DNA from: a bacterium
Lineage (GTDB): Bacteria; Verrucomicrobiota; Verrucomicrobiia; Limisphaerales; J093
Direction of reading: 5' to 3'
Assembly: GCA_021780105.1 (NCBI GenBank)
Contig: JAJXZJ010000023.1
Coordinates: 1-64,000, forward strand
DNA length: 64,000 nucleotides
The translations under genes were made by a program, and so were the position numbers. Position 1 is the stretch's first letter. Every line of letters begins with the position of its first letter. A model generated the notes under the pieces. That model was not told where the DNA came from and searched no databases. It saw only the letters and a list, made by a program, of their open reading frames with translations. Below are positions 1 through 64,000 of this stretch, piece by piece.

Positions 1-92
1 TGATGTCTCTGTCGTTTCGCTTTCATTTGGTTGTCTGTTGTTTTTCTACCGCCCTCGCGGACGGCTGTCCATCAGACACCCAAAAGTCTTAC

Positions 93-929
93 TTAGCCAC
101 TGGTCCGAATTTCGGGGACAAGCTCAAATTTCCATTCTGTGCGCAATTCAGTAAATAGTCGAGGATGGTGTCGGTGTCCATGGAATAGGAAGTCAGTACC
201 GAAACGCCCCGCCAGATCGACGATTTCCGCCCCCTCTTCAATGCAGGATACATCTTCAATCGGAGTTGGGTAGGTATAGTTAAATGGATGATGATGAACC
301 ATCAACAGTTTCCATCCCGGAGCGGAACTAAATTTTTTAAAAGCACATTCGATCCATTTCAATTGCTCGTCCCCGATACGACCATGCCGGTAAGTTCGCT
401 CTGCTGCGCAGAAGAAACCACTATTTAAGACAAAAAGTGCGTGGTTATCAGCTTGAAACACACCACTGCCGGGGACGGGCCCCTCCAGAACGCAATTCTT
501 CACCGGCGCATAAAGACCACCGATTGTCGCAGCAACATGATCGTAAGCTTCATCAGCAGGGAATGGTGCCCTTTCTATTCCCAACTCACAGATTCTCCAA
601 TTTGTGTCATGGTTGCCATAGGTAAAAAAGATGTTGTTACGGGAAATGCCAAGATCATCAGCAATCCCCAACACCATTTCAACGCACCCTTTGAACTCCC
701 CCGGTGACGCAATCGAGGTAAGATCACCGGGAACGAAAAGAGCGGTTGGTTTCTCGGTGAGTTTCTTGACTGTAGCGACAAGCCCGTCACGTCGAGACGT
801 TCGTTTTGGCGAACCATCACCTGGCTGTTTTCCATTCACGCGAAACTCAGGCGAATCCGCCAACTGTCCGAAATGAATGTCGGCCAATACAAGAAACGTA
901 AATGGCTTTGTTGTTTTTTCAGAGCTCAT
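93..929 (-). CDS. Calcineurin-like metallophosphoesterase
   Basis: This is a cytoplasmic metal-dependent phosphohydrolase of unknown substrate, with no signal peptide. All the family's metal-binding motifs appear in order: ADIHFG near the N-terminus, PGDLT, the GNHD block, HHHPF and finally GHRHHP. An ATG at 950 also exists, but it lies in sequence shared with the aberrant tail of hsdM, so I prefer the ATG at 929 (about 278 residues). The protein ends abruptly about 20 residues after GHRHHP, so the last beta strand may be replaced. Its base composition is clearly less GC-rich than the housekeeping genes nearby, which suggests acquisition together with the restriction locus. The family call is firm; the role is unknown. 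Confidence 0.85.
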   Translation of the reverse strand: MSSEKTTKPFTFLVLADIHFGQLADSPEFRVNGKQPGDGSPKRTSRRDGLVATVKKLTEKPTALFVPGDLTSIASPGEFKGCVEMVLGIADDLGISRNNIFFTYGNHDTNWRICELGIERAPFPADEAYDHVAATIGGLYAPVKNCVLEGPVPGSGVFQADNHALFVLNSGFFCAAERTYRHGRIGDEQLKWIECAFKKFSSAPGWKLLMVHHHPFNYTYPTPIEDVSCIEEGAEIVDLAGRFGTDFLFHGHRHHPRLFTELRTEWKFELVPEIRTSG

Positions 930-1117
930 TTTTCTTAATTGAGGTGCCATCGCTCCGCAATCCGCATGATATTAATCAACGCGGCTCTGGGCGAGAGGTG
1001 ATGGATGAAATGTTGAATCCAGGCGTAGTTGGCGTTGTTCACCGGCGGCATCCCGAATTTCCAGCGCACGTCCTGCCGCAGATTTTCGCCGCCCCAATCG
1101 CTCATGTTGAACGGCGG

Positions 1118-1216
1118 GTGGAGTTCGGTTTCACCGACACTCCTGCGGTTAGGCTTCACCAGGATTGTTTTCGCGCTCCCGCGCGTTGCAGTGGCGAGGT
1201 CCTTTCGGACGGGCAC
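1118..1216 (-). repeat. In-frame insert A in hsdM (splits NPPF motif)
   Basis: Between the codons for ADF and PPFNMS, where HsdM normally has about four residues, there are about 33 foreign codons ending in GETELH. The catalytic Asn codon is replaced by His. On the minus strand the insert contains ACTGCAACGCGCG then GG then AGCGCGAA, a GC-rich stretch with a small CGCGC/GCGCG stem. Nearly the same stretch occurs in insert B. Boundaries are estimated by comparison with remembered HsdM sequence. Confidence 0.6.
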
Positions 1217-1427
1217 AAAATCGGCCTTGAGGTCGGGATGCAAATCCGCGCGGAAGCTGTCGGCGTTGCGCGGGCCGAGATTGGCGTCAATGCCGCGAAT
1301 GGCGAGGTTCATCCGCGCCAGTTTCCAGGTGGTGTAGTTGGATTCCTGCCCGTAAACCGCGATGTCGCCCACGCGTCCGCCGTGTTCTTCCACGAATTTT
1401 TCCGATTGCACGAACATGCCGCCCGAA

Positions 1428-1523
1428 GTGCTTGCGCACGGCCACCTTTTCCCACGAACGCGCTGGATTTGGCTACGGTTCATTCGCAGATTGCGGCAGT
1501 TCATATTGCCCGACCGCAAAGTC
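1428..1523 (-). repeat. In-frame insert C in hsdM (destroys SAM-binding loop)
   Basis: The stretch after MLEPYKGRV should read roughly YDPCCGSGGMF. It is replaced by about 32 unrelated codons rich in Asn, Arg and Gln before rejoining at SGGMF. The frame is preserved. The insert does not obviously share the core of inserts A and B, so it may be a different element. Boundaries are approximate. Confidence 0.55.
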
Positions 1524-1732
1524 TCGAACACGCGGCCTTTGTAGGGTTCGAGCATGGCGACGATTACCTGCACGACGCATTGCGGGGTGTAGAACTCGCC
1601 GCCGCCCTTGCCTTCCGCGCTGGCGAACTTGCCGAGAAAGTATTCATAGACGCGCCCGAGCACATCCTTGGACTTCGCCGCCGATTCGTTGAAGCCGATG
1701 TTGCTGATGATGTCCACGAGTCCGCCGAGCCG

Positions 1733-1807
1733 GACGTGGTCTCTCGCTCCGCAAAAGTCCTGCCGATGGCTTTCGCAGATACGGTTCGCGCTGGCGCGCG
1801 TTGCAGT
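1733..1807 (-). repeat. In-frame insert B in hsdM
   Basis: About 25-28 extra codons separate ARPSLD from [13 protein letters not shown], two blocks that are adjacent in ordinary HsdM. On the minus strand the insert starts with ACTGCAACGCGCG, CC, AGCGCGAA. This differs from insert A only at the two loop bases, after which the two diverge. The shared start and preserved frame suggest copies of a dispersed palindromic element. Boundaries are approximate. Confidence 0.55.
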
Positions 1808-2303
1808 GTCGAGGCTGGGCCGGGCGTAATCGCGCGGGAGAACACCCTTAAGCGTGGGATTTTCCCGTTCGATGGCAATCATTGCCTCGTCAATGACCTT
1901 GCCAATCTCCGGCGACTTGGCTTTGGCCTTGATGGTGTGCCAGCGGGCTTCGGGCGGCAGCCAGAAGACATTCGCGGCCAGATATTTGGCTTCCCAAGCC
2001 CGCCACGAGAATGTTGCCCCAGAATTGACGTTCGCTTCGCGAATTGTGGTGTCGAGATTCTCGGCTGCGTCGGCGCGCTGCGGTTCGTCCTTGATGAACC
2101 ATTCGCTCTTGGGATCGGAGAAGCCGAACAGCAGTTGCTCGCGTTTTTCCTCGAAGGCGTTGGAGATGTATTTCAGGAAGATGAGGCCGAGGCAGACGTG
2201 CTTGTATTCCGAGGCGTCCATGTGGCCGCGCATCTTGTCGGCGGCGGCCCAGAGATGGGCTTCGAAGTCCAGGGCGGCATCTTTCACGACAGATCCGGTA
2301 AGT

Positions 2304-2945
2304 TTAGCCACGGTTTCTCCTTTGGCTGCGCACGCGGTAGAGCCGCTCGGTGAAACCGCCTTCTTCGACGAAGTTTTTTTCCAATGTGGCTATCTGGCGG
2401 TCGAGCAGGCTGCACGCTACCGCGAGGAGGGCCAATGCACCGTTAGCCGAGATTTCAGCATAGGTGGACTTTGTGGACTGAATGGACTCTCTGGACTTCT
2501 GTTTCGATCCGCATTGTCCACCCGGTCCATGCCGTCCATCGTGTCCATCATGAACCGTCCGCGCCCAGGCCGCCACGTCATCCGCCGTGGCGGGACGCGC
2601 CGCTATGAGTTCCGCCCGGCGCGCGTCTTCGCGCGGCCACTGCGCCAGCCCGCGCTGCCGCAAATAATCCTCATAGTCCAGCCGCAGTTCCTCCAGGCTC
2701 GCCCGCGCCACGTTCGTCAGCTTGAGTTCCGTTTTCTTGGATGTGCCGCTCGCCTGGCTGCCCTCCGCGATGTTCTGCACGCCCGAACGCGCCGCCTGCA
2801 CCATCTGGTCATGCGTGCGGCTGCGTCTCTCAATGTAGCGGTCGCAGAAACGCACCGTCACATCGTAGGCCAGTTGCGCCACCTGAAAGCTTTTCAACTT
2901 CCGGTAGCCGCCATGCAGCGGAATCAGTTGTTCCGGTTCATTCAT
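2304..2945 (-). CDS. Four-helix-bundle protein (S23/suffix-domain type) of the restriction locus
   Basis: The N-terminal 120 residues match the four-helix bundle family related to the 23S rRNA intervening-sequence protein, including [53 protein letters not shown] and [14 protein letters not shown]. Members with a C-terminal suffix are often found beside type I restriction genes, and here the gene overlaps hsdM by 8 bp. The ATG at 2945 directly follows the stop of an upstream remnant (TGAATG). The region from about residue 150 to 190 is low-complexity and may be a local rearrangement; it is followed by a leucine-rich end ([18 protein letters not shown]). Its biochemical role is unknown; a structural or RNA-binding part in the restriction locus is only a guess. 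Confidence 0.7.
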
Positions 2946-3040
2946 TTCACCTTTTGCGCCTCCAGCCATTTCAACGCCGCCGGATGTTTCTCCCACGCTG
3001 CGCGCACGACATCGGCGAAACAGATCGCCTCTCCCTGCTG
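2946..3040 (-). pseudogene. C-terminal remnant of an unidentified gene upstream of the four-helix gene
   Basis: One minus-strand frame reads like a genuine protein end (GEAICFADVVRAAWEKHP followed by [12 protein letters not shown] and stop). The stop is immediately followed by the ATG of the four-helix gene, as expected for a neighbouring operon gene. No start codon or credible continuation is present upstream, where the sequence becomes the radical-SAM-like fragment on the other strand. I do not recognise the family. Confidence 0.4.
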
Positions 3041-3048
3041 CCGGGCGC

Positions 3049-3130
3049 ATAGACTGGGCCAACGACCGTCTGCGTCTCGTTGTCGCTGCTGCGCGCAACA
3101 TCAATTGCTTCTACTGCCACAACGAGGGGC
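3049..3130 (+). pseudogene. Possible fragment of a MoaA-like radical SAM gene
   Basis: The plus strand reads DWANDRLRLVVAAA then RNINCFYCHNEGQ. This matches the start of the radical SAM core, where CxxxCxxC binds the iron-sulfur cluster and is often followed by HNEG. The first cysteine is replaced by Arg (CGC, one transition from TGC), so this copy could not bind a normal cluster. There is no start codon and no recognisable continuation. It could be a remnant or chance; the length of the match makes chance less attractive. Confidence 0.3.
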
Positions 3131-3515
3131 AAATCGCCAATGGAGCCTTTGCCCAGATCAAATGCCCCGACAATCTCGGACGATTCCTTTTGCGTTTGCA
3201 TGGTTTCCACGCCCGGCCATTCCTGCCTGACCGTCTTCAAGGGCGTGACTGGTATCGTAGCGGTCATTGGCGGGTGTGAAAACAGAAATTTTGCCTTTGC
3301 CGGACGCAACTGGCTGGCCATTTGAAGATTGCCCATGGGAAGGCCGATTGATCTGCATCATAATCCATAACGCTAATTATCGAATTCATGCTTGCTGTTA
3401 CTTTGAGTGCCGCCCTTGCACACCCGGCGGAATGGCCCAAATTCCTTGTGGAATCCTCTCAATGCAAAGGGCTTGGTTGGAGTTCCAGAAAGCAACCCAA
3501 ACGAAAGGTAAAACA

Positions 3516-3992
3516 ATGGGATACGCAAACATCTCGGCCGAGATCAGCGACGCTGATCTGCAAAGCATCAAGGACGCACTGGCTGCCATTCGCACCAAGC
3601 TGCCGTTCCTGATCACCCTCACCAAGGCGGAACGCAAGTCACAGCGCCGCAGCGGCCCCAAAAGCCGCGGGTTCCTGGAAAACTGCCTCACCGCCGCCCA
3701 GAACAATCCGAATGTCATCCCCGCCGACGTGAGCGTGGTGGAGATGACCAAGGACGTGCGGCTGTGGACGGCACTGGATGAGGTGAGCAGCGCCATCGCC
3801 CAGCTTGCCTCCGACGTGCAGGACACGCGGATGGCGTTGGGCACCGAGGCGCAAAATGGCGCCTCGCAGGTGTATGCGTTGATCAAGGCGGCATCGCAGC
3901 GCTCGCCGGGGTTGAAACCGGTGTATGAGGAGTTGCGCAAACGCTACGCGCGCAACGGCCAGAAGACGCCGGCAACACCCGCGAAGGTTTGA
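3516..3992 (+). CDS. Small helical protein of unknown function
   Basis: The 158-residue product begins MGYANISAEISDADLQSI and is predicted to be nearly all alpha-helical, with no signal peptide or membrane segment. An AAAGGT ribosome-binding site lies 6 bases before the ATG at 3516, which supports this start over upstream in-frame codons. A basic, Ser-rich stretch follows residue 40, and the C-terminus is rich in Lys, Arg and Pro. I recall similar proteins of this length in Verrucomicrobiota and Bacteroidota but know no function. It is followed by a good terminator, so it is probably transcribed alone. Confidence 0.7.
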   Translation: MGYANISAEISDADLQSIKDALAAIRTKLPFLITLTKAERKSQRRSGPKSRGFLENCLTAAQNNPNVIPADVSVVEMTKDVRLWTALDEVSSAIAQLASDVQDTRMALGTEAQNGASQVYALIKAASQRSPGLKPVYEELRKRYARNGQKTPATPAKV

Positions 3993-4021
3993 TTCCGGCC
4001 GGGACGGGAACTGAAACGCGG

Positions 4022-4052
4022 CGGGGTCCATGCTGAATGGCCCCGTCGTTTT
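4022..4052 (+). terminator. Rho-independent terminator after the small helical protein
   Basis: CGGGGTCCAT pairs with ATGGCCCCG (one bulged T) around a short loop, followed by TCGTTTT. It lies 30 bases after the stop codon at 3992. Confidence 0.7.
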
Positions 4053-4133
4053 GTATCAGAAGCCATTGACATCAGACACGATATGGCGATGACTGTTTGC
4101 CAATCGGTGACGCCTGCCAAAGAACCGACGATG

Positions 4134-4406
4134 ACCACCCAGGAAGCGCATGGGCTTCCTGAATTGTCTTCGCTGCTTGTCCAACAGTCACGCGCGACGC
4201 TTCCAGTGTCCTCGTTGACCGTTGAACAGTCACGCGTGTTTCTTCAGTGGTCATTGTTGCTTGTTCTGGAGCCACGCGCGCGTCCTTGGCAAGCATCGTT
4301 GACCCTTCCGTGGTCCTCGTTGCCGGTTGAAGAGCCGTGCGCCGCTCTTGAAGTGTCTTCGTTGACACTTGAACAAACACGCGCGGCTGTTCGGCGGTCA
4401 TCGGCG
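4134..4406 (+). repeat. Array of about 13 imperfect 21-bp repeats
   Basis: From 4155 the sequence divides cleanly into 21-base units. Units ending TCGTTG or TCGCTG alternate with units ending CACGCG, giving a 42-base higher-order period. Typical cores are CTTGAAGTGTCTTCGTTG and GAACAGTCACGCG. Because 21 is a multiple of three, both strands stay open and encode heptad-like repeats (minus strand: TTEETRV, TVQRSTR, TLEASRV, TVGQAAK). The array is intergenic, between the helical protein and the adenosyltransferase. No unit is identical to its neighbour, so it is not a CRISPR. Confidence 0.8.
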
Positions 4407-4446
4407 GCCCTTTGGGTGGCGCAATTACCGTTTGCATTGGCGTAAA

Positions 4447-4998
4447 TCAATCTGGACGCCTCGGCTTCCGCTTCACGGGCGCGTCCGCCTCGCGCGCCAG
4501 CAGCCAGAGCACGTCGGCGAGGCGGTTGAGGAAGGTGATGATCTCGTCGTTGCCCAACTGACCCGACTCGTGCAGCGCACAGACGCGACGTTCGGCGCGG
4601 CGACAAACGGTGCGGGCCATTTCCAGTGCGGCGCCGGCGGGCGTTTCGCCGGGCATCGCCCAACCGCTGAACGTGTGGCGCGCCTCCAATTGAGCGGCCA
4701 GCGTGTCGAGCTTCGCCGTCAATTCCGGCGTGACGAGGCGGAAACCGTCCTTCACGTAGCGCGGGCGGTCCGCCGCATCCGTGGCGAGTTCGCCCATGAC
4801 AACGACCAGGTCCTGCTGGATGCCAAGCAGGCGCCGGCGCAAGGCGACGGGTTTCGCCGTGGCGCGGGCCAGGCCGAACGCGGCGTTCAATTCGTCCACG
4901 CAGCCGTAGGCCTCGACGCGCGGATGGTTCTTCGACACACGCCGGTTATACATGAGGCCGGTGGTGCCGCGGTCGCCAGTTCGGGTGACAATGCTCAT
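4447..4998 (-). CDS. Cob(I)yrinic acid a,c-diamide adenosyltransferase (PduO type)
   Basis: This enzyme transfers the adenosyl group from ATP to cob(I)alamin to make coenzyme B12. The 183-residue length and motifs are typical of the PduO family: TRTGDRGTTGLMYNRRV at the N-terminus for ATP binding, VEAYGCVDELNAAFGLA, the CRRAERRV block, and a final FLNRLADVLWLLAREAD helix. It is cytoplasmic. It is divergent from the dUTPase-like gene, with about 150 bases between them. I see no cobalamin riboswitch in front of it. Confidence 0.92.
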   Translation of the reverse strand: MSIVTRTGDRGTTGLMYNRRVSKNHPRVEAYGCVDELNAAFGLARATAKPVALRRRLLGIQQDLVVVMGELATDAADRPRYVKDGFRLVTPELTAKLDTLAAQLEARHTFSGWAMPGETPAGAALEMARTVCRRAERRVCALHESGQLGNDEIITFLNRLADVLWLLAREADAPVKRKPRRPD

Positions 4999-5147
4999 CG
5001 TGGATGTGCTCGGATCAAGCGTTCAACGACACTAGCCGACGACCAGCGCGCGCGCAAAACCCTTCTGCGCGCCGGGCGGCCTGGCGTGGAGCGTCCGTCC
5101 CCGGAAAACGGGCTTGCTTCCGCCGGGGCCGGCTTGATTCTTGGCGC

Positions 5148-5528
5148 ATGGCAGAACCAGACCAGTTGCGGGAGTTGTTCCGGATGCAGCGCGCGTTGAA
5201 CGAGCGCATCGGCGTCCATACCGAGGGCATGAGCGAGGCGGACAAGACCAAGTGGGTGTTGAACTATTGCCGCGCCATGAACCAGGAGATCGCCGAACTG
5301 ACGGACAGCGTGCCGTGGAAATGGTGGGCGAAGTATCAGCAATTCGACGAGCAAAACGCCCGCGTCGAGGTGGTGGACCTGCTCCACTTCCTCATCAGTC
5401 TGGCACAGGTGTTGGGCATGGGCGCCGACGACGTGTTCCAGGCTTACGTGAAGAAGAACGCGGTCAACTTCCAGCGTCAGGAAACCGGCTACGCGCAGAA
5501 GGACGAGAACGACTCGCGGCACATCTGA
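5148..5528 (+). CDS. dUTP diphosphatase-like protein (all-alpha, MazG-related)
   Basis: The product is a 126-residue all-helical nucleotide pyrophosphohydrolase of the dimeric dUTPase/MazG superfamily, which hydrolyses dUTP (or a related NTP) to the monophosphate. Recognition rests on NQEIAELTDSVPWKWWAK and the metal-binding helix VEVVDLLHFLISLAQVLGM, followed by FQAYVKKNAVNFQRQ. The acidic residues Glu-x-x-Glu (QEIAE) and ExxD (EVVD) are present. It is the first gene of a plus-strand run and is followed 11 bases later by the phosphoribosyltransferase gene, so the two probably share a nucleotide-salvage or cleaning role. Confidence 0.82.
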   Translation: MAEPDQLRELFRMQRALNERIGVHTEGMSEADKTKWVLNYCRAMNQEIAELTDSVPWKWWAKYQQFDEQNARVEVVDLLHFLISLAQVLGMGADDVFQAYVKKNAVNFQRQETGYAQKDENDSRHI

Positions 5529-5539
5529 CCACCCGCCAC

Positions 5540-6121
5540 ATGGCCTCCCCTGCCCCGCCGCCATCAACGAATCCCGTCCCCGCCCGCTGGCGCGCGGAAC
5601 TGCGCGACGTGCTCATCACCGAGGCGCAAATCAAACGCCGTGTCGCTGCGATGGCACGGACGCTGGTCCGCGACTACGCGGGGCGCGATCTGACGGTTGT
5701 GGCGCTGCTCACCGGGACGGTGATGTTTCTGGCGGACCTGTTGCGCCGGCTGGACATCCCGCTGCAACTCGATTTCATGGGCGTTTCCAGTTACCGCGCC
5801 GGCACCGAATCCGGCCGGCTGGTTTACACCAAGAAATTACGGCTCGGCATCCAGGGCCGCGATGTGCTGCTGGTGGACGACATCCTCGACACGGGCCGCA
5901 CGCTGGCCAGCGTGTCGGCGCGCCTGCGCCGCCTCCGGCCGCGCTCGCTCCGCACCTGCGTGCTGCTGGACAAACCCGCGCGCCGCGTCGCGCCGGTCAC
6001 CGCCGATTACGTGGGCTTCGTCATCCCGGATGTCTTCGTCGTCGGCTACGGCCTGGACTTTGCGGAACGCTACCGCAACCTGCCGTTCGTCGGCGTGCTC
6101 ACGTCCGCCTCGCGCGGCTAA
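5540..6121 (+). CDS. hpt: Hypoxanthine phosphoribosyltransferase
   Basis: This cytoplasmic purine-salvage enzyme converts hypoxanthine (and usually guanine) plus PRPP to the nucleotide. The PRPP-binding motif DVLLVDDILDTGRTL is at about residues 108-122. Other type-specific blocks are VVALLTGTVMFLADLLRRL, DFMGVSSYRAGTESG, and the C-terminal DYVGFVIPDVFVVGYGLDFAERYRNLP. The 193 residues include a Pro-rich N-terminal extension of about 15 residues. It follows the dUTPase-like gene by 11 bases. Confidence 0.93.
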   Translation: MASPAPPPSTNPVPARWRAELRDVLITEAQIKRRVAAMARTLVRDYAGRDLTVVALLTGTVMFLADLLRRLDIPLQLDFMGVSSYRAGTESGRLVYTKKLRLGIQGRDVLLVDDILDTGRTLASVSARLRRLRPRSLRTCVLLDKPARRVAPVTADYVGFVIPDVFVVGYGLDFAERYRNLPFVGVLTSASRG

Positions 6122-6148
6122 GGCGCGGCCTGATGCCCGCCCGCTGTC

Positions 6149-6565
6149 TCAATCGAGCCCGCACTGCAATCTCGGCCAGCCACCCGCGGCCGGCGTCGCG
6201 TTGTGCGCCTCGCCACCTTCCAGCCGGTTCAACCACGTCGCAATGAGCCGGTCGGCGGCGGTCGAATCCAGGCCCAGATGACCGGCCGGGTAGTTCGCCA
6301 GTCGGGTGCGCGCCAGCCGTAACAACGCCATCGCCGGCCCCGCCCGGCCTTTTTCCACGTGAACAAAGGCCCCGGCGAGTTGGATTAATGCCTTGAAAAA
6401 ATCGCCTTCCGGGCCGTCCCGCCGCGGCAACCAGTCCCTTTCCAGAACCTCGTGGGCCGCAAAAAATCTTCCGGCGTTGAAGTGATCGAAGAAAGCACGA
6501 TAACCGGCCGGCACCGGCGCGCCGGCGACGACATTTGCCCTGGCAGTATCCACACTCACGCCCAC
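6149..6565 (-). CDS. DUF309 domain protein
   Basis: The 138-residue protein carries the DUF309 signature FNAGRFFAAHEVLERDWLP, followed by FFKALIQLAGAFVHVEKG. This is a compact alpha-helical fold with conserved His, Glu and Trp that resembles a metal or ligand site, but its function is unknown. It is divergent from ribD, and the 115-base gap must hold both promoters. Family members occur near riboflavin genes in some other bacteria, but that alone does not show a role. Confidence 0.82.
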   Translation of the reverse strand: MGVSVDTARANVVAGAPVPAGYRAFFDHFNAGRFFAAHEVLERDWLPRRDGPEGDFFKALIQLAGAFVHVEKGRAGPAMALLRLARTRLANYPAGHLGLDSTAADRLIATWLNRLEGGEAHNATPAAGGWPRLQCGLD

Positions 6566-6680
6566 AACGAAACCCGGCGGGCGCGCAAGTCAAGTGGCGC
6601 GGCCGCCTTCCACCCAATTCTCGTTGCCGGCCGGCGGGTCTTTTCGTCATGCTCCGCCAGAGCGTGATCATCCCGACCCC

Positions 6681-7844
6681 ATGAAAACTGCCGCCCACCC
6701 CGACGCCGCGGGTCTCGCCCGTGACGAGCGTTACCTCCGGCTCGCATTGCGGCTGGCGCAGCGCGCCCGCGGCAACACGTCGCCGAATCCGATGGTTGGC
6801 GCGGTGCTGGTCAAAGCCGGCCGCATCATCGGTCGCGGCTGGCATCATCACGCCGGCGCGCCCCACGCCGAAATCGAGGCCCTGCGCGATGCCGCGCGCC
6901 ACGGCGAATCGGTGCGCGGCGCGACGCTTTACGTCACGCTGGAACCGTGTTCGAGCCACGGCCGCACGCCCGCCTGCACGGACGCCATCATCGCCGCGGG
7001 TCTGCGGCGCGTCGTGGCCGCCGCCACCGATCCCAATCCACAACACGTCGGCCGGGGCTTCGGCCTCCTGCGGCAGGCCGGCATCGAGGTGGCTCACGGC
7101 TTGCTCGCCGCGGAGGCGACCCGGCTGAACGAGGTCTTCAACCACTGGATCGTCCGGCGCACGCCGTTTGTCACCGTCAAGGCGGCAATGACGCTCGACG
7201 GCAAAATCGCCACGGCCGCCGGCGAGTCGCAATGGATCACCGGCGAGACGGCGCGCGCCCACGGCATGAAGCTCCGCCGCGACGCGGACGCCGTGCTGGT
7301 CGGCATCAACACGGTGCTGGCGGACGATCCGGGCCTGACATTTCGCGGGCCACGCACCGAAACACGGGCCAACCCGCGACGGCGCGTGATCCTGGATTCA
7401 TTGGCCCGCACGCCGCTTTCCGCCAAGGTCGTGACGGACGAATCGGCCGCGCTGACCACCGTGGTCGTGACCAAGGCAGCGCCGGCCCGACGCGTGGCGG
7501 CGCTGGCGCGATGCGTTCGCGTGTTGACCGCTCCGGCGGAACGGACGCGCCGATGTGAAACTCCGCCGCGAATTGATCTCCGTTGGCTGTTGAAAACGCT
7601 GGGCGCCGAGGGCGTCACGAGCGTTCTGGTGGAAGGCGGCGGCGAAGTGAACGCGGCGTTTCTGGAACAGCGGCTGGCGAACCGCGTCGCCTTCTTCTAC
7701 GCGCCGAAAATCCTCGGCGGCCGCGACGCACGGAAAGGCGTGGCCGGCGCGGGGGCCACCGGCCGGAGGGACATGCTGTGGCTGCGCGACGTCGAGTCCC
7801 ACCGGCTGGGACCAGACCTGCTGCTGACGGCGCGGGCGGATTGA
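6681..7844 (+). CDS. ribD: Riboflavin biosynthesis deaminase/reductase RibD
   Basis: RibD is bifunctional and carries out the second and third steps of riboflavin synthesis: pyrimidine deamination, then NADPH-dependent reduction of the ribose side chain. The zinc-binding deaminase motif is complete (H62-A-E64, then C90 and C99 in LEPCSSHGRTPAC). The reductase domain follows from TVKAAMTLDGKIATAAGES through LVEGGGEVNAAFLEQRL. The total of 387 residues is normal. I chose the ATG at 6681 because the upstream extension has no homology and would overlap the divergent promoter region. ribE follows about 110 bases downstream. Confidence 0.95.
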   Translation: MKTAAHPDAAGLARDERYLRLALRLAQRARGNTSPNPMVGAVLVKAGRIIGRGWHHHAGAPHAEIEALRDAARHGESVRGATLYVTLEPCSSHGRTPACTDAIIAAGLRRVVAAATDPNPQHVGRGFGLLRQAGIEVAHGLLAAEATRLNEVFNHWIVRRTPFVTVKAAMTLDGKIATAAGESQWITGETARAHGMKLRRDADAVLVGINTVLADDPGLTFRGPRTETRANPRRRVILDSLARTPLSAKVVTDESAALTTVVVTKAAPARRVAALARCVRVLTAPAERTRRCETPPRIDLRWLLKTLGAEGVTSVLVEGGGEVNAAFLEQRLANRVAFFYAPKILGGRDARKGVAGAGATGRRDMLWLRDVESHRLGPDLLLTARAD

Positions 7845-7955
7845 CGCGCGTTTTCCAGTTTTCAAGTTCGTTGGTTTTCGGGTTCACTTCCCGCGGTGTG
7901 GCCCGGAAGCGACAACTTGCGGACGCGCCACCTGAAAACGTTAAACCGTCCAGCC

Positions 7956-8573
7956 ATGTTTACCGGCATTGTGGAAGAAACCGGCGTCGTCGAACGCGTG
8001 CAGCCGACCGACCGCGCCATTGAACTCACCGTCCGCCCGCGGCTCTGCGCGCGGGGACTGAAGGTTGGCGACAGCCTGGCCGTGAACGGCTGCTGCCTGA
8101 CCGTGGTGAAACTCAGCGGCCGCGCCGGCCGCAAGCTCGCCCAGTTCGACCTGCTGCGCGAGACGTGGGAACGGACCAACCTGCAATTCGTCCGACCCGG
8201 TTCACTGGTGAACCTGGAGCGCCCGCTCGCGACCAACGCGCGCCTCGGCGGGCATTTCGTCACCGGCCACATTGACGGCGTCGGCCGGATCACAAAGTGG
8301 GAACGCTCCGGCCAGGACTGGGTGCTCGACGTCGCCGCGCCGGCCGAGGTGCGGCGCTATCTCGTGTTCAAAGGCTCCGTCGCCGTGGACGGCATCAGCC
8401 TCACGGTCGCCGCGGTCACGAAGGCCGGCTTCCGCATCTGGATCATCCCGCACACGTGGGAGGTCACGGCGCTGCGCGAGCGCAAGACCGGCGACGCTGT
8501 GAATTTGGAAGCCGACCTTATCGGCAAATACGTCGAGCAAATGCTCCAAAAAATGGACCTGCGCCCCAAATGA
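7956..8573 (+). CDS. ribE: Riboflavin synthase, alpha chain
   Basis: Riboflavin synthase dismutates two 6,7-dimethyl-8-ribityllumazine molecules to riboflavin. The start MFTGIVEETGVVE is diagnostic, and the two lumazine-binding barrels are visible: SLAVNGCCLTVV in the first, GHFVTGHIDGVG and VDGISLTVAAV in the second. Its 205 residues match the family. Its stop overlaps the tmk start as ATGA, so the two are translationally coupled. No FMN riboswitch is apparent in the 110 bases upstream. Confidence 0.95.
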   Translation: MFTGIVEETGVVERVQPTDRAIELTVRPRLCARGLKVGDSLAVNGCCLTVVKLSGRAGRKLAQFDLLRETWERTNLQFVRPGSLVNLERPLATNARLGGHFVTGHIDGVGRITKWERSGQDWVLDVAAPAEVRRYLVFKGSVAVDGISLTVAAVTKAGFRIWIIPHTWEVTALRERKTGDAVNLEADLIGKYVEQMLQKMDLRPK

Positions 8574-9274
8574 AACGCCATCTTCCCGGCGGTTTTCTGC
8601 TCGCCATCGAAGGAATTGACGGCGCGGGCAAAAGCGTTCAGGCACGGGCCGTCGGCGGCGCGCTGGCGGCGCGCGGGCTGGATGTGGTGCAGACCCGCGA
8701 GCCAACCAACGGCCCGTGGGGCCGGCGCCTGCGCGAATCCGCCGCCACGGGCCGGCTCTCGCCGGCGGACGAGCTGAACGCCTTTCTCGAAGACCGCAAG
8801 CAGCACGTCGCCGAGCTGATCCGCCCCAGCCTCGCCGCCGGCAAGGTCGTCATCACCGACCGGTATTATTTTTCCACCGTCGCGTATCAAGGCGCGCGGG
8901 GCTTCGATCCGGCGGAACTGCTGCGGATGAACGAAGCCATCGCCATCGAGCCGCACCTGCTGGTGCTGGTGGACCTCGACCCGGCGACCAGCCTGGCGCG
9001 CATCGGCCATCGCGACGGCAACGCGAACGAGTTTGAAACCGTCGCGCAGCTCGGCCGCTCGCGGGACATTTTCCTCGCCATCCAAAAGCCCTACCTGCTG
9101 GTTCTCGACGGCCGGCGCACGCCGGACGAGTTGCGGGACGAAATCCTGTTCGCGTTCGGCCGCGCCGCACTGGAGCGAATTGCCGCCAACGCCTCGCTGT
9201 CGCCAGCGGAGAAACTCGCCGCCAGCCTGGCGGTGTTCGGCGCTGAGCCGCCACCGGAGCCAGTTTCCGGCTGA
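8570..9274 (+). CDS. tmk: Thymidylate kinase
   Basis: Thymidylate kinase phosphorylates dTMP to dTDP with ATP in the cytoplasm. The P-loop EGIDGAGKS is at residues 14-22, the thymidylate-binding DRYYFSTVAYQGARG lies near residue 97, and the lid-region segment ARIGHRDGNANEFE follows. The C-terminus (about 234 residues in all) carries a 25-residue Ala/Pro-rich extension. It overlaps ribE by 4 bp. Confidence 0.92.
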   Translation: MKRHLPGGFLLAIEGIDGAGKSVQARAVGGALAARGLDVVQTREPTNGPWGRRLRESAATGRLSPADELNAFLEDRKQHVAELIRPSLAAGKVVITDRYYFSTVAYQGARGFDPAELLRMNEAIAIEPHLLVLVDLDPATSLARIGHRDGNANEFETVAQLGRSRDIFLAIQKPYLLVLDGRRTPDELRDEILFAFGRAALERIAANASLSPAEKLAASLAVFGAEPPPEPVSG

Positions 9275-9374
9275 AGATCAGAGGCGAACATGGCCGCGCC
9301 GCATTTTCCTACTGGCGGCAGACGGCGGACACCGTTACCGTTCGCCTCGTTTGGCAGCACGCCAACGCGGAACA

Positions 9375-10025
9375 ATGCCGGATGCGATTCAATCAGCCCA
9401 GCACGCGGCCGCCCAATTGCTGGGCGACCTGCATCCCCTCGTGCGCCAGCTCGGCTCGCCAGAGGCGCTTGTTTCGCTGCCGCTGACCGCAACTGGCATT
9501 CGCGTCACCGACCTTCCGTCGCTGCGGCGTTTTCTTGCGGCGTATCGCGATGAAATTCTCGTGCCGATGGAATTGCCGGCCATCCGCCGGGCGCACGACC
9601 ACGCCAGCCGTCAGGAAGTCCGCGAGCTGGTGGCTTTCGACCGCGAACTGACCGCCGAACCGCGCCTGCGCCATTTCGCGGCGGCGAGCCGCGCCGTGGG
9701 CCGCTCGCAATTGCATCGCCTGCTTCCGATGCGCGACCTGCGCCTGGTGCGCCGCTACTGGCAGGCGGCCGAGGCGGGTGAGGCGCAGGCCTGGCACGTT
9801 CTGGTGTATGGCGTCGTGCTCGCCGTGTTCGCGCTGCCGCTGCGGCCGGGGCTGGTGAACTACGGCCGGCAGACGCTCGGCGGCTTCATCGAATCCGCCG
9901 CCGGCCCGCTCCGCCTGAAGGAATCCGACGCCGCGCAGTTGGCCGAAGATCTGTTCGGCACGTTGCCGGCCGCCGTGGACACCGCCTTGACGGCGCGCGG
10001 CCCGTTGAAATTGCTGGCGGTCTGA
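9375..10025 (+). CDS. UreF-like protein (orphan)
   Basis: The 216-residue helical protein resembles the urease accessory protein UreF, notably in WHVLVYGVVLAVFALPL and the following LVNYGRQTLGGFIESAA, which match the UreF helices ahead of its C-terminus. No urease structural genes or ureD, ureE or ureG are present in the window. It may therefore serve another metalloenzyme or be a diverged relic. It lies between tmk and the symporter, with 100 and 21 bases between genes. Family assignment is moderate; function is open. Confidence 0.6.
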   Translation: MPDAIQSAQHAAAQLLGDLHPLVRQLGSPEALVSLPLTATGIRVTDLPSLRRFLAAYRDEILVPMELPAIRRAHDHASRQEVRELVAFDRELTAEPRLRHFAAASRAVGRSQLHRLLPMRDLRLVRRYWQAAEAGEAQAWHVLVYGVVLAVFALPLRPGLVNYGRQTLGGFIESAAGPLRLKESDAAQLAEDLFGTLPAAVDTALTARGPLKLLAV

Positions 10026-10046
10026 CGGACGCACGGGTTCGCGGCC

Positions 10047-11582
10047 ATGCCCAGCGCCAGTTTTCTCAACGCCGCCGACTGGTCGGTGATCGGGCTTTAC
10101 CTTGTCGGCGTCATGGCGCTCGGCGTCTGGTTCGGCCGCGACCAGCGGAACACGCGCGATTATTTCCTCGGCAGCCGGAACATCCCCTGGTGGGGCATCG
10201 GCTTCTCCATCGTCGCCGCGGAGACCAGCGCGCTCACCATCATCGGCGTGCCGGCGATGGCCTACGGTGAGAACCTCGGCTTCGCCCAGATGGTCGGCGG
10301 CTATGTGATCGCCCGCATCCTGCTGGCGGTGGTGATGGTGCCGCACTATTTCAAGGGCGAGATCTATTCGCCCTACGCGATTTTTGCGAACACGTTCGGA
10401 CCGGCGGCGCGGCGCATGGCCGGTGGCCTGTTCCTCCTGAGCGAAACCCTCGCCGCGGGCGTGCGGGTGTATGTCGCGTGCATTCCGCTTCAGCTCATGC
10501 TTGGCGTCCACGTCCTGCCGGCGATCGTGCTCTTCGTCGCGCTGTCGCTGGCCTACACGTGCGTCGGCGGCGTGAAGGCGGTGATCTGGACCGACGCGCT
10601 GCAATTCGGCCTGTTCCTGGTCGGCGGCCTGTTCGCGCTGGCTTACATTCCGCGGTTGGTTGACGGCGGACTGCCGGCGGTGCTGCGTGAAGCCGCGGCC
10701 GGCGGCAAGCTGGTCTGGTTGAATCCCCACTTCTCGCTCGCCGCGCCCTACAACCTCTGGATGGGCCTGATCGGCGGCACGTTCATCACGCTTTCCTCGC
10801 ACGGCGCGGAACAGCTCATCGTCCAGCGCGTGCTCGCCTGCCGGAATGTCCGCGACGGCCGGCGCGCGTTGGCCCTCAGCGCGGTGTTCATTCTGCCGCT
10901 GTTCCTGATTTTCCTGCTCGCTGGCACGATGCTCTGGGTTTATTACCGGCACGCGCCGCTGGCCATTCCGCTGCCGGAGGTCCGGCCCGGCATCAAGGCG
11001 AACGACTTCATCTTCCCGATCTTCATGCTCACCGCCGTGCCGCACTGGCTGAAGGGTTTTCTCATCGTTGCGATCCTGTCGGCGGCGATGTCGTCGGTCA
11101 GTTCCGCGCTCACGTCGCTGGCGTCGGTTTCAACCATGGATTTTGTAAAACACCTGTTGCGCGAACGGAGCGAGGCATTTTACCTGCGGTTCAGCAAGAC
11201 CTCCACAATCGTTTGGGCCGTGGCGCTGGTGCTGGTGGCTTACGTCAGCCGCGAAGTCACCTTCGTGCTGAACGCCGCGTTCGCGTTGCGCGGGTTGACG
11301 AGCGGCGCACTGCTGGGCGGGCTGATGCTGGCGGTGTTCTGGCGGCGGGGCGACGCACGGCCGGTCGTGCTGGGCATGGCGGCTTCCGTGGCGACAATGA
11401 CGGCGATCCAGGTTTTGCCCACGCTGCCCGCAACGGCGGCATGGTGGCGGCGCGAATTTGGCCCGGCGATCTTCTGGCCGTGGTTCACGCTGATCGGAAC
11501 AATCGTGACCGTGACCGTCGCGTGGACCGTCCGAAAATTGTCTCCGCCCACCGCCGCGCCAGCCCCGCAGTCGCCGGGTTAG
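10047..11582 (+). CDS. Sodium:solute symporter family transporter
   Basis: This is an inner-membrane SSS-family transporter of 511 residues with about 13 hydrophobic segments. Family features include WSVIGLYLVGVMALGVWFG, RDYFLGSRNIPWWGIG, FSIVAAETSALTIIG (the sodium-site helix), and VKAVIWTDALQFGLFLVGG further on. The substrate cannot be read from sequence; sugars, acids and amino acids are all transported by relatives. Its stop overlaps the convergent uppP stop by 4 bases, so no terminator fits between them. Confidence 0.9.
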   Translation: MPSASFLNAADWSVIGLYLVGVMALGVWFGRDQRNTRDYFLGSRNIPWWGIGFSIVAAETSALTIIGVPAMAYGENLGFAQMVGGYVIARILLAVVMVPHYFKGEIYSPYAIFANTFGPAARRMAGGLFLLSETLAAGVRVYVACIPLQLMLGVHVLPAIVLFVALSLAYTCVGGVKAVIWTDALQFGLFLVGGLFALAYIPRLVDGGLPAVLREAAAGGKLVWLNPHFSLAAPYNLWMGLIGGTFITLSSHGAEQLIVQRVLACRNVRDGRRALALSAVFILPLFLIFLLAGTMLWVYYRHAPLAIPLPEVRPGIKANDFIFPIFMLTAVPHWLKGFLIVAILSAAMSSVSSALTSLASVSTMDFVKHLLRERSEAFYLRFSKTSTIVWAVALVLVAYVSREVTFVLNAAFALRGLTSGALLGGLMLAVFWRRGDARPVVLGMAASVATMTAIQVLPTLPATAAWWRREFGPAIFWPWFTLIGTIVTVTVAWTVRKLSPPTAAPAPQSPG

Positions 11583-12373
11583 TGCAGAAAGAAAATCAGC
11601 ATCACCAGGCCGATGGCGACGCGATACCAGCCGAAGCCTTTGAAGGTGTGCGTCCGCACAAAACCGAGCAGCCATTTCACCGCGATGAAGGACACGATGG
11701 CGGATACGATGGTGCAAAGCGCCAGCGCGCCCCAGTTCTCCGGCACGGCGCCCGGCGGCGGATGGTGGAACGCCTTGAAAATCTTCCACCCGCCGGCCGC
11801 AAGCATCGTCGGGATGCCGACGAGGAACGAAAATTCCGTCGCCGCCGCGCGGCCCATGCCCAGCGCCAGCATCAGCAGAATCGTCGAACCGGACCGTGAC
11901 GTGCCGGGGAAAATCGCGGCCAGCAACTGCCCGATGCCCACGGCCGCCACAATCGTCCACGTGATGTTGTCGTTCGTCTTCCGGCCGGCGAGCCAGGTTT
12001 CTACGGCCAGGAACAACACGCCACCGATCAACAACGCCAGCGCGATCGGCAGAACTTCTTCGGGCAGCTTGAATCCCTTCTTGTCGAGGATCAGGCCGCC
12101 GGCGCCGGTGATCGCGAAGGCGACCAGCACTTTGAAGATAAAATCGCGGGCCTGGGCGTCCTCGCGCCAGTGGAGCAACTGCCGCATCCGCTCGGGAAAC
12201 AGCGGAATCACCGCGATCACCGCGCCGCACTGGATGACGATGTTGTACAGGTCGCTCTGGTGAATCCGCATCAGGTGCTCGGCGACGAGCAGGTGCCCGG
12301 TGGAGGAAACGGGCAGGAATTCGGTGATTCCTTCGACAATTCCCAAAATGAAGGCGATAAGCCAGACAGACAT
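11579..12373 (-). CDS. uppP: Undecaprenyl-diphosphatase UppP
   Basis: UppP is an integral membrane phosphatase that recycles undecaprenyl diphosphate for peptidoglycan and polysaccharide synthesis; its overproduction gives bacitracin resistance. Both catalytic motifs are present: EGITEFLPVSSTGHL at residues 14-28 and PGTSRSGSTI around residue 160. The 264-residue length and 7-8 membrane helices are normal. I chose the ATG at 12373 over an upstream in-frame codon because MSVWLIAFILGIVEG is the usual family start. Confidence 0.95.
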   Translation of the reverse strand: MSVWLIAFILGIVEGITEFLPVSSTGHLLVAEHLMRIHQSDLYNIVIQCGAVIAVIPLFPERMRQLLHWREDAQARDFIFKVLVAFAITGAGGLILDKKGFKLPEEVLPIALALLIGGVLFLAVETWLAGRKTNDNITWTIVAAVGIGQLLAAIFPGTSRSGSTILLMLALGMGRAAATEFSFLVGIPTMLAAGGWKIFKAFHHPPPGAVPENWGALALCTIVSAIVSFIAVKWLLGFVRTHTFKGFGWYRVAIGLVMLIFFLH

Positions 12374-12483
12374 GGCGCGTTTAGACGCGAAAACCCGCCC
12401 GGACGCAAGTGGCAAATCTACACTCCTTTTGAATTCATGATGTGGGTGCAAAAATGGGCTTATTGGGCAATCATGTGCATCTC

Positions 12484-12493
12484 GGGGGGGGGG
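12484..12493 (+). repeat. Homopolymer of ten G
   Basis: Ten consecutive G lie about 25 bases upstream of the likely -35 box of the PEP-CTERM gene, in an otherwise AT-rich stretch. Such tracts can slip during replication and alter promoter spacing or upstream-element geometry. Whether it varies cannot be seen here. Confidence 0.75.
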
Positions 12494-12517
12494 AAGCATT
12501 TGAAGTTGATTTTTTAA

Positions 12518-12547
12518 TTTACTTAAACCCTACATTTTCAATATACT
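12518..12547 (+). promoter_or_regulatory. Predicted sigma-70 promoter of the PEP-CTERM gene
   Basis: TTTACT at 12518-12523 and TATACT at 12542-12547 are separated by 18 bases, in an AT-rich stretch that stands out from the GC-rich surroundings. The start codon is 85 bases downstream of the -10 box. Confidence 0.5.
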
Positions 12548-12576
12548 CCTGTAATAGTCTGTCAGCACAAAAAGAA

Positions 12577-12594
12577 TTCAGGCTCCATCCTGAA
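12577..12594 (+). promoter_or_regulatory. Inverted repeat in the leader of the PEP-CTERM gene
   Basis: TTCAGG, six bases, CCTGAA lies 30 bases after the predicted -10 box. It could be a dimeric regulator's operator or a small leader hairpin. No regulator is identified. Confidence 0.4.
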
Positions 12595-12632
12595 GCTGAA
12601 AGACTTCTGGAAACTAAACAAAAGAGTAACCT

Positions 12633-13229
12633 ATGAAACAATACTGGTTGGCGGCCGGACTCGTGATGGCCCCCCTGCACGCAGGTGTTCTTGTGAATGG
12701 GGGCTTCGAAGATGGCCTTAACGGATGGACGATTAACCAAGACAGTGGTTCCGTAAGCATTGTCTCACAATATGTTGGGAATCCCTACACGTATAATCCC
12801 AAGGAAGGCAGTCATTTCCTCGAGATTGTCCCCGGCAGTAGCCGCTATGTTGTTGCTGCGCAGCAAAGCGTGGATCTCAGTGCCAGCACAAAGGTCAGCG
12901 GGTGGGCTGGGTTTAACAAGGGGACCGAAATAGACATGATGGAGGTGCAGGTATCCAAAGATGGCGGCGCAACCTGGGATCAAGTCCAATATTGGGATTC
13001 TAATGCCTACTCCAGCGTGAACTGGACCCAATGGAATTACACCGCGACCACGACCGGCAACTACACCTTCCGGTTCATGGCCGAGAATATAGTGGGTTCG
13101 GGTAGCAAGTCCGTAGGCGTATTTGATGGCGTCACTGTAGTGCCTGAACCGGGGTCGGCGGCTATTGTTGGAACGATTTTACTGGGCGGCGTTCTTGTCA
13201 AACGCCGTTTCTCGAAGCAGAACCGGTAA
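12633..13229 (+). CDS. Secreted PEP-CTERM sorting-domain protein
   Basis: The 198-residue exported protein has a short signal peptide (LAAGLVMAPLHAG) and a beta-sandwich middle with a carbohydrate-binding look (NGGFEDGLNGWTI, WAGFNKGTEIDMMEVQVSKDGGATW). At the C-terminus it carries VPEPGSAA, a hydrophobic helix and the basic KRRFSK tail. That tripartite end is the PEP-CTERM signal cleaved by exosortase, which anchors or releases proteins made with exopolysaccharide. No exosortase is in the window. GC content is well below that of the neighbours. A leader with a promoter, an inverted repeat and a G10 tract precedes it, and a clean terminator follows. Confidence 0.88.
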   Translation: MKQYWLAAGLVMAPLHAGVLVNGGFEDGLNGWTINQDSGSVSIVSQYVGNPYTYNPKEGSHFLEIVPGSSRYVVAAQQSVDLSASTKVSGWAGFNKGTEIDMMEVQVSKDGGATWDQVQYWDSNAYSSVNWTQWNYTATTTGNYTFRFMAENIVGSGSKSVGVFDGVTVVPEPGSAAIVGTILLGGVLVKRRFSKQNR

Positions 13230-13269
13230 TCCGGTATTTGTCTTTGCTCACCAGTTGAGCGGTTTACGC

Positions 13270-13301
13270 CACGGGCGGCCATGCGGTCGCCCGTGTTTTT
13301 T
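13270..13301 (+). terminator. Rho-independent terminator of the PEP-CTERM gene
   Basis: CACGGGCG pairs perfectly with CGCCCGTG around a 10-base loop and is followed by six T. It also stands at the end of the convergent sigma factor gene. Confidence 0.85.
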
Positions 13302-13304
13302 AAA

Positions 13305-14714
13305 TTACTGGGCACCTGTCGGTGCCGCCAGATACGGCGCCTCCCAAGCCGAAAAGTCGGGTGTTGGCGAGGTTGCCTGCTGCACCGAACCGTCAACCAG
13401 CGTGTAACACCGGACCCATTGGCCATCGGGCGTTTGCCGCGGCACGCGCTCACGGAAGAGAATCGTGTTGGGTTGTCTATCCGTCACCGGTCCTGATTGC
13501 GGCATGAATTCAAACTGGTCCAAAGTCACGTCACCAGTGAATTGCAGCGGCAGCTCCGCCTTCATCTGGTCAAAACTGGTGGGCATGGTGTCGTTGTTAT
13601 CGTTGGCGAAAATCCGTGCCGCCAGGCCGAGCTGCTTCATCGCGTTGACGATGGCTGCTTTCGTCGCCTGTTGCTTGAGCTGATCCTCGGTCGCGACTGG
13701 CGGCGGGTTGGCGACCGGCGCGACCACCACCGGCGGTCGGGCCGCCGGCATGGCCTGCTGTTGTGCGGTCTGCTGCCGCAGGCGGGTGACTTCCGCCCGC
13801 AGACGCATCAACTCCGGCCGCTCGGCGCGCAGCCGTGCCAGTTCGTCGGCGTCCACTTTTTGCCGGGACAACTGTTCGTTCTCCGCCTGCAACGCGGTCA
13901 CGTTCGCGGCCGTCTGGCGGAGCGTCTGGTTCTCCTCGCGGAGGCGACCGAGCTTCTGTTGTTGAATCGTGATGGGTGTGGCCACCGCCGCGACCGCGAT
14001 TGTGGCCAAAATGAGTTTCGTCTTCATAAGGGTGAGGGTGTGAATGATTCCAACGGTCGTCGTGCCGGCCGCGGCCAGTGATGCCGTGGCAACTGCCGCC
14101 GCCAGGCCGGTCGGAGCGAGCTGGCTGCCAGCCACGCCCAGCGCCACGGTGACAATTCCGGCGCTGGTGGCCACGCCCCGGCGATGAAAATGTTCGCGCA
14201 ATTTTTCCACGGCGCGGCTGATCCGCCGCTGGGCCGCCGCCTCGCTGGCGTCAAGCGCGGCGCCGACTTCGGCAAAGCTTTTCCCCGCGAGATAACGGAG
14301 CACCACGGCGTCGCGGTCGGCGGCGTCGAGTTCGCCGAGGGCTTCGTCCAGGATTGGTTGCAGCGCTTCCGCGGCGCGGGCGTCGGCATTGTCGCCAGCC
14401 AGCAGTGATTGAAGTTCCATGGCCTGCCTTTCACGGGCGGTGCGGCGGGCGTTGCCGCGGACGAGGTTGGCCGCCGCGAAACATGCGGCGCGGTGAAGCC
14501 AGCCCGGCAAGATCGTGTTCGGCGGCAGCCGCCGTGCCTTGCCCGCCAGATCGGTGAAGACGGTTTGCGCCACGTCGCGGGCGAGGTCGGCGTCGCCGGT
14601 GATGCGCCGGGCGGCGGCCCAGACGAGGTTCACATGCCGGCGGACCAGCTCGGCAAAGGCCGTCTCCGCGCCCTGGCGGGCGTAGCGCTGAAGCAGTTCG
14701 GCATCGTCGCTCAT
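13305..14714 (-). CDS. ECF-type sigma factor fused to a membrane, coiled-coil and pilin-like segment
   Basis: Residues 1-175 are an ECF sigma factor: region 2 reads ETAFAELVRRHVNLVWAAAR with DVAQTVFTDLA, and region 4 reads VLRYLAGKSFAEVGAALD followed by AAAQRRISRAVEKLR. A hydrophobic Ala/Val-rich stretch follows (about 180-225), then a likely membrane helix after MKTK and a charged coiled coil (about 250-325). A C-terminal domain with FANDNNDTMPTSFDQMKAEL and later DGSVQQ resembles the soluble part of type II pseudopilins. I use the ATG at 14714, 8 bases after AGGTG; a GTG at 14723 is possible. The layout suggests a membrane-bound sigma factor. An internal MKTK start could also make the distal half separately. 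Confidence 0.8.
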   Translation of the reverse strand: MSDDAELLQRYARQGAETAFAELVRRHVNLVWAAARRITGDADLARDVAQTVFTDLAGKARRLPPNTILPGWLHRAACFAAANLVRGNARRTARERQAMELQSLLAGDNADARAAEALQPILDEALGELDAADRDAVVLRYLAGKSFAEVGAALDASEAAAQRRISRAVEKLREHFHRRGVATSAGIVTVALGVAGSQLAPTGLAAAVATASLAAAGTTTVGIIHTLTLMKTKLILATIAVAAVATPITIQQQKLGRLREENQTLRQTAANVTALQAENEQLSRQKVDADELARLRAERPELMRLRAEVTRLRQQTAQQQAMPAARPPVVVAPVANPPPVATEDQLKQQATKAAIVNAMKQLGLAARIFANDNNDTMPTSFDQMKAELPLQFTGDVTLDQFEFMPQSGPVTDRQPNTILFRERVPRQTPDGQWVRCYTLVDGSVQQATSPTPDFSAWEAPYLAAPTGAQ

Positions 14715-14849
14715 TGTCTTCACCTGATAACACCCGCCGCAGGAAAATTCAGACAGAAAATCGCCGGCGAAGTTCAGACTGACGGCGCAAGGAAGGGCCG
14801 CGCCCGGCCGGCGCTTGTCAGGACGACGGGTTCAGCCCATGCTGAAGCC

Positions 14850-15530
14850 ATGAATGAGCACGCGTATGAGTTCATCAAAGAGGATCCGTGGCGCATCTTC
14901 CGCATCATGGCGGAATTCGTGGACTCGTTTGAAACGCTGGCGAAGGTCGGCCCCGCGGTGACGGTTTTCGGGTCGGCGCGGGTCAAGCCGGAGGACAAGT
15001 ATTACCAGTCGGCCGAGACGCTTGCCCGCGAGCTGGGCCGGCACCATCTGGCGCTCATCACCGGCGGCGGGCCGGGGATCATGGAGGCGGCGAACAAGGG
15101 CGCGGCGGAAAGCAAGGCGAACTCGGTGGGGCTGAACATCGAGCTGCCGTTCGAGCAAAAGGGCAACCGTTTCGCGAATGTGCCGATCCACTTTCACTAC
15201 TTTTTCTCGCGCAAGGTGTGCTTCGTGAAATACAGCGTGGCCTTCATTTTCATGCCGGGCGGTTTTGGCACGCTGGACGAATTCTTTGAAGTTGTCACCC
15301 TGGTGCAGACACAGCGGATTCCCCGTTATCCGCTGATCCTGTTTGGCAAGGACTACTGGAGCGGCCTGTTGCGGTGGGTCCGGCGCGAACTGGAAGGCCG
15401 CGCGTTCATCAGCCCGGAAGACCTGGAGCTGGTCACGGTGGTCGAGGAGCCGGCGGAGGCGGTGCAAATCATCCTGGACTACTTGCGCCGGGTCGGCCCG
15501 CCGGCGGCCGTGCCGAACGCGTTCGCTTGA
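14850..15530 (+). CDS. LOG family protein (TIGR00730-type Rossmann fold)
   Basis: The family hydrolyses cytokinin or AMP-like nucleoside monophosphates to base plus ribose 5-phosphate. The signature PGGFGTLDEFFEVVTLVQT is intact, as are the upstream FGSARVKPEDKYYQSAE and ITGGGPGIMEAANKGA nucleotide-binding loops. Its 226 residues indicate the longer bacterial subtype (with SVGLNIELPFEQ), whose physiological substrate is usually unknown. It is followed closely by the M16 peptidase gene; only 5 bases separate stop and start. Confidence 0.88.
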   Translation: MNEHAYEFIKEDPWRIFRIMAEFVDSFETLAKVGPAVTVFGSARVKPEDKYYQSAETLARELGRHHLALITGGGPGIMEAANKGAAESKANSVGLNIELPFEQKGNRFANVPIHFHYFFSRKVCFVKYSVAFIFMPGGFGTLDEFFEVVTLVQTQRIPRYPLILFGKDYWSGLLRWVRRELEGRAFISPEDLELVTVVEEPAEAVQIILDYLRRVGPPAAVPNAFA

Positions 15531-15535
15531 ACGGC

Positions 15536-16810
15536 ATGTATCACGTCGAATCGTTAGCCAACGGGCTGACCCTGGCCACGGCGCCCATGCCGCACATGGC
15601 CAGCGTGAGCGTGGGCTTGTGGGTGGCGGTGGGCGGACGCCACGAGCCGGAGCCGCTGAACGGCGTTTCGCACTTCATCGAGCACCTGCTGTTCAAGGGC
15701 ACGCGCCGGCGCTCGGCGGAGGAAATTTCCCAGGCCGTCGAGGGCATGGGCGGTTACCTGAACGCCTTCACCGCGGAGGAAAACACCTGCTTCTATGCGA
15801 AGGCGCGGCACGACCACTTTGCCGTGCTGCTCGATGTGCTGACGGACATGTTCCTCAACGCGACCTTTGCGCCGGTGGAGATCGAGAAGGAGCGCGGCGT
15901 CATCAAGGAGGAAGTGGCGATGTATCTCGACCAGCCGGCCCAGCACGTGCAGGAGCTGCTCAACGCCACGCAATGGCCGGGCCAGGCGCTCGGTCGGCCG
16001 TTGACCGGCACCGAGGCGAGCGTGGACGCGCTGTCGCGCCGGCACCTGCTCGGCTACCGGCGGACACACTACCATGCGGCGAACGCGCTGCTGGCGGTGG
16101 CCGGGCAGTTCGATCCCGCGGCCGTGCGTGCCGCCGTCACCCGCGTGGCCCGGCATTTCCGCGCCGGCCGGCGTTCGCCGTTCGCGCCGGTCGCCTGCCA
16201 GCAAGCCGCGCCACGCGTCTGCCTGTTCACCAAGGCCACGGAGCAGACGCAACTGGCGCTGGGCATCCGCACCTGCTCGCGCCATGACGAACGGCGGTTC
16301 GCGCTGCGGTTGTTGAACGTGGTGCTCGGCGAGAACATGAGTTCGCGCCTGTTCCAGGTCATCCGCGAGGACAGCGGGCTGGCGTATTCGGTTTACAGTT
16401 CGTTGAGCTATTTCGACGACGTGGGCGACCTGGTCATCTCCGCGGGCCTGGAAACTGCAAACCTGGACAAGGTGCTCCGGCTGATCGTGCGCGAGCTGCG
16501 GCGTCTAACCGAACGTCCGCCCACGGCGGCGGAATTGCGGCGCGCGCGTGACTACGTGATCGGCCAGATTGATTTGAGCCTTGAAGGCACGGAAAACCAG
16601 ATGATGTGGCTCGGCGAGCAACTGCTCGGCTACGGCCGGGTCATCCCGCCTGCGGAAGTGAAGCAGCGGCTGCTGGCCGTGCGCGCGGCCGAGGTGCGGG
16701 CGGCGGCGCGCGATTTCTTCCGGCCGGAGCGGCTGAACCTGGCGCTGGTCAGCCCAATGAAATCGGCCCGCGGGCTGGAGGAAAAATTGCACCGCGTGAC
16801 CGGGCGGTAA
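15536..16810 (+). CDS. M16 family zinc metallopeptidase
   Basis: This is a processing-peptidase-like protease of 424 residues. The inverted zinc motif HxxEH is at H46-F-I-E49-H50, with the third ligand Glu in the downstream helix (EKERGVIKEEVAMYLDQ). The second half-barrel, with RLFQVIREDSGLAYSVYSS, is also complete, so one chain holds both M16 halves. There is no signal peptide, which suggests a cytoplasmic or peripheral enzyme. It lies 5 bases after the LOG gene, so the pair probably share a transcript. Confidence 0.9.
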   Translation: MYHVESLANGLTLATAPMPHMASVSVGLWVAVGGRHEPEPLNGVSHFIEHLLFKGTRRRSAEEISQAVEGMGGYLNAFTAEENTCFYAKARHDHFAVLLDVLTDMFLNATFAPVEIEKERGVIKEEVAMYLDQPAQHVQELLNATQWPGQALGRPLTGTEASVDALSRRHLLGYRRTHYHAANALLAVAGQFDPAAVRAAVTRVARHFRAGRRSPFAPVACQQAAPRVCLFTKATEQTQLALGIRTCSRHDERRFALRLLNVVLGENMSSRLFQVIREDSGLAYSVYSSLSYFDDVGDLVISAGLETANLDKVLRLIVRELRRLTERPPTAAELRRARDYVIGQIDLSLEGTENQMMWLGEQLLGYGRVIPPAEVKQRLLAVRAAEVRAAARDFFRPERLNLALVSPMKSARGLEEKLHRVTGR

Positions 16811-16817
16811 AGAAGGA

Positions 16818-16835
16818 GGCAGGCTGAAGCCTGCC
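16818..16835 (+). terminator. Hairpin between M16 peptidase and DUF481 genes
   Basis: GGCAGGC, TGAA, GCCTGCC forms a perfect 7-bp stem with a tetraloop between two convergent genes. No T run follows on either side, so it may be a bidirectional stop or a repetitive palindrome. Confidence 0.4.
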
Positions 16836-16855
16836 CCGTGCGACGCCGATGGTGC

Positions 16856-17635
16856 TTAGAATCGGTAGGCCAGACCGGCGACCAGCATCAAGTCGTTCGA
16901 CTTTTTCGTGGGCGCCGGGATGCTGCGGTAGGTATCCGTGAAGACAACCCGCAGCGAGATGTGCTTGGTGATGTCGCTCTCGCCGCCAAATTCGGCGTTG
17001 ACGATGTAATTGCCGAACTCGTCCACCTTGGGCAGGTATTCCACTGATTCCCACAGGCGGGAATGATCGGTGATTTTCCAGGTGAAATTCTCGGCGAGCC
17101 GCAGGGTATAGTAGTTGTGCGCGTCGCCGGCGAGTTTCTCGAAGACAACACCCGGACCGGCTTCACCGCTGAGTGTGAATTTCTTGTCCTTGAGAATGTA
17201 ATAACCGGCACCGGGGCTGAGGCTGACCCGGTAGTCCACGAGGGCGATTTCGTCATGCAGGGCATCGGCGCGGGCATAGCCATAAAACCGGTCGGTAAAC
17301 AGGCGGTTGTATTGGCCGTAACCGCTCACGACGTTGGCGTTGACGTTGCTGTGATCCTTGCCGTAGGTGAAATCGGCGCCAAAAGCCAGTTCGTTGTTGT
17401 CCCACTTCTTGTCGGTTTTGGCGTTGGCGTTGATCATCAACGTGTCGCTGTTGCCCTGGGTGACCGTCGCGCCGAGGAAGGCGCTGCTCTTCCAGCCGGT
17501 GGGATTGTCGGCAGCGGGCGCGGCGGCCGGCGCGGCGGCCGGTGCGGCGGCGTCATCGGCATAAACGCTCCCTGCCAGGGCACCAAGTCCCAAGGACAGG
17601 CAGTAAACAGTGTGGCGTTTCGAAGGTCGCTTCAT
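16856..17635 (-). CDS. Outer-membrane DUF481 (YdiY-like) beta-barrel protein
   Basis: The 259-residue precursor has a signal peptide (VYCLSLGLGALAGSVYA), a 20-residue Ala/Pro linker, then a barrel domain. DUF481 features include GWKSSAFLGATVTQGNSDTL, alternating aromatic strands such as RLFTDRFYGYARADALHDEI, and a terminal Phe (LMLVAGLAYRF) recognised by the Bam machinery. The role is unknown; relatives respond to acid or salt. It is transcribed alone on the minus strand. Confidence 0.85.
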   Translation of the reverse strand: MKRPSKRHTVYCLSLGLGALAGSVYADDAAAPAAAPAAAPAADNPTGWKSSAFLGATVTQGNSDTLMINANAKTDKKWDNNELAFGADFTYGKDHSNVNANVVSGYGQYNRLFTDRFYGYARADALHDEIALVDYRVSLSPGAGYYILKDKKFTLSGEAGPGVVFEKLAGDAHNYYTLRLAENFTWKITDHSRLWESVEYLPKVDEFGNYIVNAEFGGESDITKHISLRVVFTDTYRSIPAPTKKSNDLMLVAGLAYRF

Positions 17636-17832
17636 ACGTTGTTAAGTATTGAGTTGACGGTTTCTGGTTCTGGTTCGCGCCCGGCCAAGCGTCGGCGTGT
17701 TTACGCAGCCGGCGACGCGACAGCAGCCATAGTGGCAGCACATAGCACCGCGCGGGCAATCATTCACGCAAAGATCCCGGCAAGGCATGGCCATTGATAG
17801 AAGACGCACCGCTCCGTGTCAAGGAACGGCCG

Positions 17833-18267
17833 TCAGGGCGCGGCCACGGCGGCCGCCGCTTCCAGCGCGAGCCAATACGACGCCGGCCCGAAGCCGCTGA
17901 TCTGGCCCCGGCACACCGGCGCGATCAGCGACCGATGCCGGAATTCCTCGCGTGCATGGATGTTCGATAAATGAATCTCGATCGTCGGCACGCCGACCGC
18001 GGTGATCGCGTCCCGCAACGCCACGCTGGTGTGCGTGTAGGCCGCGGCGTTGAGCACGATCGCGTCAAACCGCCCGGCGGCCTGCTGAATCCAGTCCACC
18101 AACTGTCCCTCGGCGTTGCTCTGTCGGAACTCCACCTCCACGCCCAGCTTCGCGGCCCGCGCACGGACCTCGGTCTCGATGTCCGCCAGGGTGGCCCGGC
18201 CATAAACGCCCGGCTCGCGCTGGCCAAGCAGATTCAGGTTGGGGCCGTTGAGAAAAAGGACGTTCAT
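17833..18267 (-). CDS. aroQ: 3-Dehydroquinate dehydratase, type II
   Basis: AroQ is the shikimate-pathway enzyme that removes water from 3-dehydroquinate. The 144-residue type II protein has [19 protein letters not shown] with the catalytic Arg and Tyr at its start, [34 protein letters not shown] and [17 protein letters not shown] with the catalytic His. It is downstream of the O-antigen ligase-like gene on the same strand, 14 bases away, although the pathways look unrelated. Confidence 0.95.
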
Positions 18268-18281
18268 CGCGGACGCGGAGC

Positions 18282-19634
18282 CTAAACCGGCGCGGCGGAT
18301 TTGTCACTGCCGTTTCGCACCGCCAGCTCCGGCAATCCCCACAACCAACCCAGGAACCAAAATGCCACCCAGCCCACCGCCGGAATGTAGAGGCCGAACT
18401 CGACGAAGCTTTGCAGCGCCCAGCCGAGCAGCCCCAGCCACACGGCAAATCGCAGCCAGTCTTCCGCGCACCGCCGGTGGAGTCGCACCAGCGAAACCGC
18501 CACAAACGCGGCGAAAAGCACCGCGCCCGGCAAACCGGAATCCGACGCTTGTTCGAGGTAATCGTTGTGCGCCAGCAGCGCCATTTCCGCCTCCGGCGGC
18601 TTGATGCGCCGGTAACACACCGAGAACGTGCCCGGCCCGCTCCCCCGCACCGGGTTCTCCAGAAACGTCTGCCAGCCGGCGTGCCAGTAGTCCATCCGCG
18701 CGCTCACGCTCGTCGCGCCGCGGGCGAAGTAAGGCGCGAATTTCACGGCGAACGCGGCCACGCCGCCGATCAACACCACCGCAACCAGCGCGCGTTTCAG
18801 CTTCCGGCTGAAATCCAGCCGCAGCAGCGCCACCGTCGCCAGCGCCAGCGCGATCAGCCAGCCGGCCTTTGACCCCGACCAATAGAGGCACGCCAGCCCG
18901 GCCCACCCCAGCAGCGCGGTCGCCAGCAGCCGGCCCAGCCGCGGCAGCCGCGCCCCGAGTTGCCACGTCGCCAGTGTCAGCGCCGGCAGCAGCAGCAGCA
19001 GCACGCCGGCGAGCGTGTTCGGGTAAAGCAGCGTGGCAAAAATGCGGTTGCTGCCGATGCGCTTCAACTGCTCCGGCGGCAGGTGCTGCCAGCCCGGCTG
19101 GGAATAAATGTAACGCCGCGTCGCCTCCAGCCCGCCGTAATGCTGCTCCAATCCGCTCCACAAAACGAAAGCAAGGCCCGCGAGCAGCCCCAACCAGAAC
19201 CACGTCAGCCGCCGCACCGGCGCCAGCGCCAACAGTCCGAGGTAAAATGCCGCCAGCAGCGCCGCGAAATGCGGCAACACGATCCATGTCAGCCGCCCGT
19301 CCACCGTGCCGGGAGCCGACACCAGTTGCCAGCCGAACCAGGCCAGCGGCAGCAGCGCCGGCCAGCGCGGTGACGGCAGCCGCCACTGCGCCACGAACAG
19401 GCCGAAGACCGCCACCGCGCCCAGCAGGACGTAACTCCACGCCACCGGCCACGGCTCGATGAGCAGTTCCAACGGCGACTTCGGCACCGCCACCAGCGCG
19501 CCCAGAATCGGCGGATTGCCGAACTTCATCAGCGTCAGGCCCAGGAAAAGGCCCGCCACGCCGCCGAAGATTTCTGACGGCCCGGTCCGGTCGCGCGGGC
19601 CGGCCGCCGCGGTTGCTGGGCGTCGGACCGTCAC
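18282..19634 (-). CDS. O-antigen ligase family membrane protein
   Basis: This is a polytopic inner-membrane protein of about 450 residues with 10-12 hydrophobic segments and the Wzy/WaaL-type signature [18 protein letters not shown], followed by [19 protein letters not shown]. Relatives join or polymerise glycans on lipid carriers, or attach sugars to pili. The start is a GTG that overlaps the holB stop as GTGA, so it is translationally coupled to holB; a much longer upstream frame exists but is only the shadow of holB. A substrate cannot be assigned. Confidence 0.82.
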
Positions 19635-20659
19635 AGCGTCAACTTGAGCAGGCCGACCTCCAACGCGAGCGCCTCCTGCACGTTCGAGTAAAGCAGCCGC
19701 TGCGTTCGTTCCACCACGCGCAGGTTCTCCATCGCCTCGCGCTCGGACACTCGCGCCGCAATGCGGTTGGAAGCCTCCGCCAATTCGGGGAAGCCCAGCA
19801 GCGCGCGGTCCGCATCCAGCGTGTGCAGCCATACGTCGCGCAACCACCATTGCACGGCCGCCAGCAGTTCCGCACGCTGCCGCCGGTATTCAGCCTCGAT
19901 GGCCGCCGCCAGTTCCTCCTCCCATTTTTCGCGCAACTCCGGCGCCGCGTCGTCGTAGCGCTCCAGCGGTGAGCGCCCGGTCAACGTCTTCTCAATTCCC
20001 GCACGCACTTCCGCGAGCCGTTCGAGGAGCACGCCCAGAAGCCGGTAACGTGCGAGCAGGCCGCCGGACGGGTCGGCCTGTGCGCTGAACGACCGCAGCC
20101 AGGCCAGCAGCTCCGCCGTGTGCGGGCGATCCGGGCCGCCGACACTCAACCGCAGACAGCGGGAAACGATCGTTTCCAGCACGCGCGCCGGTTCGGTGGT
20201 GAGCAGGATCAGGATGGAGTTGGCGGGCGGTTCCTCCAGCGTCTTCAGAAACGCGTTCGCCGCCGATTCCTGCAGCCGGTCCGCCGCGACAACCACCGCC
20301 ACCTTGAAGCGCGCTTCCGTGGCCTTGAGATGCACGGTTTGCAGCAGCTCGCGCATTTGCTCCACGCGGATGACACGGCTCTTGGATTCCGGCCGCAGCC
20401 ACTGCACGTCGGCATGGAGATCGTCGTTGATCTTGCGGCACGCCAGGCAGGCGTCGCAGCAATCCAGCGCCAGTCCGTTGGCCGCCTGGCGCGGCGGCGA
20501 CGCGCAGTTCAGCGTCTTGGCCAGCGTCCGCGCCAGGGCTTCGAGGTCTTCGAGCCGGCCGCCGGTGAGCAAATACGCGTGACCGAGCCGGCCGCGCTCC
20601 AGACTGCGCTGAAGCAAAGCCACCGTCGCCTGTTGTTCATGGAATTGGGTGAAGCCCAT
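19631..20659 (-). CDS. holB: DNA polymerase III subunit delta'
   Basis: This is a clamp-loader AAA+ subunit. The degenerate P-loop (LLTGGRLEDLEAL) is expected for delta', which does not hydrolyse ATP. The zinc-binding cysteines CCDACLACRKI, the KVAVVVAADRLQESAANAFLK stretch with TLEEPP, and the SRC motif (TIVSRCLRL) are all present. I take the ATG at 20659 (MGFTQFHEQQ), about 342 residues. The first gene of a three-gene minus-strand run with the ligase-like gene and aroQ. Confidence 0.9.
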   Translation of the reverse strand: MGFTQFHEQQATVALLQRSLERGRLGHAYLLTGGRLEDLEALARTLAKTLNCASPPRQAANGLALDCCDACLACRKINDDLHADVQWLRPESKSRVIRVEQMRELLQTVHLKATEARFKVAVVVAADRLQESAANAFLKTLEEPPANSILILLTTEPARVLETIVSRCLRLSVGGPDRPHTAELLAWLRSFSAQADPSGGLLARYRLLGVLLERLAEVRAGIEKTLTGRSPLERYDDAAPELREKWEEELAAAIEAEYRRQRAELLAAVQWWLRDVWLHTLDADRALLGFPELAEASNRIAARVSEREAMENLRVVERTQRLLYSNVQEALALEVGLLKLTL

Positions 20660-20988
20660 GCCGCGTTGCCACTGTCGCACCGAGGCTGCCGCCCGCCCGC
20701 CACGCTGGCGAGCAAAATTGACGCCGAAACCGGCGTCAGCCTGCCGTCCCCGTTCCCGGACTTGACGTCGCGTGCCCGCGCCACCGGGCAGCCGTCCTCA
20801 ATCGTCGGGCAAGATTCCCAACCGCCGGGGAACGCCTCCGACATGGCCGGTTCGAGGCACGGCGACAAAACGCTTGAACGGTGGGCGCATTGTTTTAGGC
20901 TCTGACCACCGTCTCGGAACGAAGCCTGGCAGAGGCCTTTTCGACCGGGGCAAACGAACGTCGGAACAAAATCAAAGCACACGAATCT
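20660..20988. other. Intergenic region between divergent holB and oxidoreductase genes
   Basis: No open frame looks like protein. A weak sigma-70-like pair (TTGAAC, 16 bases, TAGGCT) occurs around 20874-20901 in front of the plus-strand oxidoreductase. Otherwise I see nothing specific. Confidence 0.35.
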
Positions 20989-22179
20989 ATGTCACCACGA
21001 CCTCTGAATGTCGGTTTGGTGGGCGGCGGCAAAGGCGCCTTCATCGTCCACCCGCACCAAAAGGCGATCCATTTTGACGGCACACGGCGCGTCGTCGCCG
21101 GCGCGCTGTTTCCCGATCCCAAGATTGCGCTCGAAGAAGCGGCCAAGTGGCCCTACCCCATCAAGGGCTACGGCTCCTATGACGAGATGATCGCGGCCAA
21201 CGCGACCCTGCCCGAGGATCAGAAGCTCGACTACATCCTCATCGTGACGCCGAATTTCGTCCATTTCGACCCGGCGATGAAGGCGATGAAGGCCGGCATC
21301 GCGGTGTTTTGCGAGAAGCCGCTTTGCCTGAACCTGAAGGAGGCGAACGAACTGGTGAAGGCCTCGCGCAAGCTGGGCGTGCCGTTCGGCGTGGCGCACA
21401 CCTATCTCGGCCACTGGACCAGCCGGTTCAGCCGTTATATCCTGCGCAGCGGCCTGCTCGGCGACATCCGCTGGGTGGACAGTTATTACATCCAGGGCTG
21501 GCTCGCGACCAAGCTCGAGGCCAGCGGCCAGCAGCAGGCCTCGTGGCGCGTGGACCCCAAGCGCGCCGGCGGCTCGGGCTGCGGCGGCGACATCGGCACG
21601 CACGCGCTCATGCAGCTCCGCTACGTGACGGGCCTGGATGTCAGCGAAGTCTCGGCACAACTGGAAACGTTCGTCGAAGGCCGCGCGCTCGACGACCACT
21701 TCACGATCTACTGCAAGCTCAGCAACGGCGGCAAGGCGCTCGTCCGCGCCTCGCAGATTTGCCACGGACACAAGAACGACCTCGGCATTCTCATCGCCGG
21801 CACCAAGGGCAGCCTGCGCTGGCGCCAGGAAGAGCCGGAGAGCATCACCATCCTCCTGCCGGGCCAGCCCGACCGCGTTTATTGGCGTGGCGCGGTGGCC
21901 GGGGGCGACGGCTTCCTGCCCAAGGACCTGCCCGCCGACCTCATGGCCGAACCGACGATTCCCAGCGGCCATCCCGAAGCGTTCCACGACGCCTTCGCGC
22001 GGCTGCACCGGTGTTTCGAGGCTGACGTGCGCAAGTGGAAGGCGGGCGAGAAGTTCACCAGCGACGGCAGCAAATACGCGAACGTCGAGGACGGCTGGAT
22101 GGGCATCGCCTTCATCGAAACCTGCGTCAAGAGCAGCAAGAAAAAAGGCGCCTGGACCAAGATGCCGGCGAAGATTTGA
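20989..22179 (+). CDS. Gfo/Idh/MocA family oxidoreductase (1)
   Basis: This NAD(P)-dependent sugar or polyol dehydrogenase-like enzyme has 396 residues. The N-terminal Rossmann fold reads [19 protein letters not shown], and the conserved [18 protein letters not shown] and [19 protein letters not shown] (EKP catalytic block) follow. [18 protein letters not shown] supplies the active-site His. No signal peptide is seen, so it is cytoplasmic. It is monocistronic, with a strong UUCG-loop terminator 25 bases downstream. The substrate is unknown; glycan-derived sugars are likely, given three such genes and several glycan enzymes in the window. Confidence 0.92.
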
Positions 22180-22203
22180 TCAGCCGGAACATTGACACAG
22201 CCA

Positions 22204-22230
22204 GGGACGGCGTTCGCGCCGTCCCTTTTT
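22204..22230 (+). terminator. Rho-independent terminator with UUCG tetraloop
   Basis: GGGACGGCG, TTCG, CGCCGTCCC and five T form a perfect 9-bp stem. It ends the oxidoreductase gene and lies just before the convergent DUF4190 gene. Confidence 0.9.
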
Positions 22231-22251
22231 GCTGCCCGGCCGTGGACCGGC

Positions 22252-22515
22252 TTAATGGTGCGCAATGGCCCCAAGAACCGCCAGCATCGCAAAGCCAAGG
22301 CCGATGACCACGCTGATGAGCAGCAGGACGGTGCCGATGATGCCGCAAATCCGGCCGGCCTTGGTGGTGTCGCGCCCGCTGGGGTCCATGAGACCAGCGT
22401 CCATTTCCTTGAGGTCGTTGCTGCCCATGATCCAGGCCGGGATACCCAATGGCGAGCAGACGACGAGCGAGAGAATGCCCAGGACCAAAACAAGAGTTCC
22501 TCGATGTGGCTTCAT
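22252..22515 (-). CDS. Small DUF4190-like membrane protein
   Basis: The 87-residue protein has two membrane helices: LVLVLGILSLVVCSPLGI and a second one starting GIIGTVLLLISVVIGLGF. Between them is a loop with WIMGSNDLKEMDAGLMD and GRDTTKAGRICGI. This architecture (helix, NDL-x-x-M loop, GxxxG helix) is the DUF4190 family, found in many small bacterial membrane proteins of unknown function. The ATG at 22515 precedes the first helix directly. Confidence 0.75.
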   Translation of the reverse strand: MKPHRGTLVLVLGILSLVVCSPLGIPAWIMGSNDLKEMDAGLMDPSGRDTTKAGRICGIIGTVLLLISVVIGLGFAMLAVLGAIAHH

Positions 22516-22705
22516 AATGTGGCGGCGTTGTTGGCCATTGTTAAACGAAGCACTGCCGCATTGGCAAGTGGCAATTAGGGATTGTCTCCGACGGGCTTCC
22601 CTTCCGACGGCGACTGAACCAACGAGCGGATCGTGGAGTAAACAGACAGTTGCCAAGCCCCGGTCGGTTGAGTGAAGCTCCGCACCGGCGCCACGGCGCG
22701 CCGCG

Positions 22706-23779
22706 ATGAAAACACTTAACTTCGCCATCATCGGCTGCGGCGGCGTCACGTTGCAGAACCACCTGCCCGGCCTCGCCCTTTGCCCCGACACAAAACTGAT
22801 TGCCCTTTGCGACAGCGATCCCATCACGGTCAAAAAAGCCCGCCAAGTGACGGGCGCCGCCGTCAGCTCGACCCGTTACGAAGACATTGTCACGCGCCAC
22901 GACGTCCATGCGGTCATCGTCGCCACGCCGAATTTCACCCACATGCCCATTGCGCTGGCGGCGATCGCGCACGGCAAACACGTCCTCTGCGAAAAACCGC
23001 TCGCCTTGAACGCCGCCGACGCGCGGGCGATGGCGACCGCGGCCGACCAGGCCGGCGTGCGGCACATGACGGCGTTCACCTACCGGTTCGTGCCGGCGAT
23101 GCGCTACCTGCGGCACTTGGTCGCCCGCGGCGATCTCGGCCAGCCGCGGCACTACCGCTCCTGCCGTCTGCAGGACTGGGGCACGCGCCCGCTCGGCTGG
23201 CGCCAGGTAAAGCAACTCGCCGGCACCGGCGAGCTGGGTGACATGCTGAGTCACCGGATTGATTTCGCGCACTTGCTGGTTGGGCCGATGCAGCGGCTGG
23301 TCGCCAGCCTGAAAAACCTCACCCCGCTTCGCGGAAACCAGCCCAACGACACCGACGACTGGGTCGGGATTCTTGCCGAATTCCGATGTAGCGCGACGGG
23401 GGTGCTTGAAAGCAGCAAGCTCGCCAGCGGTCACAACGAAAGCTGGCGGAGTCTCGACCTCGTGGAAATCAACGGCAGTGACCGCAGCTTCGTATTCACC
23501 ACCGGCGCTTGGAACGAGCTGCAGACCGGCAAGGCTGGTGGCCCCGGCATGGAACGAATCCCGGTGCCGGCGGAGTTTTGGCGCTGGCCAGGCAGTCCGC
23601 GCGATCCGCATGCCGGTGATCCACTGGTCACCTTCCGCTACGATCAAATCTGGGAGTTTGTGGACGCGATCCGCAGCCAGCGTCCTTGCGACTCCACGTT
23701 CCACGATGGCGCCCGTGTCCAGACGGTCACGGACGCAGCCGTCCAGTCGGCCGAAAGGCACGCTTGGGTTGACTGCTGA
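22706..23779 (+). CDS. Gfo/Idh/MocA family oxidoreductase (2)
   Basis: The product is a second cytoplasmic NAD(P)-dependent dehydrogenase-like protein, 357 residues. It shows FAIIGCGGVTLQNHLPG at the dinucleotide-binding end, VIVATPNFTHMPIALAAI, HVLCEKPLALNAADARAM, and MTAFTYRFVPAMRYLRHLV. The substrate-side block GELGDMLSHRIDFAHLLVG carries the usual His and Asp. It is not closely similar to copies 1 and 3, so these are not recent duplicates. Confidence 0.92.
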   Translation: MKTLNFAIIGCGGVTLQNHLPGLALCPDTKLIALCDSDPITVKKARQVTGAAVSSTRYEDIVTRHDVHAVIVATPNFTHMPIALAAIAHGKHVLCEKPLALNAADARAMATAADQAGVRHMTAFTYRFVPAMRYLRHLVARGDLGQPRHYRSCRLQDWGTRPLGWRQVKQLAGTGELGDMLSHRIDFAHLLVGPMQRLVASLKNLTPLRGNQPNDTDDWVGILAEFRCSATGVLESSKLASGHNESWRSLDLVEINGSDRSFVFTTGAWNELQTGKAGGPGMERIPVPAEFWRWPGSPRDPHAGDPLVTFRYDQIWEFVDAIRSQRPCDSTFHDGARVQTVTDAAVQSAERHAWVDC

Positions 23780-23959
23780 GTTACTGGAGCAGAAGTAGTT
23801 CCAGCACACGCCGAACACCGCCTGCTGAAACAGCAGCCGGGCCGTCGCAGGCTGGTGAAGGGGAATGTCTTGGCCATTATCCTGCGCAACAAACCCCAAT
23901 TTTTACCGCGCGGGTTCAACAGTTACCTTTGAAATGTAACAGTGTGATCAAACGATTAT

Positions 23960-23987
23960 TTGACAGAACGGACAGGCAGTGTAATAA
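23960..23987 (+). promoter_or_regulatory. Predicted sigma-70 promoter of the sigma factor/kinase pair
   Basis: TTGACA at 23960-23965 and TAATAA at 23982-23987 are separated by 16 bases, in an AT-rich stretch. The sigma factor start codon is 56 bases beyond. Confidence 0.6.
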
Positions 23988-24042
23988 ATGTTAACACTTG
24001 AACAAGCCAGTCGGTTAAGAATGGCCAAACACCTAACGTCCA

Positions 24043-24807
24043 ATGTCATCCTCATTCGAGACCACGCAGTGGGACCTCGTTCTTGCCGCATCGATCGATG
24101 GGGCGCCAGGGCATCGGGAAGCCTTGGAGAGACTGTGCCGGGTCTATTGGATGCCCATCAAATCGTATCTGGCCCGCACGGGGAAGGTCAGCGAGGATGC
24201 GAGTGATTTGACGCAGGAGTTCTTTGCGCATCTGCTCTCCCGCGACCTGCTGGCCAAAGCACAGCCTTGCAAGGGCAAGTTCCGCTCGTTTCTGCTTACC
24301 GCCGTCAAACACTACGTCGCCGATCTGTGGGACAAGAATTGTGCCCTCAAACGTGGGGGAGGACAAACACCCATCCCGCTGGACCAGGTTGACACCGAGG
24401 ACATCACGGATGCCAACGCAGCATCATCGGCAAACGGGGGCATCTCCAGCGATATTGATTATATTTTCGACCATGCCTGGGCGGTCACGCTGCTCGAACG
24501 GGCGATGAAGTCTTTGGAAGACAGTTACGAGAACGGCAACGCGCCGATGTTTAATGAATTGAAACCGTTTCTCTCGCGGGTGGGGAATACGGAGGCCTAC
24601 GCGCTGGCGGCACGGAAACTGCACATGAGTGTGGGCGCGGTCATGGTCGCCATTCACCGCTTGCGCCGACGCTATCGCGACGCCGTGCGGCGTGAGGTTG
24701 CCTACACCGTGGATTCGCCGGCTGGCATTGACGCCGAAATGCGTTATTTGATCCAAGTCATTCAAGGCGGCAAACAAGTCGAAGAAACAGTGAATGGTCC
24801 GGCTTGA
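24043..24807 (+). CDS. ECF-like RNA polymerase sigma factor, kinase-linked type
   Basis: The 254-residue protein has sigma region 2 (SYLARTGKVSEDASDLTQEFF, core AHLLSRDLLAKA) and a region 4-like helix-turn-helix (AARKLHMSVGAVMVAIHRLR, core RRYRD), with a long divergent linker. This subtype is common in Planctomycetota and Verrucomicrobiota, usually next to a Ser/Thr kinase gene, as here. It lacks an obvious anti-sigma partner; phosphorylation by the neighbouring kinase is a plausible control, by inference. The start has no clear Shine-Dalgarno sequence. Confidence 0.82.
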   Translation: MSSSFETTQWDLVLAASIDGAPGHREALERLCRVYWMPIKSYLARTGKVSEDASDLTQEFFAHLLSRDLLAKAQPCKGKFRSFLLTAVKHYVADLWDKNCALKRGGGQTPIPLDQVDTEDITDANAASSANGGISSDIDYIFDHAWAVTLLERAMKSLEDSYENGNAPMFNELKPFLSRVGNTEAYALAARKLHMSVGAVMVAIHRLRRRYRDAVRREVAYTVDSPAGIDAEMRYLIQVIQGGKQVEETVNGPA

Positions 24808-24863
24808 AGCGAAGGCGGGGGGGCTAACTGCGGAAGACTCCGCGCAACACGTCGCGGAAGCGT

Positions 24864-25937
24864 ATGAGCACGCCAATTTCAAGAACTTGTGCCTGTTGCG
24901 GAGCGATCCTGGAGGACGCGCATGTAGGTGAACACTGCGCCCGTTGTCTGGCCAATGTTTCGCTCGTTTCCGCCGCCGAGTTCATATCGTCTCTACCGTC
25001 GGAAAAACGGGTTGCGGCGGCCACCGCCAAGTTTCCCATCAAATTCGGCGACTATGAATTATTGGAGGAACTGGGGCGCGGAGGAATGGGCGTCGTTTAC
25101 CGGGCATTTCAGCCCAGTTTGAACCGCATCGTCGCCATCAAGGTGCTGCTGGCCGGCCGGTTCACCGACGAGGAGAGCAAACAACGCTTCCTGAAGGAGG
25201 CCGAAATCATCTCCCTGCTCCAGCATCCGAATATTGTCACCATTTATGAGGTTGGCACGGCGCAGAATCTGCATTACTTCACAATGGAGTATGTGCAAGG
25301 CTCCAATCTGGCGACGCTGATTCGCCAGTGCCCCATCCGGATGGATCGTGTGGTGCGCTACATCCAGACCGTCGCGGCCGCGATCCACTACATCAACAAC
25401 AAAGGCGTCGTGCATCGCGATTTAAAGCCCTCCAACATCCTGATTGACCAAAGCGATCAACCGCACATTACTGACTTTGGCCTCGCCCGACGTTTCGAAG
25501 GCAAGGATACGATAACCCGGACAGGGCAGATTCTGGGTTCGCCGAACTACCTCCCGCCGGAGCGTGTTTCGTCCGCGTTTGGCCGAGGCGGCGTCGGCAT
25601 GGATGTCTATGGGCTCGGGGCCGTGCTTTATCATTGTCTCACGGGTCGGCCGCCGTTCACGAGCAAATCGGCCCAGGAACTTCTGTGGCAGGTGGCGTAT
25701 CAAAACCCACCCCGCCCGCGGACCTTCAATCCAAACGTCCCTCCGGAACTGGAGACGATTTGCCTGAAATGTTTGCGCAAAATCCCTCGAACTCGATACG
25801 CCAGTGCGGCCGACCTCGCCACCGACCTTCAGCTATGGTGGGAGGGTCGGCCGGTGCTCGCCCGGAATCTGGGTCCGATGGAGCGTATGGAAGCGTGGCT
25901 TCGACCGTATATTTCGCGACTCAAGCTGCCCCAATGA
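24864..25937 (+). CDS. Ser/Thr protein kinase, short form without a membrane anchor
   Basis: The 357-residue kinase begins with a zinc-ribbon-like cluster (CACC at 9-12, C25, C28). The kinase domain follows: GRGGMG loop at 71-76, AIKVL lysine, VHRDLKPSN catalytic loop, DFGLARRF, and GSPNYLPPER in the activation segment. Relatives continue past the kinase domain with a membrane helix and a repeat or sensor domain. Here the frame ends soon after EGRPVLARN, so the protein is short. This may be a truncation, since the following 60 bases still encode a hydrophobic run in another frame (FAFLVVFLL). It is 56 bases after the sigma factor gene. Confidence 0.88.
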   Translation: MSTPISRTCACCGAILEDAHVGEHCARCLANVSLVSAAEFISSLPSEKRVAAATAKFPIKFGDYELLEELGRGGMGVVYRAFQPSLNRIVAIKVLLAGRFTDEESKQRFLKEAEIISLLQHPNIVTIYEVGTAQNLHYFTMEYVQGSNLATLIRQCPIRMDRVVRYIQTVAAAIHYINNKGVVHRDLKPSNILIDQSDQPHITDFGLARRFEGKDTITRTGQILGSPNYLPPERVSSAFGRGGVGMDVYGLGAVLYHCLTGRPPFTSKSAQELLWQVAYQNPPRPRTFNPNVPPELETICLKCLRKIPRTRYASAADLATDLQLWWEGRPVLARNLGPMERMEAWLRPYISRLKLPQ

Positions 25938-26500
25938 CCAAGTCACCACGATGCGCATTCGCGTTCCTCGTGGTTTTCCTCCTTTAGCCTGTAATCCTCT
26001 TTGCCCGGTCCCGTAGTAATGGGTTGATGCGGGTTTGATTATGTCGTCCCCCCGCAGCCGAGCCGGGTCAGCGGCACGGTGTGAGTGTGAGCCGGTGAAA
26101 CGGGCGACAAATACAGACCGTGTGAACACGATCCAGCGGACTAGGCAACACAACCAACGACAAACAACTGGGACTCCATATGAGACAAGAACATGTGAAT
26201 ATTTATCGGCTTCTCTGCTCTGGCGGGAGGAGTTCATTCTGCCGACAGCGGTCCTGATGGCATAGGGTCCTTTCGGCTGACGTCGCAGCGCAGGCAAGTG
26301 CCTGCGCTGTTCGTTTGTTGACCGCCTTCACGATATCCGCACCACACGTCTGAACTCACTGTCGCGAACAACGCAGAGATTCCGACGATCAATCTTCTTG
26401 AAGCCCATGCTGATGGAGACAATTGCTCGGACGGGCTGCACCAACGAGTTCTTGCGACACAAATCCTGACCCGCTAAGAACACGGACAGCGAAGCGGATT
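25938..26500. other. Intergenic region after the kinase gene
   Basis: About 560 bases carry no convincing protein gene. A perfect hairpin, AGCGCAGGCA, AG, TGCCTGCGCT (26287-26308), followed by GTTCGTTTGTTG, could be a weak terminator. Short out-of-frame hydrophobic coding just after 25938 may be the decayed C-terminal part of the kinase gene. Confidence 0.45.
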
Positions 26501-27211
26501 ATGACCAAAACTTCCGTTGTCACCGGGGCCGGCAGCGGCGTCGGCCGGGCCATCGCATTGGCGCTGGCCAACCAAGGCTGGCGCGTCGCGCTGGTCGGTC
26601 GTCGCGCCCAGGCCCTTGATGAAACCGTGAAACTTGCCGGTGCGGATGCCGACCGTCTGTTCCCCTGCCCCTGCGATATCGGCGACGCCGCTGCGGTGGC
26701 GCGCCTGGCGGAATACGTTCTCGCCGAATTCGCGGAAATCGAAGTGCTCGTCAACGCCGCCGGCACCAATGCGCCGCGCCGCACGTTGGCGGAGTTGTCG
26801 CCGGCGGACTACCACACGATAATGAACACGAACCTGAACGGCGCGTTCTACTGCGTGCAGGCGTTTCTGCCACCGATGCGCGTCCGCGGCTCAGGCACCA
26901 TCATCAACATCGTTTCCGACGCCGGCAAGCTGGCCAGCCCGAAGGCCGGACCCGCTTACGTCATGAGCAAGTTTGGCCTCGCGGGCCTGACCCAGAGCAT
27001 TAATGCCGAGGAACGCGGCCACGGCATCCGCGCCTGCGCGATCTTTCCCGGCGACATTGACACGCCGCTGCTCAACCAGCGCCCCGCGCCGCCGGACGCC
27101 ACGGCCCGCGCGCGCATGTTACAGCCGGAAGACATTGCCGCGTGCGCGTTGCTCTGCGTCAATCTGCCGCCACGAGTCATCGTCGAGGAAATGCTGGTCC
27201 GGCCGCGCTGA
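26501..27211 (+). CDS. Short-chain dehydrogenase/reductase
   Basis: This is a classical SDR of 236 residues. The cofactor motif is TGAGSGVGRAIA at residues 8-19, followed by the strand-4 motif NAAGTNAPRR, an active-site Ser in NIVSDAG and the catalytic YVMSK pair. The basic residues in VGRRAQALDE hint at NADP(H) preference. The substrate is unknown. The permease gene starts about 115 bases downstream on the same strand. Confidence 0.92.
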   Translation: MTKTSVVTGAGSGVGRAIALALANQGWRVALVGRRAQALDETVKLAGADADRLFPCPCDIGDAAAVARLAEYVLAEFAEIEVLVNAAGTNAPRRTLAELSPADYHTIMNTNLNGAFYCVQAFLPPMRVRGSGTIINIVSDAGKLASPKAGPAYVMSKFGLAGLTQSINAEERGHGIRACAIFPGDIDTPLLNQRPAPPDATARARMLQPEDIAACALLCVNLPPRVIVEEMLVRPR

Positions 27212-27325
27212 GACGGCGCTCCCGCGAAGGCGCGCTTGCCAACGGCAGCTCATCTGCGCAGCATTCATCTGCGCGGCTGCTTCGGCAGAGATGAACCGAC
27301 CAGTCCGCCGCGCCTGCTGTATCGC

Positions 27326-28894
27326 ATGGCCAACACCGCCGGAAAACATCAACCGCCCCCGCGTGGCGCGGCGCGCTTTTTCCGGGTCAAGCCGCTCAAC
27401 CACCTGCTCGACGAAACCGGCCGGCCGGACCAACAGCTTCGCCGCAGCCTCGGCCCGTTCCAGCTCACGGCGCTGGGCATTGGCGCCATCGTGGGGGCGG
27501 GCATTTTCTCCACCGTGGGCACGGCGGCCGCCGGCGGCGACGCGCACGTGGGTGCCGGCCCGGCGCTGGCGGTTTCGTTTGTGCTGGTGGCCATCGCCTG
27601 CGGTTTCGCGGCGCTCTGCTACGCGGAGTTCGCCGCGATGGCGCCAGTGTCCGGCTCGGCCTACACCTACGCTTACGCCACGCTGGGTGAGTTGATGGCA
27701 TGGATCATCGGCTGGGATTTGATCCTCGAATATGCCATCGGCAACGTCGCGGTGGCAATCTCGTGGTCCGCCTACTTTCAGGAATTGCTGCGCGGCTTCC
27801 ACCTTCAGTTCCCGCTCTGGCTGGGAACGGATTTTCGCTCCGCGCATCAGGCCGCCGCGTCGCTGGCGGAAATCCAGGCCGTGCATGGCGACGTCGCCGC
27901 CCTCGGCCTGAGTGTGCTGCGCGACGCGCAGGCGTTGGCGACGGCCCCGCGGTTGCTCGGCCTGCCGCTGATCTTCAACCTGCCCGCCGTGTTGATTGTG
28001 GTGGTCATCACCTGGATTCTGGTGCGCGGCATCCGGGAGAGCGCGGCGGTCAACACCACGATGGTCGTGCTCAAGCTGGGCATCATCGTGTTCTTCCTGG
28101 CCGTCGGCGCGTTCTACGTAAAGCCGGAGCATTGGACGCCCTTTGCGCCAAACGGTCTGAAAGGCATTTCCAGCGCGGCGGCGATCATTTTCTTCGCTTA
28201 CATCGGATTCGACGCCGTTTCCACCGCGGCGGAAGAGGCCAGGAATCCGCAACGCGACATGCCCATCGGCATCATCGCCAGCCTGATCGTCTGCACGCTG
28301 GTGTATGTGGCCGTGGCCGTGGTGCTCACGGGCCTGGCGCCGTGGAACACGCTGGACACCGCCGAACCGCTGGCCTCGGTGTTTGCCGCTTTGAAGTTGA
28401 ACTGGACCGCCGGCATCATCGCGGCAGGCGCGCTGTTCGCGAACACCTCGGTGCTCATCGCCTTTCAAGTCGGTCAGCCGCGCATTTTCTTTTCCATGGC
28501 GCGCGACGGCCTGCTGCCGCCGTGGGCGGCGAAGGTGCATCCGCGCTACCGGACGCCGCACGTCACGACGATTCTAACGGGCGTGTTTGTGGCCGCATTT
28601 TCCGGGGTGACGAACATCAACGAAATGGTGGAACTGACCAACATCGGCACGCTGTTCGCTTTCATCCTCGTCGCCGTGGGCATCATTGTGCTGCGGCGAA
28701 CCGACCCGCACCGGCCGCGTCCGTTCCGCACGCCGCTGGTGCCGTGGGTTCCGCTGGGCGCCGTGGTCTGCTGCGGCTATCTGATGGTCGAATTGCCGGC
28801 CGCAACATGGTGGCGCTTTTTCATCTGGCTGGTCGCCGGCCTGGTCATCTACCTGGCCTACAGTGTCCGCCGGAGCCGGTTGGAACAGCAGTAA
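27326..28894 (+). CDS. APC family amino acid permease
   Basis: The inner-membrane transporter has 522 residues and about 12-14 hydrophobic helices. APC features include the first-helix motif LTALGIGAIVGAGIFSTVG, CYAEFAAMAPVSGSAYTYAY, and FFAYIGFDAVSTAAEEARNP in helix 6-7. It resembles the cationic amino acid transporter branch. The start at 27326 is chosen because the upstream frame is not hydrophobic and lacks similarity. A large loop after helix 4 (residues about 170-215) is longer than usual. Confidence 0.9.
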   Translation: MANTAGKHQPPPRGAARFFRVKPLNHLLDETGRPDQQLRRSLGPFQLTALGIGAIVGAGIFSTVGTAAAGGDAHVGAGPALAVSFVLVAIACGFAALCYAEFAAMAPVSGSAYTYAYATLGELMAWIIGWDLILEYAIGNVAVAISWSAYFQELLRGFHLQFPLWLGTDFRSAHQAAASLAEIQAVHGDVAALGLSVLRDAQALATAPRLLGLPLIFNLPAVLIVVVITWILVRGIRESAAVNTTMVVLKLGIIVFFLAVGAFYVKPEHWTPFAPNGLKGISSAAAIIFFAYIGFDAVSTAAEEARNPQRDMPIGIIASLIVCTLVYVAVAVVLTGLAPWNTLDTAEPLASVFAALKLNWTAGIIAAGALFANTSVLIAFQVGQPRIFFSMARDGLLPPWAAKVHPRYRTPHVTTILTGVFVAAFSGVTNINEMVELTNIGTLFAFILVAVGIIVLRRTDPHRPRPFRTPLVPWVPLGAVVCCGYLMVELPAATWWRFFIWLVAGLVIYLAYSVRRSRLEQQ

Positions 28895-28900
28895 TCGGGG

Positions 28901-28933
28901 AAAATAATAAGGGCCGCTGCGATGCAACGGCCC
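28901..28933 (-). terminator. Rho-independent terminator of the RRM gene
   Basis: Read on the minus strand, GGGCCGTTGC, ATC, GCAGCGGCCC (one mismatch) is followed by TTATTATTTT. It lies 28 bases past the RRM stop codon and also just after the convergent permease gene. Confidence 0.75.
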
Positions 28934-28960
28934 GTGTCGATTTCCAGATGTCTTTCCGGT

Positions 28961-29317
28961 CTAGTAACGCCGGCCACCGCCGCCGCCGCCACCGCCGTAG
29001 CCGCCACCGCCGCGACGACCGCCGCCGCCGCCGTAGCCGCCACCACCACCACCACCGGGCGGACGCTCTTCACGCGGGCGGGCTTCATTGACCTTCAAGG
29101 CGCGGCCTTGCAGGTCCTGGCCGTTAAGCGACCGCATGGCCGCTTCGGCGCCTTCCTTGGTCTCCATCGTGACGAAGGCAAACCCACGGGGCTTGCCGGT
29201 CATGCGGTCCAGCATCAGGTTGACCTCGGTGACCGGGCCATGCTGGGAGAACAGGTCTTGCAGATCGTTCTCGGTGACACTGTGGGAGAGGTTTCCCACA
29301 AACAACTTCATGCTCAT
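28961..29317 (-). CDS. RRM-type glycine-rich RNA-binding protein
   Basis: A single RNA recognition motif covers residues 1-80, with RNP2 LFVGNL and RNP1 KPRGFAFVTM. A Gly-rich tail (GGGRRGGGGYGGGG) follows, ending RRY. Bacterial relatives act as RNA chaperones and are often cold-induced in cyanobacteria; the target here is unknown. A second ATG two codons into the frame is an equally good start. The roughly 180-base leader is less GC-rich and contains CCCGA, CTG, TCGGG. Confidence 0.92.
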   Translation of the reverse strand: MSMKLFVGNLSHSVTENDLQDLFSQHGPVTEVNLMLDRMTGKPRGFAFVTMETKEGAEAAMRSLNGQDLQGRALKVNEARPREERPPGGGGGGGYGGGGGRRGGGGYGGGGGGGGRRY

Positions 29318-29500
29318 GATGACTAATGGGCTTAGACTGACCGCTCTTTTGCAGACTGTTCCCGACTGTCGGGTTTCAAATCATCATTGAACCTGCGTTC
29401 ACCTGAGATTCACCATGCCTGAAAGGTGCTAGCTAGCTAAAGCGCAGGCACACCATCGCCGATTCCGGACGGAACGCAATAACATTCTTTCCTCTGCCAA

Positions 29501-30895
29501 CTAGCTTTGGAGTCCATCCCGGACGGCGGTTTCCCAGTCCGTCCATGTCACCAAATCGCCCAGACTCGGCCGGCCGTCGTGCCGCCAGGCTGGCGACGGT
29601 TGTTGCATCCGGCCCACCGCACAAATCCGCGGGACGCCCCATCGTGCGAACCGCGCGGCCAGGGTCTGTTCCTTTGCGCCCGTCGCCGCCAGGCCGACCG
29701 TGGAAATCCGCCCGCGCCACTCGTCCACACCCTGCAAAGCCTGCTCCACGTCCGCCACCGCTTTCACGTAAATGAAGCGGTTCAAGCACGACACGCGAAA
29801 ACGCGGGTCCACCTCGAACACCACCGTCCACGCGGTCGAATCCGGGCTGCACCAGAGCTGCGTGTCCGGCGAGTGCGCGGCGCGAATCTCGTAGAACGCG
29901 CGATGCGCCGCCACGGCGGCGGCGTCCGCGGTCGGCAGCGGCCCGCGCGGCTGGAGCAACTCGCCGGCCGCCAACTCGCCGGCCAGCAGTTCGGCAAAAC
30001 GCTCCGGCGCGTTGCGCCCGCCCGTTTCGACGTAAATGGCGTGCGGCGAAAGGCAGCCCAGTTGGTTCCAGACCATGACATCGCGCGCGGCGGCGGCGAC
30101 CACTTTGGGCAGCGCGAAGTTCGACAACATTTCGTGCGCCACGTAACCGAAACTCAGCCGCGTCCCGTACCCGAGAAATCTCACGCCGGCCGGCAGATGA
30201 TGGCGGATCGCCGTCAGCGTCTCGTCACTTCCCGCGGCCGTCACGCAATCCGCCTCGGCGAACAACGCGGTTTCCAGCGCCCGGTGACCGCCCCGCCACT
30301 CGGCGATTTCCAGGCACGCGCCGAGCTTCGGCTCCACCTCGCGCAACGAATGCGCAAAGAGCCGCGGCAGCAGCGCCGTGCCGCTGGCGCATTTCACGAA
30401 TTGCGCCGACCGCGTCAGCAGCCCCAGCACAATGCTCGTCAAGGCGGGGTTCGGCAGCCGGCCGCCGGTGATGTGAACCAGCATTTCCGGTCCATGCGCC
30501 AGCGCCAGGCGGTTCGAAAACGATTCCACCTCGGCCGCCATCAACCGGTCCAGCCGTTGGGCGTGGCCCAGGTCCTGAAACACCAGCGCCTGCAAGTGAT
30601 CCTGGGTCAGCGAGCCGAAAAACGCGTCAAGGCCGGCGGCCAGCGTCGGCAGGGAAAAACCGAGCGCGGCTGGTCCCTGCTCCAGCGCCCGCCGCCGGAA
30701 TGGATTCGCCGGATCGAGCCAGTCCTCCGCCAGCGCCGCGATGGCCGCGATGATGCTGGCGGTGTCGCGTTCCGCCAGGAACTGCCGCCGGTTGCTTTTC
30801 AGCGCCCGGCACGCCTCGCCCACCATGTCCGGCGTCAGCAACGACGGATTGGCCAGATCGGCAAGGAAGTAGTCCGGCAGGTCCATTGCGTCCAT
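29501..30895 (-). CDS. LuxC-like acyl-CoA/acyl-protein reductase
   Basis: The 464-residue protein belongs to the LuxC family, which reduces an activated fatty acyl group to aldehyde with NADPH. The catalytic Cys281 lies in WNQLGCLSPHAIYVE, the family's hallmark. Upstream nucleotide-binding stretches (HITGGRLPNPALTSIVLGLL, RSAQFVKCASG) are intact. It is the last gene of the minus-strand operon and begins one base after the transporter's stop. With no luxAB or luxD nearby, the aldehyde presumably feeds another pathway, such as alcohol, lipid or secondary metabolite synthesis. Confidence 0.85.
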   Translation of the reverse strand: MDAMDLPDYFLADLANPSLLTPDMVGEACRALKSNRRQFLAERDTASIIAAIAALAEDWLDPANPFRRRALEQGPAALGFSLPTLAAGLDAFFGSLTQDHLQALVFQDLGHAQRLDRLMAAEVESFSNRLALAHGPEMLVHITGGRLPNPALTSIVLGLLTRSAQFVKCASGTALLPRLFAHSLREVEPKLGACLEIAEWRGGHRALETALFAEADCVTAAGSDETLTAIRHHLPAGVRFLGYGTRLSFGYVAHEMLSNFALPKVVAAAARDVMVWNQLGCLSPHAIYVETGGRNAPERFAELLAGELAAGELLQPRGPLPTADAAAVAAHRAFYEIRAAHSPDTQLWCSPDSTAWTVVFEVDPRFRVSCLNRFIYVKAVADVEQALQGVDEWRGRISTVGLAATGAKEQTLAARFARWGVPRICAVGRMQQPSPAWRHDGRPSLGDLVTWTDWETAVRDGLQS

Positions 30896-30896
30896 G

Positions 30897-32198
30897 TTAG
30901 CAGATGTCGAATTGCCCCGCAGCGGCCGGGCCGGTGCCTGCGTAGCGGCGGCCGGGGAACCCGCGTTGACGCAAGGCGTGCAGACACGGCAACGCGGCCA
31001 GCGACACCAGCACCAGCCCACCGATGCCGGCATACAAGCCGAAGTAGCTTGCCGGCTCAGCCGCCGCCGCGCCCATCCGCCGGACCCACATGCCGGCGCA
31101 CCAGTGCGCGAGGTTGCCCAGCAGCCCACCGACCGTGATGAACAGCCCGTAAACCCGGCCGCGGACGGCGTCGGGCACGGCCTGCATCAGGGCCGCCTCG
31201 ATGATCGGATAGCTCGCCATGAAGAAGAATCCATAAGCCAGCAGCGCCGGGATCGTCCACGCCCGCGGCACGCGTGGAAAAACCGCCATGCAACCGGCCG
31301 CCACCACCAACACAAACGCCGTCCAGCGCAGCCGTGCGCGGTCGCTCAGGTGGCCGAACAACGGGTTGCTGACGGTGGCGGCGATGAACAGCAGGCTCAA
31401 CGCCAGCCCCGTGGTGCGCAGGTCGAACCCGCGGGCCTTCTGGAGAAACAGCGAGCCGAGGCTGCCCATCGTGCTGCCGGAAAAATCGCGCAGGCTCAAC
31501 AAACACGCCGCGGCAAGGAACAGCAGCCAGAGCGCGGGAGTCGGGAAAATCGGCGTCCGTCTCGCGGACTCCGCCAGCCGTCCCGTCGCGTGCGACTGCG
31601 GCTGTTCAACGGCCAGCCAAAGAAACACCGCGGCGGCGACCAAGCCGGCAACGCCCAGTTCCAACACCGGCGCCCGCCAGCCCGCGGTGCTGGCGCGCCA
31701 GCCGGCGTATAGCGGTCCGGCAAAAAATCCCGCGCCAGCGCCGATGCCCGCCAGCCCCAGCGCGCGGCCGGTGTTCACCGGAAACAAGCGGGCGATCAAC
31801 GCGGTCGCTGACGGGTGATAAAACGATCCGCCCAGCCCGGCGACCGCCGCGCAGGCCAGCGCGACGCCGTAATTCGGGGCGAGCGCCAGGCCAATGAACC
31901 CGACGGCATTCACCGCCAGGCCCCAGCCAAGCAGTTGTTTCCGGCTCAACCGGTCCGCCAGCACGCCCATCGGATAGCTCGGTCCGAAATAGGCCACCAT
32001 CATCACGGTCTCCAGCAACGTCACCTGCGCCACGCTCGACAGTCCAAGCTGCTTTTGCATCGGCAGGTAAAGCGGAATCAAGGCGACGTTGTAAAGATGG
32101 GTGAAGCCATGCAACAGGCCGCACAGCCAGAGTGTGCGCACCTGGTGCGCGTTCGGCGCGGAAGGAAACGAATCGGCCATCGCAGTCCGCCGGTTCAC
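30897..32198 (-). CDS. Major facilitator superfamily transporter in the lux-like operon
   Basis: The protein has 433 residues and 12 predicted membrane helices. MFS features include YPMGVLADRLSRKQLLGWG between helices 2 and 3 and GLGGSFYHPSATALIARLFP at helix 4, which resembles the fosmidomycin-resistance-type exporters. The GTG at 32198 overlaps the luxE-like stop as GTGA, suggesting translational coupling; an ATG at 32180 is an alternative. Its place between luxE- and luxC-like genes suggests it moves the operon's substrate or product, which is inference. Confidence 0.85.
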   Translation of the reverse strand: MNRRTAMADSFPSAPNAHQVRTLWLCGLLHGFTHLYNVALIPLYLPMQKQLGLSSVAQVTLLETVMMVAYFGPSYPMGVLADRLSRKQLLGWGLAVNAVGFIGLALAPNYGVALACAAVAGLGGSFYHPSATALIARLFPVNTGRALGLAGIGAGAGFFAGPLYAGWRASTAGWRAPVLELGVAGLVAAAVFLWLAVEQPQSHATGRLAESARRTPIFPTPALWLLFLAAACLLSLRDFSGSTMGSLGSLFLQKARGFDLRTTGLALSLLFIAATVSNPLFGHLSDRARLRWTAFVLVVAAGCMAVFPRVPRAWTIPALLAYGFFFMASYPIIEAALMQAVPDAVRGRVYGLFITVGGLLGNLAHWCAGMWVRRMGAAAAEPASYFGLYAGIGGLVLVSLAALPCLHALRQRGFPGRRYAGTGPAAAGQFDIC

Positions 32199-33322
32199 GC
32201 CGGCATCAAGGAGCAGCCGCGCGGTGCGGCCTGCGGCACGCGGCCGGCCAGCTCAAAGCCCTCGCCCCGTCGCACTGCCAGATCCTCGGTTTGAATCGCC
32301 ATCACGGAGCGGACATTCGCCAAATCCACGACGCGAAGCAAACCGGTTTCGCCATCGGCCACGTCGCGGCCCGTTTCCGGCGACACCACCCGCGCCCGCG
32401 CCCACGGCGGGAACCGGAACACCCGCCGGCCGCCGGCTGCCGGCGGCACGCCCGCCACGCTGTCGTAAGCCTGCGAACTGAGTTCGCTCATGCCGTATTC
32501 GCAAACCAGGTGCGACGCCGGAACGCCGAGCCGCCGCGTGATCGAGGCGTGAAGTTCCGCCTTCGACACCATGCGCGACCGGCCTTTGTAGCCGCCGGTT
32601 TCCAGCACCCGTGAACCGGCGGGCAGCGCCAGGTGAACGCCGGCGGCTTCGAGGTGATCGAGCAAATGCACGAAGGAAAACGCGGTGCCGAGCAGACAAA
32701 CGGGCCGACCGGCGGATGCCGCCTCGCGCAACGCCGCCAGTGCGGCCGCCCAGCGCAGCAGCCACGTGCCATCGGCGCCGACGCCAGCCAGAAACAGCGG
32801 TCCCGCCGTTCCGAACACCCGTGCAACGACATCAAACATGTGGACCAGCGACGAGTTTGGCGCGGACTCCGGCGGCGGTGTCAGCACGGCAAAGCGGAGG
32901 GGTGTTTCTTCCCGTCCGTGAAACTCCGGCATGAGATGCATCGCAAACCACGGCCGCAGCGAAGCTTCATAAACCGCGAGCGAAGCGGCATGGTGAAAAT
33001 GCCGGCTGGGCCGCTGTTCGGTCGTGCCGCTGGAGTAAAACACCTGTGTTCTTGCGGCCGGCGGCAGGCTGGTGATTTCGAAATCTTTGAACGCTGCCGT
33101 CGGCACCGCCGGAACATCCAGCCAGCCCCGCACGCTGGCCGGCGACACCTGGCGTGCCCGGCAGAGCCGCTGGTAAGCGGGTACGTGATCGAACTGCAGC
33201 GTAAACAGCGCCTGCGCGAGCTGTTCGAATTCGTCGTCCGCCGCGGGCGCGGGCAGGGCCGCGGCGCGCGGGATGAATTCCACAATGCGCGCGGAAACCT
33301 GGGAGAAAACGTTGTCATTCAT
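32195..33322 (-). CDS. LuxE-like acyl-protein synthetase
   Basis: LuxE-type enzymes activate a fatty acid with ATP, load it onto a Cys and pass it to LuxC. The adenylation motif FYSSGTTEQRPSRHF and the family block CEYGMSELSSQAYDSV are present. The product is 375 residues. The start at 33322 (MNDNVFSQVS) removes an unlikely Cys/Gly-rich extension. It heads the operon with the transporter and the LuxC-like reductase; no second promoter is evident. The natural acid is unknown. Confidence 0.82.
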   Translation of the reverse strand: MNDNVFSQVSARIVEFIPRAAALPAPAADDEFEQLAQALFTLQFDHVPAYQRLCRARQVSPASVRGWLDVPAVPTAAFKDFEITSLPPAARTQVFYSSGTTEQRPSRHFHHAASLAVYEASLRPWFAMHLMPEFHGREETPLRFAVLTPPPESAPNSSLVHMFDVVARVFGTAGPLFLAGVGADGTWLLRWAAALAALREAASAGRPVCLLGTAFSFVHLLDHLEAAGVHLALPAGSRVLETGGYKGRSRMVSKAELHASITRRLGVPASHLVCEYGMSELSSQAYDSVAGVPPAAGGRRVFRFPPWARARVVSPETGRDVADGETGLLRVVDLANVRSVMAIQTEDLAVRRGEGFELAGRVPQAAPRGCSLMPA

Positions 33323-33422
33323 GCGGTTTTGCGGGCTGCATCCGCAGCCGATGGCTGGTTTTCCGCCACAGCCAGAGGCGACTGTAATCCGGACCACGCA
33401 CCGGGAAAAGTGGGAAATTCCG

Positions 33423-33452
33423 GTGACAATCCTGTTTGGACTGAATTAAATA
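33423..33452 (+). promoter_or_regulatory. Possible promoter of tRNA-Arg
   Basis: GTGACA and TAAATA with an 18-base spacer lie about 50 bases upstream of the tRNA. The -35 box is one base from consensus. This is weak evidence by itself. Confidence 0.35.
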
Positions 33453-33501
33453 ATCGCTTGCAGCGACCGCGCGCGAAAGGCTAGCTTTCCACCGCTCTGA
33501 G

Positions 33502-33580
<79 letters not shown>

Positions 33581-33888
33581 CTCATTTTCAAGGAGTTACG
33601 TCACGGGCTTAAAGTCAGAAGCGTTCCAGTTTGAGATTTGATGCTGCCCGGGTGGCCAAAACCGCCAAATCAAAGTGGAAGGCCAAGCAAGCCAGGCTTT
33701 GGACCAAGGCTCTTTCACCTCCGGGATGACCATAGTCAGGCAATGGCGCAGAAGACGTTTTGGCCGGAGTATGATTCGCACGGCCGTCATCATGTGCCAA
33801 AGCACCCATAGTCCGGCAAACCTTTCTAGGGGCCCGGTAACGATCGCGGTCTTGTGTCGAATTGAGGGTCACCTTAAGAATTACGCCT
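33581..33888. other. Intergenic region downstream of tRNA-Arg
   Basis: About 310 bases without a convincing gene. It contains a second copy of the ten bases GCACCCATAG (33802-33811), identical to the 5' end of the tRNA. No integrase, terminator-like T run or 3'-end duplication typical of an integrated element is visible. Confidence 0.4.
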
Positions 33889-34995
33889 ATGAAGCCAGAC
33901 GAACTTCGTTGGGGCATTTTGGGCACGGCTGAAATTGCCCGGAAGAACTGGAAGGCCATTCAACTCACCGGCAACGCCACCGTCACCGCCGTCGCCAGCC
34001 GCGACGCCGGACGCAGTCGTCGGTTCATCGCCGAATGCCAGGAACAGGCGCCGATGGAGGCCGTCCCGCAAGCCTTTGGCCGTTACAAGGACCTGCTGGA
34101 TTGCGACGCGGTGGATGCGGTTTACATTCCGCTGCCCACCGGCTTGCGCAAGGAATGGGTCCTGCGCGCCACGGCGGCGGGCAAACACGTGGTCTGCGAG
34201 AAACCCTGCGCCGTGAGTGTTGCCGACCTCGAGGAAATGCTGGCGGCTTGCCGCCAGCATCGGGTCCAATTCATGGACGGCGTCATGTTCATGCACAGCC
34301 GGCGGCTGGAAAAACTTCGCGAGGTTCTGGATGACGGTCAAAGCGTCGGCCCGGTCCGGCGTATCGCCTGTGCGTTCACGTTTCGTCAGTCTCCGGAGTT
34401 CTTCGTCAACAACATCCGCGCGCACGGCGCGTTGGAACCTTCCGGCTGCCTTGGCGATCTGGGCTGGTACTGCATCCGGTTTGCTCTCTGGGTCATGAAG
34501 TGGGAGATGCCGATCCAGGTCAGCGGTTGGCTCCTGGCCGAGCATCAACGTCCGGACAGCCCGGCGGCGGTGCCCACGGCCTTCTCCGGCGAACTGGTGT
34601 TCGCGGGCGGGGTTTCGGCCAGCTTCTACTGTTCGTTCCTCACCGAGACCGAACAATGGGTCAAGCTCAGCGGCACGCTCGGCTGCCTGGAGATGTCCGA
34701 CTTCGTCCTGCCCTGGGCGGGGACGGAGTTGGACTTCGAGATTCAGCACACCAGTTTCCAGGTCCAGGGCTGTGACTTCCGGATGCAGACGCACCCGCAT
34801 CAGCTTGCCATCGCCGAGCACAGTCACGGCCATGCCAGCGCCCAGGAGGTCAACCTCTTCCGCAACTTCAGCATCCAAGTGCTCTCCGGGCAATTGAACC
34901 CGGTCTGGCCGGAGGCAGCGCTCAAGACCCAGAAAGTCATGGCCGCCTGTCTGGCTTCCGCAAGGGCACAGGGACGCCGGACTGAGGTTGACTAA
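33889..34995 (+). CDS. Gfo/Idh/MocA family oxidoreductase (3), dihydrodiol dehydrogenase-like
   Basis: The 368-residue dehydrogenase has LRWGILGTAEIARKNWKAI at the cofactor end, VYIPLPTGLRKEWVLRA, HVVCEKPCAVSVADLEEML and MDGVMFMHSRRLEKLREVL. These pieces match the dimeric dihydrodiol/1,5-anhydro-D-fructose reductase-like branch rather than copies 1 and 2. LGDLGWYCIRFALWVM provides the catalytic-loop region. It is cytoplasmic. It lies downstream of tRNA-Arg with no neighbour in the same operon. Confidence 0.9.
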   Translation: MKPDELRWGILGTAEIARKNWKAIQLTGNATVTAVASRDAGRSRRFIAECQEQAPMEAVPQAFGRYKDLLDCDAVDAVYIPLPTGLRKEWVLRATAAGKHVVCEKPCAVSVADLEEMLAACRQHRVQFMDGVMFMHSRRLEKLREVLDDGQSVGPVRRIACAFTFRQSPEFFVNNIRAHGALEPSGCLGDLGWYCIRFALWVMKWEMPIQVSGWLLAEHQRPDSPAAVPTAFSGELVFAGGVSASFYCSFLTETEQWVKLSGTLGCLEMSDFVLPWAGTELDFEIQHTSFQVQGCDFRMQTHPHQLAIAEHSHGHASAQEVNLFRNFSIQVLSGQLNPVWPEAALKTQKVMAACLASARAQGRRTEVD

Positions 34996-35378
34996 GCCCG
35001 CTTCGCGGAGCGTGTCCACATCGGCCCAGGTTGCGTTGTTGTTACCTCCGGCAGACCTCGCATCGCGTCCGGGATGCAGGTGGTGAACGTGGCCAAACGG
35101 CAGGCGGAGATGGGGTAACCCAGGCAGTCTTCAAAAGCCAGCCCAACGGTTTCTTTCGCTTGGCGGAGATCAATCCAACAGCTCACCGCGTTGGGATGAA
35201 CAAAGGCGACGGCGTTGTGTTCACCTTGATCGGAGGCAGAATCTGGTTTGTTGCGCATGGAGACTTCGATAGCCAGCCGATCATGGAACGTCTCCCGATG
35301 CACGAACTGTTGGCGTTTTGCCCGTAAAAGGAGCTAGACTTATCCGCGCAATTGGCGTAAAAACTCGTTTGTAACAGT
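34996..35378. other. Intergenic region with no supported gene
   Basis: Short frames exist on both strands, but none has recognisable domains, a ribosome-binding site or the codon pattern of the neighbours. It precedes a sensor-gene remnant and may be decayed coding sequence. Confidence 0.35.
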
Positions 35379-35565
35379 ATGAGTCCCCAAACAGCCAGCC
35401 TCGGCGCAGAGCTGGTGGAGCGTCTGCGGTTCGACACGATGACCGCCGAGCTTTCGTTGAAATTCAGCAATCTGCCCGCCAGTGAGATGGATCGTGAGAT
35501 TTGGGACGCGGAGCGCAGCATCTGCAAGTTCCTTGGTTCGGATGTTGCGGGCCGCGCACCTTATT
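35379..35565 (+). pseudogene. N-terminal remnant of a sensor or PAS-type regulatory gene
   Basis: The frame begins ELVERLRFDTMTAELSLKFS, then NLPASEMDREIWDAERSICK, FLGSD. This strongly resembles the conserved helix that precedes PAS or GAF domains in LuxR-type regulators and sensor kinases (LSARFVNLPADxVDxEI pattern, recalled from the family). After about 55 residues the similarity ends in low-complexity sequence. It happens to be in frame with the next gene, whose own signal peptide shows that it starts separately. Confidence 0.5.
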
Positions 35566-35609
35566 CTCACACCCCGAAGCACAGTGAGTGCGATTCAAAC
35601 GCCAAAACT

Positions 35610-36425
35610 ATGAGAGCGACCAAATCGAACCTGCTCCCCGCCAAACTCACTCTATGTTGGCTGGGATGGACGACCAGCATGTTGCTGGTCTTTGCCTTCG
35701 CCCACGCAGACGTCCTTGAACTCAAGAACGGCCAAGTGCTCACCGGAAAATACGCCGGCGGCACCGCCGGCACCATCCGTTTCGAGACCACGGCCGGCAC
35801 ACAAGTCATCGAAACGAGTCAAGCGCTGGCGCTGACGTTCACCACGGCAGCCGCCCAGCCATCGGCTCCTCTGGCGGCGCCACCCGCCGCGGCCCCCACA
35901 CCACCGGCCACACCAGCGCCGGCCGCCGCTCCCGGCAGCGTCGCCGTTCCCGCCGGCACCACCTTGCTGGTACGGATGGTGGACGGTGCCTCCTCCAACG
36001 ACTCCACGGGCAAACGCTTCACGACTACGCTGGAAACGGACCTGGTGGTGAACGGCATGATGGCGGCCAAGGCGGGCACCAAGGTCTATGGCCGCGTCGC
36101 CGCCGCGCAAAAGGCAGGACGCTACGCGGGCCAAAGCAAGCTCGACCTGCGGTTGAGCGAAATTGCGGCGGGCCCCAGCCTTGCGCCGCTCGTAACCAGC
36201 GGTTACGCCCAGGCCGGTGACAAATCCATCAAGAAAACGGCGCGCGGCGCGGCGGCCGGCGCGGCCATCGGCGCCATTGCTGACGACGGGGAAGGCGCGG
36301 CCAAAGGCGCGGCCATCGGGGCCGTGGCCTCGGGAGTGAAACGGGGCCAGCCCATCACCGTGCCTCCGGGCACGCTCCTGGAATTCACATTGCAGCAGCC
36401 GCTCACTCTTAAACTGACCCAATAG
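35610..36425 (+). CDS. Secreted protein with glycine-zipper segment
   Basis: The 271-residue exported protein starts with a signal peptide (LTLCWLGWTTSMLLVFAFAH ending before ADVLELKNGQ). A small beta domain on the mature end (LKNGQVLTGKYAGGTAGTIR) is followed by a Pro/Ala linker (about residues 90-110). The second domain (VPAGTTLLVRMVDGASSNDS onward) contains a Gly/Ala zipper, GAAAGAAIGAIADDGEGAAK, as seen in outer-membrane or pore-forming proteins. I chose the ATG at 35610 because the upstream frame belongs to a sensor remnant. The next gene follows after 45 bases. Function unknown. Confidence 0.72.
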   Translation: MRATKSNLLPAKLTLCWLGWTTSMLLVFAFAHADVLELKNGQVLTGKYAGGTAGTIRFETTAGTQVIETSQALALTFTTAAAQPSAPLAAPPAAAPTPPATPAPAAAPGSVAVPAGTTLLVRMVDGASSNDSTGKRFTTTLETDLVVNGMMAAKAGTKVYGRVAAAQKAGRYAGQSKLDLRLSEIAAGPSLAPLVTSGYAQAGDKSIKKTARGAAAGAAIGAIADDGEGAAKGAAIGAVASGVKRGQPITVPPGTLLEFTLQQPLTLKLTQ

Positions 36426-36470
36426 CCGCCAAAGCCCACTTTGAATGATTCTCTTTAACCATTGATACCT

Positions 36471-37493
36471 ATGAAAAATACTCCCTCCTATCGTCTCGTC
36501 GTGTTGGTTACGGCCCTCGTAACTACAGTGCTTCCCTCCCACCGCTTGGCCGCGGCGGATGAAATCCCCGACGCCATCCAAAGCCAGCGCGGCGACTACA
36601 AGGTCGAGCGGCAGACTCTGGTGGCGGAGGCCATGCAACTCACGGACAGCGAAAGCGCGGCCTTCTGGCCGCTCTACCACCAGTATCGCGCCGAACAGGA
36701 AAAGCTTGGCGACAGCATCGTCAAACTGGTGCTGGAGTACGCGGACGTTTACCCGAACGTGCCTGAGGCTCGCGCGAAGCAGATGCTGAAGAACTACATG
36801 GCCCTCGAAAAGCAATTCACAGCCAAGCGCGCCGCCTATCTCAAAAAGTTCGCCAAAATCCTGCCCGCAGCCAAGACCCTCCGCCTGGCACAAGTGGAGA
36901 ACCGCCTGGACCTCGCGCTGCGACTGCAACTGGCCTCAGCCATCCCGCTGACGCCGATTGAAGGCAAGCTGACCGGGTCCGCCAGGATGACCACCGTGAA
37001 AGCTGAAGGTGTGCCGGGAGGCATCGCCGTCCAGACGTTTGAGTTGACCGCCACGGTCACGGCCATTGACGCGGCTGCCCGCAAACTGACGCTTCTCAGC
37101 CCCGACGGCATCATGCAGACCTTCAAGGTTGGGCCGGAAGCCGTCAATTTCGACCAAATCCGCGTGGGCGACCGGCTCCGCATCAAGGCGACGCGGCAGC
37201 TCGTGGTGTCGGTCGCCGACGAAAGTCAGGCTCCCGGCGACGGTGGGGCCCAACTGGTGGCGCTGGCTCCCGAAGGAGCCAAGCCCGGCGGCATCATGGC
37301 GGAAACCGCCCAGGTCACCGCCACCGTCGTGGCGATTGATCCCGACCACCACACGGCCACCCTCCGGTTCGACGACGGGTCCACCAAGACTGTCGCCGTC
37401 CGCCCGGACGTGGATTTGAGCAACCGCAAGGCGGGTGACAAGGTTATCATCCGCGTCACCGAAGCTCTGGCACTCTCGATCGAAGAACGCTGA
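36471..37493 (+). CDS. Secreted protein with Spy-like helical domain and two small beta domains
   Basis: After a signal peptide (VVLVTALVTTVLPSHRLAAA) residues 35-150 form a helical domain (QLTDSESAAFWPLYHQYRAE, ARAKQMLKNYMALEKQFTAK) of the kind found in periplasmic Spy/CpxP-like sensors. Two repeated beta domains follow: TATVTAIDAAARKLTLLSPD with FDQIRVGDRLRIKATRQLVV, and TATVVAIDPDHHTATLRFDD with NRKAGDKVIIRVTEALALSI. The doubling suggests internal duplication. Total length is 340 residues. It lies 45 bases after the glycine-zipper gene and is likely its operon partner. Function unknown. Confidence 0.72.
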   Translation: MKNTPSYRLVVLVTALVTTVLPSHRLAAADEIPDAIQSQRGDYKVERQTLVAEAMQLTDSESAAFWPLYHQYRAEQEKLGDSIVKLVLEYADVYPNVPEARAKQMLKNYMALEKQFTAKRAAYLKKFAKILPAAKTLRLAQVENRLDLALRLQLASAIPLTPIEGKLTGSARMTTVKAEGVPGGIAVQTFELTATVTAIDAAARKLTLLSPDGIMQTFKVGPEAVNFDQIRVGDRLRIKATRQLVVSVADESQAPGDGGAQLVALAPEGAKPGGIMAETAQVTATVVAIDPDHHTATLRFDDGSTKTVAVRPDVDLSNRKAGDKVIIRVTEALALSIEER

Positions 37494-37555
37494 TTTCTTC
37501 CCAGCCAGCCATACTCGGCGGCACCGGTAGCTTGGGCGCCTTGTTCCCGGACGAT

Positions 37556-37765
37556 GAAGAACTCTTTGAAGTCCTTGTAACCGGCTCCGACCTCGACGAA
37601 GCCCCGTCGGACCTCCGGGTTGCCATGTCGGAGGTCCTGGAAACCCGGTTGAAGCTCCGGGAAATGCGGTGGAACCGTCTTGGCATCGTGTCTGACCTCC
37701 GGGAGGGCTTGTTGGAGGTCCTAGAAACGTTGTCCGACCTCCTAGAAACGATGTTTTAACTCCTG
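37556..37765 (+). repeat. Array of about 10 imperfect 21-bp repeats
   Basis: Ten consecutive 21-base units share the pattern GAAAC-NN-GTC-NGACCTCC plus two bases, for example GAAACGTTGTCCGACCTCC. As in the first array, the period keeps frames open: a 75-codon plus-strand frame (37532-37759) is a leucine-rich heptad repeat (LRVAMSEVLETRLKLREM, SDLREGLLEVLETLSDLL). It lies just after the Spy-like gene. It could be a translated coiled coil, but I see no ribosome-binding site. Confidence 0.78.
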
Positions 37766-38174
37766 GTTCATTTGTTTTCAATGGATTGCGAAATTTCAGG
37801 TCTTGGCAATTCCCCACCCTGTTTCCAACCGCAGATAGACGCTGATGAACGCCGATTTCCAAACCCGTAGGGTTGGCATCGTTGTAGAACCGAGATTACC
37901 GTCGTTGATTTCCTGCAATGCCCCCCATCATCCGCAACGGGAGACGGTGACGAGGTAGAATTCGTGGTTGCTTGAGCCGCTGACAAAGGCGTTTCCTTGG
38001 TGGATGACAACAACAATGCGGGATCCTGTGCGCGCCGGGCTTTCATCTGCCAATCCAACCGCAAGCCGGCGGTCGTGGCCGAGGCGGCCGACGGCAGCGC
38101 CGCCTGGCAATTCACCTGGGACCACAATCCGGCCGTGGTCCGTCGGACATCCAGCGGATCGCTGGCTTCAGCAT
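37766..38174. other. Intergenic region after the second 21-bp array
   Basis: About 400 bases without a supported gene. CGCAGATAGACGCTGATGAA near 37830 resembles a dispersed repeat I remember from several bacterial genomes (CAGATGxACxCxGATGAAC type); that identification is from memory. A frame upstream of and in phase with the next gene lacks similarity and is not its N-terminus. Confidence 0.4.
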
Positions 38175-39104
38175 GTGCGCGGGCTGGTTGCTGGCGCAGC
38201 CTTGATTCTCGCCACGGCCGTTCACGCCGCCGATGCGGATGATCGGGTGAACCTGGCCGCCAAAAATGAGTTGTCCTCCGGCCGCGGAATCGCGGCGGCC
38301 TTTCCCGGCGATGCCGGGCTGAAGGAGGATGCCGATGTAATTTTCGCGGACAATTTCGAGTCGGGAAATCTCGGCGACGGCTGGGACGAGACGTCCAACA
38401 AACAGGGCAAGGTGCTCACCCTGGTCACGCCGGGGACTGACGCGCGATTCGGCAAACGCTGCCTGCGCGTGGAGGCGCATCTGGGGCAGGACACGGGCGG
38501 CGGCCTGACCAAGTGGTTCGCCCCGGCGGACACGGTCTTTATCCGGTTTTACACCCGCTTCGATGCGGCCTGCGATTACGTGCATCACTTTGTCACCCTG
38601 CGGGCGAACAAGGGACTGCACGGCGGCGACAAGTGGAGTGGATTCGGCGGGGCCGGGATCAAACCCGAGGGCAGCGAGCGTTTTTCCACCGCCATCGAGC
38701 CGTGGGGCAACTGGGGTCGCTGGCCGGCGCCGGGCCGGTGGAATTTCTACAGTTACTGGCACGAAATGGCGTCTTCCAAGGACGGCAAGTTCTGGGGCAA
38801 CACCTTCAGCGTGCCGACGGCGCCGCTCATCCCGAAGGAGCGTTGGATCTGCGTCGAATTCATGCTCAAGCACAACACACCCGGCCAACCGGACGGCGAA
38901 CAGGCGTTCTGGATTGACGGCGCCTTGCAGGGGCATTGGAAGGGCATCAACTGGCGGAAGACCGCGCAGCTCCGCGCCAACGCGTTGACCCTGGAAAGCT
39001 ACGTGACGGACATGTGGACGAAGCATCCGGTAAATGTGGTGTTCTTCGACAACGTGGTCATCGCGCGGCGCTACATTGGGCCCACCACCGAGCCGAACCC
39101 TTGA
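38175..39104 (+). CDS. Secreted jelly-roll protein, possibly polysaccharide lyase-like
   Basis: The 309-residue protein starts (GTG) with a signal peptide (GLVAGAALILATAVHAA). The mature part reads like a concanavalin-type beta sandwich: VIFADNFESGNLGDGWDETS, a central block (FYTRFDAACDYVHHFVTLRA), SYWHEMASSKDGKFWGNTF, and a final VNVVFFDNVVIARRYIG strand. This layout fits secreted polysaccharide lyases or hydrolases of the heparin-lyase-like fold. Catalytic residues cannot be named from sequence alone. It is followed by the maturase on the opposite strand. Confidence 0.6.
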   Translation: MRGLVAGAALILATAVHAADADDRVNLAAKNELSSGRGIAAAFPGDAGLKEDADVIFADNFESGNLGDGWDETSNKQGKVLTLVTPGTDARFGKRCLRVEAHLGQDTGGGLTKWFAPADTVFIRFYTRFDAACDYVHHFVTLRANKGLHGGDKWSGFGGAGIKPEGSERFSTAIEPWGNWGRWPAPGRWNFYSYWHEMASSKDGKFWGNTFSVPTAPLIPKERWICVEFMLKHNTPGQPDGEQAFWIDGALQGHWKGINWRKTAQLRANALTLESYVTDMWTKHPVNVVFFDNVVIARRYIGPTTEPNP

Positions 39105-39171
39105 GCCGCGCCGCAGCCAGGCCGCACCGACGGCCGCACACCGACAGCCAGGTGATGCGCTGCCTGCGCCG

Positions 39172-40464
39172 TTACATGCGCGCCTTCGAGCGCAGCGGCT
39201 GTTTACGCAGTTCGGCCGCGATGCGCTCCACTTCCGGCAGCGCGTGTGCAAAGAACGTTTTGAACCCGCGGCAAAGATAGTTCAATCCTGGCTCGCCGTC
39301 GGGCGTGCGGAGGAGCCGGTTCTTGGGACATTCGCCCCAGCAGTCCGGGAGAAATGCGCATCTGTGGCAATACTGCGGCAGGCTTTCGCTCTTGGCATAG
39401 CCGAATTTCGCCTGTCCGCGGGAAAACACCATCTGGTCCAACTTCCCGGTTTTGAGATGGCCGAGGCGATATTCTGGGTAAACATAGTGATCGCAGGCGT
39501 AAACACCGCCGTCGTGTTCCACGGCGACGCCCTTGCCGCAGACTTCGCTGTAAACGCACATCTGCGAAGGCAGGCCGAGATGCTGGGCCACCAGCGTTTC
39601 AAAGTGGTTGACCATCACCTTGCCAATGTCCTGGCTCAGCCAACGATCGAAAACCCGACAGAGAAAGTAGCCCCAGTCGTCCGGATCCACCGACCACTCC
39701 GTGACGATGGAATTGGGGTGCCCGGGTTTCGCCTCCGGATCACCGTCCTTCGGCAACCCGGCGTTGTTCCAGGTCTGCGGTGCGATCCGCTCAAACTGGC
39801 GGTGCTCCACGATGGGGATGAACTGGATGTAGGTGGAATTGATTTCCTGCCGCAAAAAACGATACACATCCACGGGCCGCCGGCCATTGAAGCGGTGGAC
39901 ACAGGTCAGCGTGTTGAAAGGAATGCCGTGCCGCTGGAGCATTTTGGCGGCGGCGAACACCTTGTCGAACGTGGGTTGTTTGCCCTTGGTCACGCGGTAG
40001 TGATCGTGAATCTCGCGCGGACCGTCTATGCTCAGGCCCACGAGGAAGCGATGCTCCTTGAGAAACGCGCACCACTCCTCGTTCAGCAGCGTGCCGTTGG
40101 TCTGCAAATCGTTTTCGATGCGCTGGCCGGGTTTCGCGTGCTTCTTTTCAAAGGCAACGACCTTGCGGAAGAACTCCAGACCCATCAGTGTTGGCTCCCC
40201 GCCCTGCCAGGAAAAAACCACTTCGCCACCGGTCACCCCTTCGATGTATTGCTGGATGAACAGCTCCAGTGTTTCGTCGGACATCCGTCCCGCGCCGGGG
40301 CCTTGCGACAAGTGTTCCTTGCTCAGGTAATAGCAATACGTGCAGTCGAGATTGCAGGTGGAACTCGCCGGCTTGGCCATCGCGTGAAAACGCTTGGGTC
40401 CGCGGTCACCCAAGAGGGAAGGCGCGTCATACTTGTCAGGAGGTTGCTGCGGGATCAGATTCAT
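39172..40464 (-). CDS. Anaerobic sulfatase-maturating radical SAM enzyme
   Basis: This enzyme oxidises the active-site Cys or Ser of a sulfatase to formylglycine, using S-adenosylmethionine and iron-sulfur clusters. The radical SAM triad is C37-x3-C41-x2-C44 (CNLDCTYC), with the GGEPTLMG SAM motif. A C-terminal SPASM domain holds the auxiliary cluster cysteines (VCGKGVAVEHDGGVYACDHY, CHRCAFLPDCWGECPKNRLL). Length 430 residues. It lies 55 bases downstream of the sulfatase on the same strand, so the two are probably cotranscribed. Confidence 0.93.
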   Translation of the reverse strand: MNLIPQQPPDKYDAPSLLGDRGPKRFHAMAKPASSTCNLDCTYCYYLSKEHLSQGPGAGRMSDETLELFIQQYIEGVTGGEVVFSWQGGEPTLMGLEFFRKVVAFEKKHAKPGQRIENDLQTNGTLLNEEWCAFLKEHRFLVGLSIDGPREIHDHYRVTKGKQPTFDKVFAAAKMLQRHGIPFNTLTCVHRFNGRRPVDVYRFLRQEINSTYIQFIPIVEHRQFERIAPQTWNNAGLPKDGDPEAKPGHPNSIVTEWSVDPDDWGYFLCRVFDRWLSQDIGKVMVNHFETLVAQHLGLPSQMCVYSEVCGKGVAVEHDGGVYACDHYVYPEYRLGHLKTGKLDQMVFSRGQAKFGYAKSESLPQYCHRCAFLPDCWGECPKNRLLRTPDGEPGLNYLCRGFKTFFAHALPEVERIAAELRKQPLRSKARM

Positions 40465-40519
40465 TGGTTAAGGATGCCCGGCGGGTGCGGTCGGTTCAAC
40501 CCGCCGATTCACTGGCGAT

Positions 40520-42103
40520 TCAGACCCGGATGCCCAAGGTCCTGGCATCGAGTGGGAGCGCATCGCCCACCTTCTCCTGCCACTGTTTGAGGTTGAGGAA
40601 CAGCTCCGACACGGTGGCGGCATGGGCGGAATCATCCGCGAGATTGGTCATTTCCCATGGGTCCCGTTCGAGATCGAAGAGTTGGACCTTCCTGATCTCC
40701 GGGTAGAGGATGAGCTTGAACTTCTCGGCGCGCACCATGCGCTGGAACCCGCGGTAGCAGGAGTAAACGGAGTCCAAGATGCGCTGGCGCTCTCCCCGCA
40801 GAAGCGGCAGCAGGCTGGGAAACTCGACGGTTGCCGGCGCGGGCAGGGCGGCCAGGTCACACACCGTGGGAAACAGGCAATGCTGATACACCAGCGCGTC
40901 AATCTGGCGCCCCGCGGCAACCCCGGGGCCGGCCACGATGAAGGGCATCCGCACCGAGCAGTCGTAGAGGTTTTGTTTGCCCATGAGGCCGTGTTCACCG
41001 ACCGCCAGCCCGTGGTCGCCGGTGACAATGACGTAGGTGTGGTCCGCCTGCCCGGTCTGCTCCAACGCGTCCAGAATGCGGCCCAATTGGTGGTCCATGT
41101 AGGTGAGCAACGCGTAGTATTCCCGGCGATGCACCTGCACGTCGCCCGGCGTGCGCGGAAACGGCGCGAGCAATTCGTCGCGGACGCGGAAATCGCCCTG
41201 GTCGAACGGGTGCTGCGGCAGAAAATTCGGCGGCACTTCAATTCTGTCTGCTGAATATTGGTCCACAAATTCCTTCGGCGCCTGTCGCGGATCGTGCGGC
41301 GAATTCCAGGCGACATAGAGGAAGAAAGGTCGGTCGGGCTGCAACGCCGTTTGCTTCAGCAATGCCACGGCGCTGTCGGCGTAAAGTTCGCACGAGTGTT
41401 GGCGCCGTTCGTAGCGCGGACCGGCCTGCTCGGGACTCGGCCCGTGTTCAGAAGTCCAGAAACCGTTGTGCTTCGGGTGTTGGATGTCCCAAAGCCCGGT
41501 CGGTGTCCAGTGACCACGATACTGCGGGTCCCACGGCGTCCACGGGTCACCGGGTCGGGGACGGTTGTAGGCCAGCCCGTTCTCCGGAGTGGATGCATAA
41601 AAGCCGGGGCCGATGGTCCGCCCCGTGGTGAAGCTGCGCAACGCCGTCTGATCGCCGTTGTGCCATTTGCCGACAACATAGGTGTCGTAGCCGCCCATCT
41701 GCAACGATTCGCCCAACAACGGATGGTAGCCGCAATGGTCGCCGCCACAGCGCCAGACGTAACGGCCCGTGTGCAGCATCGCGCGGCTGGCCACACAGAC
41801 GGCGCCCGTCCATGAACCTTGGTGAAAACAGTGCGTGAAGGCGGTGCCGCGCGCGACCAGACGATCGAAATTTGGCGTATGAACCTCGTGGTTGTTGAGG
41901 GCGCGGATGGTGCGATAGCACTGGTCATCGGCGACGACCACGAGGAAATTAGGCTTCTTGCGGGCCGGGGCCAGCCCGGCGGCGTCCAGCTCGGTCGGGG
42001 CCAGCAAGACGGACGCCGACAACCCACCCACAGTTTTCAGAAAAGCCCGCCGGTCAGCGGTCCGATGGGATGCCTCTACAGGTTTCATGGTTTGCGAATT
42101 CAT
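40520..42103 (-). CDS. Tat-exported sulfatase
   Basis: The 527-residue sulfatase has a twin-arginine signal (ADRRAFLKTVGGLSASVLLA), the metal-binding start NFLVVVADDQ, and a formylglycine site C103-V-A-S-R107. The CxAxR form is one that anaerobic maturases accept, and the maturase gene lies next door. Further ligands appear in TYVIVTGDHGLAVGEHGLMG and WNSPHDPRQAP. It is probably exported folded, then acts on sulfated polysaccharide in the periplasm or outside. The exact linkage is unknown. Confidence 0.93.
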   Translation of the reverse strand: MNSQTMKPVEASHRTADRRAFLKTVGGLSASVLLAPTELDAAGLAPARKKPNFLVVVADDQCYRTIRALNNHEVHTPNFDRLVARGTAFTHCFHQGSWTGAVCVASRAMLHTGRYVWRCGGDHCGYHPLLGESLQMGGYDTYVVGKWHNGDQTALRSFTTGRTIGPGFYASTPENGLAYNRPRPGDPWTPWDPQYRGHWTPTGLWDIQHPKHNGFWTSEHGPSPEQAGPRYERRQHSCELYADSAVALLKQTALQPDRPFFLYVAWNSPHDPRQAPKEFVDQYSADRIEVPPNFLPQHPFDQGDFRVRDELLAPFPRTPGDVQVHRREYYALLTYMDHQLGRILDALEQTGQADHTYVIVTGDHGLAVGEHGLMGKQNLYDCSVRMPFIVAGPGVAAGRQIDALVYQHCLFPTVCDLAALPAPATVEFPSLLPLLRGERQRILDSVYSCYRGFQRMVRAEKFKLILYPEIRKVQLFDLERDPWEMTNLADDSAHAATVSELFLNLKQWQEKVGDALPLDARTLGIRV

Positions 42104-42222
42104 GCCATTCTACGAGCCACGTGCGCACACATTTTGAGCACGACTCTATGCCAGATTACAGCATTGTCCAAAAAAGTGCGGACGAATGCGTTTCGCCAAG
42201 CCTGTCCCGATTGCCTTCGCCG

Positions 42223-42879
42223 TCACTGGTCGCGCGGACTCGCCTGCGCGTCGCGACCGGCTGAGCCGTATCGCTCGCGGATCATTTTCAGGATTGTGAA
42301 CGACTCGCGCTCGCGTTCTTCGAGGGAAGCGGTGATGTAGGTGATCGTTTCCTGGTGCGCCGGGATGAAGATCTTCGAGAGGGCGTTGCAGCGGCGCTGC
42401 GTCTTGCGCAATTCGCGCGCCAGCCGGAGGACGGCATTTTCCAACTCGGCCAGCTCCGCGAGCACCGGCAGGACCTCGACGAAGCGTTGCATGGCCAGGT
42501 CGGCGTTGGCGGACGTGTCGCTGAAACCGAACTGCGCGCCGGGAGCCTCGACTTTCGCCTGGACATGCGGCACGCGCAGGCCCATGAGCGGTTGCGGCGA
42601 GAGCACCACCTGGTGGTCCATCCACACGCCGAGGGCGGCGCGGTCGAGGGCTTCGGAGCCGACGTCCAGCAGCGCCTCGCGCAGCGCGGCGTGGGCGCGG
42701 CGCAAGGTTTCCTCCACACGACATTCGGCTTTCTGTGCGCGGTCGAGGCGGCTCATCAGCTCGAAGATGAGAATCTGCCGCTTCTGGTCGAGCAGGTCGT
42801 AGCCTTCCTCCGCGAAGGCGAGCTGCCGCTTAAGGGCGAGGAGCTTGGACTTCGTGGGTGGAACGTTCAGCTTGGACAT
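42223..42879 (-). CDS. atpD: V/A-type ATPase subunit D
   Basis: Subunit D is the central-stalk subunit that turns inside the A3B3 head. The 218-residue coiled-coil protein has MSKLNVPPTKSKLLALKRQL and QLAFAEEGYDLLDQKRQIL at the start, and a C-terminal helix with RRCNALSKIFIPAHQETITY. I chose the ATG at 42879 because it is the common family start; upstream residues are not conserved. It is the last gene of the ATPase operon, about 115 bases after subunit B. Confidence 0.92.
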   Translation of the reverse strand: MSKLNVPPTKSKLLALKRQLAFAEEGYDLLDQKRQILIFELMSRLDRAQKAECRVEETLRRAHAALREALLDVGSEALDRAALGVWMDHQVVLSPQPLMGLRVPHVQAKVEAPGAQFGFSDTSANADLAMQRFVEVLPVLAELAELENAVLRLARELRKTQRRCNALSKIFIPAHQETITYITASLEERERESFTILKMIRERYGSAGRDAQASPRDQ

Positions 42880-42993
42880 GATGGGGAAAATCCGAGGTCC
42901 GAGGCCCGACATCCGAAAGGTCGAAAGGCGCCGCTTTTCTTCGGACTCCGGATTTAGGGTTTCCTTTGGACCTGAGATTTTGGTTTTCGGATT

Positions 42994-44419
42994 TCATTTC
43001 GTCTGGGCGTCTGCAGCCGGCGCGACCGGTGTGCGGTAATGTTGTTCCACCAGCGCGTCGCTCACGCGGTGGAGTTCGTCGCGGGGAAGCATCGAAAGCA
43101 CGTCCCAACCAAGTTCGAGCGTGGTTTCGATGGAGCGGTTCTCGTATTCGCCCTGGTTCAGGAACCGCCGCTCAAAAGCTTCGCCGAACTGCAGGTATCG
43201 CTTGTCGAGGGCGTTGAGTTCCTCCTCGCCAATGACGTCGGCCAGCGCGCGGACCTTCTTCACGTAGGCGTAACCGGCAAACAACTGGCTCGCCAGCGCC
43301 GGATGGTCGTCGCGCGTGAAGCCCTTGCCCACGCCGTCCTTCATCAGGCGCGACAAGCTCGGCAGCCCGGCGATGGGCGGATAAATGCCGCGCTGGAACA
43401 GCTCCCGGTCCAGCACGATCTGGCCCTCGGTGATGTAACCCGTCAAGTCGGGCACGGGATGGCTGATGTCGTCGGCGGGCATGGTAAGGATGGCCACCTG
43501 CGTGATCGAGCCGGACGAACCCTCGATCCGCCCGGCGCGTTCGTAAATGCTCGCGAGGTCGGAGTAGAGGTAGCCCGGATAGCCTTTGCGGCCGGGAATC
43601 TCACCGCGCGCAGTGCCGACTTCGCGCAGGCTTTCGCAATAGTTTGTCATGTCCGTCAGCAGCACGAGGACGTGCTGGCCACAGTCAAAAGCAAGGTGTT
43701 CGGCCGCCGTGAGCGCGACCCGCGGCGTCAGCAGGCGCTCGACGCTCGGGGCGTCGGCGAGGCAGAGGAACATCATCGTCCGCGCGAGCGCGCCGGAATC
43801 CTCGAAGTTGCGGATGAAGAAGTCGGCCACTTCGTGCTTCACCCCCATCGCGGCGAAGACAATCGAGAACTCGGTCTGTTCCTCCAGCAAACACGCTTGG
43901 CGGACAATCTGCGCCGAGACACGATCGTGCGGCAGGCCGTTGCCGGAGAACATCGGCAGCTTCTGGCCGCGGACCAAAGCGTTCATGCCGTCAATGGCCG
44001 AGAGGCCGGTCTGGATGAACTCGCGCGGATAGCGCCGGGCATTGGGGTTGATCGGGCGGCCGTTGACATCGCGCAAATCCGCCGAGAGCGGCGGCGGACC
44101 TCCATCGGCCGGCCGGCCGAGGCCGTCGAACACGCGCCCCAGCATCTGCCGCGAAACCGGCAGGCGAAAACTCTCGCCGAGAAAACGGGCGCGCAGACTT
44201 TCGTTGGAAAGCCCGGTCGTGCCTTCAAGCACCTGGATGACGGCTTGTTCCTCCGACACGTCGAGCACGCGGCCGACGCGCGGGCGGCCTTCGGGATCGA
44301 GGATTTCCACCACCTCGTCGAAACCCACGTCCCGGACGCGCTCGACCACCACGAGCGGCCCGTCAATGCGCGCCGCGCCGACGTATTGCAGGCCGCGATC
44401 CTGAACGCTGAAGTGGAGT

Positions 44420-44427
<8 letters not shown>
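42994..44427 (-). CDS. atpB: V/A-type ATPase subunit B
   Basis: This is the non-catalytic nucleotide-binding subunit of the head, 477 residues. The P-loop position reads [18 protein letters not shown], the degenerate form typical for subunit B. Blocks [19 protein letters not shown] and [20 protein letters not shown] match closely. Its start overlaps the subunit A stop by 8 bases. It lies on the minus strand between A and D, as in other bacterial operons. Confidence 0.95.
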
Positions 44428-46212
<1,785 letters not shown>

Positions 46213-46216
<4 letters not shown>

Positions 46217-46854
46217 GCGCTGCCTTGGTCCACGATCCCGGTTTGGGCTGCAATCTGCCGGCGCAATTCCGGCCAGCAGCGTTCCAGGCGCGCCTCCAGG
46301 CCGAGGTTCCAAACCTGGCGCCCCGCGTCGTCTTCGAGCCGCACATCGCCATCCTTCAACGTGGAGTCCGCGACGAGTTGCATTTGCAGGCTCGTGCGGC
46401 CGGAACGCTTTCGAATTTCTTCAACGAAAGCTCCGCCCACGACGCGGTGGTCGGCGGTTGAAATCCGGAGTCGGAACGCATCGCCCGCCATTTGCCGGAG
46501 CGCTTCGGCGGACAACCCGGCCATGACCTCCCGAAAGTCAAATCCGCTCCGGGCGCGCAGTCGTTCGCGGACGCGATCATGGACCGCCTGGAGCAGCTCC
46601 TCGATGCGCGCCGAACGGAGGCGGCCGGCTTCGACGGGCACCGTCGCGAGAATGGCTTCGATTCGCCGCGTCGCCTCCACTTCGGCGGCGCGCATCCGCT
46701 CCCCGCGAAATTCCTGCGCCTCCTTCTCCGCCTTCGCGACGGCGGCCTCCGCCGCCTGCCGGGCGCGCCGCAGAATGTCCTTCTCCTGCCGGCGGGCCTC
46801 GTCGAGGATTTCCCGCCGCAGCAACTCGGGCGCGGTGGCGTCAGGCGTTGGCAC
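46213..46854 (-). CDS. atpE: V/A-type ATPase subunit E (peripheral stalk)
   Basis: The 213-residue protein has a long charged coiled coil in its first half (REILDEARRQEKDILRRARQ, EAAVAKAEKEAQEF) and a globular C-terminal half (SLQMQLVADSTLKDGDVRLE), as expected for the stalk subunit that pairs with H/G. It overlaps subunit A by 4 bases and abuts subunit F by one base. Confidence 0.88.
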
Positions 46855-47178
46855 TCAAGCTCCTTTCCCCGGCTCTACGCGGACGCCGACGGCTGAATGC
46901 ACGAACTGGCGCAGCGTCTTGCGCCCGGCCAGCGGGCCGTCCGGACCGGGAATCTCCACGAGCAACGGATGGTCGCGCTCCAACCGGAAGGCGTCCACCT
47001 GCTCACGCATCCACGCAGCGACGGGTTGCGGGAGGATGACGATGCCGTGCTCGGCGAGCGCCGCGGCGGCGTGCAGGGCTTCGATGGCCTCGGCCGCCGA
47101 GGTCACGACGCGGCCCTCGACGCCCGCCAGGCGGAAGCCGCGCACTGTGTCCTCATCCGCAATGCAGTAGAATTTCAC
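46855..47178 (-). CDS. atpF: V/A-type ATPase subunit F
   Basis: This is a small Rossmann-like regulatory subunit of 107 residues: FYCIADEDTVRGFRLAGVEG at the start, then the helix-strand pattern IVILPQPVAAWM, and PLLVEIPGPDGPLAGRKT before the C-terminal helix. It fits subunit F, which binds the central stalk. It is close between K and E. Confidence 0.85.
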   Translation of the reverse strand: MKFYCIADEDTVRGFRLAGVEGRVVTSAAEAIEALHAAAALAEHGIVILPQPVAAWMREQVDAFRLERDHPLLVEIPGPDGPLAGRKTLRQFVHSAVGVRVEPGKGA

Positions 47179-47193
47179 GCTCCGTCTCCCGGC

Positions 47194-47526
47194 TCACATT
47201 TTCTGGATGAGCATCATCGCAATGGCGAACCCGAGCACGGCCAGCCCTTCCGCGAGCGCCACGAACAGCAGGCTGCGGATGAGCAGTTCCGGTTTCTCGA
47301 CCGCCGCCCCGAGCGCGGCGGAGCCGATTTTGCCGACGGCATACCCCGCGCCAATGATGCTCACCGCCACCGCAAACGCCGCTGCCGCGCCAAGGCCGAT
47401 GCTCCGGTAAACGTCGTCCTTTTCTGCCGCCGTTGCCGCGGCGGCCGGGTCGGCAAGCAACGGTGGCGCCAGCAACAGTGCGCTGGCGAGGAGTGCTGTG
47501 AACAACCAATCAGATGACTTTTTCAT
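47194..47526 (-). CDS. atpK: V/A-type ATPase proteolipid subunit K with N-terminal extension
   Basis: The protein forms the rotating membrane ring. The mature part is a two-helix hairpin: VSIIGAGYAVGKIGSAALGA and a second helix LFVALAEGLAVLGFAIAMM with the ion-binding Glu. The Glu is followed by Gly, and helix 1 has no Gln, so the usual sodium ligands are not evident; a proton ring is more likely. The 110 residues include an extra hydrophobic N-terminal segment (LFTALLASALLLAPPLLADP) that looks like a cleavable signal or third helix. Confidence 0.88.
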   Translation of the reverse strand: MKKSSDWLFTALLASALLLAPPLLADPAAAATAAEKDDVYRSIGLGAAAAFAVAVSIIGAGYAVGKIGSAALGAAVEKPELLIRSLLFVALAEGLAVLGFAIAMMLIQKM

Positions 47527-47591
47527 GCGTTGTCTCCGTTTCACGGTTTGCCGCGGGCGGCCGAAAGGCGCGGACGCGGGTGTTTGGTTCG

Positions 47592-49550
47592 TTAAGCCGG
47601 TTCAGCAGTCAGCGAGAAGGGTTTGAACGGTTTGCCTTCGCCGGAGAAAAATTTTCCGAAGAACTCGTAGTATTCGAGCCGCAGCGCCTGCACGGAGGCC
47701 ACGATGCCTTCGAGCACCATTGCCACCAGATTGCCGGCGATAACCACCGCGACGCTGAGCGCCGGCCCGCCGGTCGCCACACGCCCAACCTCCGCCGCCA
47801 GCGTGAACGTGGCCACAAGCAGGGCCGCGTGGCTCATTGCGTAGGCGGCCAGACGCACAAAGCTGACGGTGTTCGCGAGGTAGAGCAGCACGCCCTCGAA
47901 CGCGCCCACCAGCGATTCCGTGACGGCGGCGGCCATGCCGTTGTCGCTCTCGGAGGACTGCCCGGCTTGCCGGCGGACCAGCAATTCCAACGGCTCCTTG
48001 ATCGCCCAACCGAGGACGGGCGTCCCCAGCAACACCACCAGCGCCAACGTCCACCACCCTTGGGTCCGAATCACCGCCGCCTTCGCGATCAATGCAAGCG
48101 CGCCCCAGTAGAACACGAGGCCCATGATGCCGAACTTGCCGAGCACACCGTCCAGCCAGTGCCGGCGGCGAAGGCAATTCACGATATTGAGGAGCAACCC
48201 AAGGCTCATGAGCACCACGCCGACGCCGATGGCAATCCCCATCAGTGCCATCGGGTCGCCTTCCAGCGGGTCATGCCACAAGGCGTGTTTCTTCCAGCGT
48301 GGAATACCAAAGCAGCTCCCGTAAACCGCGCCGAACGCCGCGCTGGAAAGACCGTTGGCAAGGAGCAAGCTTCCGAGGTCGCGAACCTTCGGCGCGCGGC
48401 TCAGCAGCAGCGTGACGCATCCGCTGAGCGCTAGCAGCCCCCCATGCCCCACATCGCCGAACATCATGCCGAACATCAGCACATAGCTGATCGCGACAAA
48501 CAAAGTGGGCGCCAGCTCGCGATACTTTGGCAGGCCGTAGGCCGAGACGAGCAGCTCAAACGGACGCAGCCATCGCGAATGACGTAGCAGCACTGGAATA
48601 TCTTCTTCCGGAACCTCGCCGGGCGGAGCGGCTTCCACCACACAGCGGCCGCCGGTCCTGGCGAGCAGGCGTCCGCGGACTGCCGGCACAGCGGCTTTCG
48701 GAATCCACCCCGCGACCAGCACCGCCGCCTCCGTGCGCGGTGAGCATTGCTCCGCCTCCAGGAGACGCCGCTCGACTCCCGCCCAGGCATCCAGCTCGGC
48801 GAGCGGTTTGGCGGCGGCCGCGGCGAGCACCTCCAGCTCCGCCCTCAACCGCTCGCTCTCCGAACGGATTTCCGCCCGCTCGCGTGGCGCCACCGCCAAA
48901 AATTCATCGGCCGTGGCGCCCTCCGCGGCGGGCAGTTTCCCGGCCTGGAAACCGGCGCGCTTCAACGCGTCGTCCAGCGCGGTTCGTCGCGATTGGGTCG
49001 TCAGGGCCAGAAACGGCTCCCGTCCTCCTTGCGCTGGCAGCGGCAGCAAAGCCGCCCGGTTCCCGACATCGAGACGCGCCAAACCTCCCTCCGGCAGGCT
49101 GCCGGTGACAAAGTGCAGGAACTCAAACCGGCCGGTTTCGTGCAGCGGCAGACCCAGCCCGCCCAGGCTCGCGACCTGCATTGCGACGCCGTCCAGCTCG
49201 CCGGCGCGTCGCAAACAATCATCGAGGCGCTTCACCAAGGCCTGCGCCTTCGACTCCAACGCGGCCAGTTCAGCCTCCGCTTTTTCAAAAATCATTTCCT
49301 GCGGCGGCGAGCCAAGAGCGGCACGCTCCACTCGAAGCGTCCGCCGAAGCTCGGCGGCGCGCGACTGGATTCGCTCGCACCGGGCGATCTCCTTAGTGCG
49401 GTCCGGCGGTGACAGCGGCGCGGTGTCCTCGCCGGCCGGCGTTTGCGTCAGTTGAACCGCACCCAGCCGGCCCAGCTCCCGCAGCACGGCGCGCTCGTCG
49501 CGTTCGAGCACCAGCACGCTGAGTCGCATCATGGGCGCCGGCTTAAACAT
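47592..49550 (-). CDS. atpI: V/A-type ATPase subunit I (stator a-subunit)
   Basis: This large stator subunit has about 652 residues: the N-terminal half is soluble coiled coil (ERDERAVLRELGRLGAVQLT), and the C-terminal half has about 7-8 membrane helices. Signature blocks FGMMFGDVGHGGLLALSGCV and VSFVRLAAYAMSHAALLVAT (with the channel Arg) are intact. The ATG at 49550 overlaps the subunit C stop by 8 bases; the ATG codons at 49532 and 49529 are possible. It lies between C and K. Confidence 0.92.
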   Translation of the reverse strand: MFKPAPMMRLSVLVLERDERAVLRELGRLGAVQLTQTPAGEDTAPLSPPDRTKEIARCERIQSRAAELRRTLRVERAALGSPPQEMIFEKAEAELAALESKAQALVKRLDDCLRRAGELDGVAMQVASLGGLGLPLHETGRFEFLHFVTGSLPEGGLARLDVGNRAALLPLPAQGGREPFLALTTQSRRTALDDALKRAGFQAGKLPAAEGATADEFLAVAPRERAEIRSESERLRAELEVLAAAAAKPLAELDAWAGVERRLLEAEQCSPRTEAAVLVAGWIPKAAVPAVRGRLLARTGGRCVVEAAPPGEVPEEDIPVLLRHSRWLRPFELLVSAYGLPKYRELAPTLFVAISYVLMFGMMFGDVGHGGLLALSGCVTLLLSRAPKVRDLGSLLLANGLSSAAFGAVYGSCFGIPRWKKHALWHDPLEGDPMALMGIAIGVGVVLMSLGLLLNIVNCLRRRHWLDGVLGKFGIMGLVFYWGALALIAKAAVIRTQGWWTLALVVLLGTPVLGWAIKEPLELLVRRQAGQSSESDNGMAAAVTESLVGAFEGVLLYLANTVSFVRLAAYAMSHAALLVATFTLAAEVGRVATGGPALSVAVVIAGNLVAMVLEGIVASVQALRLEYYEFFGKFFSGEGKPFKPFSLTAEPA

Positions 49551-50604
49551 GCGGCACCTCCGCCAGCGGACGCGGGACCAGCTGCGCACGAACCCGCTCC
49601 GCCGGGAACCGCGCCCGGATGCCCTCGGAGAGCGTGATGAGATTCGCGACTTCCACGCGCCGCATTTCCACGAAAGCCACCACCGCGGCAAAACCCGTGT
49701 GACTCCGGCGAAAGGCCCGATTCGCCAGCCGCAGGAAGCGGCTCCAGGCCAGCGCCTCGAACTCGGCTGGGACCATTGCGTCGGCGGCCTTGCCACTTCC
49801 TCCCGACACGACCGGCAGCGTGTCCAACGCCCGCCCCAGCGCCCGGCTCGCGGCGGTGCGCAGATCCGCGTCGGCCAGCATGGCTGCGAAGCGTCCGCGG
49901 GAAATGCCCGTGCCGGGGACGTGGAACGGCAGCAGCGCCGACACTTCCAACCGATGAATGAATCTGCCGCGCATCACGAGCATGAGATGGAAGGTGTCGC
50001 TTTCCTGAAGCACCAGCGGTTTCACCATCTCCTTGTCCTGACCGGCAAGTGCCTCGGTTTGCGTCAAAAGCTCTTCGAAATAGCCTTGGTCCAAAGCCGC
50101 CTCGAAGAAGAATGGTCGTTTATCCTCACGGTGATGTTGCACCGCTTGGGTGAATCTCCTTCGCAACGGCCCGCGCGGCACGAGAGGGAGGAATTCGTCC
50201 ACGGACCTGGCGCCGGTCAGCGACGCCGCGTCCAGTGCGAACTCGCGCGGCAACGGCACCAGATGTGGCGGCAGCAACTCCAAGCGTTCGCCGGTCAGCA
50301 TGCCGCGGAGCAGGATCTTCAGGTTCTCAACCTGAAACCGCACGGCCAGCCAGCGCAGCAACTCCGCCCCCGTTGACGCGAGTTGCGCCGCGATGCTCGC
50401 AACTTCCCGGGCCAGATCCCGGACGAGCTGCCGTTGGATTTCCGTGGCCGCTGCCGTCTCGCTTCCCGGCAAAACTTCCGCTGCGAACCGCGGCATCGTC
50501 CGCACCTGGCACAACGCATCAAGCCTTCCTCCCACCGCCATGCGACTGCACCGTCCATGCAGCCGGGCGGCGAGGAAGTCCAGGTTGTCGGTAAATCCTC
50601 GCAT
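49543..50604 (-). CDS. atpC: V/A-type ATPase subunit C
   Basis: This is the helical funnel subunit (353 residues) that links the central stalk to the membrane ring. The protein is mostly helical, with triplicated V-ATPase AC39-like domains, for example VRFQVENLKILLRGMLTGER and the C-terminal VAFVEMRRVEVANLITLSEG. I chose the ATG at 50604 (MRGFTDNLDFLAARLHGR). The longer upstream frame is basic and antisense-like. Confidence 0.82.
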   Translation of the reverse strand: MRGFTDNLDFLAARLHGRCSRMAVGGRLDALCQVRTMPRFAAEVLPGSETAAATEIQRQLVRDLAREVASIAAQLASTGAELLRWLAVRFQVENLKILLRGMLTGERLELLPPHLVPLPREFALDAASLTGARSVDEFLPLVPRGPLRRRFTQAVQHHREDKRPFFFEAALDQGYFEELLTQTEALAGQDKEMVKPLVLQESDTFHLMLVMRGRFIHRLEVSALLPFHVPGTGISRGRFAAMLADADLRTAASRALGRALDTLPVVSGGSGKAADAMVPAEFEALAWSRFLRLANRAFRRSHTGFAAVVAFVEMRRVEVANLITLSEGIRARFPAERVRAQLVPRPLAEVPHV

Positions 50605-50629
50605 GACGGTGTCTGCCCTTTCAGGACCT

Positions 50630-50944
50630 TTACGGCTGACCGCAAACGCAGCGAACAACCGCATCCACCAGACGATCCCGCATCGCGTCCTCCATCCGCA
50701 CGTCGCGGTCAATTTCGTTCGCCGCCGTTTGCAGCCGTTTCGCTCTTTCCTGCCGCGCCGCCTCGACGGCCGTTTCGATGGCGCTCGCCGCCTCGGCGTG
50801 GGTTTCCTGCCGCGTGCGCGCAAGCACGTCCTGGGCGCGTTGCTCCGCGTCGGCGACGAGGTGATCCGCTGCCTCCCGCGCTGAATGCACGAGGCACCTG
50901 GCTTCGCCTTCCGCGGCGATCAGCCCTTGGATCACTTCCCGCAT
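50630..50944 (-). CDS. V/A-type ATPase peripheral stalk subunit H/G
   Basis: The 104-residue protein is nearly all one charged coiled coil: EVIQGLIAAEGEARCLVHSA, QRAQDVLARTRQETHAEAAS, AVEAARQERAKRLQTAANEI. It fits the small stalk subunit that pairs with E. The ATG at 50944 overlaps the end of the kinase-like gene by 13 bases. It lies 25 bases ahead of subunit C. Confidence 0.78.
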   Translation of the reverse strand: MREVIQGLIAAEGEARCLVHSAREAADHLVADAEQRAQDVLARTRQETHAEAASAIETAVEAARQERAKRLQTAANEIDRDVRMEDAMRDRLVDAVVRCVCGQP

Positions 50945-51660
50945 GGAGCCGTTTCCAGTTGTAAGTGCAACTTTGCCTGCAATTTCGCCAGCACGATCCC
51001 CGCGACAGCTTCGAGGCTGCATTCACCCGTGTGCAGCACGAGGTCGTAATCCTCCGCTGAGTTCACATCCTTCCCAAACGCCTCACGAATGAATTCCGCG
51101 CGCTCAGCATCGGTCTGCTCCACGCGCCGCCTTGCCTTTTCCAGGGAGATGTCGTCACGTCGTGCCACGCGGCGGATCCGCACCTCGAGCGGTGCCATCA
51201 GGCGCACACTCACGGCGCACTCCGGCGGCAGGATGTAATTGGCCCCCCGCCCAAGGATGATCACGTTGCCAAGGTGGCCCAACGAAAGAATCACCTGCCG
51301 GAGATGGGAAAGATACGCTTCGCGGCCAATCCCTTCGCCTTCAATCAATTTGCGACGGAATTCACTCCACCCGTGGCGCACCCGCTCGTCCACACTGTCA
51401 ATCAACTGGTGGCGCACATGCGCGCTTCGCGCCACCTCCTCCACAATTTCACGATCGAACACCTGCCACCTCAACCGCTCGCTGACCAAGCGCGTCAAAC
51501 TGGTGCCACCGCTGCCGCATTCGCGCGACACAAGCAGGCTTGGGCCATAGGTCATTCCCCGGCCACATTCCTCCGACGGTTCAAAGACCTTGGGCTCTGT
51601 CCGGCGCTTCAACTCCCCCAGCGCGATCTGCCGGCCGACCAACTGTTCAATGCTCGACAT
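50932..51660 (-). CDS. Cytidylate kinase-like protein heading the ATPase operon
   Basis: The 242-residue P-loop protein belongs to the cytidylate kinase-like family: LLVSRECGSGGTSLTRLVSE at the phosphate-binding end, WQVFDREIVEEVARSAHV, VIILGRGANYILP, and VRLMAPLEVRIRRVARRDDI before the lid region. The classical cytidylate-specific residues cannot be confirmed by eye, so its substrate may be another nucleotide, protein or small molecule. Start and operon position are clear: it precedes the ATPase genes and overlaps subunit H/G by 13 bases. Confidence 0.82.
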   Translation of the reverse strand: MSSIEQLVGRQIALGELKRRTEPKVFEPSEECGRGMTYGPSLLVSRECGSGGTSLTRLVSERLRWQVFDREIVEEVARSAHVRHQLIDSVDERVRHGWSEFRRKLIEGEGIGREAYLSHLRQVILSLGHLGNVIILGRGANYILPPECAVSVRLMAPLEVRIRRVARRDDISLEKARRRVEQTDAERAEFIREAFGKDVNSAEDYDLVLHTGECSLEAVAGIVLAKLQAKLHLQLETAPCGK

Positions 51661-51970
51661 ACAGCACACCTCACTTTCTACAGCCTGAGGCCAGCAGCTT
51701 GAACAGATTATCTTGATTAACTTTGAAGCTGCCTGACCAGGCAGACTCTTGATAGAGTCACTGATCCAAGTCCAAAATACTTCCATTTCATACACTGAAC
51801 CCGAATACATCTTATCACCTGTAGATCGTCATGCAAGGCGCCAATAAGCAGCAAACCGCGACGACGCGCAGGTGGCGAAAGCGCGCAGGTGTTCGTGAAA
51901 CGCAAATCCTCCCGCGCCCGGCCAGAACCGGCCAAAGCCATTTGAAGGCGGAGTCCTCCCAGGTCGGCGC
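51661..51970. other. Leader/intergenic region upstream of the ATPase operon
   Basis: About 310 bases without a gene. They separate the ATPase operon from the sulfatase that ends at 51971 on the same strand. The stretch 51661-51830 is less GC-rich, as expected of a promoter-leader region, and contains two adjoining hairpins listed separately. Confidence 0.5.
51729..51759 (-). promoter_or_regulatory. Two adjoining inverted repeats in the ATPase operon leader
   Basis: CTGCCTG, two bases, CAGGCAG (51729-51744) and GACTC, six bases, GAGTC (51744-51759) share one base and lie about 70-100 bases before the first start codon. They could be an operator and a leader hairpin, or a terminator-like structure of the upstream sulfatase gene, though no T run follows. 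Confidence 0.45.
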
Positions 51971-54100
51971 CTACCGTCCCGGCGGTCTCCGCGGAGCGAT
52001 CCCGTGCCGAAAGACGGCGGCCGGAATTTCTTCTTTGGCAATCCCCGGTCCGCTCCACGATAGCTTCAGCAACGGCGTGTCTTTGATTCTCCGCGCGTAA
52101 TACAAACGGAACGGATGCAACCCTGCCTGAAGCCGGATGCTGCCATTGACTTCCTGGTCGCCGGCGTCGCCGTAGTCTGCGTCAATCACCGTGGCGTCGT
52201 GAATGCGCAACACGGCGCCCGTATCGGCCGTCAGGAAAAACGTGTAGTCGCCGTCCTGCGTGATGTTGAGATACCCGGTGAACAACAAGCCAATATCGCC
52301 GTCGCGGGTGCGATGGCTCAGATCCGGCCTCGCCGCCGTGCCGTGCGCCACCGATTTGAGCAGCGTCAGATCCGGAACCCACGGATAGGCGCCTTCGTAG
52401 GCGTTCCACACGACGCCGTTGGCAACGGGCGTGGCTTGGACAGCAGGAACCAGTTCGTCGTCATATGGTCGCGGGGCATTGGCGTTCGGACGACGCGCCT
52501 GCAACGCCGTGGCCTGCATCCGCCGTTCCAGCGCGGGCATCTCGGACGCCAGGTTGTTGGTTTCCTGGGGATCGGCGATCACATGGTAGATTTCAAACGG
52601 CTCGGCCGGCAATGTGATGTCATAACGCACGCCCACGTAATCACCCATGCGGATGGCCTGCATTTGACCGCGTTTGCGCCCACGGTGACTCGGCGCGAAA
52701 TCCTGGTAGTCCGGAGTTTTGCCCGGTTCAAAATACTCCACGTAGATGTAAGGCCGGTCGCGCTGGACACCTTGACGGGTCAACTCCGGCAGCAGCGACA
52801 CCCCGTCGGCTCGCGCCGGCACGGGCACGCCGGCCGCGTCCGCGAACGTTCGCAGCCAGTCGTAGGAAATGCTCGGCCGCGTGTCCACTCGCCCGGCGGG
52901 AATGTGTCCCGGCCAGCGGGCCAGCGTCGGCACACGCACCCCGCCCTCCCAGCAGTCGCGCTTGATGCCGTCAAACGGGCCGAAGCTGTCGAAGAAATCC
53001 GCCCGCAGCGGCTCGTGGGGAAGATAGGATTCGATGCTCGGCCCGTTGTCGGAGGAGAAGACGACGAGCGTATCTTCATCAATCTTCAGATCTCGAAGCA
53101 GTTTCACGATGTCACCGACCGCGTCGTCCACGCGGCGGACCGCGGTGGCGTAGCGTTTGTCCACATCCGGCCAAGGCACTTCGGCAGTCGCCGGATCGTG
53201 GTCGTCGTCGTAGGTGGCGTGGCGGTAATCCGGATGAATCCACGAATCAACCGCGCCCGAGGCTGTGTTGATCATGTGGCCGGGCGTCCCCAACCATTGG
53301 ACGCCGCCGTGCAATCCGCCACCAGCCGGATAGGCCTGTGTCGGCAACTCCTGCACGGCGTGCGGCGTGTCGTAAGCGAGGTACATGAAGAACGGTTGCG
53401 TGGAATTCGTGCGTTCGTGATTTGTGATCCAACGCTTGGCCCATGCCGTCCACAAGTCGGCCGTGTAACACTTGTCCAATTCGGGCGTCACATCCGCGGA
53501 CCCGTTCCAGACTTGCCTGGATTTCCGGCCTGCACTGTAAGGCGCCTCCTTGGGGTAATGCTCGTGGCCATCCATGTGGCGCGCGTAACCAAAGAAATCG
53601 TCAAACCCGCGTTTCGTGGGAAACGCCGGCCAGGTCGCGGGACTGTTCTCGCCCGGACCAACGCCCTGCAAACCCCACTTGCCGACGGCAACCGTCGCGT
53701 AACCGGCCTGCCGCAGCACAGTCGCCAGCGTGTGGCTGTTCTCCAGCGCCTTGTCAAACTGGTTGTCACGCACATTGGCATGACCCTGGCTGAGTCCGAG
53801 CAGAATGGAGGCACGCGACGGCGCGCAAACCGGCGCGGCACAATAATGGTCCCGCAATTGCACGCCTTCCGCGGCGAACCGGTCCAGGTTGGGCGTCAAT
53901 TCCCACGGCCTGCTCCGGACATTTGCCGCCTGGCGGCTGTTCTGAAACAACACGCCCAAGTCTCCCCAACCCAGATCATCGGTGAGAATGAAGATGATGT
54001 TCGGCTGCGCCGGCGGTGGTGCGCTGTCCAACGGCGCCGCGGAGGCCAGCGCCACGCAGATCAGGGGGAACAACTGTGAAGTCTTGGCACGTTTCATCAT
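51971..54100 (-). CDS. Secreted sulfatase with C-terminal PA14-like domain
   Basis: The 709-residue protein has a signal peptide (LFPLICVALASAAPLDS), a sulfatase domain starting NIIFILTDDLGWGDLG, and formylglycine site C92-A-P-S-R96. Metal or substrate residues appear in GKWGLQG and VVFSSDNGPSIES. From about residue 590 a PA14-like beta domain follows (LLFTGYLNITQDGDYTFFLT, DTGAVLRIHD, HPFRLYYARR), which usually binds glycans. It is divergent from the GH95 gene by about 185 bases. This supports action on a sulfated, fucose-containing polysaccharide. Confidence 0.93.
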   Translation of the reverse strand: MMKRAKTSQLFPLICVALASAAPLDSAPPPAQPNIIFILTDDLGWGDLGVLFQNSRQAANVRSRPWELTPNLDRFAAEGVQLRDHYCAAPVCAPSRASILLGLSQGHANVRDNQFDKALENSHTLATVLRQAGYATVAVGKWGLQGVGPGENSPATWPAFPTKRGFDDFFGYARHMDGHEHYPKEAPYSAGRKSRQVWNGSADVTPELDKCYTADLWTAWAKRWITNHERTNSTQPFFMYLAYDTPHAVQELPTQAYPAGGGLHGGVQWLGTPGHMINTASGAVDSWIHPDYRHATYDDDHDPATAEVPWPDVDKRYATAVRRVDDAVGDIVKLLRDLKIDEDTLVVFSSDNGPSIESYLPHEPLRADFFDSFGPFDGIKRDCWEGGVRVPTLARWPGHIPAGRVDTRPSISYDWLRTFADAAGVPVPARADGVSLLPELTRQGVQRDRPYIYVEYFEPGKTPDYQDFAPSHRGRKRGQMQAIRMGDYVGVRYDITLPAEPFEIYHVIADPQETNNLASEMPALERRMQATALQARRPNANAPRPYDDELVPAVQATPVANGVVWNAYEGAYPWVPDLTLLKSVAHGTAARPDLSHRTRDGDIGLLFTGYLNITQDGDYTFFLTADTGAVLRIHDATVIDADYGDAGDQEVNGSIRLQAGLHPFRLYYARRIKDTPLLKLSWSGPGIAKEEIPAAVFRHGIAPRRPPGR

Positions 54101-54284
54101 CGAGTCGGATGCGACGTTTGAAGCGTCATGAGTTGGCGGCACTTCATCCATGGTTTTCACGATCTCGATCTTCGCCGCCGGACGCCGGCTTGGGAACAGT
54201 AATTTGTGCCTCGGCGTCATTTTGGGCGCGAATTTGGATTTACCGACGCTGGCGGGAAAGGAATGCTTCGGAAGAAGTATATCA

Positions 54285-56666
54285 ATGAAACTCAATTTTG
54301 ACCGGCTTGTCCTGGTGATGTTGGCCGGCGTTGTTCCCGCCTCATCCCGTCTCGGAGCGGAGACGCCAGTGCTTCGCGGCGACGCCGTTCACGCCGGCAA
54401 CCAGGCTGTTCAATCCGCCGGCGCTCCGACACTCCGGCTGTGGTATCGGCAGCCGGCCAAGCGCTGGCTCGAAGCTTTGCCGGTCGGCAACGGCCGTCTG
54501 GGTGCGATGGTGTTCGGCAGGGTGGCGGAAGAAAAGCTGGCGCTCAACGAAACCACCTTCTGGTCCGGCGCGCCAAGCGACCAGCACGAAAACCCCGACG
54601 GGCGCGCGGCCTTCGCCCAAATTCGCACCCTGTTCAAGGCGGGAAAATATGCGGAGGCGCAGCCGCTCGTTTCTCAAATGCTCGGCCGCGAACTCAATTA
54701 CGGCACCTGCCTGCCGGCAGGCGAGCTGTGGCTGGCGCAGCACGGAACGGACGGCGAGATCCGGGACTACCGGCGGGAATTGGACCTGGACCAAGCGGTG
54801 GCGTCGGTCACCTTCGTCGCCGACGGCGTGAGGTTTCGCCGCGACGTGATCGCCAGTCACCCGGACGGTGTGCTGGTGGTTCGCTTGAGCGCCGATCGCC
54901 CCGGCGCCATCGCGTTCACGTTGCGTTACCAAGGTCAAGGCTTCCCGTGGAAGGCGCAGACTTCCGGCACAAACACGCTCACAGTCAGCGGACACGCGTT
55001 TGAAACCAAACACAGCGACGGCCGGAGCGGCGTGGCGTTTCAGGCGCGGTTGCGCGTGTTGACGGAAGGCGGCTCGGTGTCGGCCAAACGGGATTCGCTG
55101 AGTGTCACCAACGCGAATTCGGCGACCATCCTTGTCGCACTGAACACGGATTTCCACGGGCGGAATCCGGCCGCATTGTGCGCGGAGCAAATCGCCTCGG
55201 CCCGGCGCATGAACTGGCCGGAACTGCTCGCGCGCCATCTCGCCGACTACCAACCGCTGTTCCGCCGCGTGACGCTTGATCTTGGCGGCGCAGGCGCGAA
55301 GACGCAGCCGACGGACAGGCGTCTGGAGGCATTGCGACAAGGCGCCAGCGATCCACAACTCGCCGCGCTGTTCTTCCAATACGCCCGATTCCTGATGATT
55401 GCCGGTTCGCGGGCCGACTCGCCGTTGCCGATGCACTTGCAGGGCATCTGGAACGACGGACTGGCCGCCACCATGGGCTGGACCTGCGACTATCACCTGG
55501 ACATCAACACCGAACAGAATTACTGGCCCGCCGAAGTGGCCAACTTGAGCGAGTGCGGCGAACCGCTGTTCCGTCTGGTCGAAGCATTGCAGGCACCTGG
55601 CCACCGCACGGCCCGCGAACTCTACGGCATTGACCACGGCTGGGTGTGCCACGTGTTCACGGATGCCTGGGGCTTTACGGCGCCGGGCTGGGGCCTCGGC
55701 TGGGGCCTGCATGTCGTCGGCGGGGCGTGGGTTGCCACGCACTTGTGGGAGCATTATCAGTTCACCGGCAATCGGGGCTTTCTTGCCCACCGTGCCTATC
55801 CGGTGCTCAAGGGCGCGGCGGAGTTCTTCCTCGATTATTTGTATGTGGATCCAGCCACCGGCTTCTTGGTGACCGGGCCGTCGGTTTCGCCCGAGCGCGG
55901 CGGTGAAACTCAGCCGGGTTGCATGCATGACCGGGCAATCCTTTACGAATTGTTCAGCGAATGCATCGCCGCGTCCCGGACGCTGGGCGTGGACACCGCC
56001 TTTCGCGCCCGTCTGGAAGCGGCACGCGCCAAACTGCCGCCGTACAAGATCGGCCGCAACGGCCAGTTGCAGGAATGGTTCGACCACGATGACGGCGGCG
56101 ACACCGGCCATCGCCACACCAGCCACCTGGTCGGGCTGTTTCCGCTGGATCAAATCACGCCGCAAGCCACGCCGGACCTGGCCCGTGCGGCCGAAAAGTC
56201 CCTGGAACTCCGTCTCCGGAGTCGAGATTGGGAAGATGTGGAATGGAGCGCCGGCAACACGCTTTGCTATTACGCCCGGCTGGGCCGGGGCGATCTCGCC
56301 TATCGGAGCCTGCTTAACCTGCTCAGGTCGGATACAGACGCGGATTTGCTCACGTTTTCCCACAGTGGCATCGCCGGAGCGCCGGAGAACATCTTCGTCA
56401 TTGACGGCAACCTGTCCGGCGCCACGGGCATCGCGGAGATGCTGCTGCAAAGCCAGGCCGGCACCATCCGCCTGCTGCCGGCCCTGCCCGCCGCGTGGCC
56501 GGAAGGCAAGGTCACCGGCTTGCGGGCACGCGGCGGCTTCACCGTGGACATCGAGTGGAAAGATGGAAAGGTCGTCGCTTACCGCGTGAAATCGGTCACG
56601 CCACGTCCGGTCAACGTGTCTGTGAACGGCCTCGCGCGAACCGTCACCACGGAGCGCGGAAAGTAG
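54285..56666 (+). CDS. Glycoside hydrolase family 95 alpha-L-fucosidase
   Basis: The 793-residue exported enzyme has a signal peptide (LVLVMLAGVVPASSRLGAE), then the GH95 N-terminal beta domain (WLEALPVGNGRLGAMVFG, LALNETTFWSGAPS) and the (alpha/alpha)6 barrel. Active-site blocks are HLDINTEQNYWPAEVANLSE, with the catalytic-Asn neighbourhood, and GHRHTSHLVGLFPLDQITP near the C-terminus, with the catalytic Asp region. Known activities are inverting alpha-1,2-fucosidase and related alpha-L-galactosidase. It is divergent from the PA14-type sulfatase. Confidence 0.92.
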   Translation: MKLNFDRLVLVMLAGVVPASSRLGAETPVLRGDAVHAGNQAVQSAGAPTLRLWYRQPAKRWLEALPVGNGRLGAMVFGRVAEEKLALNETTFWSGAPSDQHENPDGRAAFAQIRTLFKAGKYAEAQPLVSQMLGRELNYGTCLPAGELWLAQHGTDGEIRDYRRELDLDQAVASVTFVADGVRFRRDVIASHPDGVLVVRLSADRPGAIAFTLRYQGQGFPWKAQTSGTNTLTVSGHAFETKHSDGRSGVAFQARLRVLTEGGSVSAKRDSLSVTNANSATILVALNTDFHGRNPAALCAEQIASARRMNWPELLARHLADYQPLFRRVTLDLGGAGAKTQPTDRRLEALRQGASDPQLAALFFQYARFLMIAGSRADSPLPMHLQGIWNDGLAATMGWTCDYHLDINTEQNYWPAEVANLSECGEPLFRLVEALQAPGHRTARELYGIDHGWVCHVFTDAWGFTAPGWGLGWGLHVVGGAWVATHLWEHYQFTGNRGFLAHRAYPVLKGAAEFFLDYLYVDPATGFLVTGPSVSPERGGETQPGCMHDRAILYELFSECIAASRTLGVDTAFRARLEAARAKLPPYKIGRNGQLQEWFDHDDGGDTGHRHTSHLVGLFPLDQITPQATPDLARAAEKSLELRLRSRDWEDVEWSAGNTLCYYARLGRGDLAYRSLLNLLRSDTDADLLTFSHSGIAGAPENIFVIDGNLSGATGIAEMLLQSQAGTIRLLPALPAAWPEGKVTGLRARGGFTVDIEWKDGKVVAYRVKSVTPRPVNVSVNGLARTVTTERGK

Positions 56667-56878
56667 CCGTCGTGGTTAAGCGAGAGACAACCCGGGCACA
56701 ATTCCGCAAATTGAATAACGCAACCTGCACCCGCCGGAACGATTGCTGCCGCGATTCGGCTTGGCGTCGCCGAGGCCAGCGTGTCCCCGCGCCAAACCCG
56801 GCGAGCCGCAATTCGCACTTCGGCGTTTGCGGACGGTGCGCTCTTGCGCGCTTGCCGGCCGGCCGTTAACTTGTGGCC

Positions 56879-57289
56879 GACTTCGGAAGGGCTGAGACCC
56901 GCTCCCGGCGTGAGCCGGGGGAGGAAAGTCCGAACACCGCAGGGTGCGATGCCGCGTAACCGGCGGAAAACCACCGGATAGATGCGGGCGGCGCGGCCGC
57001 GAGGCACGCCGACGGAAAGTGCCACAGAAAACAAACCGCCAAGCCGCACGGGCTGCAGTCCCGCGTGGCCGGCAAGGGTGAAAAGGTGGGGTAAAAGCCC
57101 ACCGCTCCGGGCGCAAGCGCGGAGGCACGGAAAACCCCATCGGGTGCAAGGCCAAATAGGGAACCGACGGCGCGACCCGCGTCAGTCCCCGCTTCGGCGG
57201 GGCCGGTTCCGGGTAAGGCTGCTCAGATAAATGGGTCTCTCCGCCCGTTAGGGCGCAGACAGAATTCGGCTTATGGCCCTTCCGAAGTC
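56879..57289 (+). ncRNA. rnpB: RNase P RNA (class A)
   Basis: The 5' end GACTTCGGAAGGGC pairs perfectly with the 3' end GCCCTTCCGAAGTC to form helix P1. The conserved cores GAGGAAAGTCCGAACACC, CAGGGTGCGA, ACAGAAA and AGATAAATGGGT, and the closing ACAGAATTCGGCTTA, are present in order. The length is about 411 nucleotides. It is the catalytic RNA that matures tRNA 5' ends. It lies between the GH95 gene and the haem operon. Confidence 0.96.
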
Positions 57290-57417
57290 ACTGGCCCGCG
57301 CCCGCGGCGGCCACGCCCGATGACCGCTCCGGCGGTCACATGGCACCAATTTGGCCGCGGCAAGTTCACTCCGCTTTGTCCTTTGCCGCCGGCCGCGCTC
57401 TGGATTAACCTCGCTTC

Positions 57418-58239
57418 GTGAACGGATTAAGCGATCGGGTCTTTTTCCTGCTGGCCGTGGTGCTCTACGGCGTCAGCGTGCTTTACTCGGTGTTCCTGTG
57501 GCGGCGCGGTTTCCGCCGCGACAACCGGGTGATTTACCTTCTCGTGTTTGCGGCGCTCGGCCTGCACACCGTGGCCATGATGAAGCGCGGGTTCTTGCTG
57601 TCGCGCTGTCCCGTGAACAATCTCTACGAGGCCACCATCTTTGCGGCGTGGGGAATTGCCGCGGCCTACGTCGTGATCGGCCTGTGGCGGCGGTTGCGTT
57701 TTTTGGGCGTGTTTGCCTCGCCGGTGCTGTTCGCGGTCGGCATTTTCGCGTTGATGCCGGGACTGGACGCCCACGAATTGAGCGCCAAGGAGCTGAACGT
57801 GTGGGGCAGTGTTCACGCGGCGCTGGTGTTGCTGGCCTACGGCGCTTTCGGGCTGAGCGCCGTGGCCGCGATGATGTATTTGACCGAGGAGCGCGACTTG
57901 AAACGCGACAAGCTCCGCGCGGCCTTTGCGCTGGTGCCGCCGATCCAACGGCTCGAACTGGTCATCGGACGCTCGGTCGTCGCGGGTTTCGCCCTCCTCA
58001 CCGTGGGACTGGTGGTCGGCGCCATCAGTTTGCACTACACCAAGACCGCCTACTCCGCGCCGGACGCGAAGGTGATCTGGTCGGCGTTCGTGTGGTTCGC
58101 CTACCTCGTGTTGCTGGTGCTACGGATGCGGCACGCCCAAACCGGCCGGCGGTTCGCGTGGTCCGCGCTGGGCAGCTTCTGCTTCATTCTGCTCACGTTC
58201 TGGAGTTCCAACCTGCTTTCCGGCATCCACCATCCCTGA
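57418..58239 (+). CDS. HemX/CcsA-like membrane protein
   Basis: The protein has 273 residues and eight membrane helices, with the CcsA-type CPVNNLYEATIFAAW segment near residue 62 and conserved His in WGSVHAALVLLAYG and ISLHYTK. The Trp-rich haem-handling motif of true CcsA is absent, so I favour the HemX-like branch, which regulates or stabilises glutamyl-tRNA reductase in other bacteria. The GTG at 57418 is the start. hemA begins 4 bases after its stop. Confidence 0.8.
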   Translation: MNGLSDRVFFLLAVVLYGVSVLYSVFLWRRGFRRDNRVIYLLVFAALGLHTVAMMKRGFLLSRCPVNNLYEATIFAAWGIAAAYVVIGLWRRLRFLGVFASPVLFAVGIFALMPGLDAHELSAKELNVWGSVHAALVLLAYGAFGLSAVAAMMYLTEERDLKRDKLRAAFALVPPIQRLELVIGRSVVAGFALLTVGLVVGAISLHYTKTAYSAPDAKVIWSAFVWFAYLVLLVLRMRHAQTGRRFAWSALGSFCFILLTFWSSNLLSGIHHP

Positions 58240-58243
58240 GCCT

Positions 58244-59296
58244 ATGTCCGTTGTCGTCGTTGGCTTGAACCACCGCACCGCCTCGGTCGCGGTCCGCGAG
58301 CGTCTCGCGTTTGCCGAGGCGACCATCACGCCGGCCCTGCAACGGATGCGGCAAGCGGGCCTCGCCACCGAGGCCGTGATCCTGTCCACCTGCAACCGCG
58401 TCGAGCTCTACGCCGCCACGGACCGCGAGCCGGCCGCCGCGCTGGCGGCATTGCGCCAGTTCCTTTTTGCCAGCCATGACTTCCAGGAGCCGTTGAACGA
58501 GGAGCTGTATGCGCACGCCGAGCCGCAAAGCCTGGAGCACCTCTTCCGCGTCGCCAGCGGGCTCGACTCGATGGTGCTCGGCGAGACGGAAATCCTGGGC
58601 CAGATGAAGAAGGCCTACGATCTCGCGCTGCAAGCCGGCCACACCGGCCGTTTCCTGAACAAGGCCTTTCAACGCGCCTTCAACATTGCCAAGTTCATCC
58701 GCACCGAAACCAACATTCAGCGCGGCAACGTGTCCGTCGGCTCGGTCGCCGTGGATCTGGCGGAGCGGATTTTTTCCTCGCTCGCGGAACGCACGGTCAT
58801 GGTGATCGGTGCCGGCGACACCAGCGAAAAGACCGCCCGTTCCCTGCTCTCCCGCGGCGCCAAGGGCCTCGTCGTGACCAACCGCTCCTTCGACCGCGCC
58901 GCCGCGCTGGCCGCGGAACTGGGCGGCCGCGCCGTACCCTTCGACAACTGGGCCGGCGAGTTCGCGCACATTGACATCATCATCAGCAGCACCTCGGCGC
59001 CGAACTACGTTCTCGACCGCGCCCGCCTGGAGCCGCTCCTGAAACGGCGCAAGCTCCAGCCGCTCCTGCTGATTGACATCGCCGTCCCGCGAGACATTGA
59101 CCCCGAAATCAACCTGCTCGACGACGTGTTCCTCTATAACATTGACGATCTCCAGGCCATCGCCGCCGACGCCCTCCGCCAGCGCCAGGAGGAAATCGCC
59201 CGCTGCGAAACGATCATCCGCGAGAAGGTCAAGGGACTGCTTAACCACGCGCCGCCCAATGCGGTTTCCCGCTCGAAGCTGGCCTACGGCTCGTGA
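58244..59296 (+). CDS. hemA: Glutamyl-tRNA reductase
   Basis: This enzyme makes glutamate-1-semialdehyde, the first committed step of the C5 route to tetrapyrroles. Catalytic Cys50 lies in LSTCNRVELYA, and the NADPH site is VMVIGAGDTSEKTARSLL. VLGETEILGQMKKAYDLALQ and IAVPRDIDPEINLLDDVFLY are typical. Its 350 residues are somewhat short at the C-terminus but complete in motifs. It overlaps hemC as GTGA. Confidence 0.96.
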   Translation: MSVVVVGLNHRTASVAVRERLAFAEATITPALQRMRQAGLATEAVILSTCNRVELYAATDREPAAALAALRQFLFASHDFQEPLNEELYAHAEPQSLEHLFRVASGLDSMVLGETEILGQMKKAYDLALQAGHTGRFLNKAFQRAFNIAKFIRTETNIQRGNVSVGSVAVDLAERIFSSLAERTVMVIGAGDTSEKTARSLLSRGAKGLVVTNRSFDRAAALAAELGGRAVPFDNWAGEFAHIDIIISSTSAPNYVLDRARLEPLLKRRKLQPLLLIDIAVPRDIDPEINLLDDVFLYNIDDLQAIAADALRQRQEEIARCETIIREKVKGLLNHAPPNAVSRSKLAYGS

Positions 59297-60306
59297 ACCG
59301 CCAATCGTCGCGTTCCCTTCCCATGCCCGAACCGCACCGTCCCGTCATCCTCGTCACCCGCGGCAGTCCGCTCGCCCTGGCCCAGGCCAATCAAGTCCTC
59401 GCCGCCTGCCGCTCCGCCCAGCCCGACACCGCCTTCGAGCTGCGGATCGTCAAAACCACCGGCGACAAGCTGCAACGCGCCTCGATGGCGAACCCCGCCG
59501 CGTCACTGCCCAAGGGGCTTTTCACCAAGGAACTTGAGGTCGCCCTGCTCAACGGCGAGGCCGATCTTGCGGTTCACAGCCTGAAAGACCTGCCCACCGA
59601 GCTGCCCGACGGCCTGGAACTCCGCGCCGCGTGCGAACGCGCTGACGCCCGCGACGCGCTCGTCTATCGTGGCCCGACCACCACCTCGCTGCGCGGTTTT
59701 CCGCCGCACCTCGCGCTCCGGGATTTGCCGGCCGGCGCCACCATCGCCACCAGCAGCACCCGCCGGCGCGAACAGTTGCTCGCCGCGCGGCCGGACCTCC
59801 GCACCGTCGAAATCCGCGGCAACGTCGGCACGCGTCTTCAGAAAATCGCCGGCCAGCCGCCGCTTGACGCCACCGTTCTCGCCGCCGCCGGCCTGGCGCG
59901 ACTCGGCTTCCGCGTCGCTCCGGACGGCCCGCTCTCCGGTCCGGAACCGGACTCCGTGCCGCCCGGCTTGCTCGCCGTTTTTCTGGACGTTGAAACGATG
60001 ATTCCCTGCGTCGGCCAGGCCGCCATCGGCATCGAGACGCGCGCCGGCGATCCGCGTATTGCCGCGCTTTGCGGGCGATTGAACCACGCCACGACGATGT
60101 CCTGCGTCACCGCCGAACGCGCCTTTTTGAACGGCATGGGTGGCGGCTGCCAAAGCCCCGTGGCCGCTTATGCTACGATTGAGGCTGACCAATTGCGGTT
60201 GCGCGGCGTGTCGTTCCGCGACGGTCCGGCCCGGCGGGGCGAACTCACCGGTTCGCCGGCGGAAGCCCGTTCACTCGGCGCGGAACTCGCCCGCCGGTTG
60301 CGTTGA
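59293..60306 (+). CDS. hemC: Porphobilinogen deaminase
   Basis: HemC joins four porphobilinogens to hydroxymethylbilane. The cofactor-binding Cys is in GMGGGCQSPVAAYA, and the substrate-side blocks TRGSPLALAQANQVLA, LAVHSLKDLPTELP and IATSSTRRREQLLAARPDL are present. An insertion of about 20 residues (PDGPLSGPEPDSVPPG) lies before the ETMIPCVGQAAIGIE block. The GTG at 59293 overlaps the hemA stop; an ATG at 59323 is the alternative start. Confidence 0.95.
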   Translation: MNRQSSRSLPMPEPHRPVILVTRGSPLALAQANQVLAACRSAQPDTAFELRIVKTTGDKLQRASMANPAASLPKGLFTKELEVALLNGEADLAVHSLKDLPTELPDGLELRAACERADARDALVYRGPTTTSLRGFPPHLALRDLPAGATIATSSTRRREQLLAARPDLRTVEIRGNVGTRLQKIAGQPPLDATVLAAAGLARLGFRVAPDGPLSGPEPDSVPPGLLAVFLDVETMIPCVGQAAIGIETRAGDPRIAALCGRLNHATTMSCVTAERAFLNGMGGGCQSPVAAYATIEADQLRLRGVSFRDGPARRGELTGSPAEARSLGAELARRLR

Positions 60307-60363
60307 CCCGCTGGTTGAAAATTCGAGTGCGCAATCGCTCCGCGCCTCCTACAGTGAACCGGC

Positions 60364-61893
60364 ATGAAATCGAAGGGCATGGTTTATCTCGTCGGCGCCG
60401 GTCCTGGTGACGCGCAACTGCTTACCGTGCGCGGCGCCGAGCTGCTGCACCGGGCCGATGTGCTGGTGCATGACGCGCGGGTAAACCCGGAGCTGCTCCG
60501 CCTTGCGCCGGCCTCCGCCCAAATCCTCCCCCATCCCGCCGATACGCCGGCCGCCCACGACAAATTGGGCGAACTCCTGATTCATCTGGCCGCCGGAGGC
60601 AAGTGCGTCGTGCATCTCCAGGCGGGCGACCCGTTCGTGTTCGGCAACGGCGGTGAGCTGGCCACCCGCCTGGCTGCCGCCGGCGTCGCCTTCGAGGTCG
60701 TGCCCGGCGTGCTGCCGTTCACGACCGTTCCCAATCACGCCGGCATTCCGCTCACGCACCGCGCGCATTGCTCCAGCTTCACCGTCGTCACCGGCCGGCC
60801 GGACTCGTCGCCCGCCGGCAGCGACATTGACTGCGCGCAACTGGCCCGCGCACCGGGAACGAAGGTGCTGCTCGCCGACGCGCAGCACATCGCCCCGCTC
60901 GCCGAACGGCTCGTCGCGGAGGGCCTGGCACCGACCACGCCCGCGGCAGTGACGTGCCACGGCACGGCGGGTTCGCAACAAACCGTCGCCGGCACGCTGG
61001 CGGACCTCGCGGCCCACGCCAGCCGCGCCGGGCTGGCCGGCCCGGCCGTGACGGTCATCGGCAGTGTCGTCGGCCTGCGCGACCGGCTGAATTGGTTCGA
61101 GTCCCGCCCCTTGTCCGGCCGGCGCGTCGTCGTCACCCGCGCCCGCGATCAGGCCGCGCCGCTGACGCGCCTGCTCCAGGAACGCGGCGCCGAGGTGCTG
61201 GAAGTGCCGTGCATCCGCATCGCGCCGCCCACCGATCACCAGACGCTCGTCGAGGTCATTGCCGGCTTGAATGCCTATGACTGGATCATCTTCACCAGTG
61301 CCAACGGCGTGACCTCGTTCTTCAACTTCTTCTTCAAGGCGTTTGACGACCTGCGCGATATCGGCGGCGTGCGCCTCGCTGCGGTCGGCCCGGCCACCGC
61401 GGCGAAACTCACCGCGCTGCACCTCCACGTGGACCTGACGCCGAAGGACTATGTGGGCCGGCAGATCGCCCGGGACCTTGCCGCATACGAGAGCCTCGAA
61501 AACCGCCGCATCCTGGTGCTGCGCGCCGAGGTGGCGAATCCCGAACTGCCCAAACTGCTCGAAGACGAAGGCGCCATCGTGGACGACGTGGCCTGTTACC
61601 GGACGATCGCGGAAACCGACGACACCAACGGCGCGGCGGCGCGGCTGGCGGCGTCCGGCGCGGATTGGGTGACGTTCACCAGCGGGTCCACGGTGGAACA
61701 CTTTCATCGCCGGTTTGACCTGCCCGCACTGCTCCAGCGCTTTCCCCAACTGCGGCTGGCCACCATCGGCCCGGAAACCACCCAGACGCTCGCGGCGCTG
61801 AAGCTGAAACCCGCCGTCGAAGCCAGACCGCACACCGTCGAGGGCCTGGCGGCCGCGCTCGAACGCGCTCAATCCCGGTCGCGCAAGGCTTGA
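60364..61893 (+). CDS. Fused uroporphyrinogen-III C-methyltransferase / uroporphyrinogen-III synthase
   Basis: Residues 1-240 are the CobA/SUMT methylase (YLVGAGPGDAQLLTVRGAEL, VHLQAGDPFVFGNGGELA, VVPGVLPFTTVPNHAGIPLT), which diverts uroporphyrinogen III to sirohaem or cobalamin. Residues 250-509 are HemD, which closes the ring (LSGRRVVVTRARDQAAPLTR, WIIFTSANGVTSFFNFFF, DWVTFTSGSTVEHFHRRFD). One chain therefore makes uroporphyrinogen III and methylates it. It follows hemC by 57 bases, completing hemX-like, hemA, hemC, cobA/hemD. Confidence 0.95.
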   Translation: MKSKGMVYLVGAGPGDAQLLTVRGAELLHRADVLVHDARVNPELLRLAPASAQILPHPADTPAAHDKLGELLIHLAAGGKCVVHLQAGDPFVFGNGGELATRLAAAGVAFEVVPGVLPFTTVPNHAGIPLTHRAHCSSFTVVTGRPDSSPAGSDIDCAQLARAPGTKVLLADAQHIAPLAERLVAEGLAPTTPAAVTCHGTAGSQQTVAGTLADLAAHASRAGLAGPAVTVIGSVVGLRDRLNWFESRPLSGRRVVVTRARDQAAPLTRLLQERGAEVLEVPCIRIAPPTDHQTLVEVIAGLNAYDWIIFTSANGVTSFFNFFFKAFDDLRDIGGVRLAAVGPATAAKLTALHLHVDLTPKDYVGRQIARDLAAYESLENRRILVLRAEVANPELPKLLEDEGAIVDDVACYRTIAETDDTNGAAARLAASGADWVTFTSGSTVEHFHRRFDLPALLQRFPQLRLATIGPETTQTLAALKLKPAVEARPHTVEGLAAALERAQSRSRKA

Positions 61894-62323
61894 GCCGCGG
61901 CGGCGCCCAATCGGGCCGCGGCGGGGCTGATGGCCCAAGGTTGGCGGCCTCCCTGCACTGGTAGTGGACCGGTGGAGCCGGCGAATCGTTGGCGGGGTGA
62001 TGGTCAATCACCAGCGCCGTGAAAGTTCTCGGCGAGCCGACGTTGAAAATTATCGGACGGGAATTGGTTTCCCAGGTCACGCACAAACGTGACGATTGAT
62101 TGGACGCCACGGAAAAGTGCGCAGGCTCAAATCCACGTCCAGGACCGTCGCATTGTCTGCAAGACGGCGATGCGCCCGACAGGCAGGAAAAGGCGACACA
62201 AACCTTTTTGGAACAGGCCAAGCCCCTCCCGCGTCATGGGCGGACGATGCCCGGAGCCAACACGGATGCTGACGCCGAAGCGGGTGTCGTGCCCTCTGGC
62301 GCACGCCCGGCTGGACCGCCGTT
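61894..62323. other. Intergenic region after the tetrapyrrole operon
   Basis: About 430 bases without a convincing gene. Small inverted repeats are present, such as GGTGAT, five bases, ATCACC near 61998 and GTCACG, six bases, CGTGAC near 62076. No terminator with a T run is obvious. Confidence 0.4.
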
Positions 62324-63784
62324 TCAACGCGTGCGGATGATGAGCAAGGCGAGATCCGTCGTGTAGGGCGGGGAGGCGATGGCGAGCGCACCGCCGGGGT
62401 GGTCAAATTGCCGCTGCCCGATCAACTGTCCCGCCACCGGATCAAACCACTCGGCTCGAAACGCGCCGGCCGGCAGCACCAGTTTGAGCGTCGCGTTGCC
62501 ACATGCCGCCGGTCCCTTCCAGGGCCGGGCAACCTGCGACAGGTAGATGGCGTAAAGGTGGTCCGGCTTGACCAGCGCGCGGGCGGTCTGCCCGGCGGGC
62601 ACGCCGCCGAGGATGACGCCGTCATCCGGCCGCATCCGCACGAAGTCGAGGCGGTCGAAAAACTCCTTCAGGAAGCGGAACTGCCGCCGGAGCGCCGGGC
62701 TGCCGGCGCCGGGTTGGTTGTTCGGGAAGACAAACGTCCCGTCCTCCCGGCCGGCGACAAACGAATAGTCCAGGTGGTTGAACAGACCGCCGCCGGCGAG
62801 GAGAAAGTTCCACGCTTCGATGCGATACGGCGCGTCGTTGGTGGTGTTGAAGCCGGTTTCGTTGTCGCCGATGACCTTGTTCAAACCGTAGTTCATCGCC
62901 ACCGTGTCCGGCGGCGTGGCGTAATGGAAGTTGAAGACCGAAACCTCGGGGATCGGATTTTCCACCTTTGCCTTGTCGTTGGCGATGTTCTGGGAAATCA
63001 AGTGCCGGCAGCCGAGGCCGCTCTCGGTTTCGTTGATCACGCCGGCGATGTGCTGCTGCCACGGGATGGTCACGCCGCCGAAATACGGCTCGTTGCAGAT
63101 TTCGTAGTAGAGGTTGTCGGCGCCACGCAATTCGGTGACGAGCTTGCGGACGAGAGTTTCCTGCACTTTCAACAAACCGCCGTGGCGATCGAGCGTATAG
63201 ACGTTCGTCCGGGCGATGGCGCCGACGCCGTTGATGTTGTTGGCCGCGTTCATCGGGCTGAGCCGCCACTGGCTTTCGTCGTAGAATGGGCAAAACAGAT
63301 TCATCTCCACGACCACGCCGCGTTTGCCCGCCAGCGACACGAAGTCCTTCAACCGCCGGAAATAGGCGTCATCCCAGCGGTTGAGGTCGAATTTGTTGCC
63401 CCCATTCGCGTAGCCGGGCTGGTCGCTCCGCGCCCACGGGCAGATGAACCGCCCCGGCGCCGGCGCGAGGGTGTTGCTGGCGATGTTGAACGCGCCGGAT
63501 GGTTCGACGTAAGCGCCGGAGAACGTGCGTGTCAGATTCAGCCCGTCCGCGGCGAGCGTGCTCAGATACCAGACGTAGTTGAAGTCCTGGTTCAACACCG
63601 CGCCGTAATGCTCGGTGGAGCCGATGAGCACCGCCGGTCGCCCGCGGAATTCAAAGTAATGCGGGTTGACCGGGTTGAGCGCCAACGGTGTGCCGCCCAG
63701 CGCGAACACGCAGACCGCTGTCAGACTGGTTGCCACGACGGCGAGGCAGGTCGAGAACTTCCGAAACGGGACGCGGTGTTTCAT
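62324..63784 (-). CDS. Secreted TIM-barrel glycosidase-like protein
   Basis: The 486-residue exported protein has a signal peptide (FSTCLAVVATSLTAVCVFAL). HYFEFRGRPAVLIGSTEHYG opens an apiosidase/DUF4038-like glycosidase barrel. An acid/base candidate is in NLYYEICNEPYFGGVTIPW, the NEP signature of clan-A glycosidases, and a second acid could be in VIGDNETGFN. A C-terminal beta domain ends the chain. I chose the ATG at 63784 because upstream residues are basic and not conserved. Substrate unknown; probably a plant or algal polysaccharide. Confidence 0.75.
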   Translation of the reverse strand: MKHRVPFRKFSTCLAVVATSLTAVCVFALGGTPLALNPVNPHYFEFRGRPAVLIGSTEHYGAVLNQDFNYVWYLSTLAADGLNLTRTFSGAYVEPSGAFNIASNTLAPAPGRFICPWARSDQPGYANGGNKFDLNRWDDAYFRRLKDFVSLAGKRGVVVEMNLFCPFYDESQWRLSPMNAANNINGVGAIARTNVYTLDRHGGLLKVQETLVRKLVTELRGADNLYYEICNEPYFGGVTIPWQQHIAGVINETESGLGCRHLISQNIANDKAKVENPIPEVSVFNFHYATPPDTVAMNYGLNKVIGDNETGFNTTNDAPYRIEAWNFLLAGGGLFNHLDYSFVAGREDGTFVFPNNQPGAGSPALRRQFRFLKEFFDRLDFVRMRPDDGVILGGVPAGQTARALVKPDHLYAIYLSQVARPWKGPAACGNATLKLVLPAGAFRAEWFDPVAGQLIGQRQFDHPGGALAIASPPYTTDLALLIIRTR

Positions 63785-63885
63785 GGCGTGGAGTCTGCCA
63801 GAACCGGGGACCGCGGGAAACCCAGAAATGCGCCGGCGACTGACGAGGTTTGCTTTTCTGCCGCGGTCCGGCACAGTCAACCGCC

Positions 63886-64000
63886 ATGCCAACGTCCGAG
63901 AGCTCGGCGTCCGCCGGACCGGCCGAGGCCGAAGCCTGGCTGACGCCGCACCGGTTTGGCCTGTTGCTGGCGCTGCTGCTTATCGCGAGTTTTCCGGCGG
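63886..64000 (+). CDS. Start of a membrane protein (cut by window end)
   Basis: An ATG frame runs off the window: 20 polar residues (PTSESSASAGPAEAEAWL) precede a first membrane helix (FGLLLALLLIASFPA). It is divergent from the glycosidase-like gene by about 100 bases. Too little is present to assign a family. Confidence 0.5.
   Translation, partial: MPTSESSASAGPAEAEAWLTPHRFGLLLALLLIASFPA

Follow-up and report, generated by a model that had tools for sequence, protein, structure and literature searches.

The window, a 64,000-nt stretch of DNA, comes from a genome of 4.55 Mb in 78 contigs (G000), whose relatives belong to Verrucomicrobiota subdivision 3 (Limisphaerales/Pedosphaerales). Its minus strand carries an operon of three genes. 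The first (33322 to 32195) encodes a LuxE-like acyl-adenylating/acyl-transfer protein of 375 aa, which matches Pfam PF04443 with 43.3 bits for a gathering cut-off of 24.9. It is followed by a gene for a transporter of the MFS (32198 to 30897; PF07690, MFS_1, 147.9 bits) and by a gene for a LuxC-like acyl-thioester reductase (30895 to 29501; PF05893, 225.3 bits for a gathering cut-off of 21). The GTG start of the MFS gene overlaps the luxE stop as GTGA, with an in-frame ATG at 32180, and a single base separates the MFS stop TAA from the luxC ATG; the ATG at 30886 is the start used in the LuxC family. The ORFs and the Pfam matches thus bear out the sequence-only reading, which had described this gene order with one-base and four-base junctions. 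It had also noted that luxA, luxB, and luxD are missing from the operon, and none of these families was found among the neighboring ORFs scanned. A tRNA gene lies upstream of the luxE-like gene on the opposite strand (33504-33577), and the gene next after luxC encodes an RRM RNA-binding protein.

Both Lux-like proteins carry the residues of an acyl-cysteine relay. When aligned to the LuxC-LuxE complex 7xc6, the fatty acid reductase of luminous bacteria, LuxC shows its catalytic cysteine in the motif QLGCLSP (GCLSP), and Cys370 in the C-terminal acyl-acceptor motif RGCSL of LuxE aligns with the GCSL cysteine of 7xc6 LuxE. This LuxE cysteine is kept in every relative aligned. The LuxC model matches the fold of 7xc6 LuxC with a TM score of 0.78, and the two systems further share sequence-profile matches and adjacent genes. 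In contrast to the luminescence system, the window pair has no luxD or luxAB among its neighbors, its relatives are linked to queD, and its scores fall far under the NCBIfam equivalog cut-offs for luminescence (52.9 against 750 bits for LuxC and 43.5 against 550 bits for LuxE). The structures closest to the AlphaFold model of LuxE are those of aryl-acid adenylating enzymes and phenylacetate-CoA ligases, and the phenazine pathway protein EhpF is among the top matches; these enzymes serve aromatic acids. EhpF activates a planar N-heteroaromatic carboxylate ahead of its reduction to an aldehyde. It differs from the window protein in serving a phenazine antibiotic pathway, and sequence identity between the two is low, at about 15% (PDB 3hgu, 3hgv, and 3l2k). 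The LuxE-type acid activation and LuxC-type aldehyde formation proposed earlier therefore fit the modeled folds and the conserved cysteines. The substrate proposed here is a heteroaromatic acid, whereas the 7xc6 enzymes act on a long-chain fatty acid.

Of 55 related loci outside the source genome, 53 have luxE directly next to luxC, and the remaining two are cut by contig ends; the pairing is not a chance arrangement. The MFS gene, by comparison, separates them at only 15 of the 55, so that a lack of co-conservation of the trio, named in the sequence-only reading as refuting it, applies in part. The neighbor that recurs is queD, the gene for 6-carboxytetrahydropterin synthase, which is found downstream of luxC at 43 loci, mostly with a gap of less than 120 bp. 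At the window locus, no queD follows luxC; the queD of this genome is on another contig (C13:114121-114477). Its product scores above the TIGR03367 cut-off and is ~61% identical to a Salmonella QueD; by these sequence measures, the gene is a genuine queD. Linkage of the pair is weaker with queE than with queD, and a luxE-MFS-luxC-queD-queE operon is present in three genomes of a single family (G088, G112, and G050), where QueE is of a different type. Another class of the phylum provides a 3.7-kb contig (locus L071 of G119) with the order aminotransferase (partial)-luxE-luxC-queD.

This neighborhood bears directly on the function first proposed for the operon, synthesis and export of a fatty aldehyde, alcohol, or derived product, or reductive release in a lipid or polyene pathway. 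No conserved lipid or polyene gene lies beside the pair, queD does, and we rejected an exporter of fatty products on this ground. A role of luxE-luxC in producing an aldehyde or alcohol from fatty acids or other lipids, with export by the MFS protein and incidental synteny with queD, would agree with the fatty acid reductase activity of the characterized complex and with the Pfam and NCBIfam names. However, the equivalog scores given above, the conservation of queD next to the pair even in another class, and the absence of the MFS gene from about three quarters of the genomes all argue against it, and we regard it as very unlikely.

We surveyed the queuosine genes in 116 genomes of the order, most of them MAGs and 71 of good quality; QueE was searched with a profile built from seven QueE proteins. 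Among the good genomes, LuxC is found in 66, QueD in 65, QueE in 67, TGT in all 71, and QueA in 70. QueD and QueE are both present in the source genome, as are TGT (contig C16) and queA (C43). LuxC and QueD occur together in 65 good genomes and are both missing from five, with one discordant case (Fisher P = 5e-7, ignoring phylogeny). Conversely, only 10 of the 116 genomes encode a convincing QueC and nine a QueF, all nine among the QueC carriers; profile searches found neither protein in the source genome. In the canonical de novo pathway (FolE, QueD, QueE, QueC, QueF, TGT, QueA, QueG/H), QueC converts 7-carboxy-7-deazaguanine (CDG) to preQ0 and QueF reduces preQ0 to preQ1, and both are described as required for preQ1 synthesis (PMC11130926). 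Most genomes of the order share QueD, QueE, TGT, and QueA with this scheme and lack QueC and QueF. The steps that lead to CDG and those that start from preQ1 thus appear to be retained, with a gap in between.

A QueC or QueF that is non-homologous or very divergent might fill this gap unrecognized, the luxE-luxC-aminotransferase set being unrelated and merely co-inherited, since the absences were scored by profile searches of mostly incomplete genomes. The same profiles, however, clearly detect QueC and QueF in about nine genomes of the order. In several of these, the two genes are clustered, and an additional or distinct queE is part of the cluster. We regard this explanation as very unlikely. 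A folate bypass, in which QueD and LuxE/LuxC would replace FolB, was rejected: FolB is present in 69 of the 71 good genomes, so that no such bypass is needed.

The gap between CDG and preQ1 led to the prediction that CDG is the acid which LuxE and LuxC turn into an aldehyde, with an aminotransferase completing preQ1. This requirement for a transaminase was written down before the queE neighborhoods were examined. In 41 of the 51 testable QueC-less genomes, a class-III aminotransferase gene (PF00202) lies beside queE, directly downstream and usually within about 200 bp. The source genome is one of them: its queE (C63:173617-174342) is followed after 25 bp by the aminotransferase gene (about C63:174371-175684). 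The nearest solved relatives of this enzyme are putrescine and GABA aminotransferases. Against the proposal, no aminotransferase was found in the queE neighborhood of the other ten testable genomes, nor beside queE in the family with the luxE-MFS-luxC-queD-queE operon.

On these grounds, we are fairly confident that luxE-luxC provide the reductive steps of a route to queuosine precursors in which QueC and QueF are not needed. QueD would make 6-carboxytetrahydropterin, which QueE would convert to CDG. LuxE would then use ATP to adenylate the CDG carboxylate, and its Cys370 would hand CDG as a thioester to the LuxC cysteine, from which LuxC with NAD(P)H would release 7-formyl-7-deazaguanine. The class-III PLP aminotransferase encoded beside queE would convert this aldehyde to 7-aminomethyl-7-deazaguanine (preQ1), which TGT would put into tRNA for extension by QueA. 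In chemical synthesis, reductive amination of 7-formyl-7-deazaguanine proceeds readily (PMC11897656). Many heteroaromatic aldehydes are also accepted as substrates for amination by a class-III putrescine transaminase (PMC6308316). The predicted product is that of the canonical pathway, preQ1, but LuxE, LuxC, and the aminotransferase are proposed in place of QueC and QueF, and the intermediate would be an aldehyde rather than a nitrile. The proposal rests on gene content, linkage, motifs, and co-loss, from which we infer every reaction as well as the substrate of the transporter. It also seems rather likely that the whole Verrucomicrobiota order relies mainly on this preQ0-free (nitrile-free) de novo route through 7-formyl-7-deazaguanine, with LuxE-LuxC and a class-III aminotransferase dedicated to it, and that the route exists in at least one further class. 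In the open-access literature, we found no description of LuxE or LuxC in connection with queuosine, with 7-formyl-7-deazaguanine, or with QueC-independent routes.

Genomes that do possess QueC provide natural losses. The LuxC sequences of 93 genomes were compared, 86 without QueC and seven with it. The LuxC catalytic cysteine is kept in all 86 QueC-less genomes, and luxE stands upstream of luxC in 84 of them (the source genome being counted from the window sequence), one of the exceptions being a contig edge. In four QueC carriers (G012, G032, G035, and G106), by comparison, the cysteine is replaced by W or P. No luxE was found in these four, although the G106 contig extends just 303 bp upstream. 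An aminotransferase was not seen beside queE in G012, G032, and G106, and the search returned no queE of the type found in the order for G035. The association of cysteine loss with QueC possession has a P value of 1.2e-5, ignoring phylogeny; as G032 and G106 belong to one genus, about three independent loss events are represented. A lipid role does not predict that luxE and the LuxC cysteine are lost where QueC and QueF are present, and the recurrence of these losses in separate QueC-positive lineages also argues against a hidden QueC or QueF. Two observations count against the proposed bypass: three other QueC carriers (G003, G036, and G048) retain an intact luxE-luxC, and the cysteine-less LuxC is still conserved next to queD. 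Three further QueC-positive genomes have no LuxC. A search for preQ1 riboswitches near 37 loci gave none at Rfam gathering scores, which we also counted against the proposal, though not as a decisive point.

The MFS gene appears to be an optional member of the operon. Across the order, 32 of the 116 genomes and 18 of the 71 good ones (about a quarter) have it, and its place is almost invariably between luxE and luxC. Its pairwise distances correlate with those of LuxC (r = 0.76) and LuxE (0.77) almost as well as LuxE and LuxC do with each other (0.82), and the MFS gene is therefore probably an old member that has often been lost. In Bartonella henselae, preQ0 and preQ1 are taken up by an MFS protein (PMC11130926). 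This precedent makes a similar role plausible for the window protein, a candidate membrane transporter of queuosine precursors (preQ1/preQ0); both proteins belong to the family PF07690.

The Bartonella precedent also speaks for another scheme, in which preQ1 is salvaged through the MFS protein or another transporter and the module acts at a different step, or toward a different product, of 7-deazaguanine or pterin metabolism, for example in the reduction of 6-carboxytetrahydropterin or in the synthesis of a secondary 7-deazaguanine metabolite. The stronger linkage of the pair with queD than with queE would fit such a function, as would two genomes (G034 and G093) that have TGT and QueA and in which no LuxC, QueD, QueE, or convincing QueC was found. 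However, salvage alone would not preserve QueD and QueE, the near-universal retention of QueE with an aminotransferase beside it fits a step after CDG, and the presence of FolB removes the need for a folate bypass. We consider this scheme unlikely.

Genome surveys sort organisms by the presence of QueC and QueF. If the bypass of these enzymes through CDG reduction is correct, some supposed salvagers make their own preQ1, and 7-formyl-7-deazaguanine is a new natural metabolite. Lux-like fatty-acid genes would then serve a common tRNA modification, queuosine, skipping two enzymes thought to be required for it. Proteins whose current annotation is "fatty acyl-CoA reductase" or "long-chain ligase" would likewise gain a role in primary metabolism, in tRNA modification.

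Beyond the order, LuxC relatives are rare: among 287 further genomes from the phylum, 11 have one. A search for LuxE in phages found none. Related luxE-luxC pairs without queD occur in Pantoea, in lactobacilli, and in some other genomes of the phylum. The family therefore has other substrates, and LuxE-LuxC alone is no marker of the proposed pathway. At two loci (L007 and L032), c56 was considered as a short-chain dehydrogenase (SDR) and rejected; by eye it is L,D-transpeptidase-like, and it is not conserved. Plasmid-borne LuxE-LuxC-SDR cassettes of Pantoea, Lactiplantibacillus, and Levilactobacillus share the gene order of the pair, with about 34-35% identity for LuxC and up to 42% for LuxE over most of their length, but there the pair is followed by a short-chain dehydrogenase gene and not by queD. 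In the cassettes of lactobacilli, a gene for an SLC23 permease precedes luxE-luxC.

Inside the operon, the MFS gene that separates luxE from luxC is split or interrupted by an in-frame stop in two genomes (G052, contig C3, 86444-87916; G105, contig C64, 3948-5246), and it looks as if it were in the course of loss there. At two other loci, an L,D-transpeptidase-like gene, assigned by eye, is inserted between luxE and the MFS gene or luxC (L007, 7995-8729; L032, 2625-3326).

Four loci from QueC-encoding genomes (L175, L176, L069, and L172) retain a LuxC without the catalytic cysteine, with queD directly downstream. No luxE was found with these cysteine-less LuxC genes, one of which has only 303 bp upstream on its contig. 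At L069, an ApbE-like gene follows queD.

Other arrangements were observed. In genome G020, LuxE and LuxC are fused into a single 847-aa protein (L072, 4919-7462), which is of a different subfamily. Its neighbors are a gene resembling those of iron-containing alcohol dehydrogenases and one for an AMP ligase, and the surrounding region has the appearance of a polysaccharide cluster. The LuxE-LuxC pairs of L064 and L070, from small genomes of one family of the class, have a shorter LuxC and a HisI-like gene close by, with no queD nearby.

Relatives of the window LuxE and LuxC are also encoded by Lactiplantibacillus and Levilactobacillus plasmids, in cassettes combining a nucleobase-type permease of the SLC23 family, LuxE, LuxC, and an SDR (L168, 1624-6321; L170, 3181-7878). 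Judging from the permease, the substrate may be a nucleobase-like acid. A Pantoea dispersa plasmid carries a LuxE-LuxC-SDR cassette (L169, 4790-8137) a few kilobases away from hpxD, a purine catabolism gene.

Elsewhere, the window encodes a bacterial class A RNase P RNA (Rfam; 56883-57289, plus strand) and a sulfatase maturase-like, SPASM-domain-containing radical SAM protein (39172-40464, minus strand).
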